Shown: positions 1 to 64,000 of the stretch, one piece after another
Position numbering within the stretch: position 1 is the first letter of the stretch
How the letters are laid out: each line of letters opens with the position of its first letter
Source of the DNA: Hyphomicrobiales bacterium
Lineage (GTDB): Bacteria > Pseudomonadota > Alphaproteobacteria > Rhizobiales > Beijerinckiaceae
Assembly (NCBI GenBank): GCA_003963405.1
Contig: RXIY01000018.1
Coordinates: 1-64,000, forward strand
Direction of reading: 5' to 3'
DNA length: 64,000 bases
Made by a program: the position numbers and the translations under genes
Notes under the pieces: model-generated
Databases searched by the model: none
What the model was told of the DNA's origin: nothing
Seen by the model: the letters and a program-made list of their open reading frames with translations, nothing else

Positions 1-281
1 CGTGGCCCAACCATTCCCCCTCACCAACATAATGACAATATCCCTTGGTATAGCAAAACACTGTCTATCGAATAGTAATAACAGCCCCAGTGGGTGGGCT
101 GCATACAACCCTTATGAGCTGTCGACAGGCCAGACACAGGACCGAGCCCCTACTTCTTAAGAGAATGATTTAACTCTATTTTCATCGAGTTTGACCCAAA
201 ATGGGCGAGCAGGCGTCAAATATGTGGCGCCATCTGCCCCAGCCCCGCCAACAGGACTGCGGCGATCTGTCAATTTTTCTC
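1..281. other. intergenic stretch, no gene seen
   Basis: The first 281 bases are noticeably more AT-rich than the rest of the window and hold no convincing reading frame with a ribosome binding site. No tRNA, repeat or insertion-sequence end was recognised. It lies downstream of the phosphoesterase gene that is read away from it on the minus strand, so it may hold that gene's terminator and the promoter region of a gene outside the window. Confidence 0.5.
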
Positions 282-1670
282 TTACCGTGGCGGTTTGAGG
301 GCGCTGCGCAGATCCGTGGCGGCGGCGTCCCGGGCGGTGAGCGGCTCCAGGCCAAAACGAAGTTCGATGGTGCGCAGAATCGAGGAGCCGTCATAGACGG
401 TCGTATCGATGAAGCCCTTGCGCGCGAAGGGTGAAATGACGAGCGCCGGTATCCGCGTCCCGGGCCCGAATCGGTCGATTTTTGGAGGGGAGACATGGTC
501 CCAGAAGCCCCCATTCTCGTCGGCGACGACGACGATGAGCATGTCGGACCAGTTCGGGCTGGCTTGGAGCTGGTCGACGATGGCGCCCAGATGTGCGTCG
601 CCGGCGTCGAAATCCGCGTAGGCCGGGTGCTCGTTATACCGGCCAACCGGCTTGTAGAAGGACACAGGCGGAAGCGTCCCCTTGCGCGCGTCTTCGATAA
701 AATCGGCCCCGTCTTTCAGATGCTCCGCGCGCGCGGACGTTCCCGGCCCATAATTCTTGAAATAGGCGAAGGGCTGGTGATGGCTTTGGAATTTATCCGC
801 CCCCTCATAGGGCCGGCTTCGTCCCGAGGCGACATCCGCCCAGCCGCCGGCGTACCAGGCCCAGCGAATATCCTTCTCGCTCAAACGATCGCCGATGGTT
901 GGGGCGGTCTGGGCGGGAAGTCGGTCGCCGTCCGAGGGAACGGGCCCGAGCGGCGCGAAAGGCAGAAATGTCCCGACTGCAAAGCCGTCGGGCGTGACCT
1001 TCCCGACATTTCGCCAACGGGGAACTCCGCGGAGAGCGCTCTCGGGCGACGAGTCCGCCCGGGCGAGGGGCCCCTTGCCATCTAGTTCCGACACCAGTTC
1101 TTTCGGGGCGTCCGGATAGACGGGCGCGCAGCCGCACACCAGAAAGACGTGATTGAGCATCGAGCCGCCGAAGGCGGGATGAAAGAAGTGATCCGCCAGG
1201 GTGAATTGCTGTGCCAGGCGCCACTGTTGAGAGCTGCGAGCGTCGCGATAGCCCATGACCAGCCCGCCCGCGTTCGAGGCCTCCACGAACTGGTCCATGC
1301 GGCCGCCGTTGATCTGCTCCTGCTCGACATAAAATTGATGAACCGGATCGATCTTTTCGGGCCCCGCAAGCGCGCCCTTTAGGAGGAAGGGCGCATTGGG
1401 CGGCCGGAATTCCTGTCCCGGAATCGGGAGATAGGGCAGCGCATGGCCGTCACGGTCGATCTGCGGATGGGCGCGCGCGGCCGCCTCCAAGCCCTCGGCG
1501 CCAGGAAAGAGGCCAAAGACGTGGTCGAAACTGCGGTTCTCGGTAACGATGACGACAATGTGCCCGATCTTGGCGAAGGGGTTGGGGCCTGCTCCCGCGC
1601 TGTCCTGCGCAGCCGCCGACGCGGCGCTCAGAAGGGCGGCCGCCAGAAAAATAAACCGTGTCGCTCTCAT
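282..1670 (-). CDS. secreted phosphoesterase (acid phosphatase / phospholipase C superfamily)
   Basis: A 462-residue protein of the PF04185 phosphoesterase family, which includes AcpA-type acid phosphatases and bacterial phospholipases C. An N-terminal signal peptide (hydrophobic core LAAALLSAASAAAQ, about residues 5-22) predicts export to the periplasm. The family metal/phosphate motif ENRSFDHVFG follows at about residues 45-54, and a C-terminal VADENGGFWDHV segment matches the second metal-binding region. The ATG at 1670 is preferred over the GTG one codon upstream. The substrate (phosphomonoester or phospholipid) cannot be read from sequence. It is followed on the same strand, upstream, by a cytochrome c peroxidase gene that has its own terminator, so it is probably a separate transcript. 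Confidence 0.85.
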   Translation of the reverse strand: MRATRFIFLAAALLSAASAAAQDSAGAGPNPFAKIGHIVVIVTENRSFDHVFGLFPGAEGLEAAARAHPQIDRDGHALPYLPIPGQEFRPPNAPFLLKGALAGPEKIDPVHQFYVEQEQINGGRMDQFVEASNAGGLVMGYRDARSSQQWRLAQQFTLADHFFHPAFGGSMLNHVFLVCGCAPVYPDAPKELVSELDGKGPLARADSSPESALRGVPRWRNVGKVTPDGFAVGTFLPFAPLGPVPSDGDRLPAQTAPTIGDRLSEKDIRWAWYAGGWADVASGRSRPYEGADKFQSHHQPFAYFKNYGPGTSARAEHLKDGADFIEDARKGTLPPVSFYKPVGRYNEHPAYADFDAGDAHLGAIVDQLQASPNWSDMLIVVVADENGGFWDHVSPPKIDRFGPGTRIPALVISPFARKGFIDTTVYDGSSILRTIELRFGLEPLTARDAAATDLRSALKPPR

Positions 1671-1730
1671 CACGTTCCACTCGAGACTGAGGCGCGACGG
1701 TGGCAGACGAACACTGCGACTTTACGACAG

Positions 1731-1760
1731 AAAAGGGGGCGAGCCCGGCGGGCCCGCCCC
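1731..1760 (-). terminator. intrinsic terminator downstream of cytochrome c peroxidase
   Basis: Read on the minus strand, a GC-rich hairpin with arms GGGGCG and CGCCCC (plus-strand 1755-1760 and 1736-1741) and further internal pairing is followed by CTTTT. It sits just after the stop codon of the peroxidase gene and before the phosphoesterase start, as expected for a rho-independent terminator separating the two. Confidence 0.6.
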
Positions 1761-1770
1761 TTCCTTCACT

Positions 1771-2808
1771 TTACTGCGGCCGCGGCGTGTCCTTCGTGCG
1801 GGCCGGCAGGACCGGATAGGTCACCTTCGGCTGGTCGCCCGTCAGGGCGCCGAGGAAGGCGACGATCGCCGCGTTCTCATCCGGAGACAGCGTCGCGCCG
1901 AGCTGGTCCTTCGCCATCACGTCCACGGCTTCCTCGAGCGTCCAGACGGCGCCGCTGTGGAAATAGGGCGCGCGCAGCGCGACATTGCGCAGCGGGGCGG
2001 AGCGGAAGACGAAGGCGTCGGCGTCGTTGTTCGTGACCTTGGCGCGGCCACGATCGGCGACCGGCATGATCGTCGCGTCGGGCTTCTGCGCCACGCCGAA
2101 CGGGAAGTAGCCGTTGCCGCCGACATTCACACCGCTGTGGCAACCGGAGCAGCCCTTGTCCATGAACAGGCGCAGGCCCTTCTTCTCCGTGTCGTTCATC
2201 GCGCTGGCGTCGCCGGCGAGGAACTTGTCGAGCTTCGAATTGGGCGTGGTCAAGGTGGCTTCGAAGGCCTCGATGGCGTTGGCCATATTGTCGAAGGTGA
2301 CCGGGTTGGCGTCGCTCGGGAAGGCGGCGCGGAACTCGGCGACATAGGCCGGCATGCTCTTGAGGGTCGCCTCGACCGCCGCCGGCGTGTTGTTCATTTC
2401 GACATCGGCCTGCACCGGACCCTTGGCCTGGGCCTTCAGATCGGTGGCGCGGCCGTCCCAGAACTGGGCGACGTTGAAGACGGCGTTGAGCACGGTCGGC
2501 GCGCGGCGCGGACCCTTGGCCCAACCATGGCCGATGGAGGTCGGCCCGGCGTCCACGCCGCCCGTGCCGAGGTTATGACAGCTGTTGCAGCTGATGATCT
2601 GGCTGCGGGACAGGCGCGGATCGAAGAAGAGCTTGTGGCCGAGCTCGACTTTCGTTGGCGTGATCGCATTGTTCTTGACGACCGAATTTATGCTCGCCGG
2701 ATCGATCGGCTTGAAGACGGCGCTGGCGTCGGCGCGCAGGTCGCCGGCCTGAGCCAGAACGGGAAACAGCAGCATTGCGCCGGTGGCGGCGATCCGAAGT
2801 CCGGACAT
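1771..2808 (-). CDS. di-haem cytochrome c peroxidase
   Basis: A 345-residue periplasmic protein with a signal peptide (residues 1 to about 21, ending LAQAG) and two c-type haem motifs, CNSCH near residue 73 and CSGCH near residue 218. That is the arrangement of the bacterial CcpA/MauG di-haem peroxidase family. Such enzymes reduce hydrogen peroxide using electrons from small cytochromes c; MauG-type members instead modify a protein partner. No methylamine dehydrogenase gene is nearby, so the peroxidase role is favoured. A purine-rich Shine-Dalgarno lies just before the ATG. The 240-bp divergent region towards the next gene holds a CTACA/TGTAG inverted repeat (about 2822-2840) that could be regulatory. 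Confidence 0.88.
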   Translation of the reverse strand: MSGLRIAATGAMLLFPVLAQAGDLRADASAVFKPIDPASINSVVKNNAITPTKVELGHKLFFDPRLSRSQIISCNSCHNLGTGGVDAGPTSIGHGWAKGPRRAPTVLNAVFNVAQFWDGRATDLKAQAKGPVQADVEMNNTPAAVEATLKSMPAYVAEFRAAFPSDANPVTFDNMANAIEAFEATLTTPNSKLDKFLAGDASAMNDTEKKGLRLFMDKGCSGCHSGVNVGGNGYFPFGVAQKPDATIMPVADRGRAKVTNNDADAFVFRSAPLRNVALRAPYFHSGAVWTLEEAVDVMAKDQLGATLSPDENAAIVAFLGALTGDQPKVTYPVLPARTKDTPRPQ

Positions 2809-3048
2809 TTCTTCTCTCCCCTACAGCTCTCTTCTTGTAGCTGGGCGCCCCGCCGCCGGGAGGCGCCGAAGCTTGGGACCTGCGCTACCACAACCCCTCA
2901 CCGGGCGGAAGCCCTCGCCCGAGGCCGCGAGGCTCCCGCGCGCGGCTGATCGCAACGGGCCGCCCGCGTGCAATTGCGCGCGGAAACGCCCGCTTAAAGA
3001 ATGCCCGACATAATTGCGACGCTACAGGTTCGAACAGGGGGGAAGTGA

Positions 3049-4333
3049 ATGTCGGCGCTCTCGAAACGGCTCCTGTCCTTCAAAAGGGACAACCGCGGCG
3101 TCGTGGGCGTCATTTTTGGACTTAGCCTGTTGCCGATGCTCGGCATGGTCGGCGCGGCGATCGACTACTCGGCCACCGCGCGCGTGAGAGCAGGCCTGCG
3201 GTCGGCCGCCGATGCGGCGGTCCTGGCGGCCGCCAGAGCCTATGTGGACGAGGCTCCCGACGACGCGACGGACACGGCGGCGGTCCTGGCGGCGAAAGCC
3301 AAGGCGAACGCAAAAGGCCAGTTACTGTTCAGCACCAACGCAACCCAGGTCATCGCGGGCGCCAGCGTCTCCATCGCCACGACCGTGAGCAACCTCACCG
3401 TGACGTCCACGGCGTATTATTCAGGCTCGTCGCCGACCTATTTCACCAAAATCCTTGGATTCCCGGACATCGACCTCTCTGGAAGCGTCAAGGCGTCCAT
3501 CACGCTTCCGAGATACAGAAACGTTTATGTCGCGATCGACATCTCCCAATCCATGGGCATCGGCGCCACCGAAACCGACATGGACAAACTCGCGTCCCTA
3601 ACGCCGGACAGTTGCATCTTCGGATGCCACACCGCCCGGGAAGGAGACGAGATGGCGTATTCCCAACTGGCGCGCCTCAAAAACGTAACGCTGAGGATCG
3701 ACGTGGTCAAAAAAGCCACGCAGAACATGATCGCCTCCGCCAATAGCATTGCGACCGACAAGAACATCAAGTTTGCGATTTATACGATGCAATTCGATGA
3801 TCTCACCCGGCTCGCGTCCCTGTCGTCCGATTACACGAACGCTTTGGCGACAGCGGCAGGCAAGATCGACCTCGGGCCTTCAGACCCGGGCGGGCCGGGC
3901 GATTCGGATCTTGCCGCCCCGCTGGCGTCTCTCACTAATATCGTGCCAGCGTCCGGAGACGGTAAGAGCGCCGCCAATCCGCAGAACTTCGTCTTCATCA
4001 TGACCGACGGGGTGAGAGACGTTTACAACGCAACCGTCCCTTGGGGTCACGCCGTCTCGGCTTTCGACGACTCCTGGTGCGCCGCCTTGAAGAACAAGGG
4101 CGTAACTGTCGGCGTCATCTACACGACCTATTTCCCGATCGATCAGAAAACCGCACACGATAAAGCCTATAATGATCTGGTGAAGCCCATCATCGGCCAG
4201 GTGCAGCCCAACCTCGAAAGCTGCGCCTCGACGGGGTATTTCTTCGAGGCGCAAAGACGGTCCGGAGATCGAGCAAAAGGTGGCGGAACTGTTCAAGAAA
4301 GCGGTGGGCGGCACGCTCGCGCTCTCGCGCTAG
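3049..4333 (+). pseudogene. TadG-like VWA pilus-assembly protein, frameshifted near its 3' end
   Basis: An open frame starts at 3049 with a typical TadE/TadG amino end: a short basic segment, then a transmembrane helix (about residues 16-40) and the AADAAVLAAA stretch that marks Flp-pilus TadG-like proteins. A von Willebrand factor A domain follows with the metal-site motif DISQSMG (near residue 164) and TDGVRD. The annotated frame runs on to a stop at 4408-4410 with an arginine-rich tail ([14 protein letters not shown]). In the next frame, starting in the GCGCAAAGACGG segment at 4249-4260, the sequence reads KDGPEIEQKVAELFKKAVGG and ends LALSR at a TAG (4331-4333), a natural-looking ending for this family. 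One extra base near 4249-4256 would explain this, either a real frameshift or a sequencing error. No other tad genes are present here. Confidence 0.75.
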
Positions 4334-4372
4334 GCTCGCGGGCGCGCCCGCTGGCCTCGATGCGCAGGAGGC

Positions 4373-5938
<1,566 letters not shown>

Positions 5939-6082
5939 TCATTCCGCGTAAAGGCAAATGGCGGCGCGTCCGGCGCCGGCGCGCGAGATCGTCAAAAATC
6001 GCAGCGCCCCCCACCCCTGCCCCTCCCCGCCGCTTCGCGGGGGGAGGGAAAATGCGGCGCCATCCGGAATAACAGGCCAGCT

Positions 6083-6137
6083 GACGCTCTCGGGCGCGAT
6101 CGACCTCCCTCCCCCTCGCGGAGAGGGATGAAGGGGG
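6083..6137. repeat. direct repeat, copy 1, flanking the restriction-modification operon
   Basis: A ~55-bp element containing the string CTCGGGCGCGAT followed by GACCTCCCTCCCC and a short self-complementary block (CTCCCTCCCC... GGAGAGGGA). A near-identical copy in the same orientation lies at 10972-11030, on the other side of the mod-res genes. Just upstream, at about 6008-6050, another C-rich/G-rich hairpin (CCTCCCCGCC ... GGGGGGAGGG) is present. This could be an interspersed repeat of the genome or a footprint of the exchange that placed the operon. Confidence 0.7.
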
Positions 6138-6227
6138 AAGCCGTGTCGACAAACACCTTGAGCTTGGCCATAGAATCGGTCCAATTTCGCCTCCGGCTGC
6201 TGCATGGCCGCAAGAGGGGAAACGCGC

Positions 6228-7751
6228 GTGCCGCTGCTGCACTGGCTGCACAAGGAGAAACATGTCGCCGCGGCGGAGGGCGCCCCCTACCGGCTGCTGA
6301 CGGCGGACGATTCACTCTCGGCCGGGGACCCCGAAACGCCCAACATGCTCGTGCAGGGCGACAATCTCGACGCGCTGAAGGCGCTCCTGCCCTATTACGC
6401 CGGCCAGGTGAAATGCGTCTTCATCGACCCGCCCTACAATACGAAGAGCGCCTTCGAACATTACGACGACAATCTGGAGCACAGCCAATGGCTGGCGATA
6501 ATGTATCCGCGCCTCGTGCTACTGCGCGAACTCATGGCCGAGGACGGCAGCATCTGGGTGACGATCGACGACAATGAGGCGCATTACCTCAAGGTGATGA
6601 TGGACGAGATTTTTGGGCGATCTAACTTTACCGCTAGCCTAGCTTGGCACAAACGCGTCTCACCGGCTAATGACGCAAAGTATTTTAGTGCAGATCACGA
6701 CCATGTGCTTGTTTATGCCGCTTCTAAACCGAATTGGACTCCAAATCGCCTCAGCCGAAGTGGGCAGCAATTAGAATACTACAAAAATCCAGACGATGAC
6801 CCAAGAGGAGTTTGGAATTCATCGGCCTATACATGCGCAAAATCTGCCGACGAAAGACCGAATTTGTTTTATTCTATAAGAAATCCGAATACTGGTGAGG
6901 AGATATGGCCGAACCGTAACCGTGTTTGGGCGTACGACAGACAGACACATGAACGCAACGTTGAAAATAACCCAATTTACTGGGGCAAAGACGGTCGTGG
7001 CACGATGCCTCGGATTAAAAAATTTCTAGCAGAGACGAAGCAAATAGTTCCTCGGAGTGTATGGCTTCACGATGAAGCGGGCCACAATCAAGAGTCAAAA
7101 ATCGAGATTGAAAAACTGTTCCCGCGTAGCCCTTTCGGTACTCCTAAACCCGAGAGGCTTCTGAAAAAGATTTTGGAAATCGCCACCAACCCCGGCGACC
7201 TCGTCCTCGACTCCTTCCTCGGCTCCGGCACGACCGCCGCCGTCGCCCACAAGATGGGCCGCCGCTATATCGGCATTGAAATGGGCGCGCATGCCGTCAC
7301 CCATTGCGCGCCGCGCCTGAAAAAAGTCATCGAGGGCGAACAGGGCGGCATCTCGCTGGCCGTCGGCTGGCAGGGCGGCGGCGGCTTTCGCTTCTACCGT
7401 CTCGGCCCGCCGATCTTCGACGCCGAAGGCCGCATCAATCCCGACATCCGCTTCCCCCAGCTCGCCGCCCATGTCTGGTTCTGCGAAACCCGCACGGCGC
7501 TTCACGGCAAGAAGCGCGGCCCCCTGCTCGGCCGCCACAAGGGCGTCGCCTATTATCTCCTCTACAATGGCGTGCTCGGCGACAAACGCCCCGACGGCGG
7601 CAATGTGCTGACCGGCCCGGTGCTGAAAGAGCTTCCCGCCCATGACGGGCCAAAAGTCATTTACGGCGAGGCCTGCCGCATCGGCCCGGCGCGGCTGAAG
7701 CAGCTCGGCGTCGCCTTCAAGCAGACCCCCTACGACGTGACCGCGCGATGA
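6228..7751 (+). CDS. mod: type III restriction-modification system, adenine-specific methyltransferase (Mod)
   Basis: A 507-residue beta-class N6-adenine DNA methyltransferase. It carries the catalytic motif IV DPPYNT (near residue 72), then a central target-recognition region, and near residue 334 the AdoMet-binding motif I as DSFLGSGTTAA; this order defines the beta class used by type III Mod proteins. The GTG at 6228 is favoured over ATG 6204: GAGGGG lies seven bases before it and VPLLHWL matches the usual Mod beginning. The stop overlaps the start of res (ATGA). Bases ~6605-7180, coding for roughly residues 126-317, are far more AT-rich than both flanks and use different codons, which marks an exchanged recognition domain. 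Mod sets the specificity of both methylation and cleavage. Confidence 0.9.
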   Translation: MPLLHWLHKEKHVAAAEGAPYRLLTADDSLSAGDPETPNMLVQGDNLDALKALLPYYAGQVKCVFIDPPYNTKSAFEHYDDNLEHSQWLAIMYPRLVLLRELMAEDGSIWVTIDDNEAHYLKVMMDEIFGRSNFTASLAWHKRVSPANDAKYFSADHDHVLVYAASKPNWTPNRLSRSGQQLEYYKNPDDDPRGVWNSSAYTCAKSADERPNLFYSIRNPNTGEEIWPNRNRVWAYDRQTHERNVENNPIYWGKDGRGTMPRIKKFLAETKQIVPRSVWLHDEAGHNQESKIEIEKLFPRSPFGTPKPERLLKKILEIATNPGDLVLDSFLGSGTTAAVAHKMGRRYIGIEMGAHAVTHCAPRLKKVIEGEQGGISLAVGWQGGGGFRFYRLGPPIFDAEGRINPDIRFPQLAAHVWFCETRTALHGKKRGPLLGRHKGVAYYLLYNGVLGDKRPDGGNVLTGPVLKELPAHDGPKVIYGEACRIGPARLKQLGVAFKQTPYDVTAR

Positions 7752-10366
7752 GCGCCTTCTCCCTCAAGAACTACCAGCGCCAGAGCCTTGACGTTCTGCG
7801 CGCCTATCTCGCGCGCGCCCGCATCGTCGGCGCCGGCCCGGCCTTCGACCAGACCGAGAAGCCGGGCGTGCGGACCCCACGCCCCTATCAGCCGCTCGCG
7901 GGGCTGGAGACGGTTCCTTATGTCTGCCTGCGCCTGCCGACCGGCGGCGGAAAAACGCTGCTCTCGGCCCATGCAGTGGAGATCGCCGCCGACGAATGGC
8001 TCGAACGCGCGTTTCCGCTCGTCCTGTGGCTGACGCCCACCAACACCATCCGCGCCCAGACGCTGGAGACGCTGAAAAAACCCGGCCACGCCAATTACGA
8101 GGCGCTGAACGACGCCTTCGGCGGGCGCTTCCGCGTCTTCGACATTGCGGATTTCGCGTTGCTCACCCCAGCCGATCTCAAAACTTACGCCTGCATTTTC
8201 GTCGGCACGACGCAGACGCTGCGGGTCAGCAACACGGAAGGCCGCAAGGTCTATGCGCACAACGAAAATCTCGAACCGCATTTTTCGGCCGTTCCCGACA
8301 CGACGCCGGGACTGGAGCGCATCGAGGAGGGCGAGGACAAGGGAAAAATAAAATTCTCCTTCCGCAATCTTCTGGCGCTGAACCGCCCGCTCGTCCTCGT
8401 GGACGAGGCGCACAACAACAAGTCGAAGCTCAGCGTCGAGGTGTTGCAGCGGATCAACGCCGGCTGTGTCGTCGAATTCACGGCGACGCCCGCAGCCGAC
8501 AGCAACATTCTCCACAATGTCTCGGCGACGGAGCTGAAGGCGGAGGAGATGATCAAACTCCCGATCCGCCTGACCGAACACAAGAGCTGGGAGGACGCCG
8601 TCGCCAACGCCATCCGCGAGCGCAAGCGGCTCCACGCGCTCGCGGAAAAGGACGCCGATCATATCCGCCCGATCGTTCTGTTTCAGGCCGAGGACAAGGG
8701 GCAGGACGTCACCAAGGACATTCTGGTCGCGCATCTTGTCGAGCAGGAGAACATCCCGCGCGAAAAAATCGCCGTCGTCACCGGCGATCAGCGGGAACTC
8801 GACAAGGTCGATCTCTTCGCGCGCAATTGTCCGGTGGATTATGTCGTGACGGTCGAGGCGCTGAAGGAGGGATGGGACTGCTCCTTCGCCTATGTCTTCT
8901 GCTCCGTGGCGAAGGTCGAATCGCGCACCTCGGTCGAGCAACTTCTCGGCCGCGTGCTGCGCATGCCCTATGCCAAACGGCGGGGCGAAACCGAGCTCAA
9001 TCGCGCCTATGCGCATGTCTCGCGCGCCTCCTGGCCCAACGCCGTGAACGAGCTGCATGACCGGCTCGTGGACATGGGCTTCGAGCAGGCGGAGGCCGAA
9101 AGCTTCATCGAGCCGCAGCCGCCGCTCGATCTTGCCGGCGGCGCGACTGGCGGCCTCTTCGGCGCGCCGCCGCCTTCGACAGTTCTGGAGGTGAACGAGA
9201 GCCCGGCCGTTTTCGACCTTACGCCCGAGGACCGCGAGGCGGTCAAGGTGGAGGAGACCGAGACCGGCGCGCGGCTCGTGCTGCTGCGCGCGATTTCCGA
9301 CGAAACCCGCGACCGGATCACGGCGGCGATCCGCTCGCCCGAGGCGCGCGCGACGGTCGACCGCGAGACGCGCCGGCACAACAGCCAGTGGCGGGCGCGC
9401 ATGACCCCGGCCGCGCGCGGCGAAATCTTTCGTCTCCCGCAACTCGCTTTCATCTTTCAGGGAGAGAAGGAGCTTGCGGAGCCGGAGAGTTTTCTCGACG
9501 CCAGCAGCTGGACGCTGACGGATTATTCTTCGGCGGTTTCGCCGCAGGAGTTCAATCTTACCGAAAGCGGCGCGCAATGGGAGGTCGATCTTCGAGACGG
9601 CCATCTGACGCACAAGACGGTCGCTTTCGCTGAACAGCAAAACCTCGACTTCGTTGATACGGGATGGACTCAGGGCCAGCTTGTGCAATGGCTGGAGAAG
9701 AAGCTTCGCCAGCCGGATGTCGTTCAGCCGGTGATGCTGGAGTTCGTGCGCCGCGCGGTGGCGGATCTGATGGAGCGGCGGGCGACTCCCTTGCCCGTGC
9801 TCGCACGCTGGAAATATATCCTTGCAAGAATACTGGGCCAGAAGATCGCGACGCATCGCGACGCGGCCGGGCGATCAAATTATCAGCGGCTGCTTTTTGG
9901 CACGCAGGCCGCCGTCGAGGCGACATTCGATTACGCCTTCGATTTCACGCCCGAAGGCTATGCGCCGCATTGGACCTATGAGGGCCGGCCTTACCTCTTC
10001 CAGAAGCATTTTTATCCGCTCGTCGGCGAATTGAAGAACAAGGGCGAGGAGTTCGAGTGCGCGAAGGCGCTCGACATGCATCCGAAGGTGCGGCACTGGG
10101 TGCGCAATCTGGACCGGCGCGGGTTCTGGCTGCCGCTGGCGCGCAACAGGTTCTATCCCGATTTCGTTGCGCAACTCGACGACGGCCGGCTGCTCGTCGT
10201 CGAACACAAGGGCGAGGTCTATGCGACGAATGACGACAGCAAGGAAAAAAGCAGCGTCGGCGACCTTTGGCAGGCAAAGAGCGGCGGCAAGGGACTGTTT
10301 CTCATGACGGTGATCGAAGCGGGCAGGCCCGGCCTCTATGAGCAGATCGACGCTGTGATCGCGTAA
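7748..10366 (+). CDS. res: type III restriction enzyme, helicase/nuclease subunit (Res)
   Basis: An 872-residue superfamily 2 ATPase-endonuclease. The Walker A motif PTGGGKT is near residue 65 and the DEAH-type Walker B is LVDEAHNN near residue 220. Helicase motif VI appears as SVEQLLGRVLRMPY near residue 396. A C-terminal PD-(D/E)xK nuclease is visible as YPDFVAQLDDGRLLVVEHKG near residue 803. Res needs Mod for DNA recognition and cleaves after translocation between sites in opposite orientation. The start overlaps mod by four bases, so the two are translationally coupled. The length is at the short end for Res proteins but all motifs are present, so it looks intact. Base composition is that of the genome, unlike the centre of mod. 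Confidence 0.92.
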   Translation: MSAFSLKNYQRQSLDVLRAYLARARIVGAGPAFDQTEKPGVRTPRPYQPLAGLETVPYVCLRLPTGGGKTLLSAHAVEIAADEWLERAFPLVLWLTPTNTIRAQTLETLKKPGHANYEALNDAFGGRFRVFDIADFALLTPADLKTYACIFVGTTQTLRVSNTEGRKVYAHNENLEPHFSAVPDTTPGLERIEEGEDKGKIKFSFRNLLALNRPLVLVDEAHNNKSKLSVEVLQRINAGCVVEFTATPAADSNILHNVSATELKAEEMIKLPIRLTEHKSWEDAVANAIRERKRLHALAEKDADHIRPIVLFQAEDKGQDVTKDILVAHLVEQENIPREKIAVVTGDQRELDKVDLFARNCPVDYVVTVEALKEGWDCSFAYVFCSVAKVESRTSVEQLLGRVLRMPYAKRRGETELNRAYAHVSRASWPNAVNELHDRLVDMGFEQAEAESFIEPQPPLDLAGGATGGLFGAPPPSTVLEVNESPAVFDLTPEDREAVKVEETETGARLVLLRAISDETRDRITAAIRSPEARATVDRETRRHNSQWRARMTPAARGEIFRLPQLAFIFQGEKELAEPESFLDASSWTLTDYSSAVSPQEFNLTESGAQWEVDLRDGHLTHKTVAFAEQQNLDFVDTGWTQGQLVQWLEKKLRQPDVVQPVMLEFVRRAVADLMERRATPLPVLARWKYILARILGQKIATHRDAAGRSNYQRLLFGTQAAVEATFDYAFDFTPEGYAPHWTYEGRPYLFQKHFYPLVGELKNKGEEFECAKALDMHPKVRHWVRNLDRRGFWLPLARNRFYPDFVAQLDDGRLLVVEHKGEVYATNDDSKEKSSVGDLWQAKSGGKGLFLMTVIEAGRPGLYEQIDAVIA

Positions 10367-10479
10367 GCGCGGCATGACGCGCGCAGCCTCGCCGCGTCAA
10401 TTCCTCCCCTTTACGGGGACGGTTTCCGGCAAAAAAAAATCCAAAAATCTTTTCCCCACCCCCCAAAGCCTCTCCTACC

Positions 10480-10680
10480 TTGGTCCCGCCTCGCCAACTT
10501 GCAGGGGCGTCGTCGGGTCGGCGGCGCCGGCGGGGTCGGTCAAGTGCGGGACGGCGACCCTCGTTCCGTGCGGGCCCCGGCGTCGCCAGCTGGGCTTCTC
10601 CATCGTGCGGAGGCTCAAAGCTGGGCGTAATGAGCCGGTCGCGAAACGGGGCGCCAGTACCGAAAGGGACAGCGCCCGCG
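10480..10680 (+). ncRNA. candidate structured RNA of unknown family
   Basis: Downstream of res, a 200-bp non-coding stretch holds several good stems in series. GTCCCGC (10483-10489) plus ACTTG (10497-10501) pair with CAAGT and GCGGGAC (10541-10552), leaving a seven-base bulge. GGCGAC (10553-10558) pairs with GTCGCC (10582-10587). GGGCGC (10649-10654) pairs with GCGCCC (10672-10677), and inside it GTACC and GGGAC close a GAAA tetraloop. I could not match it to RNase P RNA, tmRNA, SRP RNA, 6S RNA or a group II intron domain V. A poly-A run at 10433-10440 precedes it. The strand is assumed; the GNRA loop favours plus. In this GC-rich DNA such pairing can arise by chance, so confidence is low. 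Confidence 0.3.
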
Positions 10681-10971
10681 ATTGGCGGCGGCGCATGGGA
10701 GGCCCTTGCGACGCGCGCGCTTCGTCATCGGACGGGGCGCGAAAGAAGCGCCGCCGTCAGGCGGACGCGCCGGATAGGGGGAAACGCCACAGGATGGCGC
10801 AAATCCCGGCCGGAAAGGTGCGTCGCGAAGAATAGCCGCAGCCGGGACGCTCTGGTTCCGACGCGCATTTCTTTCACGCTACCGGCCGAACGGGGCCGGG
10901 GCGTCCCGGCGACCTGAACAGCCCGCGTCGAAACCGGCGGCGGGACGATGGGCGTTGGCTCGAGCCAGATC

Positions 10972-11030
10972 GACGCGCTCGGGCGCGATTGACCTCCCTC
11001 CCCTCGCGGGGAGGGATAAAGGGTGGGGGG
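10972..11030. repeat. direct repeat, copy 2, flanking the restriction-modification operon
   Basis: This matches the 6083-6137 element with only a few differences: CTCGGGCGCGATTGACC here, CTCGGGCGCGATCGACC there, then the CCCTCCCC / GGGGAGGGA self-complementary block and a G-rich tail. Both copies have the same orientation. It lies 26 bp from the 3' end of the ABC exporter gene and could also act as a transcription stop between convergent genes. Confidence 0.7.
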
Positions 11031-11056
11031 CCGCGCCGCGATTACGGCGCGCCCGC

Positions 11057-12880
11057 TCAAGACGCCGCCGCCCCTGCCCGCTCCGTGTCGAACTGGAGCC
11101 TCGCGAGCCGCGCATAGAGGCCGCCGGCGGCGGAGAGGCTCGCATGCGTGCCCTCCTCCACGATGCCGCCCTCGTCGAGCACGAGGATGCGGTCGGCCTC
11201 GAGCACGGTGGCGAGGCGATGGGCGATGACGATGCTGGTGCGTCCCGCCATCACGTCGTGAAGCGCCGCCTGCACGGCGGCCTCGTTCTCGGCGTCGAGC
11301 GCGGAGGTCGCTTCGTCGAGCAGCAGAACCGGCGCGTCGGCGAGGATGGCGCGCGCGATGGCGAGGCGCTGGCGCTGGCCGCCCGACAGCGTGACCCCGC
11401 GCTCGCCGAGCAGCGTGTCGTAGCCCTGCGGCAAGGTCTCGATGAACTCATGCGCCTGCGCCCGCTTCGCCGCCGCGACGATCGCCTCCCGCGTCGCGCT
11501 CTCCCGCCCATAGGCGATGTTCTCCGCGACGCTCAGGCCGAAGATCACCGGGTCCTGCGGCGCCAGCGCGATGGCCGCGCGCAGATCGAGCGGATCGAGC
11601 GCGCGCACATCGACGCCGTCGAGGGAAATCGCGCCGCTATCCACGTCGTAGAAGCGCAGCAGCAGCGAAAAGAGCGTCGACTTGCCGGCGCCGGACGGGC
11701 CGACCAGCGCGATTCGCTCGCCGGGCTCGACGACGAGCGACAGACCGTCGAGCGCCGCGCGATCGGGCGCGGTCGGATAGGCGAAGACGACATGGTCGAA
11801 GGCGATGCGTCCCCGCCAGCGCGCGGGCGGCTTCGTGGGATGCGGCGGCGCGACGATCCGCGGCTTCACGGCAAGGATTTCCGCGATGCGCGACGCGGCC
11901 CCGGCGGCGGCGACGACCTCGCTCCAGACCGACGAAAGCTCGCCGAGCGAACTCGCCCCGAGCACGGCGTAGAGCACGAACTGGGAGAGGACGCCGGCGC
12001 TCATCCGCCCCGTGAGCACGTCCTGCGCGCCGAGCCAGAGCACGGCGACGATGCTGGTGAAGACGACGAGAATCACGCCCGCCGTCACGAAGGCGCGCAT
12101 CAGCGTCGCCGCCTGCGCGGCGTCGTAAGCCGTCTCGACCGCGCGGCGGAAGCGCGCGACGGTCGACGCCTGCGCGCCATTGGCCTGCATGGCGCGCACG
12201 GCGGAGAGATTCTCGCCCGCATAGGCGGCCGCCTGGGCGAGCATGTCCTGCGCATGTTTCGAGCGGCCGCGCACGCTGCGCCCCGAGGCGATCAGCGGCA
12301 GCACGATGACCGGAATCGCCGCAAGCGCGAGCCCCGCGAGCTTCGGGCTCGTCGCGAACATCATCACCACCGCGCCGACGAACATGAAGATGTTGCGCAG
12401 CGCGACGGAAGCCGAGGAGCCAAAGGCGGATTTGAGAAGCGTCGTGTCCGCAGTGAGACGCGACAGCAATTCGCCGGTCTTGGCCGTGTCGAAAAAGGCG
12501 GCGTCCAGCGCGGTGAGATGCCTGAAGAGATCGGCGCGCAGATCGGCGACCACGCGCTCGCCGAGCGTCATGACAAAGTAATAGCGGGTGGCGGACGCCA
12601 GAGCGAGAGTCGCGGCGACCGCGATCATCGCGCCGAAATAGGCGTTCACCGCCCCCGCGCTGTCAGCCGAAAATCCATGGTCGATCATGCCGCGCACGGC
12701 GGCGGGCAGCGTCAGCGTCGCTCCCGCCGCGACAATCAGCGCCGTGAAGGCCAGCGCGATCGTGCGCTTGTAGCGCAGGGCGTAGGGCAAAAGCGGGCGC
12801 AGCGGCGCAAGCGTTGCGCCGACGCCCCGCTTCGAATCACGGGCGGAGGGCGGAGTGGCGATGTCGTTGATCCTTGTCAT
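11057..12880 (-). CDS. MsbA-like ABC exporter (fused permease and ATPase)
   Basis: A 607-residue half-transporter. A six-helix ABC type I exporter membrane domain occupies about residues 30-330, followed by a nucleotide-binding domain. The latter has Walker A GPSGAGKST (about residue 395), a Q-loop in LAPQDPVIF, the signature LSGGQRQRLAIARA (about residue 498), Walker B VLLLDEATSALD and the H-loop IAHRL. Homodimers of this type flip lipids, lipid A or drugs out of the inner membrane. The cargo cannot be told from sequence, though MsbA/lipid A exporter-like is the closest general description. It stands alone: downstream is the non-coding gap and upstream a 350-bp intergenic region. Confidence 0.88.
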   Translation of the reverse strand: MTRINDIATPPSARDSKRGVGATLAPLRPLLPYALRYKRTIALAFTALIVAAGATLTLPAAVRGMIDHGFSADSAGAVNAYFGAMIAVAATLALASATRYYFVMTLGERVVADLRADLFRHLTALDAAFFDTAKTGELLSRLTADTTLLKSAFGSSASVALRNIFMFVGAVVMMFATSPKLAGLALAAIPVIVLPLIASGRSVRGRSKHAQDMLAQAAAYAGENLSAVRAMQANGAQASTVARFRRAVETAYDAAQAATLMRAFVTAGVILVVFTSIVAVLWLGAQDVLTGRMSAGVLSQFVLYAVLGASSLGELSSVWSEVVAAAGAASRIAEILAVKPRIVAPPHPTKPPARWRGRIAFDHVVFAYPTAPDRAALDGLSLVVEPGERIALVGPSGAGKSTLFSLLLRFYDVDSGAISLDGVDVRALDPLDLRAAIALAPQDPVIFGLSVAENIAYGRESATREAIVAAAKRAQAHEFIETLPQGYDTLLGERGVTLSGGQRQRLAIARAILADAPVLLLDEATSALDAENEAAVQAALHDVMAGRTSIVIAHRLATVLEADRILVLDEGGIVEEGTHASLSAAGGLYARLARLQFDTERAGAAAS

Positions 12881-13232
12881 GCCCCCGACCCTATAGCGCC
12901 CGACGTGAAGGAAGACGACTCCGAAGCCTTTCCCCTTGCCAGCCCCTTTTCAGGCGTCCGCGCCGGGGAATGTTGTGCGGTGCGGAATCAAAAAATATTT
13001 TTGCCCCGACAGACGAAACCCCGGCTCCTCGCGACAATAACACCATGTTTTTCATAGAGTTATAGCGTGCGACATGTTGTCGCGGAAAAATTCGGCCATG
13101 GCTGGACAGGGGCAAAACATATGATACCTTTCCCCTGCGTCGAAATGACGCGTCCGCCAAAAGGTGGGGGGCAAAGCGCCAGAAAAACAAAAAGCAAGGC
13201 GCGGCTCTGGGAACGAAAGAGGAGTGAAGATC
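12881..13232. other. intergenic region upstream of the 55-residue membrane peptide
   Basis: About 350 bp without a gene between the start of the ABC exporter (minus strand) and the small membrane peptide (plus strand). The right half is relatively AT-rich, as expected for a promoter region. It contains a compact inverted repeat, GCGACA (13069-13074) and TGTCGC (13078-13083), with a three-base spacer. Confidence 0.5.
13069..13083. promoter_or_regulatory. inverted repeat, possible operator
   Basis: GCGACA and TGTCGC separated by TGT form a 15-bp palindrome about 150 bp upstream of the small-peptide ORF and 190 bp upstream of the ABC exporter start. No known regulator box was matched; a role in controlling one of the divergent genes is conjecture. 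Confidence 0.3.
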
Positions 13233-13400
13233 ATGGCTGATAAAGAACTCGAAGTCACGACCAACACCTATATCTTCGCCGGCGTCGGCGCCGTTCTCCT
13301 TGGCGGCCTCGCGGCTGCTGCTCTCGGCGGCCTGCCGAACACGATCGCGGCTGGCGTCGTCGGCGCGCTCGCGGGCGGCTGCCTCGGCCTGTTCTTCTAA
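13233..13400 (+). CDS. small glycine/alanine-rich membrane peptide, 55 residues
   Basis: The ATG at 13233 follows a good Shine-Dalgarno (GAGGAG, eight bases upstream). The encoded 55-residue peptide begins MADKELEVTTNTYIF and continues as an almost uninterrupted hydrophobic Gly/Ala/Leu stretch with two helix-length segments, separated by GGLPNT, ending LGLFF. It should insert in the inner membrane as a helical hairpin. Repeated small-xxx-small spacing (GAVLLGGLAAAALGG, GVVGALAGG) suggests helix packing or oligomerisation. No family was recognised. It has its own upstream region and a perfect downstream hairpin, so it is probably a monocistronic gene. A longer frame starting at 13164 lacks a ribosome binding site. 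Confidence 0.72.
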   Translation: MADKELEVTTNTYIFAGVGAVLLGGLAAAALGGLPNTIAAGVVGALAGGCLGLFF

Positions 13401-13454
13401 TCGACGTATTTGGCGCAGCGCTGGTCTGGCCGCCAGCGTAACGCCAGTCGACAC

Positions 13455-13486
13455 CAGCCAGCAATCGCGACCGCGGTTGCTGGCTG
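13455..13486 (+). terminator. hairpin downstream of the small membrane peptide gene
   Basis: Perfect 10-bp arms CAGCCAGCAA and TTGCTGGCTG with a 12-base loop lie 55 bp after the small-peptide stop and before the convergent acyl-CoA synthetase stop. There is no strong T run on either side, so it may be a weak bidirectional terminator or an RNA 3' end stabiliser. Confidence 0.5.
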
Positions 13487-13567
13487 TGCTGTTTGAAGAA
13501 CACTTTCCAGATGAGCTGTTTTTCATTGAAGCGCGCCTTCCGGTCAGGAAAGCGCGTGTTTCGATCA

Positions 13568-15226
13568 TTACAGACTGGCCGTCGAAAGGCCGCCGGGCCA
13601 CATCTCGCGCGCGCGATTCCGCAGAACATATTTCTGTATCTTGCCGGTGGAGGTCTTCGGCAGAGGCCCGAAGACGACATGGCGCGGGCATTTGAAATGG
13701 GCCAGATGCGTGCGCGACCAGGCGATGATCTCCTCCGCCGTGGCGCTCTCCCCTTCCCTCAGTTCGACGAAGGCGCAAGGAGTCTCGCCCCATTTGTCGT
13801 CCGGCGCGGCGACCACCGCGGCGGAACTCACCTTCGGATGCTTGAAGAGAATATCTTCCACTTCGATCGAAGAGATGTTCTCGCCGCCTGAAATGATGAC
13901 GTCCTTTGACCGGTCCTTGAGCTGGATGTAGCCGTCGGGATGCATCACGCCGAGATCGCCGGAGTGGAACCAGCCGCCGTCGAAGGCTTTCTCCGAAGCG
14001 GCTTTGTTCTTCAGGTAACCCTTCATGACGATGTTGCCGCGAAACATCACCTCGCCCATGGTGGCGCCGTCGCGGGGCACGGGCTGCATCGTTTCCGGAT
14101 CGATGACGTCGAGGTCTTCGAGCACATTGTAACGAACGCCCTGCCGGGCCTTCATCTGCGCCTGCGCCACGTCGTCGAGATCGTCCCAATGCGACTGCCA
14201 TTCGTTCACGGCCGCGGGACCGTAGGTTTCGGTCAGGCCGTAAAGATGGGTGACCTCGAAACCCGCCGCCTTCATCGCAGCGAGAACCGCCTGCGGCGGC
14301 GGCGCGGCGGCCGTGAAGAACCGCACGGTCTGCTTCAACGGCTTCTTCTCGGCCTCGGTGGCGCCGAGCAGCGTGGACATGACGATGGGCGCGCCGCACA
14401 GATGCGTGACGCCATGCTCGGACATGAGCTCGTACATTTGGCCCGGGCGCACCTGCCGCAGGCAGACATGCGTGCCCGCGGCGACCGACAGGGACCAGGT
14501 GAAACACCAGCCGTTGCAATGGAACATCGGCAAGGTCCAGAGATAGACCGGGTGGCGGCCCATGTCTCCGGTGAGAATATTGCCGAGCGCAAGCAGATAG
14601 GCCCCGCGATGGTGATAGACGACGCCTTTGGGATCGCCCGTCGTGCCCGAGGTGTAATTCAGGGAGATCGCGTCCCACTCGTCGCGCGGCGGGCGCCAAG
14701 CATAGGCGGGGTCGCCACCCAGGATGAAATCCTCGTAGTCGATCGAGCCGAGCCTTTCGCCTGGCCCCGCATATTCGGGGTCGTCGTAGTCGATGATGAG
14801 CGGTTTCGTCTTCGTGAGCGCCAGCGCCTCGCGCATCAATCCCGAGAATTCCCGGTCGACGATCAGCGCCCTGGCTTCCGCGTGATCCAGGGTGAAGGCG
14901 AGGATCGGCGCATCGAGGCGGGTATTGAGCGTGTTCAGCACGGCCCCGACCATGGGGACGCCGTAATGGCATTCGAGCATCGCGGGCGTGTTGGCGAGCA
15001 TCACGCAGACCGTGTCGCCCCGCCCGATTCCGCCCTTCTCCAGCGCGCTGGCGAGGCGCCGGCTGCGCGCATAGAAGTCACGGTAGGTGCGCCGCAGGCC
15101 GCCGTGGACGATTGCGATCCGGTCGGGAAAGACCGCCGCCGCCCGCGCCAGAAAAGTCAGCGGCGTCAAAGGCTGGAAATTGGCCGCATTGCGGTCGAGG
15201 TCGCGGTCGTAGGCGGATGCTGGCAT
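13568..15226 (-). CDS. acyl-CoA synthetase (AMP-forming)
   Basis: A 552-residue adenylate-forming enzyme that activates a carboxylic acid to an acyl-AMP and then to acyl-CoA. It has the P-loop motif YTSGTTGDPKG (about residue 187), the YGLTE motif near residue 312, GWFHSGD near 420, the hinge region KDRSKDVIISGGENIS and the C-terminal catalytic lysine in KTSTGKIQK. Its length and motifs resemble medium/long-chain fatty-acid CoA ligases of the AlkK type, but substrate chain length cannot be fixed. The ATG at 15226 (with GGAG upstream) is preferred, because the longer frame would run back into the end of trcR. It follows trcR by about 100 bp on the same strand. Confidence 0.9.
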   Translation of the reverse strand: MPASAYDRDLDRNAANFQPLTPLTFLARAAAVFPDRIAIVHGGLRRTYRDFYARSRRLASALEKGGIGRGDTVCVMLANTPAMLECHYGVPMVGAVLNTLNTRLDAPILAFTLDHAEARALIVDREFSGLMREALALTKTKPLIIDYDDPEYAGPGERLGSIDYEDFILGGDPAYAWRPPRDEWDAISLNYTSGTTGDPKGVVYHHRGAYLLALGNILTGDMGRHPVYLWTLPMFHCNGWCFTWSLSVAAGTHVCLRQVRPGQMYELMSEHGVTHLCGAPIVMSTLLGATEAEKKPLKQTVRFFTAAAPPPQAVLAAMKAAGFEVTHLYGLTETYGPAAVNEWQSHWDDLDDVAQAQMKARQGVRYNVLEDLDVIDPETMQPVPRDGATMGEVMFRGNIVMKGYLKNKAASEKAFDGGWFHSGDLGVMHPDGYIQLKDRSKDVIISGGENISSIEVEDILFKHPKVSSAAVVAAPDDKWGETPCAFVELREGESATAEEIIAWSRTHLAHFKCPRHVVFGPLPKTSTGKIQKYVLRNRAREMWPGGLSTASL

Positions 15227-15323
15227 CAAGGGAGACTCCAAAAGCGCAGGCGCGCGGGCCGTCGCTTGCAGGATATATGCAAATTTCCGCTTGTCTGCCG
15301 CCGCCTTCCGCCGTCCTTCCCCG

Positions 15324-16040
15324 CTATTCGCCGAAATCGACGTCCTTGAGTCGGCCGAAAACGCGCTCGGCGTCGAAATTGTCCTCGTCCTCCGCCGGAA
15401 CGGCCGGCTTTGTCGGCTTGCCGAAGACATCCTCGGTCGTGGTCGGCTCGCGCAGGCTGGTGGTGACTGTGGCGGGCACCAGAGTCTGGCCGTGATCCTC
15501 GACGACCGCCGGACGGTCCTTGGCGGCGCGGTTGACCTCGAAGTCGAGATCGATCTGCGAGCAGAGGCCGAGCGTCACAGGGTCCATCGGCGTCAACGAG
15601 GCTGAGTTCCAGTGCGTCCGCTCGCGGATCGCCTTGAGGGTCGCCTTGGTGGTGCCCACGAGCCGCATAATTTGCGCGTCCTTGAGCTCGGGATGGTTGC
15701 GCACGAGCCACAGAATGGCGTTCGGCCGGTCCTGGCGCCGCGAGAGCGGCGTATAGCGCGGACCGCGCGTCTTCTTGACCTCCGGCACAACGACCTTGGA
15801 AACCGAAAGCCTCAGCTGATGCCTGGCGTCGCGTTCGCCACGGGCGATTTCCTCGCGGGTCAACTGACCCGAAGTGATCGGATCGTGACCGCGAATGCCA
15901 GCGGCCACCTCGCCATCGGCGATGCCCTTCACCTCGAGAGGGTGCAATTTGCAGAATTCAGCGATTTGGTCGAAGGTCAGGGAGGTGTTTTCGACGAGCC
16001 AGACTGCCGTCGCCTTCGGCATCAAGGGGGCGTTGCTCAT
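15324..16040 (-). CDS. trcR: cell-cycle transcriptional regulator TrcR (DUF1013)
   Basis: A 238-residue member of DUF1013, a family nearly confined to alphaproteobacteria and named TrcR for its part in cell-cycle transcription. The first ~60 residues (LVENTSLTFDQIAEFC...) form a helix-turn-helix-like region, and a second such region follows at about residues 105-140 (AILWLVRNHPELKDAQIMRL). The carboxyl end is acidic and probably disordered. In the family it associates with RNA polymerase; that role is taken from the literature, not visible here. AAGGAG lies ten bases before the ATG. Confidence 0.88.
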   Translation of the reverse strand: MSNAPLMPKATAVWLVENTSLTFDQIAEFCKLHPLEVKGIADGEVAAGIRGHDPITSGQLTREEIARGERDARHQLRLSVSKVVVPEVKKTRGPRYTPLSRRQDRPNAILWLVRNHPELKDAQIMRLVGTTKATLKAIRERTHWNSASLTPMDPVTLGLCSQIDLDFEVNRAAKDRPAVVEDHGQTLVPATVTTSLREPTTTEDVFGKPTKPAVPAEDEDNFDAERVFGRLKDVDFGE

Positions 16041-16227
16041 CTTGCTGAATCTCCTTGGGTGCGGGCATGGCGGGAGCGTCCGGCGCCGCGCCTTGCCGGC
16101 GCCGGCGACCCCATTAGGCTCGACCGTCCATGATGGGAATGTCGTGTATATAGCCGCTCAGCGCCCAATTCGCAATGATTTGATGCGCCGCGCGTATGAA
16201 CGCCCGCCCCTGCCTTCCCCGCTCCCG

Positions 16228-17304
16228 TTATGAGTCGCCGCCCCGCGCATGGGCGGGACGCAGCCTCTGCGAATGCTCGGGCAAAAGCTCCCTCAGGGCA
16301 ACGCCAAGCGCCGGACCGTATTTGTGAAAAACCAGTCCAAAGGCGATCAGCGCCACGCCGACGCCCGAGAGCGCGAAGGGAAAAAGGATCGAATCCTTGA
16401 AGACTTCGCTCGAGAGATAGCCCAGATACATGGTGACGCCGACGGCGCCGAAGACGGCATAGGCGCGCCGCATCAGGAAAATCGAAAGAAAGACGAGCCC
16501 AACGTTCACGAGGCAATAGAGCGCCTTCCCCAGTTCGCTCCCGCTGTGCTGCATCGTCAGCCCGCCCCAGAAGGCCATGAGCCCGCCGAGGTGGAGCCAG
16601 AAGGCGAAATCGCCGTTCTTCCATTTCCTGAGGTCGATCAGCCAGGCGAGCGCGATGACGACGAGCCCGAAATACATGCTGACGGTCGCGCGCTGATCAA
16701 AGGTGAAGTCATCGACGCCCATGAGCCAGGGCGTCAGGTCCATCGACAGGAACCACAGGCAGAACGCGATGATCATGGTGAGGAAGGGGAAAGGAAAGAC
16801 CATGAGCGCCAGCGAAGCGGCGGCGATCGTCCCGAGCTCCATCGGCAGCCAGCTCGACTTGATCCAGATGTAGAAGTCGCGATAGCCGCCGGGCGCGTCG
16901 ATTGGGCTGTGACCCAAGAGCGATTGCAGGCTGTAAATGGCCAGCGGCGCCATGCCGACCGCGCAGGTGACGAGCAGGCCGCCGGGCGTGCGCAGGCCGC
17001 GACGCCATAGCACGGCGCCGGCGGCCAGAAACACGGCGGCGTAGATGGCGGCCGTGGCCAGTAGCGCGCCATCGCCCCAGAGTCCGAAAGCCATGGTCGA
17101 GAACATGCCCATCGCGCCGAGCACGATGAGCGCGCCCGCGTACCAGAGCATGTGAACGAAATCATAGCGCGGCGCCGCCCCGGCCGGCGGCGCCGTCGCA
17201 AGGCGGGCGGCGAGAAAGCGCGTCAGGCGCTCGAAGGTTTCGGCGTCGATGACGCCAGCGTCGCGGGCAGCCGCGAGGTCGTCGATGGGTGAGCGTGCCG
17301 ACAT
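16228..17304 (-). CDS. multipass membrane protein, DUF2157-like
   Basis: A 358-residue integral membrane protein with a short soluble amino end (DDLAAARDAGVIDAETFERL, a helical pattern seen in DUF2157 proteins) and roughly eight to ten hydrophobic segments. The ATG at 17304 is chosen because GGAGG lies eight bases upstream; starts further out at 17319, 17328 and 17370 lack a good site, and the outermost would add a cysteine-rich leader MCVCTRNCC that looks spurious. No catalytic motif or transport signature is visible. It is read divergently from purM. Function unknown. Confidence 0.7.
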   Translation of the reverse strand: MSARSPIDDLAAARDAGVIDAETFERLTRFLAARLATAPPAGAAPRYDFVHMLWYAGALIVLGAMGMFSTMAFGLWGDGALLATAAIYAAVFLAAGAVLWRRGLRTPGGLLVTCAVGMAPLAIYSLQSLLGHSPIDAPGGYRDFYIWIKSSWLPMELGTIAAASLALMVFPFPFLTMIIAFCLWFLSMDLTPWLMGVDDFTFDQRATVSMYFGLVVIALAWLIDLRKWKNGDFAFWLHLGGLMAFWGGLTMQHSGSELGKALYCLVNVGLVFLSIFLMRRAYAVFGAVGVTMYLGYLSSEVFKDSILFPFALSGVGVALIAFGLVFHKYGPALGVALRELLPEHSQRLRPAHARGGDS

Positions 17305-17458
17305 GTCCTGATCCTCCATGGACGGCATGTTGAGCGCGGCGGCGCAGCAATTCCTTGTGCAAACGCACATGAGGCTAATTCATCGCCCGATCATTTGACA
17401 GCAGGGTTTGCATTGCCCATTAACCCCAAACGGGCGGAGGGCCCGACGGGACAGCGCC

Positions 17459-18523
17459 ATGCATCAGAAAGCCAAAGGGCTCACATATTCGGACGCGGGC
17501 GTCGACATCGACGCCGGCAATCGGCTCGTCGACATGATACGGCCCTTCGTGCGCGCCACCCGACGCGCTGGCGCCGATGGCGAGATCGGCGGATTTGGCG
17601 GCGTATTCGACCTCAAGGCCGCCGGCTTCGCCGATCCGCTTCTGGTCGCCGCCAACGACGGCGTGGGCACCAAGGTCAAGATCGCGATCGAATCCGGTCT
17701 GCATGGCACCATCGGCGTCGACCTCGTCGCCATGTGCGTCAACGATCTCGTGGTGCAGGGCGCGGAGCCGCTGTTCTTTCTCGACTATTACGCGACGGGC
17801 AAGCTCGATCCCGCCGTCGCCGCGGCGGTCGTCAAGGGCATTGCTGACGGCTGCGTCATGGCGGGCTGCGCCCTGCTCGGCGGCGAGACGGCTGAGATGC
17901 CGGGCCTCTATGCGAGAAGCGATTACGATCTCGCGGGCTTCGCGGTCGGCGCGGTCGATCGCCGGGCGCTGCTGCCGCGTCCCGTATTGCCGGGCGACGT
18001 CGCCATCGGCCTGCCCTCCTCCGGCCTGCACTCCAACGGCTTCTCGCTCGTGCGCCGGGTCGTGAAGGACATGGGCCTGTCCTGGAATGCGACGGCGCCT
18101 TTCGCGCCGGAAATGACGCTCGCCCGCGCTTTGCTCGAGCCGACGCGCATCTATGTGAAGCCGGCGCTCGCCGCGCTGAAGCGCACGCCCCACATCCGCG
18201 CGCTGGCGCATGTCACCGGCGGCGGCTTTCCGGAAAATCTTCCCCGTGTCCTGCCCAAGGGCGTCGGCGTCTCGCTCGATCTCTCGGCCTTCGAGGTTCC
18301 GCGCGTTTTCAAATGGCTCGCCAAAGAGGGCGAGATCGAGGAAAGCGAGATGCTGCGCACCTTCAACTGCGGCGTCGGCATGGTGGTCTTCGCGTCGCGA
18401 GACGGCGCGGACGAAGTGGAAAGGACACTGCGCGATTCCGGCGAGAGGCCGGTGAGAATCGGCGAGGCGATCGACGCGAGCGAGGGCGCGCGCGTGATCA
18501 TGAAGGGGGCCTTGGGGCTGTAA
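17459..18523 (+). CDS. purM: phosphoribosylformylglycinamidine cyclo-ligase (AIR synthetase)
   Basis: A 354-residue PurM, catalysing ATP-dependent ring closure of FGAM to AIR, the fifth step of purine synthesis. Family motifs are [14 protein letters not shown] at the start, NDGVGTK near residue 66, GGETAEMPG near residue 141 and [13 protein letters not shown] near residue 250. The start at 17459 (MHQKAKG) fits homologues; the longer frame from 17408 lacks family similarity at its N-terminus. It is followed 18 bp later by purN, so the two steps are probably co-expressed. Confidence 0.96.
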
Positions 18524-18541
18524 GCGACCCTGAAGGAAATC

Positions 18542-19201
18542 ATGACCCGCCTGCGCACCGCCATCCTCATCTCCGGCCGCGGCTCCAACATGGATGCGCT
18601 GATCGCGGCCGCGCGCGCGCCGGAGTTTCCGGCGCAAATCGCGCTCGTTCTCTCGAACCGGCCGGATGCGCCGGGGCTCGCCAAGGCGAAGGCTGCGGGC
18701 ATCGCCGTGGCGGCGGTGGATCACAAGATTTACGCCGGGCGCGAGGAGTTCGAACGCTCGCTTCAGATCGTGCTCGACACCTATCGCATCGACTTCATCT
18801 GCCTTGCGGGATTCATGCGCCTGTTTACGCCCTGGTTCATCGGCCAGTGGCGCGGGCGGATGCTCAATATCCATCCTGCCCTGCTGCCGGCCTATCGTGG
18901 CCTGCACACCCATGAGCGCGCACTTGCGGATGGCGTGAAGATCCACGGCTGCACGGTGCATTTCGTCGTGCCGGAAATGGACGAAGGACCCATTGTCGCG
19001 CAGGCGGCCGTGCCGGTCCTCGACGGCGACGACGCCGGGACGCTCGGCGCGCGCGTCCTCGAGCAGGAGCATGTCATCTATCCGCTGGCGCTGCGTCTCG
19101 TCGCGTCGGGCGCGGTGCGCATCGAGGGCAACCGCGTGCTCGGCGCCCTGGCCGGAAGCGACGCCCGCCTCGTCGCGCCGCCCGAGCGCGCCGATGGTTA
19201 A
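18542..19201 (+). CDS. purN: phosphoribosylglycinamide formyltransferase
   Basis: A 219-residue GAR transformylase that uses 10-formyltetrahydrofolate for the third step of purine synthesis. The phosphate loop ISGRGSNM is near residue 11. The catalytic asparagine and histidine lie in MLNIHPALLPAYRG near residue 107, and the catalytic aspartate is in VPEMDEGP near residue 143. It is the second gene of the purM-purN pair and overlaps the following glutathione S-transferase gene by eight bases. Confidence 0.96.
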   Translation: MTRLRTAILISGRGSNMDALIAAARAPEFPAQIALVLSNRPDAPGLAKAKAAGIAVAAVDHKIYAGREEFERSLQIVLDTYRIDFICLAGFMRLFTPWFIGQWRGRMLNIHPALLPAYRGLHTHERALADGVKIHGCTVHFVVPEMDEGPIVAQAAVPVLDGDDAGTLGARVLEQEHVIYPLALRLVASGAVRIEGNRVLGALAGSDARLVAPPERADG

Positions 19202-19901
19202 AATCTACGGCTTCGGCGCAGCGCCCGGCCTGCCCGATCTCTCGCCCTTCGTCCTCAAGGCGATGACGCTCCTGAAGATGGCGGGCGTCGAGTACACGGT
19301 GGACACGACCGGGTTCCGGCGGGCGCCCAAGGGCAAGCTTCCCTATATCGACGACGAGGGCGTGATCGTCGCGGATTCGACCTTCATCCGGCTGCATCTC
19401 GAAAAGACGCGGGGCGTCGATTTCGACGCCGGCCTCTCGCCGCTCGAACGCGCGCAGGGCTGGGCGATCGAGAAGCTCTGCGAGGATCACCTGATGTGGA
19501 TCGTCGCGCTGCATCGCTGGACCGATGACGCGAATTTCGCACGCGGCCTCGGCCCCGTCTTCGACAAAATGCTGCCTGCGCCGGCGCGCGCGCCGGGCAA
19601 GTGGGCGATCCGGCGGGGCATGTCGTGGCGGTTCTGGCAGCAGGGCGTCGGCCGCTACGACGCGGCGGAGCTTGCCATCCTTGGCAGCCGGGACGTGGAG
19701 GCGCTTGCGACGCTGATCGGCGGAAAGCCGTTTCTGTTCGGCGATCGCCCCTGCGCGGCCGACGCCTCTGTCTTCGCCATGCTCACGCTGCTCATGGACC
19801 CGGCGACAGAGTCCCCGACCCGCGACGTGGCGCTCTCGACGCCCACTCTCGTCGCCTATCGCGACAGGATGAGAAATCGATACTTTCCGGATGTGACCTG
19901 A
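19194..19901 (+). CDS. glutathione S-transferase family protein (metaxin/FAXC-like)
   Basis: A 235-residue protein with an N-terminal thioredoxin-like fold (MVKIYGFG..., KGKLPYIDDEG with the cis-proline, and a short stretch DSTFIRLHLEK) and a helical GST C-terminal domain with PFLFGDRPCAADASVFAML, the usual N-capping and hydrophobic-staple region. Most like the metaxin/FAXC branch of bacterial GSTs, whose substrates are mostly undefined. It overlaps purN by eight bases, indicating translational coupling, although no purine role is obvious. Confidence 0.82.
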   Translation: MVKIYGFGAAPGLPDLSPFVLKAMTLLKMAGVEYTVDTTGFRRAPKGKLPYIDDEGVIVADSTFIRLHLEKTRGVDFDAGLSPLERAQGWAIEKLCEDHLMWIVALHRWTDDANFARGLGPVFDKMLPAPARAPGKWAIRRGMSWRFWQQGVGRYDAAELAILGSRDVEALATLIGGKPFLFGDRPCAADASVFAMLTLLMDPATESPTRDVALSTPTLVAYRDRMRNRYFPDVT

Positions 19902-19925
19902 CCGTAAAATGCGGCTGCGCCCGCA

Positions 19926-19961
19926 GTGACGAACATTGCGAGCGCAGGGAAGCAATCCAGG
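19926..19961. repeat. dispersed short repeat, alphaproteobacterial type
   Basis: The segment GTGACGAACATTGCGAGCGC followed by AGGGAAGCAATCCAGG resembles a short interspersed sequence common in alphaproteobacterial genomes, typically read as cattgcgagcg...gaagcaatccagg. It lies between the convergent GST and ndk genes. Recognised from memory of the motif; only one clear copy is seen in this window. Confidence 0.45.
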
Positions 19962-19971
19962 CCTAAGTCGA

Positions 19972-20394
19972 TCAGCCCACGATCTCGTTGCCGGAGAAGA
20001 ACTGCGCGATTTCGATCGCGGCCGTCTCCGGAGCGTCCGAGCCGTGCACGGAGTTCTCGCCGACCGAGAGCGCATGCTCCTTGCGGATCGTGCCCGGCGC
20101 GGCGTTGGCGGGATTGGTCGCGCCCATCACTTCGCGATAGCGGGCGATGGCGTTCTCGCCCTGCAGCACCTGCACCACGACCGGCTCGGAGATCATGAAC
20201 TCGACGAGCTCCCCGAAGAAGGGACGCTCCTTATGCACCGCGTAGAAGGTTTCGGCCTGCTCGCGGGTCATGCGGATACGCTTCTGCGCGACGATGCGAA
20301 GACCAGCGCCCTCGATGATGGCATTGACGGCGCCGGTGAGGTTGCGCTTGGTCGCGTCGGGCTTGATGATGGAAAAAGTGCGTTCGATCGCCAT
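19972..20394 (-). CDS. ndk: nucleoside-diphosphate kinase
   Basis: A full-length 140-residue NDP kinase, exchanging gamma-phosphates between nucleoside triphosphates and diphosphates through a phosphohistidine. The active-site motif NSVHGSD is near residue 115 and the amino end [14 protein letters not shown] is standard. It is monocistronic by appearance. Confidence 0.97.
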
Positions 20395-20502
20395 GAGAGC
20401 GCATCGCCTCGTGTTGTTGGAGTGCTGGAAAGGTAAGCGCCGCGCTTATACCGGCGGCGCCGCAAGGCGGCAAGCCTCGCCTTCTCCGCGCCTGCCCCAC
20501 CC

Positions 20503-21255
20503 TCAGCGATAGGCGTCGGCGATGGCCATGAAGTCCCTGGCGGTGAGGCTCGCCCCGCCGACAAGCGCGCCGTCCACATTGCGGACGTTCATGAGGTCGC
20601 GGGCGTTCGCGGGCTTCACGGAGCCGCCGTAGAGAATGCGCACGGCGGCGCCCCGGCCCCCTCCGAGCCTCTGCTCGATCCGTTTGCGGGCGAAAGCGTG
20701 CATCTGCGCGACATCCTGGAGAGTCGGCGTCAGCCCCGTGCCGATCGCCCAGACCGGCTCATAGGCGACGACGACCGTTTCGGGAGCCTCGGCTGGCAGC
20801 GAGCCGTCGATTTGCGCGCCGACCACGTCGAGCGCGTCGCCCGCCTCCCGCTCGACGCGCGTCTCGCCCACGCAGATGATCGGCGTCAGCCCCGCGCGCA
20901 GCGCCGCCGCGGCCTTGGCCCGCACAATGCCATCGGTCTCGCCATGACCGGCGCGCCGCTCGCTATGGCCGACGATGACATAAACCGCGCCGGCGTCCTT
21001 CAGCATCTCGGCGGAAATGTCGCCCGTATGGGCGCCGCTCGCGTCGATGTGGCAATCCTGCCCGCCGAGCCGGATGCCGGCGCGCGACGCCACCTCGACG
21101 GCCATGGCGACCAGCGTCGCCGGCGGACAGACGGCGAGCTCCACAAGCGCCTTCAGCGCCGCGTCATAGGCCCCGCCCATCGCCGCGATTTCGGCGAGCG
21201 ACGCGAGCAGTCCGTTCATTTTCCAGTTTCCGGCGACGAGCGGACGGCGGGTCAT
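20503..21255 (-). CDS. tpiA: triosephosphate isomerase
   Basis: A 250-residue TIM-barrel enzyme interconverting dihydroxyacetone phosphate and glyceraldehyde 3-phosphate. NWKMN near residue 10 carries the catalytic lysine, [14 protein letters not shown] near residue 95 the catalytic histidine, and [11 protein letters not shown] near residue 165 the catalytic glutamate. The start at 21255 ([14 protein letters not shown]) fits the family; the open frame extends upstream but that part is unlike homologues and overlaps the divergent arsR promoter region. Confidence 0.96.
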
Positions 21256-21351
21256 GCGAGCGAATCCTCCGAACCCTTTAGGTAACAGAAGATCGACGAC
21301 TCGCAATGCGGCGGGCGGGCGCAGCGTCATGGACTCGTCGCAGTTGCTTCG

Positions 21352-21367
21352 ATATATCTGGATATAT
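21352..21367. promoter_or_regulatory. AT-rich palindrome at the arsR start, candidate ArsR operator
   Basis: ATATAT-CTGG-ATATAT sits immediately before and across the first bases of the arsR start codon (21366) in otherwise GC-rich DNA. Autoregulating ArsR/SmtB proteins bind AT-rich inverted repeats at their own promoters, so this is a plausible operator that would also block translation initiation signals. No footprint can be inferred from sequence alone. Confidence 0.5.
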
Positions 21368-21704
21368 GGAATCAGAAGCCGCTCTCGCCTGTCTCGCCGC
21401 GCTCTCGCAGCAGACGCGTCTAGACGCATTCCGGCAGCTCGTCCGCGCCGAGTCGACGGGGCTCCCGGCGGGAGAGCTGGCGCGCCGCCTGAATGTGCCG
21501 CAGAACACGCTTTCGGCGCATCTCAACGTGCTGTCCCACGCCAAGCTCGTATCGAGCGCGCGCAAGGGCCGCAGCATTGTCTATCGGGCGGACCTGACCC
21601 GGCTCGACGCGCTTTTGCGCTTCCTCGTCGAAGACTGCTGCGGCGGCGCCGGATGCGCCCAGATGGACGTTCTCGACATCTCCCCCTGCGAGCAAAACCG
21701 ATGA
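21366..21704 (+). CDS. arsR: ArsR/SmtB-family transcriptional repressor
   Basis: A 112-residue winged-helix metalloregulator. The DNA-recognition helix region [21 protein letters not shown] (about residues 39-60) is followed by a wing [10 protein letters not shown] carboxyl-terminal cysteine cluster DCCGGAGC (about residues 91-98) could bind arsenite. The start MESEAAL at 21366 fits the family; an upstream in-frame start would add 20 unrelated residues. It is the first gene of an arsR-arsC-acr3 operon, overlapping arsC by the ATGA arrangement. Confidence 0.88.
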
Positions 21705-22228
21705 AAGAGAGAATTTACAACGTCCTTTTCCTGTGCACGGGCAATAGCGCGCGCTCCATTCTCGGCGAGGGGATATTGCGGCGGGACGGCGCGGGCCGCT
21801 TCAACGCCTTCTCCGCAGGGAGCCAGCCCAAGGGCGCGGTCAACCCTTACGCGCTGACGACATTGCAAGCCTTCGGCTATCCTGACCAGGGACTTTCGTC
21901 GAAGAGTTGGGACGTCTTTTCGGGAGCCGACGCCCCCCGGATGGATTTCGTTTTCACTGTCTGCGACAATGCCGCTGGCGAAGCCTGCCCCGTCTGGCCG
22001 GGCCAGCCGATGACGGCGCATTGGGGCATCGAAGATCCGGCCGCCGGAGATGGCTCGGATATCGAGAAGCAGCGAGCTTTTGCGACGGCCTTCCGCCACA
22101 TGAAAAACCGCATCGACCTGTTCCTCGCCATACCGATTGGCCGGCTGGAAAAACTCACGCTGGGCGCAAGGCTGCGCGAGATCGGCGAGATCGAAGGGAC
22201 GACCCTCACGCAGGCTGGAAGGGAGTAA
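21701..22228 (+). CDS. arsC: arsenate reductase, low-molecular-weight phosphatase fold
   Basis: A 175-residue protein with the LMW-PTP active-site loop LFLCTGNSARS (CX5R) near residue 12, characteristic of thioredoxin- or glutathione-linked ArsC that reduces arsenate to arsenite for export. The pair of resolving cysteines expected in the thioredoxin-coupled type is not obvious; Cys residues in TVCDNAAGEACPVW (about residues 87-97) are candidates. Its start overlaps the arsR stop and acr3 begins six bases later. Confidence 0.9.
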   Translation: MKERIYNVLFLCTGNSARSILGEGILRRDGAGRFNAFSAGSQPKGAVNPYALTTLQAFGYPDQGLSSKSWDVFSGADAPRMDFVFTVCDNAAGEACPVWPGQPMTAHWGIEDPAAGDGSDIEKQRAFATAFRHMKNRIDLFLAIPIGRLEKLTLGARLREIGEIEGTTLTQAGRE

Positions 22229-22233
22229 AGCCC

Positions 22234-23529
22234 ATGACCATTTTCGAACGCTACCTGTCCCTGTGGGTCGCGCTCTGCATCGTGGCAGGCGTCGCTCTCG
22301 GCCATGCTTTTCCGCAAGCCTTTCATGCCGTCGCTTCGCTGGAAATCGCCAAGGTGAACATGCCCGTCGCCGCGCTGATCTGGCTCATGATCGTGCCCAT
22401 GCTCATGCGGATTGATTTCGCCGCGCTGAAACAGGTGGGCCGCCACTGGCGCGGCATCGGCGTGACGCTTTTCGTCAACTGGGCCGTGAAACCCTTTTCC
22501 ATGGCCCTGCTCGGCTGGATATTCGTGGGCCATCTCTTCCGGCCCTACCTCCCCGCCGACCAGATCGACTCCTACATCGCGGGTCTGATCCTTTTGGCGG
22601 CGGCTCCCTGCACGGCCATGGTCTTCGTCTGGTCCGGCCTGACGAAAGGCGAGCCGCATTTCACCTTGAGCCAGGTGGCGCTGAACGACGCCATCATGAT
22701 TGTAGCCTTCGCGCCGATCGTGGGCCTGCTCCTGGGCCTTTCCGCTATCTCCGTCCCCTGGGATACGCTGGCCCTGTCGGTCGTTCTCTATATCGTCGTG
22801 CCGGTCATCGTCGCGCAGCTCGCGCGTAGGCGTCTGCTTGCGTCGGGCGGCGACGCGCGCCTCGCATGGGCGCTCGCCAGGATCGGCCCGCTTTCGCTTC
22901 TCGCGCTGCTGGCGACGCTCGTTCTGCTGTTCGGCCTTCAGGGCGAGCAGATCATCTCGCAGCCGACGATCATCGCCATGCTCGCGGTTCCGATCCTTAT
23001 CCAGGTTTATTTCAACGCCGCGCTCGCCTACGGACTCAACCGTCTATCCGGCGAAGCGCATTGCGTCGCGGGCCCCTCCGCCCTGATCGGCGCGAGCAAC
23101 TTCTTCGAACTCGCAGTCGCGGCCGCAATCAGCCTTTTCGGATTTGATTCCGGGGCGGCTCTCGCGACCGTCGTTGGCGTGCTGATCGAAGTGCCGGTGA
23201 TGCTCAGCGTGTGCTGGATCGTCAACCGAAGCAAAGGCTGGTACGAGGCCGGCGCGTTACGAGAAACCCAAACCGCGCCGCCGACCAACCCTCAGCTTTC
23301 CCGATCAGTAGCCGCAGAGGCGGTAGCCGAGGCTCGCAAGCTGCGCGCCGGAGAGCTTGAGCAGCGGCCCCGGCACCATGCCGCGCGTGGCGCGGACGTG
23401 GTTGAGGAAGATGCGGCGCAGCGGCGGCTTGTAGGCGGAGGCGAAGACGGCCGTCATCTGCGGATCGACCACGCCGCTGGTGGGGCCGCCGACCCACGGG
23501 GCGTGGAAGCCGAAGACGGCGCCGGGTGA
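22234..23529 (+). CDS. acr3: arsenite efflux transporter ACR3, with an abnormal C-terminal extension
   Basis: Ten-helix ACR3/BART-superfamily permease that expels arsenite. Family features are the first helix region FERYLSLWVALCIVAGVALG, the conserved cysteine in LAAAPCTAMVFVWS (near residue 127) and the ASNFFELAVAAA segment (near residue 290). Homologues end soon after CWIVNRSKGWYE (about residue 338). Here the frame continues about 90 residues more, to 431, with a charged tail rich in Arg, Glu and Gly. That tail is the antisense of the 3' part of the convergent ClpP-like gene (23305-23748). Loss of the original stop by a small indel or rearrangement near 23260-23300 is likely. The transporter core looks intact. 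Confidence 0.9.
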   Translation: MTIFERYLSLWVALCIVAGVALGHAFPQAFHAVASLEIAKVNMPVAALIWLMIVPMLMRIDFAALKQVGRHWRGIGVTLFVNWAVKPFSMALLGWIFVGHLFRPYLPADQIDSYIAGLILLAAAPCTAMVFVWSGLTKGEPHFTLSQVALNDAIMIVAFAPIVGLLLGLSAISVPWDTLALSVVLYIVVPVIVAQLARRRLLASGGDARLAWALARIGPLSLLALLATLVLLFGLQGEQIISQPTIIAMLAVPILIQVYFNAALAYGLNRLSGEAHCVAGPSALIGASNFFELAVAAAISLFGFDSGAALATVVGVLIEVPVMLSVCWIVNRSKGWYEAGALRETQTAPPTNPQLSRSVAAEAVAEARKLRAGELEQRPRHHAARGADVVEEDAAQRRLVGGGEDGRHLRIDHAAGGAADPRGVEAEDGAG

Positions 23530-23748
23530 AACGCAGGAGTGGCGCGCGCCGAGGTAAAGGGTGCAGGAGGAGTCGCACTCCACTGGCCCGATGCGCACAG
23601 GCTCACCCCGAGATTCCGCCGCGTGCAGACGGGCGACATAAGGTTCGACGCGCCCGCCGTAGTCGTGATGCACTACGTCGAAAGCACTGGCCGGCGCAGA
23701 AAAGAGTACAAACGTAATCATTCCTGCAAGACCGAAAGATCGCAGCAT
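23305..23748 (-). CDS. secreted ClpP/crotonase-fold-like protein of unknown function
   Basis: A 147-residue exported protein. Start at 23748 with AAGGA six bases upstream. It has a signal peptide (LAGMITFVLFSAPASA, about residues 7-22), then a compact domain with VECDSSCTLYLGARHSCVSPGAVFGFHAPW, which resembles the segment around the catalytic serine in ClpP/SppA-like folds of short periplasmic proteins seen in Rhizobiales. Three cysteines lie near the putative active site and one at the end. Its 3' 225 bp are overlapped on the other strand by the runaway acr3 frame. Function unknown. Confidence 0.65.
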   Translation of the reverse strand: MLRSFGLAGMITFVLFSAPASAFDVVHHDYGGRVEPYVARLHAAESRGEPVRIGPVECDSSCTLYLGARHSCVSPGAVFGFHAPWVGGPTSGVVDPQMTAVFASAYKPPLRRIFLNHVRATRGMVPGPLLKLSGAQLASLGYRLCGY

Positions 23749-23999
23749 GGCGGTTCCTTTTTGAGGCGCTTGGCGTTGCGTTCGTCGCCGCATTTTTACT
23801 TGAAGCTCCGCGGGCCAAGCGCTCGCCCCGGAGCCGTTGCCGCCGGTCAACTCATAGTCCGTCAGCGTCAGCGTCTCGATTGTTACGCGAGCAGCGCCTG
23901 CGCGGCAAGTAGGCTATTGATTTTGAACGTAGTTTTGGCGAAATAATTTTGCACGCGGGCCTTGAAGCGGCGAGATCGTGCACATCTCCCGGCTCAAAT

Positions 24000-24022
24000 G
24001 AGGCGCGCGCGTGGCGCGCCTC
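24000..24022 (-). terminator. GC-rich hairpin after ppk2
   Basis: Arms GAGGCGCGC and GCGCGCCTC with a five-base loop lie 16 bases beyond the ppk2 stop on the minus strand, followed by ATTTGAG. The stem is perfect but the T tract is short, so termination may be partial. Confidence 0.45.
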
Positions 24023-24037
24023 GGGCTTGAGAAGGGC

Positions 24038-25054
24038 CTATCCCCGCTTGCGCTTCTTCTCCAGATCCATGGTCAGCGATCTGCCGACGATATGCTCGCT
24101 GCGGCCGATGACATGCGCGCTGGCGCCGACGATCAACGGATCGGGTCCGCGCACGACGCCGTGATCCTTGTTGGGATAGTTGAGGCTGGAGAGGAAATGC
24201 TGCATGCAGTTCAGGCGCGCGCGTTTCTTGTCGTCCGACTTGATCACGACCCAGGGCGCGTCCGCCGTGTCGGTGAAGAAGAACATCGCCTCCTTCGCCT
24301 CGGTGTAGTCGTCCCATTTGTCCATTGAGGCGCGGTCGATCGGCGAGAGCTTCCACTGTTTCAGCGGATCGGTCTCGCGCGCCTTGAACCGGCGCATCTG
24401 CTCTTCGCGCGTCACCGAGAACCAGTATTTGTAGAGCCTGATCCCCGAATGGACGAACATGCGCTCGAGATCCGGGCACTGGCGCATGAAGTCGAGATAT
24501 TCGTTCGGCGTGCAGAAGTTCATCACGCGCTCGACGCCGGCGCGATTGTACCAGCTACGGTCGAAGAAGACGACTTCGCCGCCCGCCGGCAAATGATGGA
24601 TATATCGCTGGAAATACCATTGGCCGCGTTCGCGCTCGGTCGGCTTTTCCAGCGCCACGACGCGGGCGCCGCGCGGGTTCATGTGCTCCATGAATCGCTT
24701 GATCGTGCCGCCCTTGCCGGCGGCGTCGCGCCCCTCGAACAGCACCACGATCCGCTGGCCGGTCTCCTTGACCCAGTTCTGGGCCTTGAGCAGTTCGACC
24801 TGCAACGACGCCATATGCTCGAGATAGACCTTCTCCGAGAGCCGGGTCTTGTAGGGGAACTCGCCAGTCTCGAAGGCGTGGCGGATCGCCTCCGAATCGG
24901 CTCTCAGCCGGCGAATGTCTTCGTGCCGGGACGCCGGCTCCGCGCTAACGGCGGGCGCCGCTTCCTGCGCATCGGCCGCACGGGTCACGCCGGCCGCATA
25001 GTCCTGGAGCGCATCGGCGGCTTCGGCAATCTCGTTTTTCCTTATCTCGTCCAT
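24038..25054 (-). CDS. ppk2: polyphosphate kinase 2
   Basis: A 338-residue PPK2-family enzyme that transfers phosphate between polyphosphate and nucleotides. The Walker A loop is FEGRDAAGKGGTIKRF (about residue 107) and the Walker B region VVFFDRSWYNRAGVERVM (about residue 166); the lid contains MNPRGARVVALEKPTERE. The core of about 240 residues is complete and preceded by an alanine-rich leader. The start at 25054 (MDEIRKNE) is chosen because longer frames run into the divergent ppiD promoter. The preferred direction (GDP or ADP phosphorylation) cannot be judged. Confidence 0.93.
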   Translation of the reverse strand: MDEIRKNEIAEAADALQDYAAGVTRAADAQEAAPAVSAEPASRHEDIRRLRADSEAIRHAFETGEFPYKTRLSEKVYLEHMASLQVELLKAQNWVKETGQRIVVLFEGRDAAGKGGTIKRFMEHMNPRGARVVALEKPTERERGQWYFQRYIHHLPAGGEVVFFDRSWYNRAGVERVMNFCTPNEYLDFMRQCPDLERMFVHSGIRLYKYWFSVTREEQMRRFKARETDPLKQWKLSPIDRASMDKWDDYTEAKEAMFFFTDTADAPWVVIKSDDKKRARLNCMQHFLSSLNYPNKDHGVVRGPDPLIVGASAHVIGRSEHIVGRSLTMDLEKKRKRG

Positions 25055-25269
25055 GTCGTTCCCACAGGCAAAGGCGGCGGCGCGGAGAGGGCGCTTCGTC
25101 GTCATCAAGGCTGAGACTGACGGTCCCGGCCGAGCCTGGCAATGCCGCATATCGACGCGGAATTGCGGTTGTTCGCGCGGCTCATTGCCACAGCCCGCGC
25201 CCCTCCCTATAGTCCGCCGCCAAACCGGGGCCGCGCGCCCCCAAGAATTGGAATAAGGGAACCGGAAAA

Positions 25270-27174
25270 ATGCTCGAGGGCCTGCGCGTCGCATCGCAGA
25301 ACTGGATCGGCCGCACCATCATGGCGGTCGTCATGGGCGTCATCGTCATCAGTTTCGCGATCTGGGGCGTCGGAGACGTGTTTCGCGGCTTTACCGCGCA
25401 GCGCCTCGCCCGCGTCGGCGCCGGCGAGGTGACCGTCGACCAGTTCCGCAACGCCTTCCAGAACGATCTGCGCCGAATCCAGCAGCGGATGCGCCGCGCC
25501 GTCACCGCCGAGGAGGCGCATCGCGCCGGCATGGACCTCCAGGTGCTGGAGCGGCTTATCACGGACGTGGCTCTCGACCAGAAGGCGCGCAATCTCGGCC
25601 TCGCCTCCAGCGACGAGACGACCCAGCGCATCATCGCCAGCGAGAAGGCGTTCCAGACCAACGGCGTCTTCGATCCCGAGAAGCTCAAGGCCATCGCCCG
25701 CGACGCCGGCTTCACCGAGCGCGGACTCCTCGCCGACCAGAAGGCCGCCTATCTGCGCAAGGCTCTGACGGACATCGTCATTGCGGGCGTCGAGCCGCCG
25801 AAGCTGATGATTGAGGCCATACACCGCTTCCGCAACGAGTCGCGTTCGGTCGATTATTTCGTGCTCCCGGTCTCCGCCGCCGGCGATGCCGCGAAGCCGA
25901 CCGAGGAAGAGCTCAAGAAATATTTCGAGGATCGCGAACAGACGTTCCGCGCGAAGGAATATCGCAAGCTGACCGTGCTCGAAGTCAGCCCCTCGACCGT
26001 CGCAAAGGTCGCCGACGTCTCGGACGACGACGCGCGCAAGCTCTATGACGAGGTCAAGGCGAAACGCTACGGGACGCCCGAGAAGCGCGAGGTTCGCCAG
26101 ATCGTCTTCAAGACCGAGAAGGAGGCGCAGGACGCCATCGCGAAGCTCAAGGGCGGCGCCGACGTCGACGCCCTGGCCGCCGAGCTCAAGCGCAATCCGA
26201 AGGACGTGGACCTCGGCCTCGTCGAAAAGCGTGATTTCGGCGACGCCAAGGTGGGCGATGCGGTCTTCGCTTTGCCCCAGCCGGGCGTCGCCGAGCCCGT
26301 GACGACGCCCTTCGGCACGGTCGTCTCGGTGGTCAAGAAGATTTCCCCCGCGGTGACGACCAAGAGCTTCGACCAGGCCAAGACGGAGCTCAAGGCCGAG
26401 GTCGCGGCCCAGCGCGCGGGACCGGAAGTTCGCCGCCTGCATGAAGCGGTCGAGGATCAGCGCGCGGCCGGCAAGCCGCTCGCCGAAGCGGCCGCCGCCG
26501 CGGGCCTCCAGACCCGCGCCATCGACGCGGTGGACGACGCCGGACGCGGCAAGGACGGCAAGGCCATCGAGGTTCCCGCCGGCGCGGATCTGCTCAAGGC
26601 CGCCTTCGCTTCCGATGTCGGCGTCGACAACGAGACCGTCGCCACGCGCGACGGCGGTTATGTCTGGTTCGAGGTGAACGGAATAGACCCCGCCCGGCAG
26701 AAGACCTTCGAGGAAGTGAAGGACCAGGTCGCCGAGGCCATGCGCGCCGAAAACGCCCAGAAGGCGCTCTCGGCCAAGGCCGAGGAGATCGTGGGCAAGA
26801 TCAAGGGCGGGCAGCCGATCGAGGACGCCGCCAAGGCCCTCAATCTCGGGGTGAAGCGCGCGACCGACGTGAAACGCGCTCAGCGCCCGGATTTCACCAT
26901 CAACACGATCGTGCAGTTCTTCGACGTTGCGCCCGGCGGCGCCGGCTCCGCCACCGTGGACGAGGGCCGTCTGATCTTCGTCGTGAAGGACGCCCAGACC
27001 CCGCCCTTCGACGCCAACTCCATCGAGTCGAAGACCATCGCCGAGCAGCTCAAGCCGGCCGTCCAGAACGATCTGCTCGAGCAATATGTCGGCGGCCTTG
27101 AAAAGTCGCTCAATGTCGAGATCAACCAGAAGGCGCTCGAAGCGGCCGTCGGGGTGGGCAAGGAAGAACAGTGA
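25270..27174 (+). CDS. ppiD: membrane-anchored peptidyl-prolyl isomerase, PpiD/SurA type
   Basis: A 634-residue periplasmic chaperone tethered by one N-terminal helix (about residues 14-36: RTIMAVVMGVIVISFAIWGV). A SurA_N-type helical chaperone region follows and a parvulin-like domain lies at about residues 265-370 (VRQIVFKTEKEAQ..., DLGLVEKRDFGDAKVGDAVFAL). The C-terminal half repeats the chaperone-like architecture. PpiD assists folding of proteins leaving the Sec translocon. The stop overlaps the trpE start by four bases, a coupling found in several alphaproteobacteria. Confidence 0.9.
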   Translation: MLEGLRVASQNWIGRTIMAVVMGVIVISFAIWGVGDVFRGFTAQRLARVGAGEVTVDQFRNAFQNDLRRIQQRMRRAVTAEEAHRAGMDLQVLERLITDVALDQKARNLGLASSDETTQRIIASEKAFQTNGVFDPEKLKAIARDAGFTERGLLADQKAAYLRKALTDIVIAGVEPPKLMIEAIHRFRNESRSVDYFVLPVSAAGDAAKPTEEELKKYFEDREQTFRAKEYRKLTVLEVSPSTVAKVADVSDDDARKLYDEVKAKRYGTPEKREVRQIVFKTEKEAQDAIAKLKGGADVDALAAELKRNPKDVDLGLVEKRDFGDAKVGDAVFALPQPGVAEPVTTPFGTVVSVVKKISPAVTTKSFDQAKTELKAEVAAQRAGPEVRRLHEAVEDQRAAGKPLAEAAAAAGLQTRAIDAVDDAGRGKDGKAIEVPAGADLLKAAFASDVGVDNETVATRDGGYVWFEVNGIDPARQKTFEEVKDQVAEAMRAENAQKALSAKAEEIVGKIKGGQPIEDAAKALNLGVKRATDVKRAQRPDFTINTIVQFFDVAPGGAGSATVDEGRLIFVVKDAQTPPFDANSIESKTIAEQLKPAVQNDLLEQYVGGLEKSLNVEINQKALEAAVGVGKEEQ

Positions 27175-28706
27175 CCGGCGCCATATTCGAGCCCGAGTTC
27201 GGGGTCTTCGCCGCCGATTACGACGCGGGGCGTCCGAGGCTGGTCGTCACGCGCCTCGTCGGCGATCTGGAGACTCCGGTCTCCGCCTATCTGAAGCTCT
27301 CACGCGAGCGCGCCGGCTCGACCTTCCTCCTGGAATCGGTCGAGGGCGGCGCGGCGCGCGGCCGCTATTCGATGATCGGCCTCGATCCGGACGTGATTTT
27401 TCGCGTCATCGGCGACCGGGCGGAGATCAACCGGGACGCACTCGCCGACCGCGACGCCTTCGTGCCCTGCGGCGCGGCGCCGCTGCTGGCGCTGCGCCAG
27501 CTCATCGCCGACTCCGCCATCCCCGCTTCGACGCTGCAATTGCCGCCCATGGCGGCGGGCGTCTTCGGCTATCTCGGTTATGACATGGTGCGCCAGATGG
27601 AGCGTCTGGCGCCCGCCAAGGAGGACAGGATCGGCGTGCCCGACGCGCTGATGCTGCGCCCGACCGTGATGGTCGTCTTCGACACGGTGCGGGACGAAAT
27701 TTCCATCGTCACGCCCGTGCGTCCGCACGCGGGCGTGACGGCGAAAGCGGCCTATGAGGCAGCGCTCGCCCGTCTCGACAGGGTGGTCGCCACGCTGGAG
27801 GCGCCGCTCGAACATCGCGACGCGGGCTGCGATCCGGCGCTTCTCGCGGAGGAGCCCGTCTCCAACACGCCCAAGCCCCGCTTCCTCGAAATGGTGGAGC
27901 GGGCCAAGGAATACATCCGCGCCGGCGACATTTTTCAGGTCGTGCTGTCGCAACGGTTCACGGCTCCCTTCGCCCTGCCCGCCTTCGCGCTCTATCGCGC
28001 CCTGCGTCGCGTCAATCCGGCGCCCTTCCTCTGCTTCCTCGATTTCGGGCAGTTCCAGATCGTTTGTTCGAGCCCGGAAATTCTCGTGCGCGTCGCGGAA
28101 GGCAAGGTCACGATTCGCCCTATCGCCGGCACGCGCTGGCGCAGCGAGAACAAGGCCGAGGACGAGCGTCTCGCCGCCGAGCTGCTCGCGGACGAGAAGG
28201 AGCGCGCCGAGCATTTGATGCTGCTCGACCTCGGCCGCAACGACGTCGGCCGCGTCGCGCGCACCGGCACCGTGCGCGTCACCGACAGCTTCACGATCGA
28301 ACGCTACAGCCACGTGATGCACATCGTCTCCAACGTCGAGGGCGAGCTGGATGGCGAGCGCTTCGACTGCATCGACGCGCTGGCCGCGGGCTTTCCCGCC
28401 GGAACGGTCTCGGGCGCGCCCAAGGTGCGGGCGATGGAGATCATCGACGAGCTCGAAACCGACAAGCGCGGCATCTACGGCGGCTGCATCGGCTATTTCG
28501 GCTCGGCCGGGCAGATGGACACCTGCATCGTGCTGCGCACGGCGATCGTCAAGGACGGCAAAATGCATGTGCAGGCGGGCGCCGGCGTCGTCTATGACAG
28601 CGAGCCGGAATATGAAAACCGCGAATGCGTGAACAAGGCGAAGGCGCTGTTCCGCGCCGCCGAGGAAGCCGTTCGCTTCGCCGCCCGCGCGCGCCGGGGA
28701 CAATGA
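27171..28706 (+). CDS. trpE: anthranilate synthase component I
   Basis: A 511-residue TrpE, forming anthranilate from chorismate with ammonia supplied by TrpG. The N-terminal tryptophan-binding element appears as FLLESVEGG (near residue 50). Chorismate-binding motifs include IRPIAGTRWR (near residue 317), LDLGRNDVGRVA (near 353) and AGFPAGTVSGAPKVRAME (near 408). It overlaps ppiD by four bases. The partner trpG and the rest of the pathway lie 3.7 kb away in a separate cluster, a split arrangement. No leader-peptide attenuator is visible because the start lies inside ppiD. Confidence 0.96.
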   Translation: MTGAIFEPEFGVFAADYDAGRPRLVVTRLVGDLETPVSAYLKLSRERAGSTFLLESVEGGAARGRYSMIGLDPDVIFRVIGDRAEINRDALADRDAFVPCGAAPLLALRQLIADSAIPASTLQLPPMAAGVFGYLGYDMVRQMERLAPAKEDRIGVPDALMLRPTVMVVFDTVRDEISIVTPVRPHAGVTAKAAYEAALARLDRVVATLEAPLEHRDAGCDPALLAEEPVSNTPKPRFLEMVERAKEYIRAGDIFQVVLSQRFTAPFALPAFALYRALRRVNPAPFLCFLDFGQFQIVCSSPEILVRVAEGKVTIRPIAGTRWRSENKAEDERLAAELLADEKERAEHLMLLDLGRNDVGRVARTGTVRVTDSFTIERYSHVMHIVSNVEGELDGERFDCIDALAAGFPAGTVSGAPKVRAMEIIDELETDKRGIYGGCIGYFGSAGQMDTCIVLRTAIVKDGKMHVQAGAGVVYDSEPEYENRECVNKAKALFRAAEEAVRFAARARRGQ

Positions 28707-28742
28707 CGCGGGGTTGCTGACGCGCCCCCCGAAGGACCGCTG

Positions 28743-29252
28743 ATGGCCGATCACAGCATTTACGATGACGGCGACGATCCTTACCGGCCGATTCGCGTCG
28801 GCGATCCCGGACCTGCGGGCGATGCGGCCAAATGGGGCATGCTGCTGTCGCGCTTCATGCGGATCGTCGCGCTGTTCTGGCTCATGCAGGGCCTGATGCA
28901 CTGGCGCATCGTGCTCATGGCCAAGCAGTCAATCTTCGACACAATGCCTCAGAACGCGGCTTTTGCGGTCATCTTCTTCGCCGTGCTCGATCTCGTCGCC
29001 GCTGTCGGCCTCTGGCTCGCGACGCCCTGGGGCGGCGTGCTCTGGCTGCTCATCGCCAGCGCGCAGATTTTCCTCACGCTCAGCATGCCGGGCTTTTTCG
29101 TCGGAGGCTATTGGCTGATCGGCGTCAATGCGCTTTTGATCCTCATGTATTTCGCCCTGACGTTCGAGGCCGGCCGCGATGCGGACGCGCCGCGCCTGCG
29201 CGAGCGCCGCCGTCGCCGGGAAGCGCGCGCGCGCCCTGCCCCGCGCAAGTAA
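28743..29252 (+). CDS. small membrane protein, DUF6163-like
   Basis: A 169-residue inner-membrane protein with four hydrophobic segments (about residues 35-55, 72-92, 97-115, 120-140) and an arginine-rich tail (RERRRRREARAR). The family is unnamed in function and appears mainly in Rhizobiales. It follows trpE by 36 bp on the same strand and may be the last gene of the ppiD-trpE unit. Confidence 0.7.
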   Translation: MADHSIYDDGDDPYRPIRVGDPGPAGDAAKWGMLLSRFMRIVALFWLMQGLMHWRIVLMAKQSIFDTMPQNAAFAVIFFAVLDLVAAVGLWLATPWGGVLWLLIASAQIFLTLSMPGFFVGGYWLIGVNALLILMYFALTFEAGRDADAPRLRERRRRREARARPAPRK

Positions 29253-29267
29253 CTCCGGCGCGGTTAT

Positions 29268-30275
29268 TCACGGCGTTGCGAGGAAATATTCCAGAATAGA
29301 GAAATGATCCTCGAACATCTGCGTCCGCATGGGGCCGATGTCGCGCAACGGAACCCAACGCGCGCGGGCCGCGTCGTCGCCGCTGTGGATCTTCGGCAAT
29401 TCCCCTGAGGAAAAATCGAAGAAAAAGGCGTTGGTGATGGTGCGCCCGCGCAGAGATCTTTGCGGATCGTCGAACACGGAGGAACCACGCAGATGCGCAA
29501 GCAGCGCCGCATCCGGGAGCCCGATCGCCGTTTCCTCGCGAAGCTCCCGAATGGCCGCGTCGCGCAGAGTTTCGTCCTGCTCCACAAAACCGCCAGGCAG
29601 CGCCCACAGGCCCCGCCCTGGATGATGCTTGCGTTCGACGAGCAGCACATGGCCCGAATGCGCGACGACGGCGTCGACCGTGACGAAGACCGGCGGAAAG
29701 GGCGCGCACGACCATGCGGCGCGATCCGCCTCGGTGACGCGATATTCTTCGAGGAGACGCGCAAAGGCTTCGGTTTGTCGAAACCTCGCGATGAAGTCTG
29801 AAACGGGCGCCGGCGCATGTTCCTCGAAGAACCGCAGCGCGTCCCGAGCGTCGGAGAAAAGCGCATCCCGAAACTCTTTCGCCGCAGGCGCCTGCGGCGC
29901 ATCGACGGCGATACGCGTCCATTGCGGAAAAACCTGCGCCACGTCGCGCGCACAGAACAATGCAATGGATTGCCCCTCGCCTGCGGCGCGCGCGACCTGC
30001 GTCTGCGCCTCCGCCGTCCAGCGGTGCGCATTGTAGAGATGATCACGGAGCGGCAGAATTGTTACGCGCGCGGCGTCGGCTCCGAGCGCGGCGGCGATCA
30101 TCTCAGCGCGTTCCTCGAAGCTCCAGGGATGCTGCGGCGTGCGCGCCCTTTCGGAGGAGCCGATGAGCGCGAGCACGCGCGGCGCATGGCTGAGCGCCTG
30201 CTCGAGAACGGCGCAGTGCCCGAGATGAACAGGTTCGAAGCGGGCGATGAGAACCGCGAGATCATATGTCGCCAT
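29268..30275 (-). CDS. bifunctional NMN adenylyltransferase / Nudix hydrolase
   Basis: A 335-residue fusion. The first ~180 residues are a nucleotidyltransferase with the ATP-binding motif ARFEPVHLGHCAVLEQA (GxFxPxHxGH class, near residue 10) and a loop GSSERARTPQHPWSFEERAEM typical of archaeal-type NadM. The last ~150 residues are a Nudix domain with box GGFVEQDETLRDAAIRELRE (followed by ETAIG, near residue 230). Fusions of this type salvage nicotinamide mononucleotide to NAD while removing ADP-ribose or related nucleotides. The ATG at 30275 with an AAGGGAAGAAGG leader is preferred over 30299. Confidence 0.9.
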   Translation of the reverse strand: MATYDLAVLIARFEPVHLGHCAVLEQALSHAPRVLALIGSSERARTPQHPWSFEERAEMIAAALGADAARVTILPLRDHLYNAHRWTAEAQTQVARAAGEGQSIALFCARDVAQVFPQWTRIAVDAPQAPAAKEFRDALFSDARDALRFFEEHAPAPVSDFIARFRQTEAFARLLEEYRVTEADRAAWSCAPFPPVFVTVDAVVAHSGHVLLVERKHHPGRGLWALPGGFVEQDETLRDAAIRELREETAIGLPDAALLAHLRGSSVFDDPQRSLRGRTITNAFFFDFSSGELPKIHSGDDAARARWVPLRDIGPMRTQMFEDHFSILEYFLATP

Positions 30276-30551
30276 CCTTCTTCCCTTCAAATTCCACAAC
30301 TCTTAACAAAAGCCGCGGCGCCTCCCGGCGCGCCTGCGCCATTCGTTAGCAAAGCCTTCCCCGGCGCCTCTCATCAATCGGATTTGATCGAACGCCTTTC
30401 GCTTTCAATTCAACTTTCATTCACCCAAAGCCGGCAAGTCTGGGTAAACGCGGGATTCAGGCTGTTGTTTAAACTCAAGTTCATTCGTGAGGAGATAATT
30501 TGAACCTATCAAGCAAGAGATGCGCGACGCATCATAACGATGGAGAAGAGG

Positions 30552-31070
30552 ATGAGCGCCGTGATGAAGACCCAGCCGGCCAGAAACGAAGCCGCAGCGG
30601 ATCACGAGAGCGAGGTGCGCCCGGTCTATCTGGAGGCTCTGACCCTCGTCGAGCGTCTTCACCGCCGCCTCCTCGATGTCGTCAAGGACGAGTTTGACCG
30701 CCGCGACCGCACCGACGTCAACGCCGTGCAGGCGCTGCTGCTCTATAATATCGGCGACAAGGAGCTGACCGCCAGCGAACTGCGCACGCGCGGCTACTAC
30801 CTGGGCTCGAACGTGTCCTATAACGTCAAGAAGCTGGTCGACATGGGCTATCTGCATCACGCCCGCTCGCGCCTCGACCGCCGCTCGGTGCGCATCAGCC
30901 TCACGCCGAAGGGCAAGGAAGTTCACGACATCGTCTCGCAGCTCTACGACAAGCACGTCGCCACGATCGAGCAGATCGGCGGCGTCTCCACTGAAGAGTT
31001 CCGCACCCTCAACCAGTCGCTCACCCGCCTCGAGCGCTTCTGGACCGACCAGATCCGTTATCGTCTCTGA
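30552..31070 (+). CDS. ldtR: winged-helix regulator of the LdtR (MarR-like) family
   Basis: A 172-residue protein dominated by a MarR-type winged helix: NAVQALLLYNIGDKELTASELR, recognition helix YYLGSNVSYNVKKLVDMGYL, then a wing SRLDRRSVRISLTPKG, with a C-terminal dimerisation helix. In Rhizobiales (for example Sinorhizobium and Liberibacter) this family, LdtR, controls L,D-transpeptidase and stress genes. The ATG at 30552 has GGAG six bases upstream; the ATG at 30540 lies within that site. The 275-bp upstream region is unusually AT-rich for this genome (around 30380-30540), which suggests an elaborate promoter or operator. A strong terminator follows. A YkuD homologue lies 7.5 kb away. Confidence 0.85.
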   Translation: MSAVMKTQPARNEAAADHESEVRPVYLEALTLVERLHRRLLDVVKDEFDRRDRTDVNAVQALLLYNIGDKELTASELRTRGYYLGSNVSYNVKKLVDMGYLHHARSRLDRRSVRISLTPKGKEVHDIVSQLYDKHVATIEQIGGVSTEEFRTLNQSLTRLERFWTDQIRYRL

Positions 31071-31103
31071 AGTTACCTTTTACCTTTTCCTGTCGTAAAC
31101 TTC

Positions 31104-31145
31104 GCCGGCGCGGCCTTTTGGCTTCGCCGGCGCCTTTGCTTTAAT
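31104..31145 (+). terminator. intrinsic terminator after ldtR
   Basis: Arms GCCGGCG (31104-31110) and CGCCGGC (31125-31131) extend inward with GCC-TTTT-GGC, and are followed by GCCTTTGCTTTAATAA. This lies 34 bp after the ldtR stop and before the site-2 protease gene. Confidence 0.65.
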
Positions 31146-31226
31146 AAGGCTCCGCTTCAGCCGTGCTGGCGTAATGGCTCGCCACGCCCTATGTCTTGAC
31201 GAATACTTTACGCTGCGGAGTTCCTG

Positions 31227-32330
31227 ATGAGCTGGTCCTTTACGCTCGGCGCCTTCAAGGGAACGGCCGTACGAATTCACATCACTCTGCTGCTGTTCCT
31301 GGCATGGATCGGCATGGCCGCCTTTCAACGCGGCGGCGGCGAGGCGGCGGGCCAGAGCGTGCTGTTCATCTCCGCTGTTTTCCTCTGCGTGGTGTTGCAC
31401 GAGTTCGGCCATATTCTGACCGCACGGCAGTTTGGAATCGTGTCCACCGAGGTGACGCTGCTGCCCATCGGCGGCGTCGCCAATATGGACTCCATGCCGC
31501 AGAAGCCCTGGCAGGAATTGCTGATCGCCATCGCCGGCCCCGCCGTCAATATCGTGATTGCGGGGGTGTTGCTCGCCGTTTCCGGCGTGTTCGATCTCGG
31601 CGAGGCGGCGCAGATCGCCAACCCTTCTGTCAGTATCTGGGAGCGGCTCGCCGCAACCAACATCTTCCTGGCCGTTTTCAACCTGATCCCCGCTTTCCCC
31701 ATGGATGGCGGGCGGGTGCTGCGGGCGGCGCTCGCCATGTGGGTCGGCCAGGCGAAGGCGACCACCATCGCCGCCAATATCGGGCAGGCGTTCGCCTTCC
31801 TGCTTGGTTTCGCGGGTCTTTTCGGCAACCCGATGCTGCTCTTCATCGCGATCTTCGTCTATATCGCCGCGGCGGGCGAGGCGCAGATGACGACAATGGC
31901 GGAGGCTGCGCGCGACATTCCTGCTGTCGACGCCATGGAAACCCGCATCGCCGCCATCGGGCGGGGCGCCACCGTCAGCGAGGCCGTGGAAATCCTGCTC
32001 GCGACCTCCCAGGATGATTTTCCGCTCGTCGACGCCATCGGCCGGCCCGCCGGGCTGCTGTCCCGCGCCGAAATCGTCGAGGCCCTGCGCGCCTCCGATC
32101 CCGCCGCGCCGGTCGCCCCCTTCGCCAGCAAGGAACTCGCGACCGTCGGCGTTCATGAGAATGTCGAGGCCGCCCTGCCCTCGCTCAACGCCGGCGCGCC
32201 CGTCGGCGTGGTGGACGCCGAAGGCCGGCTCGCGGGCCTGCTGACGCGTCAGTCGCTGGGCGAGATCATGATGATCCGCGAGGCGCGGCCGGACTGGCGC
32301 ATTCCGCGCCGGCAGATGGCGTCGCGCTAG
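31227..32330 (+). CDS. site-2 protease family zinc metalloprotease with CBS domains (M50)
   Basis: A 367-residue intramembrane protease. The zinc-binding HEFGH is near residue 58 in the second hydrophobic segment, and the second metal motif NLIPAFPMDGGRV is near residue 152. A C-terminal pair of CBS modules (about residues 225-350) probably binds an adenine nucleotide and gates activity. This is the SpoIVFB-like subgroup rather than RseP, as no PDZ domain is seen. The substrate, possibly an anti-sigma factor or membrane regulator, is unknown. It is preceded by its own short intergenic region after the ldtR terminator. Confidence 0.9.
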   Translation: MSWSFTLGAFKGTAVRIHITLLLFLAWIGMAAFQRGGGEAAGQSVLFISAVFLCVVLHEFGHILTARQFGIVSTEVTLLPIGGVANMDSMPQKPWQELLIAIAGPAVNIVIAGVLLAVSGVFDLGEAAQIANPSVSIWERLAATNIFLAVFNLIPAFPMDGGRVLRAALAMWVGQAKATTIAANIGQAFAFLLGFAGLFGNPMLLFIAIFVYIAAAGEAQMTTMAEAARDIPAVDAMETRIAAIGRGATVSEAVEILLATSQDDFPLVDAIGRPAGLLSRAEIVEALRASDPAAPVAPFASKELATVGVHENVEAALPSLNAGAPVGVVDAEGRLAGLLTRQSLGEIMMIREARPDWRIPRRQMASR

Positions 32331-32417
32331 CCGTCCCGAAGCGCGGAAGGTTGCGCAACGCGGCCCCGCGGCCTATTGGATTTTCAAAGCAACGCCGCGA
32401 ACGCGCCCGGAAGAAAC

Positions 32418-33032
32418 ATGTCCAATGTCACGCTGATCGACAATTACGACAGCTTCACCTTCAATCTGGTCCATTACTTCGGCCAGCTCGGGGCGAATGT
32501 CACGGTGCATCGCAACGATGCGGTTTCGGTCGCGGAGGTTCTCGCGGGCGGGCCGGACGCGATCGTTCTGTCTCCCGGTCCCTGCACGCCGCACGAGGCG
32601 GGCATCTGCATGGACCTCATCACCGCCGCCGCCGAGACCGTCCCGATCTTCGGCGTCTGCCTCGGCCACCAGTCGATCGGAGAGGTCTTCGGCGGCGAGG
32701 TCGTCCGCGCGCCCATGCCGATTCACGGCAAGATGGCCACCATCCTCCACCACGGCGACGCCGTTTTTCGCGGCATAGAAGGCCCGTTCCAGGCGACGCG
32801 CTACCACTCGCTCGTCGTCAAGCGGGAGACGCTGCCGGATTGCCTGCGCATTACCGCCGAGACGCCGGACGGGCTGATCATGGCGCTGTCGCACAACAGC
32901 CTGCCGACCCATGGCGTGCAGTTCCACCCCGAGAGCATCACCTCTCAGCACGGCCACAAGATCCTGCGCAACTTCCTCGATCTGGCGCAGGAGTGGAACG
33001 AGGCGCGGCGCGGCCGGGCGAAGGTGGCGTAA
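32418..33032 (+). CDS. trpG: anthranilate synthase component II (glutamine amidotransferase)
   Basis: A 204-residue class I amidotransferase delivering ammonia to TrpE. It begins MSNVTLIDNYDSFTFNLVHY, carries the nucleophile loop FGVCLGHQSIGEVFGG (cysteine near residue 80) and the histidine-glutamate pair in VQFHPESI (near residue 170). The start at 32418 follows GGAAGAAAC. It is the first gene of trpG-trpD-trpC-moaC-moeA. The 120 bp between trpG and trpD contain C-rich/G-rich inverted segments. Confidence 0.95.
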   Translation: MSNVTLIDNYDSFTFNLVHYFGQLGANVTVHRNDAVSVAEVLAGGPDAIVLSPGPCTPHEAGICMDLITAAAETVPIFGVCLGHQSIGEVFGGEVVRAPMPIHGKMATILHHGDAVFRGIEGPFQATRYHSLVVKRETLPDCLRITAETPDGLIMALSHNSLPTHGVQFHPESITSQHGHKILRNFLDLAQEWNEARRGRAKVA

Positions 33033-33152
33033 GGCCCCGCCCTCGTCCGTCCCCGCTTCGCGGGAGAGCGAACGCTCACGAACAGCAACGTCGCGGTGAA
33101 AATCCGCACCTTCTCCCGCTCCCGCGCGGCGGAGGGTTTGCGAGGGGGTAAG

Positions 33153-34166
33153 ATGCAGGATTTCAGACCCTATATCGCCGCTCTTGCCGAAGGCGAGCCC
33201 CTCGCCCGCGAGGAAGCGCGGGCCGCCTTCGCGCTGATCCTCGAGGGCGCGGCGACGCCGGCGCAGCTCGGCGCTTTTCTGATGGGCCTGCGGATGCGCG
33301 GCGAGACGGTCGAGGAGATCATCGGCGCGGCGCAGGCCATGCGCGCCGTCATGAGCGCCGTCGAGGCGCCGCCCGGCGCGATCGACATCGTCGGCACGGG
33401 CGGCGACGGCGCCGGCACCTACAACATCTCGACCCTGGCCGCGATCATCGCCGCCGCAGCCGGGGCCGTCGTCGCCAAGCATGGCGGCAAGGCGTCGTCC
33501 TCGCGCTCCGGCGCCAGCGACGTTCTCGGCGAGCTCGGCGTCAAGGTGGGCATTGCACCCGCCGCCGCCACCGAGTGCCTGCACAGGGCGGGCCTCTGCT
33601 TCATGGCGGGGCCGACCCATCACCCCGCGCTGCGCCACGCGGGACCCGTGCGCGCGGAGCTCGGCGTGCGCACCATCTTCAACCTGTTGGGACCCTTGTG
33701 CAATCCGGCGCGGGTCGAGCGTCAGGCCCTTGGCGTCTATTCCCGCGACTGGCTGGAGCCGCTGGCCCGCGTCCTGCGGGAGCTGGGCTCGCGCCGGGTC
33801 TGGTTGCTCCACGGCTGCGACGGGCTCGACGAGGCCACCACGACCGGCGTGACTCACGTCGTGTCGCTCACGGATGGCGACATCCGCGCCTTCGACATCA
33901 CGCCCGAGGACGCCGGCCTGCCCCGCGCCTCCGCGCAGGCGTTGGTCGGCGGCGATCCGGCCCACAACGCCCGGGCGCTGCGCGCCGTCCTCGCCGGCGA
34001 GAAGAACGCCTATCGCGACATCGCCGTCCTCAACGCCGCCATTGCGCTCGTCGTCGCCGAGCGCGCCGCCGATCTGCGTGAGGGCGCGGCCCTGGCCGCG
34101 ACGGCGCTGGACTCGGGCGCGGCGGCGGCGACGCTCGAGGCGCTCGTCAAGCATTCGAACGCCTGA
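33153..34166 (+). CDS. trpD: anthranilate phosphoribosyltransferase
   Basis: A 337-residue TrpD joining anthranilate to PRPP. The PRPP/pyrophosphate loop [16 protein letters not shown] is near residue 79 and [20 protein letters not shown], another substrate-site stretch, near residue 110. The start [11 protein letters not shown] at 33153 has GAGGGGG upstream; the longer frame from 33096 translates the repeat-like intergenic DNA. Confidence 0.96.
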
Positions 34167-34273
34167 AGGGCTCTGGACGCGACTTTCTCCGGGATAGGAT
34201 TGCAGGCCGCGATCGGCTATGCAGGTAATGAATCAGCGGCGGGCGCGAGCGCGCCTCCTTCAGGCCTGAACAC

Positions 34274-35065
34274 ATGACTGATATTCTCGACCGAATCGAA
34301 GCCTACAAGCGCACCGAGATTTCCGAGGCCAAGGTGCGCATGCCGCGCGCGACTCTCGAGCGCAAGGTGCGCGACCACGATCCGCCGCGCGGCTTTGTCC
34401 ATGCGATCGAGGAGAAACTCAATCAGCGGCGCATCGCCCTGATCGCTGAAATCAAGAAGGCGAGCCCGTCGAAAGGCTTAATCCGCGAAGATTTCGACCC
34501 GCCGAAACTGGCGAAAGCCTATGAAAAGGCCGGCGCCGCCTGCCTCTCGGTCCTGACCGACGGCCCGTCCTTCAAGGGCAAGCTCGAAGATCTCGAGGCC
34601 GCGCGCAAGGCGACGCATCTCCCCGCGATTCGCAAGGATTTCCTCTTTGATCCCTATCAGGTCTTCGAGGCGCGCGCGTTCGGCGCCGACTGCATCCTCA
34701 TCATCATGGCCGCCGTGAGCGACGAGGAGGCCAAGGCGCTAAACACCGCCGCCCATGATCTGCGGATGGACGTGCTGGTGGAAATCCACAACGAGCGCGA
34801 ACTCGATCGCGCGCTCGCTCTCGAGACGCGGCTCATCGGCGTCAACAACCGCAATCTCCACGATTTCAAGGTGTCTCTCGAGGTGAGCGAGCGCCTCGCG
34901 GAAAAAATTCCCCGGGACAAGATCGTCGTCGCCGAAAGCGGCATTGCGACCCATGACGATTGCCTGCGGCTGGAGAAGTCCCACATCTTCACCTTCCTCG
35001 TCGGCGAAAGCCTGATGCGGCAGGACGATGTCGAGGCGGCGGCGCGCAAGCTGCTGAACGGCTGA
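34274..35065 (+). CDS. trpC: indole-3-glycerol phosphate synthase
   Basis: A 263-residue TIM-barrel enzyme closing the indole ring. [20 protein letters not shown] (catalytic lysine, near residue 57), [14 protein letters not shown] (near 117), [13 protein letters not shown] (near 190) and VVAESGI (near 218) are all present. It is separate from trpF, as usual in alphaproteobacteria. moaC follows after 18 bp. Confidence 0.96.
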
Positions 35066-35083
35066 GATCGGCGCGGCCGTCCC

Positions 35084-35566
35084 ATGACCAAACTGACGCA
35101 TCTCACCGCGACGGGCGACGCACATATGGTCGACGTCTCGGCCAAGGCCGACACGAAACGCGTCGCGCGGGCGCGCGGGCGCGTGGCGATGGCGCCCGAG
35201 ACGCTTGCGCTCGCCCTTTCGGGACAGGCGAAGAAAGGCGACGTTTTCAGCGTCGCGCGCATCGCCGGCATCATGGCGGCCAAAAAGACGAGCGACCTCG
35301 TTCCGCTCTGCCATCCCCTGCCCCTCGCCAGCGTCTCCGTGGAGATCACGGCGGACGAAACGCTCCCCGGCCTGCAGGTGGAGGTCGAAGCGGCCGTCAC
35401 CGGCAAGACCGGCGTGGAGATGGAGGCGCTCACTGCCGTCTCCGTGGCCTGCCTGACGATCTACGACATGCTGAAAGCCGCCGACCGCGCCATGCGCATC
35501 GAGGGCGTGGAGCTGGTCGAGAAACAGGGCGGCAAGAGCGGCCACTGGCGCAGAGACGACGACTGA
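35084..35566 (+). CDS. moaC: cyclic pyranopterin monophosphate synthase
   Basis: A 160-residue MoaC, converting the MoaA product to cyclic pyranopterin monophosphate in molybdenum cofactor synthesis. The signature [13 protein letters not shown] is near residue 71, [23 protein letters not shown] near residue 106 and KSGH near the end. Its position behind trpC and before moeA is the usual alphaproteobacterial order. Confidence 0.96.
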
Positions 35567-35610
35567 GGCCCCTGGAGCCCCTCGCTGGTCCAGTTCAAAC
35601 GGAAGACTCA

Positions 35611-36828
35611 ATGGCGGACAACAAGCTTCTCTCGGTCGACGAGGCCCTCGCGCGCGTGCTTTCGGGCGCGGCGCGGTTGGGCGAGGAAGAGGTCGCGCTC
35701 GCCAGGGCGCGCGGGCGCAGGCTGTCGCGCGATCTCGTCGCGAAACGGACGCAGCCGCCGGTCGATGTCTCCGCCATGGACGGCTACGCCGTCCGCTCTT
35801 CCGATCTGGCGGCCGGGCCGGTGCGGGTCGTCGGCGAGAGCGCGGCCGGCCATGGCTATGACGCCGCGCTCGAGCCCGGCGAGGCCGTGCGCATCTTCAC
35901 CGGCGCGCCGACGCCGGACGGCGCCGACGCCATTCTGTTGCAGGAGGACGCCGAAGTCGCGGACGGCCTCGTGACGGCGAAGGAAGCCGCGACGCCGGGT
36001 CAGCACATCCGCACGGCCGGGCTCGACTTTCGCGCGGGCGCGCCGGGGCTCTTCGCCGGCGCGAAGCTCGGCCCCGCCGAACTGGCGCTCGCCGCCGCGA
36101 TGAACCATGCGGCCCTTCCCGTCGCGCGCCGCCCGCGCGTCGCGATCATCGCCTCGGGCGACGAACTCGTGCCGCCGGGCGCGGAACCCGGCCCCGCGCA
36201 GATCATCGCCTGCAACAGTTTCGCCGTGGGCGCGATCGCCGAAGAAGCGGGCGCGGAAGTGATCGACCTCGGTATTTTCCGCGACGACCTCGCCGAGCTC
36301 GAGCGGGGGATCGGGCTCGCCCGAGAGGCGCGGGCCGATGTGCTCGTGACGCTCGGCGGCGCGTCGGTCGGCGACCACGACCTGCTGCGCCCGGCGCTGG
36401 CGCGTCAGGGCATGACGCTCGATTTCTGGAAAATCGCCATGCGGCCCGGAAAGCCCCTGATCTCCGGCCGGCTCGGCGCGGCGCATATTCTGGGTCTCCC
36501 CGGAAATCCCGTGGCGTCCATCGTCTGCGCGCTCGTCTTCCTGGCGCCGCTGCTGCGCGCGCTTCAGGGCGATCCCGACGCCGCCGCCGACCGGACCGAG
36601 ACGGCCGTCGCGGGCGCGGACCTTCCCGCCAACAAGGGCCGGCGCGACTACATGCGCGCGCGTCTGTCGCGCGACGCCGCCGGCCGTCTCGTGGCGACGC
36701 CGCAGCCCATGCAGGATTCCTCCCTCCTGACTGAGCTTGCGCAGTCGCAGGCGCTCCTCATCCGCGAGCCCGGCGAGCCGCCGGCGCCTGCCGGGTCGCC
36801 CTGCAGGATCATGCGCCTGCCGGGGTGA
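35611..36828 (+). CDS. moeA: molybdopterin molybdotransferase
   Basis: A 405-residue MoeA that inserts molybdate into adenylylated molybdopterin. Typical regions are PPVDVSAMDGYAVRS near residue 48, RIFTGAPTPDGADAI near 95, a MoCF-binding core TLGGASVGDHDLL near 249 and GLPGNPVASIVCALVF near 296. The ATG at 35611 is chosen; the open frame extends upstream across moaC in another phase and is not coding there. In many relatives lexA follows moeA; here psd follows instead. Confidence 0.95.
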   Translation: MADNKLLSVDEALARVLSGAARLGEEEVALARARGRRLSRDLVAKRTQPPVDVSAMDGYAVRSSDLAAGPVRVVGESAAGHGYDAALEPGEAVRIFTGAPTPDGADAILLQEDAEVADGLVTAKEAATPGQHIRTAGLDFRAGAPGLFAGAKLGPAELALAAAMNHAALPVARRPRVAIIASGDELVPPGAEPGPAQIIACNSFAVGAIAEEAGAEVIDLGIFRDDLAELERGIGLAREARADVLVTLGGASVGDHDLLRPALARQGMTLDFWKIAMRPGKPLISGRLGAAHILGLPGNPVASIVCALVFLAPLLRALQGDPDAAADRTETAVAGADLPANKGRRDYMRARLSRDAAGRLVATPQPMQDSSLLTELAQSQALLIREPGEPPAPAGSPCRIMRLPG

Positions 36829-36951
36829 TCTCGGCCCTCCCCTTTGCCGGGAGGGCCATCCGGCCGTGACTTTGGCGGCGCAAGATGGCAAAGAGGCCCG
36901 ACGACGCGCTGTCCCAGAATCATTCAGAAGCGCCACGGAGCTTTCGCCGCA

Positions 36952-37650
36952 ATGTCCGTCATTGATTCCGTCCGCAAGGTCCTCGTGCCCATCCACCCCG
37001 AGGGCTATGTCTTCATCGCGGGATTCGCCGTCGCGGCCTTCGTGCTCGACTGGGTGTCGCCGACGCTCGGCTGGATCGGCTTCATCGCCACCGCCTGGTG
37101 CGTCTATTTCTTCCGCGATCCGCCGCGCGTCACGCCGCTGAGGGAGGGGCTCGTCGTCTCTCCGGCGGATGGCGTCGTCTGCTCCATCGGCTTCTTCCTG
37201 CCGCCGCCCGAGCTCGGCATGGGCGCCGAGCCGCTCCAGCGCATCTCGGTCTTCATGAGCGTCTTCGACTGCCATGTGAACCGCATGCCCGTCACCGGCC
37301 GCATCACGAAAATCGCCTACAAGCCCGGCCTCTTCGTCAACGCCGATCTCGACAAGGCCAGCGAGGACAATGAGCGCAACGGCCTCGTGATCGAGACGCC
37401 GCGCGGCCGCTTCGGCGTCGTGCAGATCGCGGGCCTCGTCGCGCGCCGCATCGTCTGTTTCGTGAAGGAAGGCGAGAGCCTCGGCGTCGGCGACCGCTTC
37501 GGCCTCATTCGCTTCGGTTCGCGCGTCGATGTCTACATGCCGTCATCCGCCCGCCCCATGGTGGCGGTTGGGACGCGCGCCATCGCCGGCGAGACCGTGC
37601 TTGCGGACATGACGGCCGAGACGGCGGCGCTCACTTTCAAGACCGGCTAA
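36952..37650 (+). CDS. psd: phosphatidylserine decarboxylase, short pyruvoyl type
   Basis: A 232-residue proenzyme that self-cleaves at the Gly-Ser bond in [12 protein letters not shown] (near residue 188) to form the pyruvoyl group that decarboxylates phosphatidylserine to phosphatidylethanolamine. Other conserved parts are the membrane-proximal N-terminal helices and [14 protein letters not shown] near residue 101. The start at 36952 fits; a longer frame from 36844 adds an unrelated leader. pssA follows after 13 bp and supplies the substrate. Confidence 0.94.
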
Positions 37651-37663
37651 AGGCAAAACAGCG

Positions 37664-38491
37664 ATGAGCGACAATCTGCAGGGTTCCGAGCTGTCCGCTT
37701 CCGAAATGCGGCGACTGCGCTTCCGCAACATCCCGCTGCGCGTCATTCTGCCCAATCTCGTGACGCTGCTCGCGCTCTGCATGGGCCTGACCGCGATCCG
37801 CTATGCGATCGAGGAAGATTTCGTCAAAGCCGTCACCGCCATCATGGCGGCGGCCGTGCTCGACGGCCTCGACGGCCGCCTCGCGCGCGCCCTCAAGGGC
37901 ACGTCGCGCTTTGGCGCGGAGCTGGATTCGCTTGCGGACTTCGTGGATTTCGGCGTGGCGCCCGGCCTGCTGCTTTATTTATGGAGCCTGCACGAGATCA
38001 AGGGACTGGGCTGGTTCGCCGTGCTCGCCTTCGCCATCGCCGGCGCGCTGCGTCTCGCCCGCTTCAATGTGATGATCGACGATCCCGGCAAGCCGGCATG
38101 GCAGGCGGAATTTTTCGTCGGCATGCCCGCCCCCGCCGGCGCCGTCACGGTGCTGCTGCCGCTCTATTTGCATTTCTCGGCGCTGGAGTTGCCCGCCTCC
38201 AAGGCGCTGACGCCCTTTTATATCGTTTATGTGCTCGCCATCGCCTTTCTCATGGCGAGCCGCATCCCGCATTTCTCCGGCAAGCGCATGGGTAGAATCC
38301 CGCGCGATCTCGTCATCCCCGTGCTCTTCGGCGTCGGCGTGACGGCGCTGCTTCTCGCGATCTATCCCATGGAAGTGCTCGCCGTGGTGAGCCTCGCCTT
38401 CCTGGCCGCGATCCCGGTGAGCGTTAAACGATACAACGCGCTGGCGAAGGCAGAGGCCGAGAAAACGCCGGGATTTGACGCGGAGGGGTAG
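37664..38491 (+). CDS. pssA: CDP-diacylglycerol-serine O-phosphatidyltransferase
   Basis: A 275-residue integral membrane CDP-alcohol phosphatidyltransferase. The catalytic signature DGx2ARx8Gx3Dx3D is found at about residues 69-93 (DGRLARA ... GAELDSLADF). About eight hydrophobic segments follow the leader. It makes phosphatidylserine, which the upstream Psd decarboxylates, so the pair forms the phosphatidylethanolamine branch. Confidence 0.95.
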   Translation: MSDNLQGSELSASEMRRLRFRNIPLRVILPNLVTLLALCMGLTAIRYAIEEDFVKAVTAIMAAAVLDGLDGRLARALKGTSRFGAELDSLADFVDFGVAPGLLLYLWSLHEIKGLGWFAVLAFAIAGALRLARFNVMIDDPGKPAWQAEFFVGMPAPAGAVTVLLPLYLHFSALELPASKALTPFYIVYVLAIAFLMASRIPHFSGKRMGRIPRDLVIPVLFGVGVTALLLAIYPMEVLAVVSLAFLAAIPVSVKRYNALAKAEAEKTPGFDAEG

Positions 38492-38544
38492 AGAGAAGCC
38501 AAGCGGACCCCTCCCGCGCCTCCGGCGCCAGCGCGGCCCGTTGG

Positions 38545-39264
38545 CTATGCCGGCAGCATGATCACCTTCGTCTTGACCGGCGTTCGCGAGTAGAGGTCGA
38601 TCATGTCCTGGCTGAGCAGGCCGGTGCAGCCGCTCGTGATGCCGCTCCCGATGGTCTCGGGATCGCTGGTGCTGTAGATCGTATAGACCGTGTAGACGCC
38701 GTTCTTGTAGAGATAGAGCGTGCGCGCGCCGAGCGGATTTTCGAGCCCTCCTGGCATGCCGCTGGCGTATTTGCGCGCCTCGGGCTGGCGCTGGATCATC
38801 TCCTTGGGGGGCGTCCAGGTCGGCCATTCGGCCTTGCGTCCGACATAAACCTCGCCGCTCCACAGGAACCCTGGCCGGCTGACATTCGCGCCATAGCGGG
38901 TGGCGTATCCATCGCCCTCGATGCGGTAGACGAAGTAATTGCCGGGATCGACGATGATCGTGCCGGTCGCCTCCTTGGTGTCGTATCGCACCGTCCGGCG
39001 AAAAAATTTCGGATCGAGCTTGCCGATATCTACCGCCGGAATCGGGAATTTCTCGCTGGGCACGGCTGCGTAAAACTTCGCCGCCTCGGCGCGGCCCATG
39101 TCGTCAGACGTCACGCAACCGCCGAGTCCCAGCGCGCCGAGACTGGCGGCGGAGCCGGACAAAAACGACCGGCGATTGAGACACCCCGAACGGAGCCCTG
39201 GCAGAGCTCCCTCGCTTCTTTCGCCGGCATGGGCAATCCCATTGTCCATGATCAAATTTCTCAT
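38545..39264 (-). CDS. L,D-transpeptidase-like lipoprotein (YkuD fold) with altered catalytic histidine site
   Basis: A protein of about 239 residues with a twin-arginine leader RRSFLSGSAASLGALGLGGC ending in a lipobox (LGGC), so a Tat-exported lipoprotein. A YkuD domain follows: GNYFVYRIEGDGYATRYGA, then LGARTLYLYKNGVYTVYTIY, and a cysteine motif ITSGCTGLLSQD near residue 210. Canonical enzymes have HGT in the strand before the cysteine and SxGCIR. Here IYSTSDP replaces IHGTxxP, and T replaces I after the cysteine. Cross-linking activity is therefore uncertain. Start choice is uncertain: ATG 39264 or 39249, or TTG 39300. It is convergent with pssA. Confidence 0.78.
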   Translation of the reverse strand: MRNLIMDNGIAHAGERSEGALPGLRSGCLNRRSFLSGSAASLGALGLGGCVTSDDMGRAEAAKFYAAVPSEKFPIPAVDIGKLDPKFFRRTVRYDTKEATGTIIVDPGNYFVYRIEGDGYATRYGANVSRPGFLWSGEVYVGRKAEWPTWTPPKEMIQRQPEARKYASGMPGGLENPLGARTLYLYKNGVYTVYTIYSTSDPETIGSGITSGCTGLLSQDMIDLYSRTPVKTKVIMLPA

Positions 39265-39682
39265 TTTGCTGTCGCGCGGCCAGACAAAAGTCTTGCGCAA
39301 ATCCGCTGAACCTCTCTGCTAAGCTAAGATTGCCGTCACGCGGCTTAATTGGCAAGTTCGGACCTTGGCGGCCCGCGTGCCTGCCATGCGCAGAAGACGG
39401 GGACATCCAAGCGGCCGCAGCCTCGCTGCGCGCCGATTTCGACAATAAAAACAGACATTGCTGGCCAGGCCGGCGTCTGGCTCAGTTGCCGGCCACTCTG
39501 ACGCCGAGAACCGACGGTATGCTTTCGGGAATGTAAACAAACGCCCGCTCGGACCGGCAATTCTGGCGATTCTGGCCGGCGACGCCCATGGAGAACGCGC
39601 GTCAGCGGCGCTCAGAATCGAATTTCGTCCACGAATACCCTCACGGCTTCGCGCCAGTCCGACGAATTGCCGCTCCCTCGCC
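39265..39682. other. 418-bp gap, no supported gene
   Basis: Only short overlapping frames without ribosome binding sites are seen. It holds the upstream region of the L,D-transpeptidase-like gene and the downstream region of the hydrolase lipoprotein gene. Composition is slightly more AT-rich around 39430-39545. No repeat or RNA was recognised. Confidence 0.5.
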
Positions 39683-40864
39683 TCACCGGCCCGCCACTGG
39701 CGGCAGGGGCGAACTCTCTACCTTCTGGCTTACGGCCGGCGGCGGCGTCTGCGGCGCGGTTGCGGCGCCCGCGTCGTCTCCGCGGAAATCCGGAATAGCC
39801 ATCTGGTCGGCGTCCTGCGCGCGCGGCGCGGCGATATGGGCGCCGATCTTGCGCACCACGTCCGGCGCTTCGGCGAAGGCGCCGTGGCCGATGAAGTCCG
39901 TCGAAAAGGACGAAATGTCGTGCACGGCGACGCCGAGCCGGTCGAGTTCGGCCTTGTCCTCGGGCTTTTCGGGGTCCATGGCGCCCAGCCTCGGCCGCGC
40001 GCCGGCAATGCGCGACGAGAGCGAAAGCGCGCGGTCGTTGCTTGCGACGAAAATCGAGACATGCCCCGGATCGATCCGCCCGAGCTGCTGCCGGAAAACA
40101 TTGAGGTCGATGTCCGGATTGGCGAGCATCACCTCGCCGAGGCGCCCATCGAGATCGGGGTGGCCCGAGATGGCCGCGTCGCGCAGCGTCTCCATCGTCA
40201 ACCAGGCGCCCATGGAGTGGGCGAGAATATGCACGCGCCCGAGACCCGGCGTTTTCGCGAGCGAGAGCAACGCTTTTTGAAGCGCATCGCGGGAAACGGT
40301 CGCCGCCTCCTTGTCGGATTCGTAATTGAAGAGCCCGCCGCGCGAATTCCAGGTGAACAGCACGGGCACCCCGGAGAAGCCGCCGTCGGCGACAATCTGG
40401 GCGAGGCGGAAACGCGCCTCGTCGAGGCTCGTATTGAAGCCGTGTACATAGAGGAGAACATCGCGGGAACTGCCGACGCGGCCGGACACATGGGTGGCGA
40501 GCTGGCTGTAGAATTCCTCTTCGTCCATGCCGCGCTTGGAGAGGACCGAGAAGTGCCGGTTCTTGTCCGGCGCGCCGAAGCTCGGTTTCTCGATGGCGCC
40601 GGCGCTATGATTCTGCGGCACGCCGATGGCGGTAAGGGAGAAATGCGCGCGGCCGTCGTCGGCGGCCCCGTCCCCGCGCCGCGTCGAGGCGACGAAGAGC
40701 GGCACGCGGCTCGGTTCGCCCTGCGGCCCCGAGACCAAAGACACGGCGTTGTTCATGTGTCCGTCGATTGCGCGCATGCTCTCCGAGGCGCAGCCCGCAA
40801 GCAGCGTTGCGGCGAGCACGGCGGTCGACGCCAGCGAAGCCCTGATCAGCGAAACCTTGCGCAA
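39683..40864 (-). CDS. alpha/beta-hydrolase lipoprotein (DUF900)
   Basis: A 393-residue exported protein. The signal peptide ends in the lipobox LLAGC (cysteine at residue 25), so it should be membrane anchored. The alpha/beta-hydrolase core includes VLLYVHGFNTSLDEARFRLA (oxyanion region, near residue 138), LAHSMGAWLTMETL (nucleophile elbow, near residue 216) and a C-terminal segment STDFIGHGAFAEAP that may supply the histidine. DUF900 proteins are thought to be esterases or lipases. The only in-frame start that keeps the signal peptide is a TTG at 40864. It is divergent from pqqB by about 240 bp. Confidence 0.82.
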   Translation of the reverse strand: MRKVSLIRASLASTAVLAATLLAGCASESMRAIDGHMNNAVSLVSGPQGEPSRVPLFVASTRRGDGAADDGRAHFSLTAIGVPQNHSAGAIEKPSFGAPDKNRHFSVLSKRGMDEEEFYSQLATHVSGRVGSSRDVLLYVHGFNTSLDEARFRLAQIVADGGFSGVPVLFTWNSRGGLFNYESDKEAATVSRDALQKALLSLAKTPGLGRVHILAHSMGAWLTMETLRDAAISGHPDLDGRLGEVMLANPDIDLNVFRQQLGRIDPGHVSIFVASNDRALSLSSRIAGARPRLGAMDPEKPEDKAELDRLGVAVHDISSFSTDFIGHGAFAEAPDVVRKIGAHIAAPRAQDADQMAIPDFRGDDAGAATAPQTPPPAVSQKVESSPLPPVAGR

Positions 40865-41106
40865 ATAACAGTTCCAGCGCGGCCGAGGAGTTTGGGGAGA
40901 AGGCGCTTCGGCCGGGACTCGTTCTTACGCGAGAAAGCGACGAAAGCGGGGCGCGCGGACCAGCCGACCAACAGGATTGTCGTCCGCCGAGGTTAACGAC
41001 AAGCAAATTTGCCGCACTTGCGCCGCCGCGCCGAGGGTGCATAGTGCGCGCCAAGAACCGAACAAAAACGGGGAGAAGGCGCTCGTCGCGAGCGGCCGGA
41101 AACGCG

Positions 41107-42036
41107 ATGCGGATCAGAATTTTGGGCTCGGGCGCCGGCGGCGGCTTCCCGCAGTGGAACTGCAATTGCGCCAATTGCCGCGCGGTGCGCGCCGGCGCGC
41201 CGGGCTTCAGCGCGCGCACCCAGTCGTCCCTCGCCGTGAGCGCGGACGGACGCAACTGGGTTTTGCTCAACGCCTCGCCCGATTTGCGCGAGCAGATCGC
41301 CGCCGCGCCCCAGCTCGCCCCCGCAGAGGGCGATCCGGTGCGCGCGAGCCCGATCAAGGCCGTCGCGCTGACCAATGGCGACGTGGACCATGTGGCGGGC
41401 CTGCTCAATCTGCGCGAGGCGCAGCCCTTCAACATCTATGCGGCCGGGCGCGTCCTGCAGGCGCTCGGCGCCAATCCGATCTTCACGATCCTGCAAACCC
41501 CGCTCGTGCCGCGCATCGAATTGCCGATGGACGAGACCATTCCTCTCAAGGGCGCGGGCGTCGATCTCGGTCTCGCCATCCGCGCTTTCCCCGTGCCGGG
41601 CAAGATCGCGCTCTATCTCGAAGACAGGAACGCGCCGAATTTCGGCACAAGCGCCGGCGACACGCTCGGACTCGAGATCATCGAGACGAAGACGGGCAAA
41701 TCATTCTTCTATGTCCCCGGCTGCGCGAAAGTGGATGCGCCTCTCGCGGCGCGTCTGAAAAACGCGGCCCTCGTCTTTTTCGACGGCACGCTCTTCCACG
41801 AGAACGAGATGATCGAGCAGGGCCTCATGGGCAAGACCGGCTCGCGCATGGGTCACATCAACATGAGCGGCGAGGACGGCTCCATGGCGGCTTTCGCGCC
41901 GCTCAACGTCGCGCGCAAGATCTACGTGCACATCAACAATTCAAATCCGGTCCTCGACGCTGCCTCGAGCCAGACTGCGGCCGTGCGCGCCGCGGGCTGG
42001 GAGATCGGCGCGGACGGCATGGAGGTGACGCTATGA
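41107..42036 (+). CDS. pqqB: PQQ biosynthesis protein PqqB
   Basis: A 309-residue metallo-beta-lactamase-fold protein. The amino end MRIRILGSGAGGGFPQWNCN carries the GGGFPQWNCNCANC cysteine cluster that binds zinc, and LTNGDVDHVAGLLNLR near residue 94 matches the metal-site loop. PqqB hydroxylates the excised Glu-Tyr intermediate during synthesis of pyrroloquinoline quinone, cofactor of methanol and other periplasmic dehydrogenases. The ATG at 41107 fits homologues. Its stop overlaps pqqC (ATGA). No pqqA reading frame is visible in the 240 bp upstream. Confidence 0.95.
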   Translation: MRIRILGSGAGGGFPQWNCNCANCRAVRAGAPGFSARTQSSLAVSADGRNWVLLNASPDLREQIAAAPQLAPAEGDPVRASPIKAVALTNGDVDHVAGLLNLREAQPFNIYAAGRVLQALGANPIFTILQTPLVPRIELPMDETIPLKGAGVDLGLAIRAFPVPGKIALYLEDRNAPNFGTSAGDTLGLEIIETKTGKSFFYVPGCAKVDAPLAARLKNAALVFFDGTLFHENEMIEQGLMGKTGSRMGHINMSGEDGSMAAFAPLNVARKIYVHINNSNPVLDAASSQTAAVRAAGWEIGADGMEVTL

Positions 42037-42788
42037 ATCAGATCGTGACCGACTGGCGCGACGCCGCGCCGCTGTCCAGGGCCGATTTCGAAGCGGCGAT
42101 CCGCAACGTCGGCGCCGAGCGCTATCACGACAAGCACGTCTTCCATAAGCTTCTGCATGGCGGCAAGCTGCAAAAGCATCAGGTCGCCGCCTGGGCGCTC
42201 AATCGCTATTGCTATCAGGAGGCCGTGCCGCGCAAGGACGCCGCCTTCATGAGTCGGGTGCACGACCGCGAACTGCGCCGCGAATGGATTCATCGCATCC
42301 ACGATCACGATGGCCTCGGCGAGGAGGCGGGCGGGATCGAGCGCTGGCTCGTATTGACCGACGCGCTGGGCTTCCCCCGCGACTATGTCGCCTCGCGCCG
42401 CGGCGCCCTGCCCGCGACCAAATTCGCCGTGGAGGCCTATGTGCGCTTCGTCGTCGAGGAGCCGCTCGTCGTGGCGGTGGCGTCGTCGCTCACCGAGCTC
42501 TTCGCGCCGTCCATCCATCGCGAGCGCATCGTCGGCATGCTCGAGAGCTACGACTTCGTCGACGACCATGTGATGGCCTATTTCAAGCGCCGCCTCAGCC
42601 AGGCGCCGCGCGATTCGGAATTCGCGCTCAACTATGTCCTCGACAACGCCAAGACGCGCGAGGAGCAGGAGGCCTGCGTCGGCGCGGTGCGCTTCAAATG
42701 CGATGTCCTCTGGGCGCAGCTCGACGCCTTGCATCACGCCTATGTCACGCCGGGACTCATCCCGCCCGGCGCCTGGCGACCGGAGTAG
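42033..42788 (+). CDS. pqqC: pyrroloquinoline-quinone synthase PqqC
   Basis: A 251-residue all-helical cofactor-less oxidase performing the last step, ring closure and eight-electron oxidation to PQQ. Conserved segments include YHDKHVFHKLLHGGKL near residue 31, LNRYCYQEAVPRKDAAFM near residue 58, and YDFVDDHVMAYFKRRL near 173. It is a stand-alone PqqC, not fused to PqqD as in Methylobacterium. Four-base overlap with pqqB; the fused pqqDE gene follows 65 bp later. Confidence 0.96.
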   Translation: MNQIVTDWRDAAPLSRADFEAAIRNVGAERYHDKHVFHKLLHGGKLQKHQVAAWALNRYCYQEAVPRKDAAFMSRVHDRELRREWIHRIHDHDGLGEEAGGIERWLVLTDALGFPRDYVASRRGALPATKFAVEAYVRFVVEEPLVVAVASSLTELFAPSIHRERIVGMLESYDFVDDHVMAYFKRRLSQAPRDSEFALNYVLDNAKTREEQEACVGAVRFKCDVLWAQLDALHHAYVTPGLIPPGAWRPE

Positions 42789-42853
42789 CCGCCTCCAGTG
42801 CGAGGCGCGAAGCGACGGCCGAAAGGATTGCGTTGCAGACCAAGCGGCAGGAA

Positions 42854-44311
42854 ATGACCACACGCTTCATCATCGGCCCGGACTCCCGCCCCGGCTTCAC
42901 GCGCTATTCCCGCCTGCACGAGGATCGCGCGCGGGGCCGAACCGTCATTCTCGCCCCTGAACGCGCCTATGAGCTCGACGCCATCGGCCTGATCGTGCTG
43001 TCCGCCATCGACGGCAAAACGCGCATCGCCGACCTTTGCGCGTGGCTCGCGGAGCAATACAAGGCGCCGCTGGAAATCATCACGCGCGACGTCATCAACC
43101 TTCTGCAGGGCCTTGCCGACAAGCGTCTGCTGCGGGACGGCGTCGATCCCTTCACGGCGCCGAAGCTCTCCGCCTTCGCCTCGTCGATCCAGCCCTTCGC
43201 GGGTGGACCGGCCGGGCTCCTCGCGGAGCTCACGCATCGCTGCCCGCTGCAATGTCCCTATTGCTCCAATCCGCTGGAGCTGGAGAAATCCAACGTCGAA
43301 ATGACTGCCGACGAATGGGGCGAGACCTTCCGTCAGGCGGCGTCGATCGGCGCTTTGCAATTGCATCTCTCCGGCGGCGAGCCGACGGCGCGGCGCGATC
43401 TCGAGGAGATCCTCGCCGCCGCCGTCGAGGCCGGCCTCTACACCAATCTCGTCACCTCGGCCGTGCTGCTGACCCGCGAGCGGCTCGAGCGTCTCGCCGA
43501 GATCGGGCTCGATCACGTGCAGGTGTCAATTCAGGACATCGTCCCCGAGAGCGCCGACCGCATTTCGGCCTATGAGGGCGGCGTGCCCACAAAGCGCGAC
43601 GTGGCGCGCTGGACCCGCGAACTCGGCATGGGGCTCACGATCAACGCGCCCATGCACCGGCAGAACATCGCTCATCTGCCGCAGATCATCGATTTCGCGG
43701 TGGAGGTCGACGCCCAGCGCATCGAGATCGCCCATATTCAGTATTACGCTTGGGCGCAGATCAATCGCGCGGCGCTGATCCCGACGCGCGAGACCTTCAT
43801 GGAGACGGTCGACGTCGTCGAGGCGGCGAAGAAGCGGCTGCTCGGCGTGCTGAATTTCGACTTCGTCATCCACGACCATTACGCGACGCGACCCAAGCAG
43901 TGCACGGGCGGCTGGGGCCGCTCGATCATGGCGGTGACGCCCTCGGGCAAAGCCCTGCCCTGCCACGCGGCGCAGACGCTGCCGAACCTGACCTTCGACG
44001 ACGTGCGGACGCGGCCGCTCGGCGATATCTGGCGCAACGGCTCGGCCTTCAACGCCTATCGCGGCACGGACTGGATGAAGGAGCCCTGCCGCTCCTGCGA
44101 CCGCAAGGAAATCGATTACGGCGGCTGCCGCTGTCAGGCCTTCGCGGTGACGGGCGACGCCGAGGCGACCGACCCCGCCTGCCATCTCTCCCCCGACCAC
44201 GCCCGTTTCGCGGCCTACGCCGAGACGGAGTCGCAGGCGCCAGCGCCGGAATTCATCTACCGGCGTTACGGCGGCGCGCCGCAAAGCGCCGCGGAGAAAG
44301 AGCCGGCCTGA
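42854..44311 (+). CDS. pqqDE: PqqD-PqqE fusion (peptide chaperone plus radical SAM enzyme)
   Basis: A 485-residue fusion. Residues ~1-95 are the PqqD chaperone (RPGFTRYSRLHEDRARGRTV..., YELDAIGLIVLSAIDGK) that holds the PqqA precursor. Residues ~110-485 are the radical SAM enzyme PqqE: the CxxxCxxC cluster is in THRCPLQCPYCSNP near residue 129, LHLSGGEP is the GGEP motif, and a SPASM region with TGGWGRSIM, LPCHAAQ, CRSCDRKEIDYGGCRCQAF and CHLSPDH binds the auxiliary clusters. PqqE joins the Glu and Tyr side chains of PqqA. The fusion fixes the partner stoichiometry. Confidence 0.95.
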   Translation: MTTRFIIGPDSRPGFTRYSRLHEDRARGRTVILAPERAYELDAIGLIVLSAIDGKTRIADLCAWLAEQYKAPLEIITRDVINLLQGLADKRLLRDGVDPFTAPKLSAFASSIQPFAGGPAGLLAELTHRCPLQCPYCSNPLELEKSNVEMTADEWGETFRQAASIGALQLHLSGGEPTARRDLEEILAAAVEAGLYTNLVTSAVLLTRERLERLAEIGLDHVQVSIQDIVPESADRISAYEGGVPTKRDVARWTRELGMGLTINAPMHRQNIAHLPQIIDFAVEVDAQRIEIAHIQYYAWAQINRAALIPTRETFMETVDVVEAAKKRLLGVLNFDFVIHDHYATRPKQCTGGWGRSIMAVTPSGKALPCHAAQTLPNLTFDDVRTRPLGDIWRNGSAFNAYRGTDWMKEPCRSCDRKEIDYGGCRCQAFAVTGDAEATDPACHLSPDHARFAAYAETESQAPAPEFIYRRYGGAPQSAAEKEPA

Positions 44312-44320
44312 CGGCTCGAC

Positions 44321-44393
44321 GCCCGCGACAGGCGCGGGCAGGACGGCTGTGTTTGCGCCTTTCGGCGCGTCATGGCCGGGCTGGACCCGGCCA
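44321..44393. terminator. series of three hairpins between convergent pqqDE and the GH94 gene
   Basis: GCCCGCG (44321-44327) with CGCGGGC (44333-44339), GCGCC-TTTC-GGCGC (about 44357-44370), and GGCCGGG (44375-44381) with CCCGGCC (44387-44393). The last resembles a palindrome (ggccgggctt...cccggcc type) dispersed in many alphaproteobacterial genomes. Together they probably separate the two convergent transcripts. Confidence 0.5.
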
Positions 44394-44446
44394 CCCATCT
44401 CCATCGCCGCATGTGACTGTAAACACGCCGTTCGCGTCTGTTCCCC

Positions 44447-47400
44447 TCAGGTTCTCTTCCTGTTCTGGGCCGTGAAGCTCTTGCCACGGTAAGTCACGCA
44501 TTCGAGCCGCAGGTCGCCCTTGGGATCGAAAGCGTCGGGACGCGGCTTGAGTTCGCCGTTCTCGAATTCGAGACCGAGCATGGCGTAGGCGGCCGAGAGC
44601 ATGCGCGCGGCGGCGCCCGTGTACCAGTCCCAGCCGCCCCGGCCCTCATAGCCTTCGCCTTCGTAAACGTCGGCGGGCTGCTGGTGCGGCGGCAGGCCGT
44701 AGATGTCCGCCTCCGCGGGCGTTCTGAGCTTCGAGATCGGCGAAATGGCGATCCAGACCTCGAAGGCCTCCCGGAAGAGGTCTGCGGCGGCTCGATCGTC
44801 GCCTTCGGCCTGCGCCTGCGCGCCGAGTTTCGCCAACGCGTCCACGAACCAGGACACGCCGTGCGAATATTGCCCGCCATTCTCGCGCACGCCCGGCGGA
44901 TATTCGGCGCTGCGGCCGGGATAGGGGTCGGAATGCTCGTTGAAGGGGGGCGTGACCAGCAGAACCCGGTTGGGGCGGCCGAGCAGGTCCAGGGCCTTTT
45001 CGATCGCCTCGCGGCCCCGCGCCGGGTCCACCGCATTGGAGAGCGTCGGCCAATGCGCGGTCATGGCGCTCATCGGCGCCAGCTCGCGGCCGTCGTCGGC
45101 AAAGTCGCGCACATAGCGATCTCCGCGCCAGCATTTGGCGAGCGCCGCGCGCAACTCGGCCGCCCGCTCGCGATAGCGGTCGGCGCGCGCCTTGTCGCCC
45201 TTCGCCTCGAAGATCGGCGCGATGTCAACGAGGATTCCGTGCAGGAAGAAGCCGAGCCACACGCTTTCGCCGCGCCCCTCGACGCCGACGAGATGCATGC
45301 CGTCGTCCCAGTCGCCGGAGCCGACGAGCGGCAGCCCATGCGCGCCGAAGCGGTCGAGCGAGAAATCGATGGCGCGGGCGCAATGACCGAGCAGCGTATC
45401 CTTGTCGCGCGATTTGAGCGGCACGGTCACGTCGCCCTCCTGATCCTTCGGAACCGGATTGGCTTCGAGGAAGGTTTCGACCGAGTCGAGAATGCCGGCG
45501 TCGCCCGTCCCCTTCACGTAGCGGATCGTCACATAGGGCAGCCAGAGGTGCGGATCGGAGGAATGGGTCCGGTCCGCGAGACCCGTCCCGCCACTCGCCG
45601 AGCGGTGCCACCATTTGGCGGCGTCACCCTCGAGATATTGATGCCGCGCATGGAGCAGGATCTGCGCGCGGGCGCGTTCCGGCGCCAGATGAATGAGCGG
45701 GATCACGTCCTGAAGCTGGTCGCGATAGCCCGTGGCGCCGGAGCGCTGCGCCGGGCCGGTGCGGCCCCAAAGGCGCGAGGCCAGCAATTGATACGGCAGC
45801 CAGTCGTTGACCAGACGATCGACGTCCGGCCGGTTGGTCCGGATGCGCAGCACCGAGAGCTGCTCGTTCCAGGCCTCGACGCTCGCCTCGAGCTGGCGCC
45901 GCGCATAAGCGGGGTCGCGCGCCATTTTGGCGAGGCGCTTCGCCTCCTCCATCGTGGTCGTCTGGCCGAGCGCGACGACCACCACCGCCTCCTCGCCCGC
46001 CGGCACGTCGATCGAGCCGCAGAAGGCCGCGACCTTCCGCTGATGCTCAGGCGCCCCGGCGTCGGGATGGCCGTGCTCGACCATATAAGGCAGATAGGGA
46101 TTGCGGCTCTCGTGGCCGAGGAACCGGCGCCGCGAGGTCTCCGCGAACTCCGCATGGATCGAGGTCGTCACGAAGGCCCAGCCGTTGACGAAATTGTTGC
46201 GAGGATTGCGGAAGTAGATCGACTGCAAATCGTCGTCGATAACCGACTGTATGTCGCCCAGGCTCTCCGTCGGCGTCTCGGCGAGCACGACCTCCATCGC
46301 CGGCACGATCTGCAACAGACGCTCGTGCACGGTCTTGTTGCGAATTTTGAGCAGGCGGAACTCGATCGGCTCCGTCGGGCTGACGAAGACCGTCATCTCC
46401 AGTTCGAGGTGATCGCGCTCGGCCCGGAAGATCGCCGAGCCCGGCGCATAGGTCACGTCGTAGCGCGCGTCCCGACGGCGCAGCGGCACGAAGGTCGGGC
46501 TGTGGGCGTCGGTGCGGGCGAGATCATAGACGTAGATCATCTGCCCGGCCGGCGCCATGCGGCCTTCCCCCAGCCGGAAGGGCGTGAAGCTGTTCAGCCG
46601 CGAATTGACGGAGAAAGAGAAAATATCGCCGTCATTGGTGAGAACGCAGCCGTGGCCCAACTCATTGGCGATCACATGGGCGAAAGGCCGCGGCGTGCCC
46701 GGCGCGAGCGTCAGGCTGCGGCCGTCGGGCGAGAAGGCGTAGCGATGCTCCTTCGGCGTGGGCGGCATGACGAGCGCGCGGCGTCGTGACAGGGCGCGGT
46801 CGAGGAGTTCCGGCGCGACCGGCGGAATGCCGAGGTGGCGCGCGACCGAGTCGGTGGCGCGCCCCATGTCGCGCGCCCAGCCGTCGATGATGATGAGCTC
46901 CGCGCTGCCGTCCGGCGGCAATTCGACCTCGACGCGCAGGCTCGCGCAGGGTTGGAAGCCGTAGAGAAGCCCTTCGTCGTCCGGGCTGCGCGGCGGTTCG
47001 CCCAGGCCGTTGAGACTGTCCGGCGCATTGGTCGGCCCCATCCCGTAGAAGCGCGACTTCACGTCCTCATAGCCGACGATCGTCATTTTGGTGTCGGCGC
47101 CGGCGCCGATGGCGTGAAAGCCGACCTCGGGCGAGAGCCGCCGGTCGATGGACCGGCGCGCGCCGCCCTTGAGCAGGCGGTTCTGGGCGAAGATGGCGTT
47201 GAGCGACTTCACATACCAGGTGCCGACGTGGATCGCATTGTAGGGCGGATCGCGCAGCTCGACGCTGGTTTCGTTGAGCACCCACTCGCGCAGCGAGGCG
47301 AGGGTGAGCTTGCGGGCGCGGGGCTCCAGATTGACGATCCGCAGATGCTTGATCTCCACCGCCTCGTCCGGCGCGAGGGAGATGCGCGACTCCACGGCGA

Positions 47401-49939
47401 AGCCGTTCTGCTCGGCCATGTAGAAGAGGCAGTTTTCGCCCGCATCGACCAGCTCGGCGCAGGAGACGCCGCAGCGGGTCGGCGCGTCGCCCACCGACCA
47501 CAGCCCGCCGCCCTCCTCGGAGAGGAACAGGAAGCGCCCGCGCGGATGGGCGTGATCCAGCGGCTGGCGCGTGAGATCGATCGCCGGTCCGCCGCGCGCC
47601 ACGCCCTCGATGCGGATGGCGCCCTGCCCGTCCTCAAACCATTCGCTGGTCATGAGGCCGTTGGTGAGCTTGAGCGGGCGCGAGCCCGGCACGCCGCCCG
47701 CGCCGGTGATGCCCTCGATCGGAATTTTCTGCGCCTGCGCCAGACGGCCGAGCAGGAAGAACACGAGTCCGAGCGCGACGAGGCCCGCATAGGCGAGATA
47801 GCCGCCGACGAGATAGGTGTAGGACGGGGGCCGCGTGACGCTCAATTGCTCGGCGGCGCTCCACGCCTTGTCCCATTCGGCGTCGCGCGGAATGTAGAAG
47901 GGCAGAAGCAGCGGCGCCCAGGTGCCGAAGCGGCGGATGCCCTCGGGAATGGCGCGGCTCACCTGCTCCTTGCCGAGGAAGCGCGCGGCCGACTCGTCCG
48001 CCGCGTCGCCGCCGACGAAGGAAAGATTGACGAGCGTCGCGACGCGCAGGCCCATGTGATCGAACCAGATCAGGACCCGCAGCGCGTCATAGGCGAGCAG
48101 CGCCGTGAAAATATCGAGGCTCCAGGCGCGGAAGTCGTTGTCCGGCAGGATGTAGCTCATCCAGGTCGCGACCCCGGTGCGGATCAGGCCATCCTGGTTG
48201 TACCAGGTCGGGTCCGGGGTCGCCTTGAGGAAGGAGTAGATGACCGGCGCCATCCACAGGCCCCAGCGCAGCACGCGCACCGCATTCTCGATGAGCATGT
48301 CCAACCCTTGCCAGCTCGCGAGCTGGCGCAGCGGCTGGAGGCTGCGCTTGATCAGCGCGGTGAGGAAGAAGAGGTTGATCGAGAACAGCGGCGCGGCGAA
48401 GACCCACTGGATCACGCCGGAGAAGGACTCGTCGTAGATAAGGCGCACGCCGCCGTCGACGGCGCCGAGGTCGGTCGCGCCCCACTTCGAGAACAGCGGG
48501 CGCACAATGTAGTTGCTGATCGGCCTGCCGTCGGCGGCATAGTCGAGCGAAATATAGGCGAAGAATTTCCGAACCACGGTGCCGAGCTGGTCCGCATCGA
48601 AATACCAGGCGATGGCGCCGGCGACGAGCGCGCCGAGAACCGCTCCGAGTGTATAGACGCGCCAGCTCCTGAAATGCTGTCGGCGCACGCGCATCAGCGC
48701 ATGGAAATCGAAGGCGAGGTCGACGCCCGCGTAAGCGAGCGCGCCCGCGATTGCGCCGAAGACGAAGCGGTGCGTCCCGGTCGCCGCCGGAAGGTCGATC
48801 ATCAGCGCGGTGGCGACCGCGACGCCCGCGACCGCGCCGCGCGCATAATTCGCGGGGCGCACATAGGCTTCCTCGACGCGTCCGCGGAAAGGCGGCGTCG
48901 AGTCCGTGCTCTCGACGATGCTGCGCGCCAGCGGATAGGCGAGCGCCCCGATGATGGCCGCGCTGAGCGGCGACGAGATCGTAATGAACGACACGGCCCA
49001 GGGCGTGGAGACCACGAGGCCGACCGCCAGCACCAACGCCATGAAGACGAAGCCATAGACGGCCCCCTTCTCGGCGCCCGACTTCCAGTCGTGATAGACC
49101 ACGACGGAGAGCGAGGGAGTCGCCCTGAAGAGGCCGGCAATGGCCTGCGTCACGAGATAGGTCTGACCCCACAGGCCCGCCTGCGCAACCGCCGCGAGCA
49201 AGGCGGCGACGACAGCCGCGACAGGCCCCGGCAGATAGGGCGTGACGAAGACCGGGACGGCGGAGGCGACGAAGGGCGTGAGCGTCGCGGCGAAGGCCGA
49301 GAAGAAGAGCATGCCGTGCGGCCGCCATTGCCGCGGCAGAAAACGCCCGAGCGCCAGCGGCACGCCGATGACGATGGCCTCGTTGAGCAGGAACAGGACC
49401 AGCGTGCGCCCGACGATCTGGGCGACGAACACGGGAACCTCGAAGCCCAGGAACAGGGCGGCGCCGATCTGCGTGATCGGCGGAGAGCCAAGCGCGACGA
49501 GCAGGCTGAACAGGAAGGGCATGAGGAAAAGCGCGATGCGCAAGGGCAGCCGCGAGCGCGCCGTGAGCACGAGCACGCCGAAAACATAAAGAAGCGTCGC
49601 CGTTCCCGCCCCGACGGGGGAGAAGCGGAAAAGCTGGTCCATGGTCTCGGGCGCACGCCAGAGAATCCATGACCGATCGCAGAGCGCCGCAAAGGCCCCG
49701 ACCGCGAGAAAATCGACCGCGAAATTGACGGACTGCCGGCCGCCCTCGCTCGACGGGCGCAGCAGATAGAGCGCGGCGCCGGCGAAAAAGCCCGCAACGA
49801 GGATATGTTCAGGACCGCCGGACGCCTCCAGCGCCGCGACCGCCGCAAAGACGAAGCCAAAGAGGATGCGCTCGAAAAGCGCGCCGCCGGTGTCCGATTC
49901 GGCTTTGGCAGCCATGGCTGATGTCCTCCGGGCGTCCAT
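44447..49939 (-). CDS. giant membrane protein with a GH94 (phosphorylase) module
   Basis: An 1830-residue protein. The first ~720 residues hold about 14-18 hydrophobic segments with soluble loops. The rest is soluble: two beta-sandwich/linker segments and a C-terminal (alpha/alpha)6 barrel of the cellobiose-phosphorylase family, with GYRDQLQDVIPLIHLAPERA (near residue 1415), LVGSGDWDDGMHLVG (near 1540), RENGGQYSHGVSWFVDA (near 1683) and GGWDWYTGAAARM (near 1768). It is like the C-terminal half of cyclic beta-1,2-glucan synthase (NdvB/Cgs), but the GT84 glycosyltransferase domain of those ~2800-residue enzymes is not recognisable. It probably trims or rearranges an oligosaccharide at the inner membrane. 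It starts at an ATG at 49939; MAAKAESD at 49915 is an alternative. Confidence 0.88.
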   Translation of the reverse strand: MDARRTSAMAAKAESDTGGALFERILFGFVFAAVAALEASGGPEHILVAGFFAGAALYLLRPSSEGGRQSVNFAVDFLAVGAFAALCDRSWILWRAPETMDQLFRFSPVGAGTATLLYVFGVLVLTARSRLPLRIALFLMPFLFSLLVALGSPPITQIGAALFLGFEVPVFVAQIVGRTLVLFLLNEAIVIGVPLALGRFLPRQWRPHGMLFFSAFAATLTPFVASAVPVFVTPYLPGPVAAVVAALLAAVAQAGLWGQTYLVTQAIAGLFRATPSLSVVVYHDWKSGAEKGAVYGFVFMALVLAVGLVVSTPWAVSFITISSPLSAAIIGALAYPLARSIVESTDSTPPFRGRVEEAYVRPANYARGAVAGVAVATALMIDLPAATGTHRFVFGAIAGALAYAGVDLAFDFHALMRVRRQHFRSWRVYTLGAVLGALVAGAIAWYFDADQLGTVVRKFFAYISLDYAADGRPISNYIVRPLFSKWGATDLGAVDGGVRLIYDESFSGVIQWVFAAPLFSINLFFLTALIKRSLQPLRQLASWQGLDMLIENAVRVLRWGLWMAPVIYSFLKATPDPTWYNQDGLIRTGVATWMSYILPDNDFRAWSLDIFTALLAYDALRVLIWFDHMGLRVATLVNLSFVGGDAADESAARFLGKEQVSRAIPEGIRRFGTWAPLLLPFYIPRDAEWDKAWSAAEQLSVTRPPSYTYLVGGYLAYAGLVALGLVFFLLGRLAQAQKIPIEGITGAGGVPGSRPLKLTNGLMTSEWFEDGQGAIRIEGVARGGPAIDLTRQPLDHAHPRGRFLFLSEEGGGLWSVGDAPTRCGVSCAELVDAGENCLFYMAEQNGFAVESRISLAPDEAVEIKHLRIVNLEPRARKLTLASLREWVLNETSVELRDPPYNAIHVGTWYVKSLNAIFAQNRLLKGGARRSIDRRLSPEVGFHAIGAGADTKMTIVGYEDVKSRFYGMGPTNAPDSLNGLGEPPRSPDDEGLLYGFQPCASLRVEVELPPDGSAELIIIDGWARDMGRATDSVARHLGIPPVAPELLDRALSRRRALVMPPTPKEHRYAFSPDGRSLTLAPGTPRPFAHVIANELGHGCVLTNDGDIFSFSVNSRLNSFTPFRLGEGRMAPAGQMIYVYDLARTDAHSPTFVPLRRRDARYDVTYAPGSAIFRAERDHLELEMTVFVSPTEPIEFRLLKIRNKTVHERLLQIVPAMEVVLAETPTESLGDIQSVIDDDLQSIYFRNPRNNFVNGWAFVTTSIHAEFAETSRRRFLGHESRNPYLPYMVEHGHPDAGAPEHQRKVAAFCGSIDVPAGEEAVVVVALGQTTTMEEAKRLAKMARDPAYARRQLEASVEAWNEQLSVLRIRTNRPDVDRLVNDWLPYQLLASRLWGRTGPAQRSGATGYRDQLQDVIPLIHLAPERARAQILLHARHQYLEGDAAKWWHRSASGGTGLADRTHSSDPHLWLPYVTIRYVKGTGDAGILDSVETFLEANPVPKDQEGDVTVPLKSRDKDTLLGHCARAIDFSLDRFGAHGLPLVGSGDWDDGMHLVGVEGRGESVWLGFFLHGILVDIAPIFEAKGDKARADRYRERAAELRAALAKCWRGDRYVRDFADDGRELAPMSAMTAHWPTLSNAVDPARGREAIEKALDLLGRPNRVLLVTPPFNEHSDPYPGRSAEYPPGVRENGGQYSHGVSWFVDALAKLGAQAQAEGDDRAAADLFREAFEVWIAISPISKLRTPAEADIYGLPPHQQPADVYEGEGYEGRGGWDWYTGAAARMLSAAYAMLGLEFENGELKPRPDAFDPKGDLRLECVTYRGKSFTAQNRKRT

Positions 49940-50154
49940 TCCACAGGCGCCAATTTTTAGTTCATTTGCCGGAATCGCCGGCAGCCTAGCTGATTCCCTA
50001 GCCTTGGCGCGTGGGAAAAGTCGACCCCCGACGAACGCCGGCCGGCCTTCGTGCCGCCTTCTTCCCCGCCGAGCTTCGCATCCGGCGCCTGTACCGGTAT
50101 AGTATCGAAAGCGTTAAGTCCGCGCGCCGTTCGAGGGCGAAGCGAGTGAGCGAC

Positions 50155-50889
50155 ATGGAAGATCCTTTGCCCGCCCAGACCGATGGCCCCCGCCCCTCCC
50201 TGCTCAGGAAGCCCACGACCGAGCGGCTTTCCGTCGCCGCCGCGGCGGAGGACGTCTCCGGCCGGATCGATTCGGGCCGGATCGATTCGGGCAAGGGGGC
50301 GACGGAGCATCGGCCGGAGCACCGCACGGCCACGCTCGCCGTAGCGCTGCGCCGCGCGCGGGTCGAGAACGCCGAACATTCCGCCGCCCTCGCCGATCTG
50401 CGCGCGGCCGAGATCGTCAGACTGGAGCTGCTCGCCGACGCGCTCGCGCCTGTGCTCGCGCAGGTGCCCGAGGATGTCGATATTTTCGACGTGGCCATCG
50501 CCCATGGCGAGAGGCCCCGCCTCTTCCTGGATCAGATCGGCTTCGTCGAGATGGACCGGGACCGGCGCACCTATCGTTTCCTGCAGGACACGCGGCACGG
50601 GAGAATCACCCTGTGCGAGAGCGCCGACATGGACGAGATCGTCGACGCCGCGACCAATTATGTCGCGCATCGGCTGATCGAGCGGGAGAAGGCGCTCGCG
50701 ATCGACTACGCCAGCGGCGGCGCCGCCAGGGTCCTGCGCGAGGCGGGCGTTGAGAAAAAACCCGCCCCTTCCTGGGAAAAGGCCTATGCGGCTTTTTTGT
50801 TCTTCATTGAATTTGTGGGGTCGGCCGCCTTCTTCGGGCTGCTGGCGGTCATCGCCATGTGGGCCTACCGAACTTACCTGCCGGCCTGA
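50155..50889 (+). CDS. uncharacterised protein with C-terminal membrane anchor
   Basis: A 244-residue protein of unknown function. The N-terminal 60 residues are low-complexity and carry a tandem GRIDS-GRIDS repeat. A central helical region (LAVALRRARVENAEHSAALADLRAAEIVRLELLAD) is followed by a compact domain and a single transmembrane helix near the C-terminus (AAFLFFIEFVGSAAFFGLLAVIAMWAY). The start MEDPLPAQ at 50155 is supported by a GAGTGAG leader. The gene is divergent from the GH94 gene and overlaps the convergent phosphoesterase gene by 16 bases at the stops. Confidence 0.72.
   Translation: MEDPLPAQTDGPRPSLLRKPTTERLSVAAAAEDVSGRIDSGRIDSGKGATEHRPEHRTATLAVALRRARVENAEHSAALADLRAAEIVRLELLADALAPVLAQVPEDVDIFDVAIAHGERPRLFLDQIGFVEMDRDRRTYRFLQDTRHGRITLCESADMDEIVDAATNYVAHRLIEREKALAIDYASGGAARVLREAGVEKKPAPSWEKAYAAFLFFIEFVGSAAFFGLLAVIAMWAYRTYLPA
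50260..50289 (+). repeat. perfect 15-bp tandem duplication inside a gene
   Basis: The unit GGCCGGATCGATTCG occurs twice in direct succession and stays in frame, giving GRIDS-GRIDS. A recent in-frame duplication in the disordered amino end of the 244-residue protein. Confidence 0.8.
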
Positions 50890-51770
50890 AGCAGCTCCTC
50901 GGCGCCCGCCTCGACAACCTCCCCCGCCTCGTCGAGAACGCGGCGGCGTAGCGTGATGCGGAGGCTCTCGCCCGCCCGCTCTATGGCGTAAAGATTATAT
51001 TCGGCGGCGGGATAATGCCCACCGGGACGCGCCGAGGCCGAGGCCACGCCGACGACCGGCGTCTCGCCCTGCGGCCTCTTGATATAGGCGACGCTCGGCT
51101 TGTGATTGTGGCCATGCACGACGAGCTCCGCGCCGTGTCGGGCGACGACCTCCTCGAAGGCGGCGGCGTCGTCGAGCCCGCGCAGCGCCCGCGCGCCGCC
51201 GACATGCGGCGGGTGGTGCAGGAAGATGACCCGCGCCAGCCCCTCGGCGCCGGCCTGATCGAGAATCCTGCCGAGCGCCACGAGCTGCGCGTCGCCGAGC
51301 TGGCCGGAGGCGACGAACGGCGCCGTGGGCACGCCCGAATCGAGGCCGATCAGCGCCACTCCGGCGCGCCTGCGCAGGAAGGGAAAGCCCGCCGCCTCCG
51401 TCTCGCTCGTCGTCCAGGGCTCGAAGATCTCGTGCACGAGTTTCGTAGCGTCGGCGACATAGGCGTCGTGATTGCCGGGTGTGAAGCTCACCGCCTCGGG
51501 GCCGCCAAGCGTGGCGAGCCAGTCCCTGGCGAGCGCGATCTCGGCCGGCAGGCCGATGTTGACGATGTCGCCTGTCATCAGCACATGGTCGGGCCGCTGC
51601 GCCTGCATGTCCGAGACGAGCCGCGCCAGCACGCCCATGTCATGTTGCCCTGCCCGCTTGTAGAGCCAGTTCACATAGCCGGTAACGCGCTTGCCGCGCA
51701 GTTCGGCGAGATTGGGCCTCGGGATGGGGCCGATATGGGCGTCGGAGAGATGGGCGAGGAGGAAGCTCAA
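50874..51770 (-). CDS. metallophosphoesterase
   Basis: A 298-residue calcineurin-like phosphoesterase. Metal motifs are LSDAHIGP (near residue 8), MTGDIVNIG (near 65), FTPGNHDAY (near 98), LHHPPHVG (near 185) and VHGHNHKPS (near 230), the full set for a dinuclear site. Substrate unknown; cyclic-nucleotide or lipid phosphate are common in the family. The start is a TTG at 51770 with AAGGA seven bases upstream. The longer open frame adds an unrelated leader and overlaps the divergent Nudix gene. Confidence 0.88.
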   Translation of the reverse strand: MSFLLAHLSDAHIGPIPRPNLAELRGKRVTGYVNWLYKRAGQHDMGVLARLVSDMQAQRPDHVLMTGDIVNIGLPAEIALARDWLATLGGPEAVSFTPGNHDAYVADATKLVHEIFEPWTTSETEAAGFPFLRRRAGVALIGLDSGVPTAPFVASGQLGDAQLVALGRILDQAGAEGLARVIFLHHPPHVGGARALRGLDDAAAFEEVVARHGAELVVHGHNHKPSVAYIKRPQGETPVVGVASASARPGGHYPAAEYNLYAIERAGESLRITLRRRVLDEAGEVVEAGAEELLQAGR

Positions 51771-51836
51771 GGATCGTCCTTCGTTGCGTGCAGATAGTCC
51801 TAGAGCCTTCGCGCGCCATTTGCCATAGTCGCGGGC

Positions 51837-52352
51837 ATGAGAGAGGAGCCCTCTGTGACGACGACGCTGCACAAACCGCGCGCGGCGCATTCCGTCCGGG
51901 GCAGGATCGTGTCCCGAATCATCACATTGGGCGCCCTCTTCAACCGCGCCATGACGCTCGGCGTGCGCGGCCTCGTGCTCGACTCGGAGGACCGCGTGCT
52001 GCTGGTGCGCCACACCTATGTGCCGGGCTTTTATCTGCCGGGCGGCGGGGTCGAGCGCGGCGAGACCATGATGCAGGCGCTCGCCCGCGAGCTTCAGGAG
52101 GAAGGCGGCGTCCATCTGCTGAGTGCCCCGGCGCTTCAGGGCGTCTATCTCAACCGCCGCGCCTCGCCGCGCGACCATGTGGCGCTCTATGTCGTGCGGC
52201 ATTTCCGATACGACGGCCAGCGCGAGCCGGACCACGAGATCGCCGAGGCCGGCTTTTTCCCGCTCGACGACCTGCCCCATGACGCGACGCCCGCGACCCG
52301 CGCGAGAATCGCCGAGGTTCTAGATGGGGAGCCGGTCTCGCCTTATTGGTGA
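51837..52352 (+). CDS. Nudix hydrolase
   Basis: A 171-residue protein with the Nudix box GGGVERGETMMQALARELQEE followed by GG (near residue 74), which coordinates magnesium for pyrophosphate hydrolysis. Flanking strands (VRGLVLDSEDRVLLVRHTY) fit the fold. Substrate not predictable. Divergent from the metallophosphoesterase; the EF-hand protein gene follows 28 bp after the stop on the same strand. Confidence 0.9.
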   Translation: MREEPSVTTTLHKPRAAHSVRGRIVSRIITLGALFNRAMTLGVRGLVLDSEDRVLLVRHTYVPGFYLPGGGVERGETMMQALARELQEEGGVHLLSAPALQGVYLNRRASPRDHVALYVVRHFRYDGQREPDHEIAEAGFFPLDDLPHDATPATRARIAEVLDGEPVSPYW

Positions 52353-52380
52353 CGGGGCCAACGTCTTTCGAGGTTCACTT

Positions 52381-52875
52381 ATGAGGCTTTTTCTCGCCGC
52401 GCTCGGGCTCGCCTTCGCGCTGGCCGGCGGCCCGGCATGGGCGCAAAGCGACGCCCAGCACGAGCTCGACGCCATTTTCCAGCTTTTCGACGAGGACCAT
52501 GACGGCTTCATCACGACGGCCGAGGCCAATCGCGTGATCGAGAGAACCTTCGCCGAAATGGACGGCAGGAAGACCGGCGAGATCAAGCCCGAGGACTGGA
52601 TGCGATTCAGCTTCGGCCTCGCCGATCTCGCTGCCGCGCAAGGCCGCTCGGACGCCTATGACCGCGCCAAATACGAGATCTTCAAACGCTGGGATCGCCG
52701 CGGCGCGGGCGCGTTGACCCTCGACGACTACCGCGCCGGCGTGCTGGGCGACGCGCGCAAGGGGCTCGCGGCAGGCCGGTCGGGCGAGGGCCGGACGGGC
52801 GAGGCGATGAGGCTGGACCTCGCGGCGTTCAAGCGTGCGCCCTTCGTGAGGCGGATCATGAAAAGCCTGCACTGA
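52381..52875 (+). CDS. secreted EF-hand protein
   Basis: A 164-residue protein with a signal peptide (LAALGLAFALAGGPAWA) and an EF-hand loop DEDHDGFITTAEA (near residue 41), followed by less canonical second (GRKTGEIKPEDW) and third (WDRRGAGALTLDD) loops. Probably a periplasmic calcium-binding protein. The start at 52381 is the ATG before the hydrophobic segment. Its stop overlaps the convergent acetyltransferase gene by 20 bases. Confidence 0.82.
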   Translation: MRLFLAALGLAFALAGGPAWAQSDAQHELDAIFQLFDEDHDGFITTAEANRVIERTFAEMDGRKTGEIKPEDWMRFSFGLADLAAAQGRSDAYDRAKYEIFKRWDRRGAGALTLDDYRAGVLGDARKGLAAGRSGEGRTGEAMRLDLAAFKRAPFVRRIMKSLH

Positions 52876-53413
52876 TGGCGAGCGGCCGCAAATCCCTCCA
52901 GCCATAGGCCATGTCGGCCAGGGTCATCCCGTAAATTTCCCACACGCCCTCGACGCCCGCCGGCGCTGCGCCATGGGCCTCGTAGAAGCGCCTCGCGTGG
53001 GCCGCGTCGCGGAAGACCCAGAGCCCGGCGTTGTCGCAGCCCTGCGCGAGAAGATGCCCGGCCATGGCGCCGATGAGCCGGCGCCCCAAGCCGCGCCGCT
53101 GGATGCGCCGGAGCAGATAGAGCGAAGTGATCTCGCCGGAAAAGCCCAGCTCCAGCAGCTTCTCGGAACGCTGCCGCCGGCAATAGCCGAAGCCCGCCGC
53201 CGCGCCCGTTTCATCGAGCGCGAGAAAGGTCGCCGAGGCCGGATCGTCTTCGCCGAGGTAGCCGCGCCAGCGTTCCGCCCATTCCGAAAGGTCGAGCGCC
53301 GCCAGAGTGTCCGCGGGCATCATGGCCGGATAGGTCTCCCGCCAGCTCGCGATATGGACGTCCGCAATCCGCCGCGCGTCCTCGACCCCTGCTCGTCTTA
53401 TGCCGATCGTCAT
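52856..53413 (-). CDS. GNAT family N-acetyltransferase
   Basis: A 185-residue acetyltransferase with N-terminal strand-helix (IRRAGVEDARRIADVHIASWRETY), acetyl-CoA-binding motif A region ITSLYLLRRIQRRGLGRRLIGA (near residue 95) and a C-terminal YEAHGAAPAG. Typical of small-molecule or antibiotic-resistance-like GNATs with unknown acceptor. Divergent from the second GNAT gene. Confidence 0.88.
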   Translation of the reverse strand: MTIGIRRAGVEDARRIADVHIASWRETYPAMMPADTLAALDLSEWAERWRGYLGEDDPASATFLALDETGAAAGFGYCRRQRSEKLLELGFSGEITSLYLLRRIQRRGLGRRLIGAMAGHLLAQGCDNAGLWVFRDAAHARRFYEAHGAAPAGVEGVWEIYGMTLADMAYGWRDLRPLAISAGFS

Positions 53414-53517
53414 GGGCGAAAGCTCGGCGCGCGGCAGGGCGAAGTCAATGGCTCGCTTTTCGCGGAAGCCGATGTTTTGCCCTCGGCGCGGCGCGTGTTA
53501 TGGGCTCGCTCAGGCTC

Positions 53518-54015
53518 ATGATCGACCTGGTTATCAAATTCTTCCCCATGACGGCCACGGACGAGGCGCAAATCGAGAAACTCGATGAGCGCGCCTTCGG
53601 TCCGGGCCGCTACGCCCGCACGGCCTATCGGCTGCGCGAGGGCGTCGCGCCCGATCTGTCGCTCTCCTTCGTCGCCCGCGTCGGCACGCTGCTCGTCGGC
53701 GCCAATCGCATGACCGGCATTCTCGTCGGCTCGACCCCGGCGATGCTGCTCGGGCCGCTCACCGTCGAGCCCGCCTTCCGGTCGCAGGGCGTGGGCGAGA
53801 GGCTCGTCAACCATTCGCTCGACGCCGCCCGCGCGGCGGGCCATCGGCTAGTGCTGCTCGTGGGCGATCTCGATTATTACTCGCGCCTCGGCTTCGCCCG
53901 CGTTCCGCGAGGCAAGATCTCCATGCCGGGCCCGGTCGATCCCGACCGCATCCTTTACTGCGAATTGCAGCCCGGCGCCTTCGCCGCCGCGAGCGGCCAG
54001 ATGCGACGCGCCTGA
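53518..54015 (+). CDS. GNAT family N-acetyltransferase, YhbS-like
   Basis: About 165 residues with LLGPLTVEPAFRSQGVGERLVNHSLDAARAAGH, the acetyl-CoA site (near residue 80), and GDLDYYSRLGFARV, the YhbS-type C-terminal segment. The start is uncertain (53500, 53518 or 53548). It is followed one base later by zapE on the same strand, so it could be co-transcribed with it. Confidence 0.85.
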   Translation: MIDLVIKFFPMTATDEAQIEKLDERAFGPGRYARTAYRLREGVAPDLSLSFVARVGTLLVGANRMTGILVGSTPAMLLGPLTVEPAFRSQGVGERLVNHSLDAARAAGHRLVLLVGDLDYYSRLGFARVPRGKISMPGPVDPDRILYCELQPGAFAAASGQMRRA

Positions 54016-54016
54016 C

Positions 54017-55150
54017 ATGAAGCGTCCTCTCGTCGAGCGTTACGACGCCCTGGTGCTCGAACGCGGCCTCTATCCCGACGCCTCGCAGCGCGCGGCGGTG
54101 AAGAAGCTTCAGGCGCTCGTCGACGCGCTGGCCAAGGGCCGTCCCCCGAGCGCGCCCCTGCCCCGTGTGTTGCGCGCCTTTTTCTGGCAGGAGGAACGGC
54201 CGCGCGGTCTTTATCTCTGGGGTCCCGTCGGCCGCGGCAAGACGATGCTGATGAATCTCTTCTTCGACATGGCCCCCGTCGAAAAGAAACGCCGCGCGCA
54301 TTTCCACGGCTTCATGGCCGATGTGCACGAAAGATTGCACCGGATGCGCAAGCACGCGGCTTCCGGCCTCGCCGATCCGGTGACGCGCGTCGCAAAGGAG
54401 ATCGCCGAGGACACGCGCCTCCTCTGCTTCGATGAATTCGCGGTGACGGACATCGCCGACGCCAGCATTCTGGCCCGCCTGTTCACGACGCTCTTCGCAG
54501 AGGGCGTCGTCGTCGTCGCGACCTCAAATGTCGAACCGGCTCGGCTCTACGACGGCGGGCGCAATCGCGATCTCTTCTTGCCCTTCATCGCGCTCTTGCA
54601 GGAGCGCATGGACGTGCTGCGCCTCGCCGCGCCCATCGATTATCGCGGACGGCAGGATTGCGCGGGCGAGGTCTATTTCACGCCCGTCGACGACCGCGCT
54701 TATGCCTATCTGGACGCGCTGTTTCTCTCGCTCACAGGCATGAAACATGGCGCGCCCGCGACGATCGAACTGAACCGGCGCACGATTTTCGTCCCGCAGG
54801 CGGTGGGCCGAGTCGCCCGCATGGGCTTTTCCGACCTCTGCGGCCGGCCGCTCTCTGCGCGCGATTATCTCACGCTGGCGCATCGTTTCGACGCCTTCGT
54901 GGTCGACGACGTGCCTGTCCTCGTCCCCGAGCAGCGCAACGAGGCGCGCCGCCTCATCATGCTCGTCGATGTGCTGTACGAAGCGCACGCGCTGCTCGCC
55001 ATGTCGGCGGCGGCCGAGCCCGAATGCCTCTACCAGGCGCCCGACGGCGCCGAGGCGCGGGAATTCCAGCGCGCCGCCTCGCGCCTCACGGAAATGCGCT
55101 CGCGCTATTATCTCGAACGCTGCGCCGCAGGAAAAGCCCTGGCGACGTGA
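54017..55150 (+). CDS. zapE: cell division ATPase ZapE (AFG1-like)
   Basis: A 377-residue AFG1/ZapE-family P-loop ATPase. Walker A is GPVGRGKTMLMNLFFD (near residue 76) and the Walker B region CFDEFAVTDIADA (near 140), with sensor/arginine segments downstream (TSNVEPARLYDGGRNRD). In Escherichia coli ZapE acts at the division septum; its mitochondrial homologues act in protein turnover. The gene is not next to mdh-sucCD as in many relatives. Confidence 0.93.
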   Translation: MKRPLVERYDALVLERGLYPDASQRAAVKKLQALVDALAKGRPPSAPLPRVLRAFFWQEERPRGLYLWGPVGRGKTMLMNLFFDMAPVEKKRRAHFHGFMADVHERLHRMRKHAASGLADPVTRVAKEIAEDTRLLCFDEFAVTDIADASILARLFTTLFAEGVVVVATSNVEPARLYDGGRNRDLFLPFIALLQERMDVLRLAAPIDYRGRQDCAGEVYFTPVDDRAYAYLDALFLSLTGMKHGAPATIELNRRTIFVPQAVGRVARMGFSDLCGRPLSARDYLTLAHRFDAFVVDDVPVLVPEQRNEARRLIMLVDVLYEAHALLAMSAAAEPECLYQAPDGAEAREFQRAASRLTEMRSRYYLERCAAGKALAT

Positions 55151-55178
55151 CTCGCGCCGCGCCTCCTGGCGAAGCCCA

Positions 55179-55472
55179 TCACGGCTTCGCCATGCACTCC
55201 TTGATGTCGCCTTCCTTTTTCATGCGCTCGAACGTGTCCGTGCAATAGCGCTCGAGATCGGGCCGCAGCTTCGGATCGTCGGCGGCGGCGCGCATGCCCA
55301 TGGAGCCGTCGAGCAACTCCTTCTGCGCCGCATGAACCTGCTTGGGCGGCAGAAGCGAGGAGCAGGCTTCGTAGCGTTTCAGCAGCGCGTCGCATTGCGG
55401 GATGCCGGTGGGATCGACCGCAAAGGCGGGCGTGGCGGCAAGGACGAAAAGGCAGGCGAGACGAAGCTTCAC
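55179..55472 (-). CDS. small secreted cysteine-containing protein
   Basis: A 97-residue protein starting at a GTG at 55472 with AAGGG upstream. Signal peptide LACLFVLAATPAFA, then a short helical mature part with four cysteines: PQCDALLKRYEACSS and RYCTDTFERMKKEGDIKEC. The spacing (C-X9-C repeated as C-X14-C) suggests two disulphides in a periplasmic helical hairpin. No family recognised. Convergent with zapE. Confidence 0.68.
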   Translation of the reverse strand: MKLRLACLFVLAATPAFAVDPTGIPQCDALLKRYEACSSLLPPKQVHAAQKELLDGSMGMRAAADDPKLRPDLERYCTDTFERMKKEGDIKECMAKP

Positions 55473-55528
55473 GGGCGTTTTTCCCTTTTGGTTCTTTCCC
55501 CGCCGGCTCCTATAGCGCATCCGCGGAC

Positions 55529-55567
55529 AAAAAAAGAGGCGGCGGGCCTTTCCTGGGACCCGCCGCC
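55529..55567 (-). terminator. strong intrinsic terminator at the end of the scpA-to-nlpD operon
   Basis: Reading the minus strand, GGCGGCGGG and CCCGCCGCC (9-bp perfect arms, 12-base loop) are followed by TCTTTTTTT. It lies 54 bp downstream of the LysM/M23 gene, the last of a long minus-strand gene string. Confidence 0.85.
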
Positions 55568-55620
55568 CTTTGTTTCTCCGGAGTCAGTGTCTCGCGAACG
55601 CCGGAGAATGCCTTTCCCGC

Positions 55621-57234
55621 TCAGAGACCCGCGAGATAGCTCGTCGGATCGACCGGGGTCGCGCCCTTGCGCAGTTCGAAATGCAGCTGCGGCGAGCCGA
55701 CATTGCCGCTCTGGCCCGATTTGGCGATGGTCTGGCCGCGCTTGACCGTATCGCCGCGCTTCACCTCCAGCTCGCCGTTGTGGGCGTAGGCCGTGACATA
55801 GCCGTTCGGGTGGCGGATCAGCACGAGATTGCCATAGCCCTTCAGCTCGCTGCCGGCGTAGGCGACCTGCCCGCCCTCGGCGGCCTTCACCGGCGTGCCT
55901 TCGGGCACGGCGATGTTGATGCCGTCGTTGCCGCCCGTCGAGAAGCCCTGAATGATGCGGCCGCGGGCCGGCCAACGGAATTCCGGACGATCCGGGTCCG
56001 AGGTCGACACTTTGGTCGCCTCCTCGGCCTGCGGCACGGAGGCCGTGGTCGTTGTCTTGTCGATGGCGCGCGCGGCGGGGGCGGGCTCGGCCGGCTTCTC
56101 GGCGGCGGCGACCTTCGCGGACTTCTCGGCCGCGGCGGCCGCCTTGGCCTGCTTTTCAGCCTGCGCAGCGGCGGCGGCTTCCTCAGCCTTGGCCTGACGC
56201 TCGGCCTTGGCCGCCTTGGCGGCCTCGGCCTCGGCGAGTTTGGCCTCCTTCACGGCCTTGGCGGCTTCGGCCTTCGCCGTGGCGTCGGCCTTCGATTTGG
56301 CGGCTTCGACCTTGGCGAGCTTGGCCTTCTCGGCGGCGAGTTTCGCCTCGGCCGCCTTGGCTTCCGCCGCCTTCCTGGCCTCCGCCTGCTTCGTCTCGGC
56401 GAGATTCTTCGCGTCCGCCGCCTTATCGGCGGCGGCCTTGTCGGCCTCGGCCTTCCTGGCGCGCTTGGCCTCCTGCTCCCTGGTGAGCGTCTCGGCCTTC
56501 TTCGCCTTGGCGGCCTCCTCGCGGGCGAGCTTCGCTTCGCGCTCGGCCTTCGCCTTCTCGGCGGCCTCGGCCTTCGGATCGGGCTTGGCGGCGGGCTTGG
56601 TCGTGGCGACGACCTTGCCCTCGACGGTTTTCGCCTCGGCCATTCGAACAGGGGCGGCCGCCGGCGACGGCGCCGACGAGGCCACGGCGCCCGCGCGATA
56701 GACCGGGATGATCAGGCGCGAACCCGGCTGCACCTGGGCGGCGTTGCTGTAGCCATTGGCGCGCAGCAGGGCGTCGGTGGGCACGCCATAGCGCGTCGCG
56801 AGGACCGCGGGCGTCTCGCCCGCGGCGACAGTGACCGGCGTGCCGCCGTCGGCGGTCCAGTGCGAGGCGCCCGCGCCGCCCGTCGAGGCGGCGGGGGCCG
56901 AGGCGACGGGCGCAGGGGCCGGAGCCGGGGCGCGCGGCGCGGCCTGCGCCACATTCACCGGCGCGGTCGTTCCCGGGAGCGGGCGGGCCTCGACGCGGCC
57001 CGGCAGGTTGGAGGCGTCCGGCGCCGGGGCTGGAGCCGTGGAGGCGATCGAGCCCGTCGGCGCGCGATCGACGCCGCGGCTGATCTTGGGAGCCGAGCCA
57101 GAGGAAAACGGATCAGAAAACGGATCGGAAAAGCGCGAGGCGTCCGAACATCCCGCCATCAACGCGGCCGCTCCGGCGGCCATCATGAGCCGCACTGCGA
57201 CCCGCGAAAAAGCAATATGACGTTCGATAAGCAT
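55621..57234 (-). CDS. LysM/LytM-domain lipoprotein, NlpD-like with degenerate M23 site
   Basis: About 537 residues. The lipobox LMAGC is near residue 28. A LysM domain spans about residues 133-178 (VAAGETPAVLATRYGVPTDA). A ~200-residue Ala/Lys/Glu-rich coiled-coil-like region follows (many AKAAEA-type runs), then a C-terminal LytM/M23 domain from about 425 to 537. In active M23 enzymes the zinc ligands are HxGxD and HxH; here GGNDGINIAVPEG and SPQLHFELR replace them, so metal ligands are missing. Such proteins (NlpD, EnvC) activate amidases at the septum instead of cutting peptidoglycan. Position after surE-pcm matches nlpD. The ATG at 57234 is preferred over 57252. Confidence 0.87.
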   Translation of the reverse strand: MLIERHIAFSRVAVRLMMAAGAAALMAGCSDASRFSDPFSDPFSSGSAPKISRGVDRAPTGSIASTAPAPAPDASNLPGRVEARPLPGTTAPVNVAQAAPRAPAPAPAPVASAPAASTGGAGASHWTADGGTPVTVAAGETPAVLATRYGVPTDALLRANGYSNAAQVQPGSRLIIPVYRAGAVASSAPSPAAAPVRMAEAKTVEGKVVATTKPAAKPDPKAEAAEKAKAEREAKLAREEAAKAKKAETLTREQEAKRARKAEADKAAADKAADAKNLAETKQAEARKAAEAKAAEAKLAAEKAKLAKVEAAKSKADATAKAEAAKAVKEAKLAEAEAAKAAKAERQAKAEEAAAAAQAEKQAKAAAAAEKSAKVAAAEKPAEPAPAARAIDKTTTTASVPQAEEATKVSTSDPDRPEFRWPARGRIIQGFSTGGNDGINIAVPEGTPVKAAEGGQVAYAGSELKGYGNLVLIRHPNGYVTAYAHNGELEVKRGDTVKRGQTIAKSGQSGNVGSPQLHFELRKGATPVDPTSYLAGL

Positions 57235-57360
57235 GACGCGACCCACTCGCACGCAATTTCAACACGGACCATCTACGCGCAGGCGGGTTAAGGGAGCGTT
57301 TAAGATGAATCGGACGCTTGCGTTTTTCCTTGCATTTTCGGCATTCGCGCACCGGCGCGT

Positions 57361-58032
57361 TCAAAGCGCCCTAGCAGCGCCAAACGCTGCAACGCCAAGG
57401 CTGTGCGCACCCAAAATCGTCTCGCGACATTCGCCGTCCTCGGCGAGATCAACCTTAATCAACCGTTGCCGCGGACGCTTCTCGCCCGCCTTTTTTTCGC
57501 TCAAAACGTAAACAAGCGCCCCGCCGGGCGCGAGCCGGCGCAGGAGATCCACGGGCGGTGCGGTCAACGCCGCCTGCAACAGAATGCGGTCGAAGGAGCC
57601 CAGTTCGGGATCGGGCGAGAGGCCGTCCGCGTGGATCACTTTCACATTGTCGACGCCGAGCCCCTCGAGCCGCCGCCCGGCCTCGATGGCGAGCGTCGCG
57701 AAACGCTCGAGAGACACGACCTCCCGTGCAAGGCGGGCAAGGATCGCCGTCCCATAGCCCGAGCCGGCGCCGACCTCGAGCACGCGATGGCCCCGCCCCA
57801 CCCGCAGCGCCTCGATCCGCCGGGCGAGTTCCGAGGGGCGGGACATGGTCTGCCCGCAGCCGAGCGGCAGGGAGATGTTTCGATTGGCGAGATCGCGATA
57901 GCGATAGGGAACGAATTCCTCGCGTGGTACGGACTCGAACGCCCGCATGACGGAAATGTCCCGCACGCCGGCGCGGCGCACCGCGAGAAGCATGGCCGCG
58001 CGCTCCTCGAAGGCGCCGGCGGCGGCGCTCAT
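57361..58032 (-). CDS. pcm: protein-L-isoaspartate O-methyltransferase
   Basis: A 223-residue repair methyltransferase that uses AdoMet to restore isoaspartyl damage in aged proteins. [17 protein letters not shown] near residue 30 and the AdoMet loop [18 protein letters not shown] near residue 84 are present. The ATG at 58032 overlaps the surE stop (ATGA). In many bacteria surE-pcm-nlpD are contiguous, as here. Confidence 0.9.
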
Positions 58033-58802
58033 GCCTTCTCCTCGAACGCCGCCGCGAGCCGCGTGACTGTCGGATGATCGGTCATGTCGAGTTGAAGCGG
58101 CGTGATGGAGATCTTGTGATCGTCCACGGCCTGCAAATCGGTCCCCGGTCCGGGCGTGAAACTGCCGCGCTGGAAGGAAATCCAGTGATAGGGATTGCCG
58201 CGCCCGTCCTTCCGGTCCTCGATCTTCATGAGATCGTTGCTGCGCCTGCCCTGCATGGTGATGGCGACGCCTTCGACATCCTGGGGCGCGCAATTGGGGA
58301 AATTCACGTTCATCAGCACATTGCGCGGGATGCCCGCAGCGAGCAGACGGCGCACGACGGCCGCGCCATGGGCCTCGGCGCATTCCCAGCGCACCACGCG
58401 TCGGCCAGCGAAGAAGTCATAGACCTGCGACAGCGCAATCGCGGGAATGCCGAGGATGGTCGCCTCGATCGCCCCCGCGACGGTCCCTGAATAGGTGACG
58501 TCCTCCGCGATGTTCTGGCCGCTGTTGACGCCGGAGATGACGAGGTCCGGCGGATGATCGAGCATGAGCTTGCGCACGCCCATGATGACGCAGTCCGTGG
58601 GCGTGCCTTTCAGAGCGAAATGCCGTGGCGAGATTTCGCGTAGACGCAAGGGATCGTTGAGCGAGAGCGAATGCGCGACCCCCGACTGCTCGAACTCGGG
58701 GGCGATGACGAAGATATCGTCCGAAATCGCGCGCGCGATCCTCTCCGCCACGGCGAGCCCTTCGGCGTGGATGCCGTCGTCATTGGTGAGGAGAATGCGC
58801 AT
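58029..58802 (-). CDS. surE: 5'/3'-nucleotidase SurE
   Basis: A 257-residue stationary-phase survival phosphatase. The metal-binding beginning [11 protein letters not shown] (Asp8, Asp9) and [14 protein letters not shown] (Asn near residue 93) mark the active site of the family. It hydrolyses nucleoside monophosphates. It overlaps pcm by four bases and follows serS by 18 bp. Confidence 0.96.
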
Positions 58803-58820
58803 CAGGCGAGTGTCTCCCGA

Positions 58821-60161
<1,341 letters not shown>

Positions 60162-60293
60162 CTACCAGGACGATGGGAGTAGAAACGAAATCGAGTAAAA
60201 CGCGTGGCGTCGGGTCTTGTGCCTGACATCCGCGCGCGGATGGCTGGAAAAATCCCGCCTGCGACAGGACAGGTCAAGCCGGCGCGTTGACGC

Positions 60294-61082
60294 TCATTCC
60301 TGCGCCGCCGCCTCTGCCTGGGCCCGCTTCTTCTCGACCAGCCTCACCGAGTAGATGGACGCCTCGTAGAGCAGCATCCCCGGCAAGGCGAGCGCGAGCT
60401 GGGAGAAAACATCCGGGGGCGTGAGTACCGCGGCGACGACGAAGACGATCACGATCGCATAACGGCGCTTCTCGGCCAGAAACTGCGACGACACAATTCC
60501 CACCTGCCCGAGCAAGGTGAGAATCACCGGCATCTGGAAGACGACGCCGAAGGCCAGGACCAGCGTCATGATGAGCGAGAGATATTCCGAGACGCGCGGT
60601 AGCAGTTCGATCTGCGCCTTCCCCGGCTCGTTCGCCTGCTGCATCCCGATGAAGAAATGCAGCAGATTGGGCATGACGAGGAAATAGACGACCAGCGCCC
60701 CGATCGCGAAGAAGATCGGCGTGGCGAAAAGATAGGGCCGGAAGGCCGCGCGCTCGTGTCGATAGAGTCCCGGCGCGACGAACGCGTAAATCTGAGAAAA
60801 AACGACGGGGCAAGACAGGAAAGCCGCCGCGAACAGAGCCACCTTGATCTGGGTGAAGAAATATTCCTGCGGCGCGGTGTAAATCAGCCGCGCTTCCGGC
60901 CCCGCCACCTGCGTGTAGGGAATCACCAGTATGTTGTAGATGTCCTTGGCGAAGAAAAAGGAGACGACGAACATCACAAGGAAGGCGACCAGCGCCTTGA
61001 TGAGGCGCTCGCGCAGCTCCATAAGATGTTCGAGTAGCGGCGCCTTGCTGGCTTCGATGTCCGCTTCGTCCGCCTCGTTCAT
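60294..61082 (-). CDS. tatC: Sec-independent protein translocase TatC
   Basis: A 262-residue six-helix membrane protein that, with TatB, recognises twin-arginine signal peptides. It begins with the cytoplasmic [20 protein letters not shown], a conserved signal-recognition surface. It overlaps tatB by four bases. At least one twin-arginine cargo is encoded in this window, the L,D-transpeptidase-like lipoprotein at 38.5-39.3 kb. Confidence 0.96.
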
Positions 61083-61510
61083 GGCGCGCCCTTCGTTTCG
61101 GCTTCGCCCGAGTCTTCGGCGCGACCCGCCTCGTCCTCCGAGGCGGCGCTCTGCGGCCCTTCGGACTGATGCAGCGCCCCGCTCTGCGCCTCACTGGGCT
61201 GGGGCTTACCGGCTTCGTCCACCGCTTGCACGATCTGCTTGCGCGCCTCGGCCAGCGGATCGAAGGCGCCGTCGAGCTTCACGCTGTTCATGATCTTGCG
61301 ATTGGTCTCGTCGAATTCTTTCTTGAGATCAGCGATCTCGGCCTCGCGCAGGGCCTCCATCAGTTGGCCCTGAAACTCGGCGGCCATGCGCCGCATGCGC
61401 CCCGCCGCCTGCCCGAGCGTGCGGAGCACGCGCGGCAGGTCTTTCGACGGAATCGCGATCAGCGCGACAATGCCGATGACGATGAGTTTGCCGGCGTCGA
61501 AATCGAACAT
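61079..61510 (-). CDS. tatB: Sec-independent protein translocase TatB
   Basis: A 143-residue protein with one amino-terminal helix ([31 protein letters not shown]), an amphipathic helix and an acidic, Glu/Ala-rich tail. [20 protein letters not shown] is the typical TatB hinge. Between tatA and tatC. Confidence 0.94.
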
Positions 61511-61596
61511 GCGCCAATCCGAAAAAACGCGAGTCAGGCCCGCCTGGAGCAGGCGGGGCCTTCATCCTGGAGCGGAACAGAAAGCCTGCCGTTCGG

Positions 61597-61824
61597 CTAG
61601 ACCTGTTTGTCCGCCGATTTGTCCGCCTCGATGGCGCGCCGCTCGACTGTCTGATCGACAGGCTTCGAGGCCTCGGCCGAGTCGTCCTCGGCCATGCCTT
61701 TCTTGAACGCCTTTATGCCCTTGGCCACGTCGCCCATCACGTCGGAAATTTTGAATTTGCCGCCGAACAGGATGAACACCACGCCGCCGACGATGATCCA
61801 GTGCCAGATCGACAGACCGCCCAT
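61597..61824 (-). CDS. tatA: Sec-independent protein translocase TatA
   Basis: A 75-residue pore-forming subunit: single helix [17 protein letters not shown], the [25 protein letters not shown] amphipathic region and a charged tail. The GK[FL]xxxxxDxxxxI pattern fits TatA. The gap to scpB is about 130 bp. Confidence 0.95.
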
Positions 61825-61954
61825 GGCGGAAACCTCCGAATGCGATGAGGGGCGTGAGGCCCCTGAACTGACGGGAACCTATGCGGCCCGGTTCTCAAAA
61901 ACAAGGCGGCGGGCGAACCGAAGAAGTTTTCGAACGATCCGCCCCTGCAAGCGC

Positions 61955-62710
61955 TCAGACATCGTCGCCGTCGAGCGGTTCCGGTGGTTCGGGCGCTTCC
62001 GGTTCCTCGGGAAACTCCATTTCCAGCAACTGCGGCGCTGCGTCTTCGAGCGGCTCCTCGTCCTCACGCAGCCCGACGTCGTCCGAGGGCTGGGGCACGC
62101 CGAAGCCCTTGGGAAGGCGGCCGTCGAACAGGCCCGCCGCCTTGAGCTCGTCGAGGCCGGGCAAATCGCCGATCTGCTCCAGCCCGAAATGCATCAGAAA
62201 GGCGTCGGTCGTGCCATAGGTGATCGGCCGCCCTGGCGCCTTGCGGCGGCCGCGCAGGCGAATCCAGCCGGTCTCCAGCAGCGTGTCGAGCGTGCCCTTG
62301 GAGATGGCGACGCCGCGAATCTCCTCGATTTCCGCGCGGGTCGTCGGCTGGTGATAGGCGATGATGGCGAGCGTCTCCAGCGCCGCGCGGGAGAGCTTGC
62401 GCTCCTCCGTCTGTTCACGGGCGAGAATCCAGTTGAGGTCCGGCGCCGTGCGAAGGAACCATTTCCTGCCGACGCGGGTGAGGTTCACCCCACGGTTTGC
62501 GTAATGGGCGCGCAGCCGCTCGAGCGTCTGATCGAGGCTTACCCCCTCGTCGATGCGGCGCGCCATTTCCGACTCGTCCAGGGGCTCTGCGGCGGCGAAG
62601 AGCATTGCCTCCACCACGCGCTCGGCTTCGCGCAGCGCAACCTCGTTGCGCGCCAGAGCCTCGTCGCTGTTGATATCGAAGAGTTCAACTTTTTCCGCGG
62701 GCTGCGCCAA
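61955..62710 (-). CDS. scpB: segregation and condensation protein B
   Basis: A 251-residue SMC-complex subunit with two winged-helix domains (residues ~25-105 and 110-185), including EAERVVEAMLFAAAEPLDESEMARR and KLSRAALETLAIIAYHQPTTRAEIEEIRGV. The tail is acidic and proline/glutamate-rich. It follows scpA and precedes tatA. Confidence 0.94.
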   Translation of the reverse strand: MAQPAEKVELFDINSDEALARNEVALREAERVVEAMLFAAAEPLDESEMARRIDEGVSLDQTLERLRAHYANRGVNLTRVGRKWFLRTAPDLNWILAREQTEERKLSRAALETLAIIAYHQPTTRAEIEEIRGVAISKGTLDTLLETGWIRLRGRRKAPGRPITYGTTDAFLMHFGLEQIGDLPGLDELKAAGLFDGRLPKGFGVPQPSDDVGLREDEEPLEDAAPQLLEMEFPEEPEAPEPPEPLDGDDV

Positions 62711-62728
62711 TGCGCGTCCTCCTGAGAT

Positions 62729-63538
62729 TTAGATCGGACCGCCCGCCGACGGCGCGGTCCGTGGCGGGCGCCGGCGCAGCCACAGCGGCGCGAAGGGCCG
62801 GTCCTGACGAATGTCGAAATGCCCCTCCCGGACCATTTCCAGAGAGGCGGAGAAAGAAGAAGCGCGAACTGTCCGCGCCGTTTGCATATCGACGCAATAT
62901 TGCAGCAGGAAATCGTCGAGTACGGTCCATTCCGCCGCCACGCCCGCGAGCCGCTCCAGCGCCTCGCGCGCCTCGGCGAGCGACCACACCGTGCGCTGCT
63001 TCAGCACGACGCGGGAGATCGCCGTTTTCTGACGTTGCCGTGCATAGGCCGACAGCAGATCGAAGAGGCTCGCCCGATAATTGGCCTGCGAGACCGTCTG
63101 GAGCCCCTCCGGCCCGCCGCGCAGAAACGTGTCCCGGCCGAGCTGGGCGCGTTGGGTGAGCCGGTCGGCCGCGAGACGAATCAGGTCGAGCCGCCGCAGG
63201 CGCTCCGCGAGCGCCGCCGCGAGTTCGGCCGCCGACGGCTCGTCGCTGGTCTTGGGCTGCTCCGGCAGCAGCAGGCGCGATTTCAGAAAGGCGAGCCAGG
63301 CGGCCATCACCAGATAATCGGCGGCAAGTTCCAGCCGCACGCGCCGGGCCGCCTCGATGAATGCGAGATATTGCTCGGCCAGCGCGAGGATGGAAATGCG
63401 GGCGAGATCGACCTTCTGGCGCCGGGCCAGCTCAAGCAGCAGGTCCAGCGGCCCCTCGAATCCGTCAACGTCCACAAGGAAGGCTTCGCCCTCCCCGCGC
63501 TCTTCGCCGTCGAGATCGAAAGAAAGGTCCTGCGCCAT
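62729..63538 (-). CDS. scpA: segregation and condensation protein A (kleisin)
   Basis: A 269-residue kleisin bridging SMC heads. DVDGFEGPLDLLLELARRQKVDLARISI (about residues 23-50) is the classical SMC-binding N-terminal signature, and the C-terminal winged helix is partially recognisable near residues 180-250. First gene of the minus-strand string. In other alphaproteobacteria nagZ lies upstream; here an intergenic region and an EF-hand gene do. Confidence 0.94.
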   Translation of the reverse strand: MAQDLSFDLDGEERGEGEAFLVDVDGFEGPLDLLLELARRQKVDLARISILALAEQYLAFIEAARRVRLELAADYLVMAAWLAFLKSRLLLPEQPKTSDEPSAAELAAALAERLRRLDLIRLAADRLTQRAQLGRDTFLRGGPEGLQTVSQANYRASLFDLLSAYARQRQKTAISRVVLKQRTVWSLAEAREALERLAGVAAEWTVLDDFLLQYCVDMQTARTVRASSFSASLEMVREGHFDIRQDRPFAPLWLRRRPPRTAPSAGGPI

Positions 63539-63730
63539 CGATTCTCCGCCACGCTTTTACCGGGGCAGATTGTTCCCTTTGCAGGACGCCGGCAAGCGCA
63601 GCGCGGGGTTTGCGCGGTCCATCCACAAGATAGAGGGGTGGATAAGCGCAAGGCCCACCAATGGCGCCGATCGCAGGGCCGACCGAAAGGAATGGGCCGG
63701 CGCCCTCGCGCGCGCCGACCCGCAGCGCCG

Positions 63731-63985
63731 TTACATCGCGGCCATGGCGGCCTTGATGTCGTCGATCGTGACATAGCCCTTGCCGTCGCGGTCGATCTTG
63801 GAGAAGTTCGCATAGACGCGCGGCATTCCCGCCTTGGCTTCTTCCCGCGTGAGCTTGCCGTCGCCGTCCTTGTCGGCCGCCGCGAAACGGCTCTCCATCT
63901 GGGCGACGGATTGCGCCTGCGCCATGCTGGCGCCGAAAATGGCCATGGCGGTCACGAGCGCCGCGGCGCCGATCTGTCGTTTCAT
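63731..63985 (-). CDS. small secreted EF-hand protein
   Basis: An 84-residue exported protein. Signal peptide ALVTAMAIFGASMAQAQS (about residues 8-25), then two EF-hand calcium loops: DKDGDGKLTREEAK (near residue 38) and DRDGKGYVTIDDIK (near residue 65). Periplasmic calcium buffer or structural protein. AGGA precedes the ATG by seven bases. It is separated by 190 bp from scpA and is probably its own transcript. Confidence 0.85.
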   Translation of the reverse strand: MKRQIGAAALVTAMAIFGASMAQAQSVAQMESRFAAADKDGDGKLTREEAKAGMPRVYANFSKIDRDGKGYVTIDDIKAAMAAM

Positions 63986-64000
63986 TCCCTTGTCCTGTTG

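Follow-up and report, generated by a model that had tools for sequence, protein, structure and literature searches.

Organization of the mod-res operon

The window (the whole stretch of 64,000 nucleotides analysed here) carries two adjoining genes whose products correspond to the methylation and restriction subunits of a type III system. Their main features are as follows.

6204..7751, plus strand: mod, type III methyltransferase (ORF of 515 aa, likely start GTG 6228)
6426..6443, plus strand: motif IV, DPPYNT (residue 75 of mod)
7215..7235, plus strand: motif I, FLGSGTT, AdoMet-binding (residue 338 of mod)
7748..10366, plus strand: res, type III restriction subunit (872 aa, helicase and C-terminal PD-(D/E)xK-like motif)

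The two ORFs overlapped by 4 bp and each matched a dedicated profile, PDLC03644 for Mod (E 2.3e-190) and PADLOC REase_III PDLC03650 for Res (E 2.2e-186). The true start of mod is probably GTG 6228, because 90% or more of 53 aligned Mods carry a Met at residue 9. The methyltransferase displayed the beta-class order of motif IV, recognition domain and motif I. The adjoining Res combined helicase motifs with a PD-(D/E)xK nuclease pattern (TGGGKT at 7940, DEAH at 8402, TATP at 8480, GRVLRMP at 8948 and PDF..EHK at 10157, all found by pattern). The predicted structure of Mod had a mean pLDDT of 90.7 and its top three fold matches were type III Mods or a Mod-named methyltransferase, so that both fold and motifs were those of a complete type III Mod. 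With 515 aa it is shorter than the Mod of the EcoP15I Mod-Res complex (644 aa, PDB 4zcf), and the window Res gave no match to PDB sequences at E 0.001.

Genomic setting

The operon was located between two genes of the opposite strand, both recognized through Pfam.

4373-5860, minus strand: IMP dehydrogenase gene
11057-12880, minus strand: ABC-transporter gene

In G003, the closest other species according to both flanking proteins, these genes were about 690 bp apart, and the spacer contained a 141-aa frame and no mod-res. Among 39 genomes of the genus, Mod relatives (E 1e-30) occurred in four, including the window's own and that of G018, which belongs to the same species as the window strain. 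A full-length res relative (E 1e-60) was restricted to the window genome and G018, while G031 had a 157-residue match. Wherever the IMP dehydrogenase and ABC-transporter genes adjoined, the spacer varied from about 0.1 to 5.2 kb within the genus. Its cargo comprised a cyclase-domain protein (PF00211) in G025 and a Tad/VWA-domain protein in G016. This spacer (window positions 5861-11056) has the appearance of a hotspot for insertion. Two direct copies of a 32-nt repeat, at 6083-6114 and 10972-11003 and 94% identical, bracket the mod-res insertion, and there were longer cross-matches of about 60 bp (89-90%). The repeat may mark the entry of the operon or be a dispersed one.

Composition of mod

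The initial annotation had described an AT-rich central block with different codon usage in mod. A block of this kind was clearly recovered from third codon positions.

6609..7178, plus strand: exchanged AT-rich block, composed of core strands and the target-recognition domain (residues 136-325, limits set by GC3 change points)

GC3 was 0.84 for residues 1-135, 0.42 for residues 136-325 and 0.86 for residues 326-515, and total GC in 200-bp windows went from 0.675 to 0.44-0.48 and back to 0.675. The best single GC3 segment of the gene was 6609-7178 (0.42 inside versus 0.85 outside), with a log-likelihood gain of 50.5, whereas 100 permutations of codon order gave no more than 8.9. The edges first proposed, 6605 and 7180, were within 4 and 2 bases of these change points, and the block did fall between motifs IV and I as annotated. 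Both edges were also said to be sharp. This held in GC3, whereas segmentation on all positions (gain 30.7) put the right edge at 7181 but moved the left one to 6435, so that only synonymous composition shows a sharp left edge. The flanks of mod and the res gene showed no such drop, again in line with the annotation, since GC3 in res was 0.81 overall and 0.70-0.88 per 100 codons. At the structural level, the block extended from the end of predicted helix 123-137 to the inside of helix 317-327. It is somewhat wider than the bare recognition domain, because predicted strands 142-149 and 165-172 fall inside it.

Replacement of the block within one species

Comparison with the sister genome G018 provided direct evidence of exchange and revealed three regions of raised divergence.

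6500..6619, plus strand: probable left edge of the exchange tract, within conserved coding sequence, with 9 differences from G018 over 120 bp
7179..7400, plus strand: probable right edge of this tract, with 8 differences from G018 over 222 bp
8701..9000, plus strand: second patch of raised divergence, located in res, with 20 differences from G018 over 300 bp

Conserved ends with a divergent centre among related strains had been named as support for exchange, and this was the pattern encountered. G018 matched window positions 1-6619 (6.6 kb) at 98.8% identity and 7179-17177 (10.0 kb) at 99.1%, and blastn returned no match to G018 for positions 6620-7178. G018 holds another recognition domain there, of which two readable pieces were 52% and 47% identical in protein. 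In one of the two strains the recognition domain was replaced as a block, the ends of the gene being kept as in allelic exchange, and in the window both the reading frame and the motifs are intact. The most coherent description, which we hold with high confidence, is that of an accessory type III mod-res operon of an alphaproteobacterium with en bloc replacement of the recognition domain in one of these two strains.

Substitutions relative to G018 were scarcer outside the edges (60 in the first 6203 bases and one in the 351 bp of 7401-7751), and a 120-bp stretch with 9 or more arose in 0.5% of 1000 permutations. The block was likely brought in by homologous recombination between the conserved coding sequences that flank it. 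The exchange tract would have extended into the flanks by one to two hundred bases, as the substitution clusters suggest. The block was probably already AT-rich on arrival, possibly originating from a GC-rich donor; such a donor allele would have had GC-rich flanks around its AT-rich centre. Identification of the recipient from edge substitutions was attempted with a single same-species genome and 11 outgroups (14 given, 3 without data). The rarer base occurred in the window strain at 6 sites of the left edge and in G018 at 3; at the right edge the outgroups sided more with the window strain at 4 sites and with G018 at 3, with one tie. The signal was weak at the left edge and absent at the right.

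In type III enzymes, Mod alone reads DNA and guides Res; such systems hemimethylate a short asymmetric site, and two sites are required for restriction. A swap of this kind would leave motifs IV and I and the C-terminal part of the protein in place and change the DNA reader. Because Mod guides Res, the restricted sequence would change along with the methylated one, in a single step. We infer that block replacement changed DNA specificity. The window and G018 centres might recognize the same or a related sequence, since they are about half identical in protein. Both strains are near-identical and differ in the reading part by one half-kilobase exchange, which makes them a natural pair for specificity tests, with the caveat that the sister mod looks broken. 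Indeed, mod of G018 was frameshifted and split into two ORFs, while its res was open. At positions 8468-9002 of the G018 locus (L088), about 4 nt separated the matched recognition-domain stretches, against 45 nt in the closest relatives, which corresponds to the loss of about 41 bp inside the gene and a frameshift. If the assembly is right, the type III system is probably inactive in G018.

The patch inside res suggests further recombination within the operon. Between 8740 and 9010, res differed from its G018 counterpart by 9 synonymous and 6 non-synonymous codon differences. The patch overlaps helicase motif VI.

An assembly chimera or contamination, in the window genome or in G018, could be suspected from the 122 contigs and 2.87% estimated contamination of the window assembly as well as from the frameshift in the G018 gene. 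It is very unlikely, however: the window junctions are in frame, the protein was predicted with high confidence, the block edges match those found across the family (see below), and the sole other Mod matches of the genome were 65- and 52-residue stretches of other genes. A programmed local switch, in which inversion or cassette shuffling alters the recognition domain, is reported for type I hsdS loci (PMC7394358). Here it appears extremely improbable, because no second copy of the domain was found in the genome at E <0.1 and no repeats of at least 16 nt were found at the block edges. Moreover, the four tandem repeats of region 5800-11100 displayed 1.9-2.1 copies of 7-14 nt units. This region holds no switching tract, i.e. 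mod has none of the frame-switching simple repeats that define phasevarions.

Recognition-domain exchange in the Mod family

A combined set was assembled from the window, the homologue scan and members of the host's family, in which 8 of 107 rows were dropped for incomplete flanks or centre, or as duplicates, leaving 99 mods (L095, L099 and L110 were kept with internal stops read as X). Identities of the N- and C-flanks were strongly correlated over the 4851 pairs (rho 0.82), in contrast to N-flank and centre (0.20) or C-flank and centre (0.11). Keeping the incomplete rows gave 0.74, 0.19 and 0.11, respectively (5563 pairs). Both flanks were at least 85% identical in 56 non-independent pairs involving 34 genes; the centre was less than 50% identical in 41 of these pairs and at least 80% in 9. 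The reverse situation was also observed. At shared residues, third-position differences were lower in the centre than in the flanks for L044/L046 (0.02 versus 0.18) and L036/L037 (0.06 versus 0.19). For L038/L108, two otherwise diverged Mods have a centre in common (identity 0.76, versus 0.53 for the N- and 0.39 for the C-flank), i.e. a centre residing in a gene with different flanks. These alignments point to pervasive recognition-domain exchange in the Mod family.

Divergence of the centre in place, through diversifying selection and with no recombination, would agree with conservation being lowest, in most homologues, in the central third of the protein. Yet, it hardly accounts for flanks diverged by about 1% around a centre without blastn match in G018, nor for near-identical centres across more diverged flanks, centres common to different Mod subfamilies and largely uncorrelated flank and centre identities. 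This explanation therefore seems highly unlikely. The exchange part of the initial annotation, a recombination that swapped the target-recognition domain, is thus supported both by G018 and by the family, while AT-richness did not stand as its recent trace (see below).

Searches for a donor of the window centre identified none among aligned Mods, viral contigs, phages and plasmids. The best centre identity among 106 other aligned Mods was 60% (L008), no relative was found among viral contigs, and phages yielded 8 records with 42% identity at best. With the whole Mod as query, plasmids yielded 995 records, of which the best-ranked full-length place was 58% identical and 7 had a place at 60-80% identity. 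The window's own genome has only one such Mod, and the donor would therefore be another cell.

The window locus is an allelic recognition-domain exchange as known from Neisseria, Haemophilus and Helicobacter. Gawthorne 2012 (PMC3311624) describes modA of Neisseria and Haemophilus as having a central domain replaced en bloc between conserved 5' and 3' ends, with identity that can reach past the domain borders. It reports GC contents of 40/28/40% along modA12, the low-GC domain being taken as a sign of horizontal transfer. The modA genes resemble the window mod in en bloc replacement and low GC of the domain; in contrast, they are phase variable and belong to pathogens, whereas the window mod showed no switching repeat tract and its host is an alphaproteobacterium. 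In Helicobacter pylori, according to Furuta 2014 (PMC3983042), recombination at conserved motifs transfers type III recognition domains among genes that may or may not be orthologous. The window genome differs in that only one such Mod was found in it.

One further pair, L099/L100, displayed protein identities of 0.89 in the flanks and 0.85 in the centre, with third-position differences of 0.54 in the centre versus 0.26 in the flanks, as if the flanks were homogenized or under stronger constraint than the centre.

Low GC of recognition domains across hosts

The AT-rich centre had been read as the mark of a recent swap, a view to be given up if close homologues shared it. They do share it in composition, and not in the sequence of the centre. 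A scan using peptides from the window Mod yielded 256 matches, of which the best 80 were taken and 79 retained after removal of L087 (no N flank), with internal stops in L016 and L027 read as X; L088 and L090 are outside these counts and L089 gave no gene. Centre GC3 was below both flanks in 75 of the 79 and above both in one (kinship being ignored in this count), with a median dip of 0.21. Likewise, the centre was AT-richer than both flanks in 24 of 26 mods from the host's family, one of the 27 loci having no gene of 400 aa. The 26 include L102 (G162, same family), which has the mod sequence of Methylosinus sp. Ce-a6 (L051) and was, as a duplicate, dropped from the 105-gene fit and correlation sets; the host is accordingly probably related to methanotrophs. 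In a second Mod clade (PDLC03634), the centre was below both flanks in 21 of 23 measured loci and above both in one; 7 of 30 loci were without the motif pair, and a stricter pattern dropped 13 of the 30 and gave 16 of 17.

The limits of the AT-rich segment were also recurrent. In the 57 genes with flank GC3 above 0.65 (window included), mean GC3 was 0.71-0.87 up to residue 119, 0.43-0.55 at residues 143-311 and at least 0.75 from residue 335 on. Among 105 other genes, the gain of the best GC3 segment exceeded 8.9 in 82, a block spanned 120 or more of the 190 centre codons in 88, and in 57 an AT-richer best block began and ended no more than 30 codons from the window block's edges.

Controls were flat. 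The mean dip was -0.013 (maximum 0.133) in 164 further long frames of these loci, taken as open frames and not as established genes, and -0.012 (maximum 0.049) in 65 res genes. CcrM is an orphan beta-class methyltransferase, and CcrM-like genes with the same motif order occurred in 58 of 60 genomes of the host's family (the window genome's copy scored 602.8 bits, against a CcrM model cut-off of 830). The best 30 of these 58 matched genomes had a median dip of 0.003 and a maximum of 0.083. A dip of 0.15 was thus reached in none of the 164 frames, 65 res and 30 CcrM-like genes, and unlike type III Mods the 30 measured CcrM-like genes had no central dip of at least 0.1. This last comparison separates being AT-rich from having arrived recently.

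Two possible causes were considered and set aside. Amino-acid composition does not account for the dip, since centre GC3 was below the composition-corrected expectation in 77 of the 79 homologues. Residue conservation does not either, the dip being found at conserved and variable residues alike (centre 0.38-0.41 versus flanks 0.57-0.64 in every conservation class).

We consider it likely that AT-richness of the centre is maintained as a property of recognition domains prone to exchange, and that it is silent on when the window block arrived. This interpretation competes with AT-richness as a sign of recency alone and is compatible with exchange. It is favoured by the three homologue sets, by the controls, by the dip at all residue classes and by the L016/L018 pair, whose centres are 83% identical in protein and remain AT-rich (GC3 0.35/0.33, versus 0.67/0.54 in the flanks) despite a third-position difference of 0.54. 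Some observations are less favourable. The window dip of 0.43 is near-extreme, being equalled or surpassed by one of 79 homologues, so that some recency may add to it. In addition, 11 of the 30 CcrM-like centres were also slightly below both flanks, gene relatedness is ignored in the counts, and type I HsdS domains were below neighbouring frames in 21 of 30 cases (P 0.10, these neighbour frames being unreliable). Still, low GC gives no dating signal, because type III recognition domains were AT-rich in nearly all hosts examined.

A broader proposal, for and against which the chances seem evenly balanced, is that type III recognition domains form a distinct AT-rich compartment maintained throughout bacterial phyla, with GC3 lower than in the rest of the gene, because they are exchanged as blocks and escape the forces raising GC in the catalytic flanks. 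If true, a low-GC recognition domain would mark the exchange-proneness of the domain class and not the recency of import, and published readings of low GC as horizontal transfer would need revision. Such a family-wide compartment is a more interesting result than a single exchange. In the modA12 paper low GC is a sign of transfer for a single domain, whereas it was seen family-wide here. No paper stating that recognition domains of type III Mods are generally low in GC appeared in the portions of the literature returned by our search.

The question raised is what keeps exchanged domains AT-rich. Such centres may be drawn from a circulating pool of AT-rich domains; alternatively, the forces that raise GC (biased gene conversion or selection) may act less strongly on a segment that seldom recombines homologously along its length. 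A fit of centre on flank GC3 over 105 genes, window included, gave a logit slope of 0.54 (0.46-0.62) and met the diagonal at GC3 0.20, which also favours a maintained property. A fixed AT-rich donor pool with partial amelioration was rejected under linear fits, as these need a pool GC3 of about 0.06 or 0.11, which seems implausible; the logit fit gives a pool GC3 of 0.20 and suits a pool and weakened GC pressure alike. In the AT-rich host Bartonella (L081), GC3 was 0.26/0.25/0.29 along mod and the dip had nearly gone.
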